Part shown: positions 1 to 11,173 of the stretch, piece after piece
Layout of the letters: every line of letters starts with the position of its first letter
Numbering within the stretch: position 1 is the first letter of the stretch
Source: Clostridia bacterium
GTDB taxonomy: Bacteria; Bacillota_A; Clostridia; UMGS1810
Reading direction: 5' to 3'
NCBI GenBank assembly: GCA_017437345.1
Contig: JAFSBJ010000052.1
Location: 1 to 11,173, forward strand
DNA: 11,173 nt
Position numbers and translations under genes: made by a program
The notes under the pieces: model-generated
Told to the model about the DNA's origin: nothing
Databases searched by the model: none
Seen by the model: the letters and a program-made list of their open reading frames with translations, nothing else

Positions 1-105
1 CTTTTCAGCGGCGGCTTTTTCGGCAGCGGCTTTTTCAGCAGCAGCTTTTTCAGCAGCGGCTTTTTCGGCAGCAGCTTTTTCAGCAGCAGCCTTTTCAGCA
101 GCGGC
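1..105 (-). repeat. Tandem 15-bp coding repeat, 7 units, encoding AAAEK
   Basis: Seven consecutive 15-bp units encode Ala-Ala-Ala-Glu-Lys in the zinc-ribbon gene. Units differ only at synonymous Ala positions (GCC or GCT or GCA) and the Lys codon (AAG or AAA). The array continues past the left edge. Protein identity with varied third bases suggests selection on the helix, although tandem arrays of this kind can also change in copy number by slippage. Confidence 0.9.
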
Positions 106-297
106 TTTCTCTTCTTTAAATGCATCAAATTCTGCTTTATTCATCCAGTTAATCTTTTTAAAGGGTTTGGAACAATGCTCGCACATATCGCCTGTCATAG
201 GATTCTGACATTCCGGACAGATGCGACCAATTCCACATCCAAGGCATATTCTTGCCTCGTCAATATTTTTGGCTTCACATTGAGGACATATCCACAT
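1..297 (-). CDS. Zinc-ribbon protein with AAAEK helical repeat (partial, C-terminus beyond window)
   Basis: Only the first 99 codons are in the window; the frame is open to the left edge. Residues 1-42 carry four CxxC pairs (Cys4/7, 18/21, 27/30, 39/42), enough ligands for two zinc ribbons. A short linker (about 43-64, with W51 and aromatic F57 and F60) follows, then seven perfect AAAEK pentapeptides (65-99), still continuing at the edge. Such Ala/Glu/Lys repeats form a rigid, charged alpha helix, so this looks like a zinc-binding head on a helical stalk. I do not recognise the family or a function. ATG297 is chosen because AAGGTG lies 12 bases upstream; the spacing is long, and an in-frame GTG at 312 is possible but has no spaced ribosome binding site. 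It starts 52 bases after the ECF gene on the same strand and is probably co-transcribed with it. Confidence 0.75.
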   Translation of the reverse strand, partial: MWICPQCEAKNIDEARICLGCGIGRICPECQNPMTGDMCEHCSKPFKKINWMNKAEFDAFKEEKAAAEKAAAEKAAAEKAAAEKAAAEKAAAEKAAAEK

Positions 298-349
298 ATA
301 ACATCCATTCACCTTTCTGTCTGCAAATTTATATTTTGCCGCAGACAAG

Positions 350-889
350 CTACTTATTCAGTGATTTTTTAAAACTTTCAAATGCAGGATTGTTTTTAAA
401 AATCATAATGAGCATCGAAGCCGGGACAGCGCATGTTATCGCCTGAATAGCATTGCCCATTAGAGATACAAAAGCTACTGCAAATGAATTATATATAAGG
501 CTTTCAAACAAAAAATAGGATGAAAGCATAAGTATTTCAGATACTACACACGCCAGCACAATAAAAAGGAACGAAACAGACCTGCCCTTGCCGGCTGATT
601 TTCTGAAAAAACAAGAGGAAACAAGGACCATTGCTCCTTTTATGATAAATGTGGCGGGGAAATATATCCAATAACCCATTGATGCATCGGCAAGAGCAGC
701 CCCTATTGCCACCGCAAATGCACTATGCCAGCCGCCCATAATAAATCCGCAAAGAAGAACCACAACATCTCCAAGGTTAACATAGCCCTTCGTGTAGAAA
801 GCGGGAACGGATAAAAACCTGGTTACAACAAAGCAAATGGATGCAAACAATGCACAAACAACAAGTCTTTTGGTTTTTGAACTATTCAT
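350..889 (-). CDS. ECF transporter S component (substrate-binding membrane subunit)
   Basis: A 179-residue, very hydrophobic protein with about five to six membrane segments. It resembles S components of energy-coupling factor importers (ECF_trnsprt/HmpT-like group), which bind a vitamin or similar micronutrient and dock onto a shared EcfT/EcfA module. The run around GYVNLGDVVVLLCGFIMGG, followed by a small-residue helix and the ADASMGYWIYFPATF loop, is typical of the family. No EcfA or EcfT gene is nearby, as expected for a group II system that shares a module encoded elsewhere. The substrate cannot be read from the sequence. Start ATG889 is preferred over the in-frame ATG907 because AGAAGG lies 7 bases before it. 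It has its own promoter, and no riboswitch fits the short leader (about 25 bases). Confidence 0.85.
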   Translation of the reverse strand: MNSSKTKRLVVCALFASICFVVTRFLSVPAFYTKGYVNLGDVVVLLCGFIMGGWHSAFAVAIGAALADASMGYWIYFPATFIIKGAMVLVSSCFFRKSAGKGRSVSFLFIVLACVVSEILMLSSYFLFESLIYNSFAVAFVSLMGNAIQAITCAVPASMLIMIFKNNPAFESFKKSLNK

Positions 890-896
890 AATTAAA

Positions 897-902
897 CCTT
901 CT
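897..902 (-). promoter_or_regulatory. Ribosome binding site of the ECF S gene
   Basis: AGAAGG on the minus strand, 7 bases before ATG889. This spacing decides the start and adds an in-frame ATG at 907 to the leader rather than the protein. Confidence 0.7.
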
Positions 903-921
903 TTCATTATATCATTATATC

Positions 922-950
922 ATAATAACATCAAATCCCCCTTATATCAA
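922..950 (-). promoter_or_regulatory. Sigma-A type promoter for the ECF S gene
   Basis: Minus strand TTGATA (945-950), 17-bp spacer, TATTAT (922-927). Transcription would begin near 915, about 25 bases before ATG889. The -35 box lies across the loop and inner stem of the hairpin at 935-966. A second TATAAT-like box sits a few bases downstream but has no matching -35. Confidence 0.55.
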
Positions 951-966
951 TAAATATAAGGGGGAT
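935..966 (-). terminator. 13-bp perfect hairpin after the mltG-chromate operon
   Basis: A perfect 13-bp stem (935-947 with 954-966) with five consecutive G:C pairs and a 6-base loop lies 35 bases after the stop of the second chromate-family gene. On the minus strand it is followed by a moderately T-rich stretch (TTGATGTTATT), not a clean U-run, so it may be a weak terminator or an RNA 3'-end stabiliser. Confidence 0.5.
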
Positions 967-1001
967 GTAATAATAATGTAAATTTGCCGGAATTAAACAC
1001 G

Positions 1002-1592
1002 CTACATTTTAAAAACTATTCCGATTATTGCCGCAGGAATGATATAGAAGATTGGATGAAATTTTGTTTTTCTTGTTAGAATAAAGAAAAACAAAAATAA
1101 AATTACAGCTTTAATGTCAAAAAGCTTTATAATTTCTCCGGTTTGCTTAAAAATATCTGTTTCAAGACAGGCAGACTGAAAAACGCTGAGAGCCGCCGCG
1201 GCTATAAGACCGCAGACAGCAGGTCGAAGCCCCTTAAAGGCACTATCCACAAGGGTGCTTTCTTTGAATTTTTCCAGAAACTTATAAACTATTATGCAAA
1301 TTATAACAGATGGAAGCACCAGAGAAAGTGTGGCAACAATACCACCTGCAATACCATACCATAAAGACCCCAGGGATGCCCCTGCATTAAACCCTGCATA
1401 GGTTGCCATATTGACTCCTATAGGCCCCGGAGTAGATTCGGAAACAGCTATCATATCGGGCATAAGCTTAGTGTTGAGCCAGTCATATTTATTTGCAATT
1501 TCATATAAAAATGGCAAAGCTGCAAGACCGCCGCCAATGGCAAAAAGCCCGGTTTTGAAAAATTCAGCCATAAGGTAGAAAAATACACTCAT
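1002..1592 (-). CDS. Chromate-family (CHR) transporter, half subunit 2
   Basis: A 196-residue membrane protein, half the length of full ChrA, so it belongs to the short-chain CHR type that works as a pair with the preceding gene. Visible family motifs are the N-terminal AIGGGLAALPFL and ESTPGPIGVN, followed by about five hydrophobic segments ending near the C-terminus. CHR proteins are best known for chromate efflux. In anaerobes without chromate stress the natural substrate is uncertain, perhaps sulfate or another oxyanion, and nothing here decides it. Its ATG overlaps the stop of the upstream gene by 4 bases (ATGA), which implies translational coupling and a matched ratio of the two halves. 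It is the last gene of the mltG operon and is followed by a hairpin. Confidence 0.88.
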   Translation of the reverse strand: MSVFFYLMAEFFKTGLFAIGGGLAALPFLYEIANKYDWLNTKLMPDMIAVSESTPGPIGVNMATYAGFNAGASLGSLWYGIAGGIVATLSLVLPSVIICIIVYKFLEKFKESTLVDSAFKGLRPAVCGLIAAAALSVFQSACLETDIFKQTGEIIKLFDIKAVILFLFFFILTRKTKFHPIFYIIPAAIIGIVFKM

Positions 1593-2143
1593 TTTGCGCT
1601 CCCTCCCTTTTGAGAGGTTTTTTTGCCATATAAAATACCGCAGGCAACGGAAACTGCAATAGTGTAGATTGGTGAAAAATCAAAAAAGACTGAAACAAGA
1701 AATGCCGCAGCAAATAAGACTACTCCAAATAAATTCTTAATACCCTTTTTCCAAAGGCCTATAACAGCGTTAAGAACAAGCACACTCACCACAACATTTA
1801 TTCCTGCCAGAGCATGCTGAACTGCAGGAATATGGGTGAAATTAGAGATAAATGCGGCAATAATTGTTATAATGACTACAGATGGACTGATAACTCCAAG
1901 AGTTGAAAAAATTGCACCCCATATGCCGCGAAGCTTATAGCCTATGAAGGTGGCTGTGTTGACAGCGATAACACCCGGAGTACACTGCCCAACTGCATAA
2001 TAGTTCATTATTTCTTCCTCGCTTGCCCATTTTTTATTTTCAACAATTTCTTTTTGAATCATAGGAAGCATGGCATATCCTCCGCCAAAGGTAAAGCCTC
2101 CTATTCTGGCAAAAACGAAAAACAGATTAAAAAGTTCTTTCAT
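1589..2143 (-). CDS. Chromate-family (CHR) transporter, half subunit 1
   Basis: A 184-residue partner of the next gene, with the CHR signatures more fully preserved: TFGGGYAMLPMIQKEIV (about residues 17-33) and GQCTPGVIAVNTATFIGYK (about 52-70). About five or six hydrophobic segments follow. The two halves face each other in the membrane as an antiparallel pair in known short-chain CHR systems; that arrangement is family knowledge, not visible here. Its ribosome binding site GAGG begins two bases after the stop of mltG, 7 bases before the ATG, so it is firmly in the mltG transcript. Transported ion unknown. Confidence 0.88.
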   Translation of the reverse strand: MKELFNLFFVFARIGGFTFGGGYAMLPMIQKEIVENKKWASEEEIMNYYAVGQCTPGVIAVNTATFIGYKLRGIWGAIFSTLGVISPSVVIITIIAAFISNFTHIPAVQHALAGINVVVSVLVLNAVIGLWKKGIKNLFGVVLFAAAFLVSVFFDFSPIYTIAVSVACGILYGKKTSQKGGSAK

Positions 2144-2155
2144 AAATATTCCTCG

Positions 2156-3193
2156 CTAATTCATAGTTGATAAATGCTCATCGTAGGTCTCGGTGAAGAT
2201 ATGACTGCCATCTTTTTTCTTTTCGTCGGTATGATAGAAAAGCCACTTGTGTTGTTCAGGCTTTGCTGCAGCAACAATGGACTTTATTCCTGGACTGCAG
2301 ATTGGACCCGGAGTGAGACCTTCATATTTATAGAGATTATATGGAGATTCAACCTCTAAATCTTCATAGAGAACCTCTGTCATATCATATCGACCGCTAG
2401 ATTTGGCATACACAACCGTTGCATCAACCTGAAGCTTCATAGGCTCTTTAAGACGGTTTTTAATTACACCCGCTATCTTTGCACGCTCGCTATCGAGAAC
2501 CGCCTCTCTTTCAACAATTGAGGCAATTATCATGTTTTCAAAAAGATTATCATAATTTGAAAAATGTTTTTTGTATTCTGATTCAAAAGCAGCAAGCATT
2601 TTATTTACGATGTCATAGGGTGTGGCTTCTTCAAAAAATTCATAGGTTGATGGAAAAAGAAAGCCTTCCAGCTTGTATTTATAATTCCCATCAGGGATAT
2701 GAGATATAAATTCATAATTATATTTTCCATTTTCTACTGCCGATATAAATTCCTCTTCGGTGCAAATATTCATCTCTGCACAGCGGGCAGCTATCATTTC
2801 AACAGAATATCCTTCGGGAACTGTGAAGGAAAAGGTTTTGCTCTCAGGTGGAGAAAGAAGAAGCACTTTCATTATGTCATTTAAGCACATTCCCTTATTG
2901 AGATAGAATTTTCCCTGATAGATATTTTTATAGGTGCCGGGATTGAGACGATATTTTATTATAAAGGTATATTTGCTTTTTATAAAGCCATCTTCCTGAA
3001 GCATTTCACCAACATCAGACGCTGTGGCACCCGATGGGATATTAAAGGTCACCGCTTCACCATATGAAGAGCTTGTTGAAAAATACTCCATGATATATGG
3101 CGAAAAAATAAGAATAGCAATTATGATAATGCTTACTGCGGCTATCATAATAAATTTTAACTTTTTATTCATTTTCTTTTGTGTTTCTTCCAT
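2156..3193 (-). CDS. mltG: Endolytic murein transglycosylase MltG (YceG-like)
   Basis: MltG cuts nascent glycan strands at the membrane and so sets chain length during peptidoglycan synthesis. The 345-residue protein has a short cytoplasmic tail, one membrane helix (about 12-35), a LysM-like region (about 46-110) and the YceG catalytic domain. Family motifs visible are LEGFLFPSTYEF (175-186), ASIVERE (224-230), LQVDATVVYA (254-263) and GLTPGPICSPGIKSI (292-306). Glu228 in ASIVERE aligns with the catalytic Glu218 of E. coli MltG. The longer frame opens at ATG3262, but AGAGGTG lies 5 bases before ATG3193, which gives the usual basic-then-hydrophobic N-terminus. Two chromate-family genes follow in the same operon with 12 bases and then a 4-base overlap, an unusual partner for mltG. 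Confidence 0.95.
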   Translation of the reverse strand: MEETQKKMNKKLKFIMIAAVSIIIIAILIFSPYIMEYFSTSSSYGEAVTFNIPSGATASDVGEMLQEDGFIKSKYTFIIKYRLNPGTYKNIYQGKFYLNKGMCLNDIMKVLLLSPPESKTFSFTVPEGYSVEMIAARCAEMNICTEEEFISAVENGKYNYEFISHIPDGNYKYKLEGFLFPSTYEFFEEATPYDIVNKMLAAFESEYKKHFSNYDNLFENMIIASIVEREAVLDSERAKIAGVIKNRLKEPMKLQVDATVVYAKSSGRYDMTEVLYEDLEVESPYNLYKYEGLTPGPICSPGIKSIVAAAKPEQHKWLFYHTDEKKKDGSHIFTETYDEHLSTMN

Positions 3194-3198
3194 ATGAA

Positions 3199-3205
3199 CA
3201 CCTCT
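3199..3205 (-). promoter_or_regulatory. Ribosome binding site of mltG
   Basis: AGAGGTG on the minus strand, 5 bases before ATG3193. It settles the start against the longer reading frame beginning at 3262. Confidence 0.75.
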
Positions 3206-3229
3206 TTTGTGACAGACTATATTTATTTC

Positions 3230-3268
3230 CGGCAAACATTTGATTAATGTTAAAAACCACATTTGCCG
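3230..3268. repeat. Short inverted repeat in the mltG upstream region
   Basis: CGGCAAA (3230-3236) and TTTGCCG (3262-3268) form a 7-bp inverted repeat around a 25-base loop, about 40 bases before the mltG start. It could be a leader hairpin or a protein-binding site. I found no convincing sigma-A promoter for mltG between here and 3390. Confidence 0.35.
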
Positions 3269-3310
3269 AAAAATTGATTAAGGGATTTTTTCTACAATTT
3301 TAACTTACAA

Positions 3311-3366
3311 TCCCTCCGGGTTTGCTTTGCAAACCCACCTCCCTTTACACAAGGGAGGCTGGGTTA
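3311..3366. repeat. Intergenic double-hairpin repeat (MITE/REP-like)
   Basis: Two adjacent perfect hairpins: GGGTTTGC / GCAAACCC (3318-3325 with 3329-3336, loop TTT) and CCTCCCTT / AAGGGAGG (3338-3345 with 3351-3358, loop TACAC). A CCCTCC before the first hairpin could also pair with the GGGAGG of the second. It is GC-rich within AT-rich flanks and lies between the msmX terminator and mltG. From memory, elements with this CCTCCCTTT..AAGGGAGG layout are dispersed in genomes of gut Clostridia; I could not search for copies. Confidence 0.6.
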
Positions 3367-3390
3367 GAAAATTCATTTTATCACAAAAAC

Positions 3391-3420
3391 AAAAACTGCC
3401 AAAAATTTCTGGCAGTTTTT
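3391..3420 (-). terminator. Rho-independent terminator of msmX
   Basis: An 11-bp stem (3391-3401 with 3410-3420: AAAAACTGCCA / TGGCAGTTTTT) with an 8-base loop, 15 bases after the msmX stop. On the minus strand the stem ends in T5 followed by GTTTTTG. The symmetry would allow termination on both strands. Confidence 0.85.
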
Positions 3421-3434
3421 TAATTGTTTTATTA

Positions 3435-4547
3435 TTAGTTGAGAATTGCAATCTCTGTTTCTTTATCAAAGAGGTGAATTTTGTTAACATCAAATGCAAT
3501 TTTGATTGTATCACCAACAGCTGCTGTGCTGCGTGGGTTAACTCTTGCAGTGAAGCTTTCACCATTGATTTTGAGATAAAGGAATGTTTCAGCACCCATC
3601 ATTTCTGTTACTTCAACATCAGCATCAACAACAGCATCGGGGTTAGCTGAAATGAAGCTTTCTTCATCGTGAAGGTCTTCAGGTCTGATACCGAGAACAA
3701 CTTCCTTACCGATGCAGCCTGCTTCTTTAACTTTTGTTGCAACACCTTCGGGAAGCTTAACTTTGCTGCCGCCGAATGTGAGATAGGTAGCGCCTGCTTC
3801 TTCAGTAGCTTCGCATGTAACGAAGTTCATCTGGGGGCTGCCTATGAAGCCTGCAACGAACATATTGCAAGGTTTGTTATAAAGATTAAGAGGAGTGTCA
3901 ATCTGCTGAACAAAACCATTTTTCATAACAACGATTCTTGTACCCATTGTGAGAGCTTCTGTCTGGTCGTGGGTAACATAGATGAATGTTGTCTGGAGTT
4001 TGTGATGGAGCTTGGAGATTTCTGTTCTCATCTGAACTCTGAGCTTAGCATCAAGGTTAGAGAGAGGTTCGTCCATAAGGAATACCTTAGGTTCACGAAC
4101 GATAGCACGACCAAGAGCAACACGCTGTCTCTGACCACCGGAAAGAGCAGCAGGTTTTCTGTCGAGAAGGTGCTCGATATCAAGGATTCTTGCAGCTTCT
4201 GTTACGCGCTGTTTGATTTCATCTTTGGGGATTTTTCTGAGTTTGAGAGCAAATGCCATGTTCTCAAAAACTGTCATATGAGGATAAAGAGCATAGTTCT
4301 GGAAAACCATTGCTATATCTCTTTCTGCAGGAGCAACATCGTTAACGAGTCTGTCGCCAATGTAGAGTTCACCTGCTGAAATTTCTTCGAGACCTGCGAT
4401 CATTCTGAGTGTGGTGGATTTACCGCAACCTGAAGGACCAACAAGAACGATAAATTCTTTGTCTTCTATATCGAGACAAAAATCTGATACAGCGGTAACG
4501 CCGCCGGCATATGTTTTATAGATATGCTCTAATTTTAAATTTGCCAT
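3435..4547 (-). CDS. msmX: Carbohydrate ABC importer ATPase, MsmX/UgpC/MalK family
   Basis: The 370-residue protein is full length for the family. Walker A is GPSGCGKST (37-45), Q-loop Gln83 in VFQNYALYPH, signature LSGGQ (135-139), Walker B VFLMDE (155-160, catalytic Glu160), H-loop His193, and a C-terminal TOBE regulatory domain (about 240-370). It hydrolyses ATP on the cytoplasmic face to drive CUT1-type sugar or glycerol-phosphate importers. No permease or binding protein gene is adjacent, so it is probably a shared, stand-alone ATPase like B. subtilis MsmX, serving several sugar systems. AGGAGG lies 8 bases before the ATG. It is transcribed alone, with its own terminator, and diverges from gpr. 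The exact ortholog name (msmX or ugpC) is a family-level assignment. Confidence 0.95.
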   Translation of the reverse strand: MANLKLEHIYKTYAGGVTAVSDFCLDIEDKEFIVLVGPSGCGKSTTLRMIAGLEEISAGELYIGDRLVNDVAPAERDIAMVFQNYALYPHMTVFENMAFALKLRKIPKDEIKQRVTEAARILDIEHLLDRKPAALSGGQRQRVALGRAIVREPKVFLMDEPLSNLDAKLRVQMRTEISKLHHKLQTTFIYVTHDQTEALTMGTRIVVMKNGFVQQIDTPLNLYNKPCNMFVAGFIGSPQMNFVTCEATEEAGATYLTFGGSKVKLPEGVATKVKEAGCIGKEVVLGIRPEDLHDEESFISANPDAVVDADVEVTEMMGAETFLYLKINGESFTARVNPRSTAAVGDTIKIAFDVNKIHLFDKETEIAILN

Positions 4548-4571
4548 AGTATTGACCTCCTGAAAATATGT

Positions 4572-4600
4572 ATCATAATATGAATATACTATAACATAAA
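4572..4600 (-). promoter_or_regulatory. Possible msmX promoter
   Basis: Minus strand TTTATG (4595-4600), 17-bp spacer, TATGAT (4572-4577). The -10 is good, the -35 matches only half of TTGACA, and the region is so AT-rich that alternatives exist. The predicted leader is short (about 20 bases) and contains the strong AGGAGG. Confidence 0.3.
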
Positions 4601-4882
4601 CTGACCTTTTTTTCTAATGGGGATTTTCACAAAATTCCAAAAAATATTTAGTTATTCTTCACAAAAACATTGTTAATTTATTTTAAAAAGCCACCCTCAA
4701 CCCCCATATATATGCTATTTGCACAAAGAGATAACTATATTTATGATGTTTATTACAAAATATGTATACTTGATTTTTTAACGCCTTGCATCAAACTTAA
4801 AACTTTGTAATTTATGCACAATTAAGCCAAAAAATCAGTTCGTTTTTTTTACGACAACAGTGCTTATATATACAAATTATTT

Positions 4883-4910
4883 GCATAAAATTTCAAATTT
4901 GGAAATAATA
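4883..4910 (+). promoter_or_regulatory. Possible forespore (sigma-G/F type) promoter for gpr
   Basis: GCATA (4883-4887) fits the sigma-G -35 (GnATR), and AATAATA (4904-4910) matches the -10 (CATnnTA) except at its first base. The spacer is 16 bp, one or two short of the usual. No TTGACA-like promoter is evident, and family knowledge places gpr under forespore sigma factors, so this is the best candidate. Confidence 0.35.
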
Positions 4911-4961
4911 TAAAGGATATATTATCAGTAATTCATATATGACAAACACAAGGAGATAACA

Positions 4962-5936
4962 ATGGAATATTCAATTCATACCGACCTTGCAATAGAAGCG
5001 AGTGCTGTTGAAAATCTGTCGAATAAAAGCAAAACTAATAGCGGAATAAGCTCAGATACCTTTACCAAAAACGATATTACAATAACTGAAGTTAATATAA
5101 CAAATGAAAATGGCGCAAAGGCTGTTGGAAAGCCTATTGGAAAATACATTACCCTTGAGGTTCCAAAGCTTAGAGATGACATAACCGAGGTTTTTGACAA
5201 CACTCAAAAAGCTCTTACGGATGAGCTTAAAAAAATCATTGATCTTGATTCTATCCACACAGTTCTCGTTGTTGGTCTTGGCAACAGATTTGTTACCCCC
5301 GACGCTCTTGGACCAAAGGTTATAGACAAGCTCCTTGTCACAAGGCATTTATATGATATTCTTCCTGAGGATATAACAAAAGAAATGCACTCTCTATGCG
5401 CTGTGGCACCGGGAGTGCTGGGAATAACCGGGATAGAAACCGGGGAAATAATCAAGGGAGTATCCGACAGGATTAAGCCTGATGTTATTATTGCAATTGA
5501 TGCTCTGGCATCAAGAAAAACCTCAAGAATCAGCACCACATTTCAGATTGCAGACACCGGCATTATTCCCGGTTCGGGAATAGGCAACAAAAGATATGCA
5601 CTCAACAAGGAAACAATGGGGGTTCCTGTTATTGCAATAGGGGTGCCGACGGTTATCGAGGCTGCTGCTGTTGCAAATGATGCAATAGATATGCTTATTG
5701 AGGCTGTTAAGGAAAGCTGCGACAAGAATTCGGAAATGTATAAATCGGTTGATACCTTTGATAACGAAAAAAGGTATGATTTGATATCGGAGCTTCTTAT
5801 TCCATCAGGGAGCGACCTTATTGTGACGCCAAAAGAGGTTGACAGCATAATTGACGAGGTATCGGGAATAATTGCCGACAGCATCAATGAAGCAATAAAT
5901 GGCAAGACAGCAAAAAAACTAGGAAAGATTATCTGA
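4962..5936 (+). CDS. gpr: Germination protease Gpr (peptidase family A25)
   Basis: Gpr degrades small acid-soluble spore proteins when a spore germinates. It is made in the forespore as a zymogen. Length is 324 residues, a little shorter than the roughly 370 of Bacillus. Strong motifs are YSIHTDLAIEA (3-13), GLGNRFVTPDALGP (105-118), PGVLGITGIETGEI (150-163), IAIDALASR (177-185), DTGIIPGSGIGNKR (198-211) and GVPVIAIGVPTVIEA (220-234). Asp114 and Asp180 sit 66 apart, as do the essential Asp127 and Asp193 of the B. megaterium enzyme. By analogy the zymogen is cut between Asp8 and Leu9, giving a propeptide of 8 residues against about 15 in Bacillus. AGGAGA lies 5 bases before the ATG. It is single, divergent from msmX and convergent with the SLH gene. 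Confidence 0.97.
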   Translation: MEYSIHTDLAIEASAVENLSNKSKTNSGISSDTFTKNDITITEVNITNENGAKAVGKPIGKYITLEVPKLRDDITEVFDNTQKALTDELKKIIDLDSIHTVLVVGLGNRFVTPDALGPKVIDKLLVTRHLYDILPEDITKEMHSLCAVAPGVLGITGIETGEIIKGVSDRIKPDVIIAIDALASRKTSRISTTFQIADTGIIPGSGIGNKRYALNKETMGVPVIAIGVPTVIEAAAVANDAIDMLIEAVKESCDKNSEMYKSVDTFDNEKRYDLISELLIPSGSDLIVTPKEVDSIIDEVSGIIADSINEAINGKTAKKLGKII

Positions 5937-6068
5937 TATAACAAACAATTTATTTTGCGAGCTGTCGGCAAGTGCCATACTCTAACCTGACCGAAGAATC
6001 TCTTGGTAAACCAAAACCACAATATTTGTTATAGAGCCATGAATTAAGGGAGAGCATGGAAGCCTCCC
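5937..6068. repeat. Repeat-like patchwork after gpr
   Basis: The gap before the terminator is not random AT-rich spacer. TATAACAAA (5937-5945) and TTTGTTATA (6025-6033) form a 9-bp inverted repeat around a more GC-rich block containing GACCGAAGAATCTC. From memory, that string resembles the end of a dispersed intergenic repeat of Clostridia. Further on, GGGAG..GC (6048-6055) pairs with GC-CTCCC (6062-6068), with one bulged base. It may be remnants of small mobile repeats. No gene is supported here. Confidence 0.35.
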
Positions 6069-6104
6069 CTACATATTCCAAAATTATACTCCTATTACAA
6101 CGCG

Positions 6105-6135
6105 AAAAGACCGTGGTCTAAGACCACGGTCTTTT
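6105..6135. terminator. Bidirectional terminator between gpr and the SLH gene
   Basis: A perfect 15-bp inverted repeat (6105-6119 and 6121-6135, AAAAGACCGTGGTCT and its complement) with a single central base, so the real loop is the innermost few bases. It ends in TTTT on each strand. It lies between the converging gpr (plus) and SLH protein gene (minus) and should serve both. Confidence 0.88.
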
Positions 6136-6167
6136 CAAATAATTTAATTAAGTTGAGAACTTAAAAA

Positions 6168-8909
6168 TTATCTAGCAACACGAACGCTGTGTGAAATGAT
6201 ATCAGATACAACGCCATTTTCGAGGATTACGAGAATAGCATTAGATTTGTTATCTTCGCCTTTAACATCAACATCGTTAGAAGCCATCCAGTCACCAGCT
6301 ACGATAGAAGTCTTGTTGTTAGCTCTGTAGTAGTAGGTGTAAGCGTTGGTGGAACCTTTAACAGTTACCATTGTTCCATCGCTGTGGATCTGAATGTTTG
6401 TGCCATTGCTTGTTGTTTTGATATCAACGATTTCAGCAACGAGGATCTGGAGATCATCTTCTGCGTTGATTTCTTCAGCAGCAGAGTTAGCAATGTTCCA
6501 GCTGTTAGCTGTGATATCAGCAACTTTAGCTATAGATGTAGCAATACCATTGCCATCATCAGCAAGCATGATAACATCACCCTGAACTAAGTCAAGACCA
6601 GCAGGTGTACCAGCAGGTTCAACTGTTGTGTCAGCTGTGATTGTTACTTCTTTGAGTGTGTCGTCGCCAGCTGTGTAGTATCTAACTTTCCAAGCATCAT
6701 CATCGTTGAGTGTTACAGTGTTAACACTGTCAACAATAGCGATATCCTGAGCCCAGTCAATAGCACCTTTACCATCAAGAACTACAAAACCGTCATATTC
6801 GCCGTCTGCATTCTGAATGAGGTGACCAGCGTATTCACCTTCATGAACAAGACTTGAAAGTGTTGTAACGAAAGCATTGTCCATATCATCACTTACGAGG
6901 TTGAATACTACAACATCATCTGTGAGAAGTTTGTTATCGATAGCCATTGAATTTTCATTGTATTCTTTGAGAGTACCGATAGAACCAACAGAAGCTGTTG
7001 TTACAGGGCTGATAAGTCTGATTTTACCATTACCATCAAGTTTGTAGGTAACGATTCTGCTTGTAGCATTGTTTGTTTTGAACTGAGTTGTAGCGTTAGG
7101 ACCAGCAGTAGCAACACCGGAGAGGAATCCGAGGCTTGCAGCTGAATCTGCTTTGTTTACAGAAACAGTAGCATCGGAACCAGCTATACCAATGTTCCAT
7201 GTGTCTTTTACATCGTATGTTTCAACTTTGCCTTCTTTTGTGAGAAGTTTAATCTGCCAACCTGTTGAGAAACCAGTGTTGTTCTGAGCCATTTCGAGAA
7301 CATATGCATAGTTGGAAGCAACAGATGCATCGATTTCAGAAGCAAAGATTTTACCGGTTTTTGTGAGGAAGTAGATACCTTCATCATTTACTTTTGGAGA
7401 AGAAGCACCCTGTGCTAATTCATATTCAACACCATCAACATAAACACCGTCAGTACCAAGTTCTGTTACAGTACCTGTTACAGCGTTCTGACCAAGGTTG
7501 ATGAATTCACACCAGCTAAAGCCTGATTTAGCGCCGCCATCTGTAATATAAGCAACTACATCGCCTTCAGCAAAGTCAGCAAGAGTAATTTCTTCGCCGT
7601 CTTTGTTTACGATTGAGTTAGAAACTGTTTCGTCTTCGAAATCGAAAGCGAATTTACCAGGAACATTTTTAAGAGTAAATCTGTCTCTGTCAGCTTCAAC
7701 AGTATCAATGATACCATAGTTGTAATCTTTAACGATTACCATATCATACTGGCTGTTGCCATTGTTTTCGATAACTTTGATTTCAGCATCTGCAGAAACT
7801 GCACCACTCATGATTTCAGCGGAGCTTGAAACAACATTGTTCAAATAAACAACAGGAGCACCGTTGAGTTTGAGGTTAGTTGTTTTTGTAGCTGTAGCTG
7901 TTTCATAGTATTTGAGGTCTGTGTTATTGAATGTATCAATATCAGCTTTGTCAAGTTCTACAACTGCACTGTCTTCACCAGCCATGATAGCGATGATTTC
8001 CCATTTACCGGATTTAACTTCTTTAGCATAGATTTCAGAAGCCATACCGAAGTAAGGTTCAGCATTTACGCCTTCAGCAAGTTTGAGTGTGTAAAGGTTT
8101 TCAACTGTAGATAATGTGTCAGCATCATCATAATCATACCAACCATCATTGTCATAGTTGTTGTTTACTGTGTAGTCGATTTCACCAACATTGGTACCAC
8201 CGATGATAGCTGTAGCTGTTACAACACCACCGAGTTTAGCAACATCAAGACCTGTGAGGAGAGTTGTATATTTTGTACCATTGTTACCATCCTGGATTTT
8301 GAATTCAACATTTGTACCAAAACCAGTCTGAGCCATCATAGGAATATCGAGAGCGTTGTATGTGAGGTGAGCAACTACGCCTCTGTTAGCAGCTGCAGCA
8401 TCTGCAGGAGCGTTAACGCCTTCTGTTAAACCATATGTGTTAGCAACTACGAGGTAACCTGTGGGGTAACCACCCTTCTGAGAAGCCATGGGTTCATAAC
8501 CAAGAGCTACAACGAGCATTTTAACAGCCTGTTCGTAGGTTACGTTATCTTCGGGACCGAAGTTACCGTCGCCATAACCGTTAACGATGCCCTGACCAGC
8601 AGCAAGGTTAATGTAACCAGCAGCCCAGTGATCAGCAGGAACGTCTGCGAACTGAGTAGCACCTTTGGCAGGATTTCCGAGACCTAAAGCACGACATACA
8701 ACTGTAGCAAATTCTGCTCTTGTGATGTCTTTTTCAGGACCGAAAGTGCCATCTTCGTATCCATTGAGGATACTGAGTGATGATAATGTCTGTACGGCTG
8801 TGTATACATCGCTATCTTCAGCAACATCTGAGAAAGAAGCGAAGGATACTGTGCCGAGCACCATTGTTAATGCAACAACGAGTGCAAGAACTTTTTTGAG
8901 ATTTTTCAT
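6168..8909 (-). CDS. S-layer homology (SLH) domain surface protein
   Basis: A 913-residue secreted protein. Residues 1-24 are a signal peptide (basic KNLKK, a hydrophobic core, then SFA with likely cleavage before SFSDV). Three SLH repeats follow: about 26-76 (FSDV..GYEDGTFGPE..ITRAEFA), 87-138 (FADVPADHW..GYGDGNFGPEDNVTYEQA) and a weak third at 146-192. SLH repeats bind pyruvylated secondary wall polymer. The remaining 720 residues match no domain I know; they are rich in Val, Thr, Asp and Asn, look like beta structure, and include an acidic stretch (about 249-264, NNNYDNDGWYDYDDAD) that may bind calcium. Only repeat 1 keeps the TRAE anchor motif. ATG8909 is chosen because GGGAGG is 11 bases before it; an in-frame TTG at 8918 is only 2 bases from that site. 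A strong promoter and structured leader suggest abundant expression, as for an S-layer protein. Confidence 0.9.
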   Translation of the reverse strand: MKNLKKVLALVVALTMVLGTVSFASFSDVAEDSDVYTAVQTLSSLSILNGYEDGTFGPEKDITRAEFATVVCRALGLGNPAKGATQFADVPADHWAAGYINLAAGQGIVNGYGDGNFGPEDNVTYEQAVKMLVVALGYEPMASQKGGYPTGYLVVANTYGLTEGVNAPADAAAANRGVVAHLTYNALDIPMMAQTGFGTNVEFKIQDGNNGTKYTTLLTGLDVAKLGGVVTATAIIGGTNVGEIDYTVNNNYDNDGWYDYDDADTLSTVENLYTLKLAEGVNAEPYFGMASEIYAKEVKSGKWEIIAIMAGEDSAVVELDKADIDTFNNTDLKYYETATATKTTNLKLNGAPVVYLNNVVSSSAEIMSGAVSADAEIKVIENNGNSQYDMVIVKDYNYGIIDTVEADRDRFTLKNVPGKFAFDFEDETVSNSIVNKDGEEITLADFAEGDVVAYITDGGAKSGFSWCEFINLGQNAVTGTVTELGTDGVYVDGVEYELAQGASSPKVNDEGIYFLTKTGKIFASEIDASVASNYAYVLEMAQNNTGFSTGWQIKLLTKEGKVETYDVKDTWNIGIAGSDATVSVNKADSAASLGFLSGVATAGPNATTQFKTNNATSRIVTYKLDGNGKIRLISPVTTASVGSIGTLKEYNENSMAIDNKLLTDDVVVFNLVSDDMDNAFVTTLSSLVHEGEYAGHLIQNADGEYDGFVVLDGKGAIDWAQDIAIVDSVNTVTLNDDDAWKVRYYTAGDDTLKEVTITADTTVEPAGTPAGLDLVQGDVIMLADDGNGIATSIAKVADITANSWNIANSAAEEINAEDDLQILVAEIVDIKTTSNGTNIQIHSDGTMVTVKGSTNAYTYYYRANNKTSIVAGDWMASNDVDVKGEDNKSNAILVILENGVVSDIISHSVRVAR

Positions 8910-8920
8910 AATTCTCAAGT

Positions 8921-8926
8921 CCTCCC
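8921..8926 (-). promoter_or_regulatory. Ribosome binding site of the SLH gene
   Basis: GGGAGG on the minus strand, 11 bases before ATG8909. Its position excludes the TTG codon at 8918 as the start, since only 2 bases would separate them. Confidence 0.7.
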
Positions 8927-8942
8927 TTAAATAAAATATTTT

Positions 8943-8992
8943 TTTGAATGAGATGTTTTAATTCTTCGTGATTAAGACGCATCTCATTCAAA
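8943..8992 (-). promoter_or_regulatory. Leader stem-loop of the SLH mRNA
   Basis: A perfect 13-bp outer stem (8943-8955 with 8980-8992, TTTGAATGAGATG and complement) encloses a further TTAAT/ATTAA pairing around a TTCGTG-containing loop. On the minus strand it is followed by A-rich sequence and then the ribosome binding site, so it is not a terminator of that transcript. It lies inside the predicted 5' untranslated region, where such stems commonly lengthen mRNA life. Confidence 0.7.
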
Positions 8993-9008
8993 TACGACTT
9001 AACACTGC

Positions 9009-9027
9009 GGATAAGGATACCTTATCC
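9009..9027 (-). promoter_or_regulatory. 5'-terminal hairpin of the SLH mRNA
   Basis: GGATAAGG and CCTTATCC (8-bp perfect stem, loop of 3) begin one or two bases after the predicted transcription start near 9028-9029. The mRNA would therefore start almost directly with a hairpin, a feature that protects 5' ends from RNase. An operator for a repressor is the alternative reading. Confidence 0.6.
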
Positions 9028-9035
9028 TTGCATTG

Positions 9036-9064
9036 ATTATAGCATCGGTAAAATGCTTCGTCAA
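9036..9064 (-). promoter_or_regulatory. Strong sigma-A promoter of the SLH gene
   Basis: Minus strand TTGACG (9059-9064), exactly 17 bases, then perfect TATAAT (9036-9041). The leader is about 120 bases long and carries two stem-loops. It lies just after the pyrG terminator, so the gene has its own transcript. Confidence 0.85.
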
Positions 9065-9085
9065 TGCGGTATTTATTGTTGTAAC

Positions 9086-9122
9086 AAAAATGTAATGATA
9101 GAGTAAACTCTGTTACATTTTT
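9086..9122 (-). terminator. Terminator of pyrG
   Basis: A long imperfect palindrome: AAAAATGTAA (9086-9095) pairs with TTACATTTTT (9113-9122), and AGAGT pairs with ACTCT inside, with a small mismatched bulge. On the minus strand the hairpin ends in T5 then GTTAC. It is 80 bases after the pyrG stop and immediately before the SLH promoter. Confidence 0.65.
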
Positions 9123-9144
9123 GATATAACCCTGAAAAACAAGT

Positions 9145-9198
9145 AAGAAGTAATAAGGAATAGTGAATAAGTTTGGTGCAAAACCGCAAGCGGTTTTG
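9145..9198. repeat. Hairpin repeat at the 3' end of pyrG (copy A)
   Basis: GAATAGTGAATA (9158-9169) leads into GGTGCAAAACCGC, whose end forms an 8-bp hairpin (CAAAACCG / CGGTTTTG, 9179-9186 with 9191-9198) three bases from the pyrG stop. The same order of elements, with the identical 12-mer, occurs upstream of pyrG at 11079-11131. On the minus strand there is no T-run after the hairpin, so it is a weak terminator at best. Confidence 0.55.
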
Positions 9199-9201
9199 AA
9201 T

Positions 9202-10794
9202 TTATTCTATTATAGTTTTAATGAAATCTGCAAAGAGGGGGTGTGCACGGTTGGGGCGGGATTTGAATTCAGGATTATACTGAGTTCCCACAAACCATTT
9301 GTGATTAGGAATTTCAATTATTTCTGCAACACCATCTGCAGCCACACCGCTTAACTTAAGACCTGCTTCTTCAAATTTTGAAACATAATCTTTATTTATC
9401 TGATAGCGATGACGGTGACGCTCAGACACAGTTTCTTCATTATATATATTATATGCTCTGCTGCCCTTTTGGATATTTATTTCTTTTCCGCCAAGACGCA
9501 TAGGCGCAACAGAATCACCTGTTTTTTTACATTCGGGAATAATATTTACTATAGCATTTGTAGCGTCTTCTTTCTGTTCGGTGCTGTAGGCATCGGAAAG
9601 ACCTAATACATTTCTTGCAAATTCAACTGCTGCCATCTGCATGCCCATGCCTATTCCGAAGAATGGAACATTATTTCTTCTTGCATAGCCTGCGGCAAGA
9701 ACCATACCCTCGGTTCCTCTTTCGCCATAGCCTGCAGGAACGATAAGAGCATCGCAATCGGAAAGATTTGCTTCAAGGTTATCTTCAGTAAGGCCTTCGG
9801 AATCTATCCATTTTATTTCAACATCTGTGTCGTTCTCAATGCCTGCATGTTTGAGAGCTTCAACAACACTAAGGTATGCATCAAATAGAGCAACATATTT
9901 TCCAACAAGACCAACCTTAACGGATTTTGAAAGGTGGGTGGCTCTATAGACCATATCTTTCCATTCAGTAAGGTCAGGTTCTTCTTTTGTGAGCCCCAGT
10001 TTTTCGCAGGCTACCTTACCAAGACCTGCTTCTTCAAGCATAAGGGGAACTTCATAAAGAATTGAAGCATCAAGATTTTCAATGACTGCATCGGGACGAA
10101 GGTTACAAAAGAGAGCTGTTTTTGATTTAAATTCGTCGCTTAATGGAATTTCACTGCGGCACACAACCACATCCGACTGAATACCAAAGCCAAGAAGCTC
10201 TTTAACACTATGCTGGGTGGGCTTACTTTTCTGCTCGCCCGACATGCTAAGATAAGGAACTAAAGTAACATGGATATAGAGGCAGTTTTCCTTGCCGACA
10301 TCTGTGGATACCTGACGGATTGCTTCGATATAGGGAAGGCCTTCCATGTCGCCCACTGTACCGCCGATTTCGGTGATAACAATATCAGCACCACTCTGAG
10401 CTCCAACAGAAAAGATTTTGCTCTTTATTTCGTTGGTTACATGAGGAATAACCTGAACTGTGCCTCCGCCAAAAGCGCCCTGACGCTCACGGGTGAGCAG
10501 CGACCAGTATATTCTGCCTGAGGTAACATCGGAATCTATATTGAGATTTTCATCGATAAATCTTTCGTAGTGACCAAGGTCTAAGTCGGCTTCGCCTCCA
10601 TCTTCGGTTACAAAAACCTCACCGTGCTGAAGAGGACTCATATTTGCCGGGTCAACATTGAGATAAGGGTCGAATTTCTGCATGGTAACTTTATAGCCAC
10701 GAGCTTTAAGGAGTCTGCCAAGTGAAGCCGCTGTGATACCCTTTCCCAATCCGGATACAACGCCACCTGTTACAAAAATGTATTTAACTGCCAT
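9202..10794 (-). CDS. pyrG: CTP synthase with a degenerate glutaminase domain
   Basis: CTP synthase turns UTP, ATP and a nitrogen donor into CTP. The 530-residue length is normal. The synthetase domain (about 1-270) is intact: [11 protein letters not shown]-loop (10-19), [20 protein letters not shown] (42-61), EIGGTVGD (142-149) and [11 protein letters not shown] (190-200). The C-terminal glutaminase domain (about 293-530) keeps GERGTEG, STE (404-406), MRLGG and RHRHRYQIN, but the nucleophile motif GICLGMQ reads GIGMGMQ, with Gly382 in place of Cys (E. coli Cys379). The catalytic His is Asn507 in QYNPEF (E. coli His515); Glu509 remains. PGG is PAG. Glutamine use should be lost, leaving ammonia-dependent activity. 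The frame is open throughout with no frameshift. It is a single gene with its own promoter; AGGTG precedes the ATG by about 7 bases. Confidence 0.95.
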
Positions 10795-10830
10795 AAAATC
10801 ACCTCATTTTAAAAATTCAATACCTGATAT

Positions 10831-10859
10831 ATTGTATAATTTTTTCGACACAATGTCAA
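10831..10859 (-). promoter_or_regulatory. Strong sigma-A promoter of pyrG
   Basis: Minus strand consensus TTGACA (10854-10859), 17-bp spacer, TACAAT (10831-10836). The start would be near 10824, about 30 bases before the ATG. The initial transcript lacks the GGGC run used for CTP-sensing slippage in Bacillus pyrG, and the leader is too short for that attenuator. Confidence 0.85.
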
Positions 10860-11035
10860 GGCATTTTTATAAAAAAAGAACTGAAAAAACATAGAAAATA
10901 AAGGCGGAATAATGTCTATTTTTAACAATGGGAAAACTCAATGTGTTTTATAACTGGTTTCTTCCTGATTATATATACCATAAGCAAAAAAACTTTCGTG
11001 GCATAGCAATGATTGAGTATGAAATTAAATAATAA

Positions 11036-11070
11036 ATTATTGTTTATCGCTCGACGCGATAAACAATAAT
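11036..11070. repeat. Perfect 15-bp hairpin
   Basis: ATTATTGTTTATCGC (11036-11050) and its exact complement (11056-11070) enclose the 5-base loop TCGAC. On the minus strand it is followed by TTTATTATTTAATTT, so it could terminate a minus-strand gene beyond the right edge. A palindromic repeat element is equally possible. Confidence 0.7.
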
Positions 11071-11078
11071 AGATAAAA

Positions 11079-11171
11079 GTGAATAGAGAATAGTGAATAG
11101 AAATGGTTCAAAGCCGCCATTAGCGGCTTTGTTCCGATTCTCTTCTCTCTTATCTCTTCTCTCTTCACTGT
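11079..11171. repeat. MITE-like inverted-repeat element upstream of pyrG (copy B)
   Basis: A central 9-bp hairpin, CAAAGCCGC / GCGGCTTTG (11109-11117 with 11123-11131), is flanked by arms that are imperfect complements. The left arm reads GTGAATAGAGAATA then GTGAATAG, a 14-bp period. The complement of the right arm reads AGTGAAGAGAGAAGAGATAAG. The right arm itself holds TCTCTTCTCTCTT twice with the same 14-bp period (11139-11151 and 11153-11165). The left arm and hairpin match copy A at 9158-9198. No transposase is encoded. Confidence 0.6.
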
Positions 11172-11173
11172 TA

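Follow-up and report, generated by a model that had tools for sequence, protein, structure and literature searches.

A clostridial CTP synthase that has lost its glutaminase triad, with parallel losses in CarA and GuaA of other genomes that suggest nucleotide synthesis from free ammonia

The synthesis of CTP, GMP and carbamoyl phosphate in bacteria is, by textbook account, glutamine-dependent and proceeds with channelled ammonia. CTP synthases can also use exogenous NH3, whose entry GTP is thought to plug, and the G352P variant of the Escherichia coli enzyme has undetectable glutamine-dependent activity and almost full activity with NH4Cl (excerpt of PMC9138612). GMP synthetases can use external ammonia in vitro (excerpt of PMC10526850). 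Mammalian CPS1 keeps an ancestral class I glutaminase-like domain that is inactive, with Ser for Cys in the human protein, and takes its ammonia from the surrounding solution (excerpt of PMC4655335). The single-domain NadE of type N is an ammonia-using synthetase that has relatives with a glutaminase, and shows a mosaic distribution and horizontal transfer (excerpt of PMC3376133), and archaeal PurF' proteins without the N-terminal Cys are amidotransferase homologues suggested, as a putative role, to be ammonia-dependent (excerpt of PMC3261824).

Here, we describe a CTP synthase (PyrG) encoded in 11,173 nucleotides of a Clostridia bacterium (the window; GenBank assembly GCA_017437345.1, contig JAFSBJ010000052.1). 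It resembles the glutamine-hydrolysing PyrG of E. coli (1s1m; families TIGR00337 and NF003792) in two-domain architecture, synthetase motifs and 48-49% identity in the structural match, and differs from it by Gly for Cys379, Asn for His515, Ala for Gly351, Pro for Thr438 and Asn for Thr51. Its sequence suggests that, like CPS1, it has kept a glutaminase-like domain that no longer works and draws on ammonia from solution, although CPS1 is another enzyme with another reaction, serves ammonia detoxification and is switched by N-acetylglutamate (according to an abstract on CPS1). NadE type N lacks a glutaminase domain altogether, in a form proposed to be ancestral, whereas the domain of the window PyrG is present and apparently secondarily dead. 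The archaeal PurF' proteins, unlike the window PyrG, belong to a different amidotransferase class and are found beside an intact PurF. The G352P variant has the properties that we predict for the window PyrG, but it is engineered, altered at a single residue, and still has its nucleophile.

The pyrG reading frame (Table 1) is complete, as the original prediction had it, and free of internal stops, and its product scores far above the curated cut-offs for CTP synthases: 771.5 bits against NF003792 (NCBIfam CTP synthase; cut-off 308), 745.1 bits against TIGR00337 (cut-off 462.75) and 399.9 bits against CTP_synth_N (PF06418; cut-off 26.1), with a further Pfam match of 111.4 bits to the class I GATase domain. 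Having both the synthetase N-terminal domain and a class I GATase, with conserved synthetase segments the same as those of aligned relatives, it is a member of the PyrG family. The stand-alone GATase-like family NF004836 (CTP synthase C-terminal region-related (seleno)protein) was considered and rejected, as the score of 154.3 bits lies below the cut-off of 260 and the synthetase domain is present. An AF2 model built from a 70-row alignment has a pLDDT of 88.5 and a pTM of 0.88, and its best PDB match is E. coli CTP synthase (TM 0.94). The glutaminase domain is thus, in the model, dead but folded. It has kept the fold and lost the nucleophile beside a conserved synthetase, as in a pseudo-glutaminase of the CPS1 kind.

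Table 1. Features of pyrG in the window; positions count from the first nucleotide of the window, and residues replaced are numbered as in E. coli PyrG.
Feature	Position	Strand	Basis
pyrG, CTP synthase with dead glutaminase triad, 530 aa	9202..10794	-	ORF and profile matches
Synthetase domain, residues 4-268, conserved, with L2 and L4 loop changes inside	9991..10785	-	
Class I glutaminase domain, residues 303-526, fold kept in model, triad lost	9217..9888	-	
Codon 382 (GGC), Gly replacing nucleophile Cys379	9649..9651	-	Codon read and alignment
Codon 507 (AAT), Asn replacing catalytic His515	9274..9276	-	Codon read and alignment
Codon 509 (GAA), triad Glu517 kept	9268..9270	-	
Codon 354 (GCA), Ala replacing Gly351, beside Gly352 of the oxyanion/L11 junction	9733..9735	-	
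Codon 356, Tyr replacing Phe353 (Phe in 327/327 intact PyrGs)	9727..9729	-	
Codon 383, Met replacing Leu380	9646..9648	-	
Codon 431, Pro replacing Thr438 (GTP-activation motif GGTMRLG, here VAPMRLG)	9502..9504	-	
Codon 51, Asn replacing Thr51 (L2 loop, GTP cleft)	10642..10644	-	
Codon 109, Gly replacing Leu109 (L4 loop); also in triad-intact PyrGs, not diagnostic	10468..10470	-	

The two central claims of the original prediction, a glutaminase domain with Gly382 for the nucleophile and Asn507 for the catalytic histidine, hold on re-reading of the codons and their coordinates, and each change is, as claimed, one base from the expected TGC or CAT. A selenocysteine or other recoding at residue 382 is ruled out, the codon being GGC. 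In alignment with 1s1m, Gly382 falls on Cys379 and Asn507 on His515 (E. coli triad numbering as named in the excerpt of PMC9138612), and the place of the Cys-His-Glu triad is taken by Gly, Asn and Glu in all 13 rows of the clade to which the window PyrG belongs. The elements said to remain (Glu509, Glu406, MRLGG and RHRHRY) are all present, as is R433, and R356, R440, R468 and R470 (E. coli numbers) are kept, the last two at window positions 461 and 463. The change of PGG to PAG is likewise confirmed as Ala354; Gly352 has its role at the oxyanion/L11 junction (PMC9138612, excerpt), and a comparable role of the neighbouring Gly351 is our inference. The synthetase domain had been called canonical, which its conserved motifs bear out in part. 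It is not wholly so, because further changes were found that the original prediction had not listed (T51N, L109G, F356Y, L383M and T431P), T51N and L109G being in this domain. Thr438, equivalent to Thr431 of Lactococcus lactis, functions in GTP activation, and Thr51, Thr438 and the L11 lid beside G351-F353 are tied to GTP-dependent activation (both in the excerpt of PMC9138612), so that Asn51 and VAPMRLG take the place of a GTP-activation signature.

We searched 5.8 billion proteins, among which 7,993 relatives were scored. The first 12 of the best 120 clusters, one of them (P0001) the window's own protein, are full length (530-532 aa) at 85-100% identity and have both changes, in the motifs GIGMGMQ and Q[YF]NPEF; of the remaining 108, 103 have Cys and His, three Cys and Asn, and two Ser and His. 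Close relatives with an intact triad were looked for, and among the best 120 of the 7,993 the nearest intact PyrGs are 67-68% identical. The closest locus in a metagenome-assembled genome (L001, from yak colon by its record title) encodes a 95% identical PyrG that shares both changes, with identical codons at 354, 382, 383, 431 and 507. T51, F353 and T438 are invariant in 327 triad-intact PyrGs, in which G351 and L380 each vary a single time. The clade, with the window counted among its 13 rows, has T51N, F353Y, T438P and L380M in 13 of 13, and has G351 changed in 12 (Ala in 11, Ser in one) and kept as Gly in one. Glycine at position 109, which had been entertained as an opened ammonia gate and marker of adaptation, was dropped because 61 of the 327 intact PyrGs also have it.

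The window and L001 genes are separated by a dS of 0.77 and a dN of 0.037 (dN/dS 0.0475 overall; 0.0155 for the synthetase and 0.0985 for the glutaminase domain). Among 90 PyrG pairs of comparable divergence, this pair included, its glutaminase omega is 3rd highest, its synthetase omega 75th highest and its glutaminase/synthetase dN ratio 6th. Mean identity within the clade is 95.9% for the synthetase and 78.3% for the glutaminase domain, against 93.9% and 86.1% in eight intact sister sequences. Purifying selection still clearly acts on the glutaminase domain, if less tightly; strong relaxation was considered and set aside, as the effect is only moderate against the 90 pairs and the dN ratio is high without being unique. 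With both changes fixed across the clade and purifying selection acting, the settled pseudo-glutaminase of the original prediction is upheld over a sequencing error.

Broken triads also occur in other PyrGs. We assembled 363 rows from protein searches with three queries, whose results are not a random sample because all three queries were odd sequences, and from 109 loci (79 of one set of 80 and 30 of another). The triad (Cys/His/Glu positions) reads C/H/E in 327 rows, G/N/E in 13, S/H/E in nine, C/N/E in seven and G/H/E in seven; in the set of 80 loci, 79 are intact and one (L001) is G/N. In all seven rows of the C/N type (group B) Asp replaces G351, Thr replaces the GTP lever Arg356, and Glu403 is lost. 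When 391 genomes of the class were scanned for the Gly motif, nine matched, two with PyrGs and seven with unrelated proteins; the two were that of G001, the genome containing L001, and a further type in G186 with GIGLGMQ and LFQPEF (Gly/Gln), which sits on a long branch with unsure tree placement. In synthetase-domain trees, group A (G/N, the window's) and group B each form one clade with support of 100, and parsimony requires five or six changes between intact and lost, of which the starred branches force three. Two independent losses in A and B are not claimed, as a single clade of A and B survives an AU test (p 0.48), and since both have His changed to Asn they may share the His loss.

Besides PyrG, two other nucleotide amidotransferases carry a class I triad glutaminase, CarA/CarB and GuaA. 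Across 24 chosen genomes (G001-G016, G186 and seven others) CarB (PF02787) was found in 22, CarA (PF00988) in 10 and the GMP synthetase C-terminal domain (PF00958) in 16. CarB occurs without CarA in 12 of the 24 (G001-G007, G009, G012, G033, G051 and G186). The carB cluster of G012 has no carA and includes, by Pfam, a dihydroorotate dehydrogenase, an OMP decarboxylase, a phosphoribosyltransferase and a gene of the aspartate-carbamoyltransferase type; carB adjoins dihydroorotase in G001 and G033. GuaA is a short frame without the GATase in G001, G002, G004, G007, G009, G010, G011, G033 and G186, and as a second copy in G025. On the 512-position GMP synthase model the short proteins span positions 197-512 in G001 (326 aa), 192-512 in G186 (320 aa) and 187-512 in G184.

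CarA triads were read by alignment in 13 copies from 12 genomes. They are intact in G008 (one copy), G014, G025, G036, G040 (one of two copies read), G050 and G279, and dead in G010, G011, G013, G023, G184 and the second copy of G008, each dead copy having Gly or Ser for Cys and at least one further triad residue (His and/or Glu) lost. Dead-triad CarA loci in six genomes are L248:4306-5388, L333, L334, L335, L337 and L343. Full-length GuaA with Cys and His is present in G008, G014, G025, G036, G040, G050 and G279. The states of CarA and GuaA agree in 18 of the 18 genomes read for both, seven having both intact in at least one copy and 11 having neither (hypergeometric p 3e-5, without phylogenetic correction; many of the 11 come from a single family-like clade). 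Mixed cases exist, with intact and short GuaA in G025 and intact and dead CarA in G008.

The short GuaAs have a history of their own. A clade of GATase-less GMP synthetases with the conserved N-terminus RPxxMxRIxT spans 10 genomes (support 100/100) and includes L206:3373-4353, L208:1640-2641 and L308:8578-9549; the short GuaA of G186 falls outside it, on weak support. The copies of G001 and G184 are 78% identical, against 53, 56 and 46% for CarB, PurL and HisH, which suggests horizontal transfer of the short gene. G051 (L194) has a full-length GuaA that keeps Cys and has Tyr for His (WFYPE), has CarB without CarA, and has a PyrG with an intact triad and PSG beside the oxyanion hole; it is a possible intermediate state.

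Wherever PyrG is dead and both partners could be read (G001, G184 and G186), the two other glutaminases are lost as well, in three of three genomes, although their completeness is not stated and single absences could be gaps. G001 (1.4 Mb) has CarB, no CarA (PF00988) and only the synthetase half of GuaA; G184 (1.5 Mb, PyrG Cys to Ser) has a CarA of 449.5 bits with GVGLGHQ and VQFDPE, and again only the synthetase half of GuaA; and G186 (2.0 Mb) has CarB without CarA and a short GuaA. Of seven genomes with an intact PyrG in which both partners were read, six keep an intact copy of both and G051 of neither (p 0.03). A further 15 genomes with intact PyrG have GATase frames sized for GuaA (513-560 aa) and CarA (355-413 aa), by length only, and G015 (group B) is unscorable, as both CarB and GMP_synt_C are absent. 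The losses are not perfectly linked, given G051 and the dead second CarA of G008. The window's own genome presumably shares the CarA and GuaA state of G001.

In G184, nearly all of which was read in tiles, the loss is selective, because HisH, PurL/PurQ, PurF and GlmS all retain their nucleophiles; scanning these tiles for a glutamine synthetase motif gave no match, from which we draw no conclusion. G001 has one CTP_synth_N match and two PF00117 matches, PyrG itself and a HisH (222 bits, cut-off 105) with GICLGMQ, FHPE and both Cys and His in place, and the PurL adjoining pyrG on the G001 contig carries the PurQ-type GICNGFQ. A second pyrG and a separate class I glutaminase, for which the original prediction proposed a search, were thus sought in this relative and neither was found. 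HisH and PurQ nucleophiles are kept in two of the three dead-PyrG genomes, where read (G001 and G184); this retention is not general, because the only PF00117 match of G186 is PyrG itself and it has no HisH match.

An rpoB tree of 57 genomes places G001 in a clade of 16 (G001-G016), of which 13 have no PyrG match, G008 has an intact PyrG, and G001 and G015 have two dead types. With rpoB detected in 59 of the 60 genomes (in 57 above the cut-off), incompleteness does not by itself account for the missing PyrGs, although pyrG may have dropped out of assemblies beside a neighbouring SLH gene. Most of the 13 keep carB, and 123 of the 391 genomes of the class gave no PyrG match in a search with P0107. 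The PyrG-less relatives may obtain CTP by salvage or through an unknown enzyme, or may lack pyrG in their assemblies only, by dropout. The large SLH-domain protein lies at 6168-8918 (-) in the window, and one also adjoins dead-triad pyrG in G015, G184 and G186 (L216:2545-5424, L217:8930-12103 and L249:2523-5507). Elsewhere in the window are the germination protease Gpr (4962-5936, +), pointing to a spore-forming lineage, and tandem short chromate-transporter-like genes (1002-2143, -).

We consider it very probable that the window PyrG is a functional CTP synthase that uses NH3 only, and that it belongs to a wider shift in which nucleotide synthesis has turned from glutamine to free ammonia. 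From the observed residues, their conservation and selection, the gene absences and amputations and their concordance, we infer its catalytic behaviour, the ammonia route, the loss of GTP activation and the ecological cause. The enzyme would aminate UTP with free ammonia alone. With neither Cys nor His the glutamyl-thioester could not form, even as the glutaminase fold is kept; the oxyanion strand and GTP-coupling loops have drifted, and GTP should not be required as activator any more. Ammonia would pass into the enzyme by the vestibule plugged by GTP in ordinary CTP synthases and, by way of the synthetase end of the tunnel, arrive at 4-phospho-UTP. Glutamine would have been abandoned for CarA/CarB, GuaA and PyrG in this lineage and in at least two more genomes of the class whose PyrGs are broken in other ways, with glutamine still used by other enzymes (HisH, and PurL/PurQ where read). 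Because little of the total ammonia is unprotonated NH3 at neutral pH, such an enzyme would need a high ammonia pool or a better affinity. The original prediction of a CTP synthase fed by free ammonia is thereby supported indirectly, and is strengthened because the glutaminases of CarA and GuaA were lost in parallel; the ammonia-rich gut niche that it proposed finds its sole basis in one record title, that of the yak colon.

If cytidine were salvaged and CTP synthesis dispensable in this family, PyrG might instead be a decaying enzyme adrift. The many PyrG-less genomes of the rpoB clade, rpoB itself being found almost throughout, speak for this, as does a glutaminase domain less constrained than in most intact pairs; the synthetase domain is, however, among the more constrained (75th of 90 counted from the least), the 12 clusters are full length with the same two replacements, and the changes concentrate on catalytic and GTP-coupling residues, which makes decay improbable. 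An artefact of sequencing, assembly or annotation would be conceivable in sequences from metagenome-type contigs, but the same residues recur in 12 protein clusters drawn from more than one source collection, as well as in a MAG copy at a dS of 0.77, and we give the idea almost no credence. Nor does a separate glutaminase that feeds the dead domain in trans seem credible: archaeal GMP synthetase does have stand-alone glutaminase subunits (excerpt of PMC10526850), yet PyrG and HisH account for all PF00117 matches of G001, PyrG for that of G186, and the loss spans three different enzymes.

The domain may also have been kept for a regulatory or scaffolding role, in filament contacts or in sensing glutamine or GTP without hydrolysis, much as the original prediction suggested in its alternative of a domain reused for regulation. 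The domain is full length and retains Glu406, R433 and RHRHRY, and its omega of 0.099 is far below 1; moreover, GuaA has lost its GATase half in the same lineages while PyrG keeps its own, which suggests some continuing need for the domain in PyrG. Several positions of GTP action or next to the oxyanion hole are altered, however, and a need for the tunnel or for tetramer packing explains retention equally well, so that we think such a role rather unlikely. It and the NH3-only reading are not mutually exclusive.

Taken more widely, it is likely, with less assurance than for the enzyme itself, that several Clostridia lineages convergently gave up glutamine for free ammonia in making carbamoyl phosphate (carB without carA, or a dead CarA), GMP (a GATase-less GuaA, apparently in part horizontally spread) and CTP (a dead-glutaminase PyrG), with nucleophiles kept at the histidine and FGAM steps and, in one genome, the PRA and glucosamine steps, and with many relatives seemingly without PyrG obtaining CTP otherwise. 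Among the papers listed in searches of the open PMC library, none describes in its title or abstract a natural PyrG without its nucleophile or a joint loss in CarA, GuaA and PyrG. The automatic label 'glutamine-hydrolysing' would be wrong for whole clades, because NCBIfam models so named score these proteins above their cut-offs. If the reading is true, a natural NH3-only PyrG would allow the contributions of GTP, tunnel and glutaminase domain to be told apart in a wild-type protein, with no need for mutagenesis, and the concerted loss in CarA, GuaA and PyrG would mean that environmental ammonia can reshape core nucleotide metabolism and leave a bacterium dependent on the ammonia around it.
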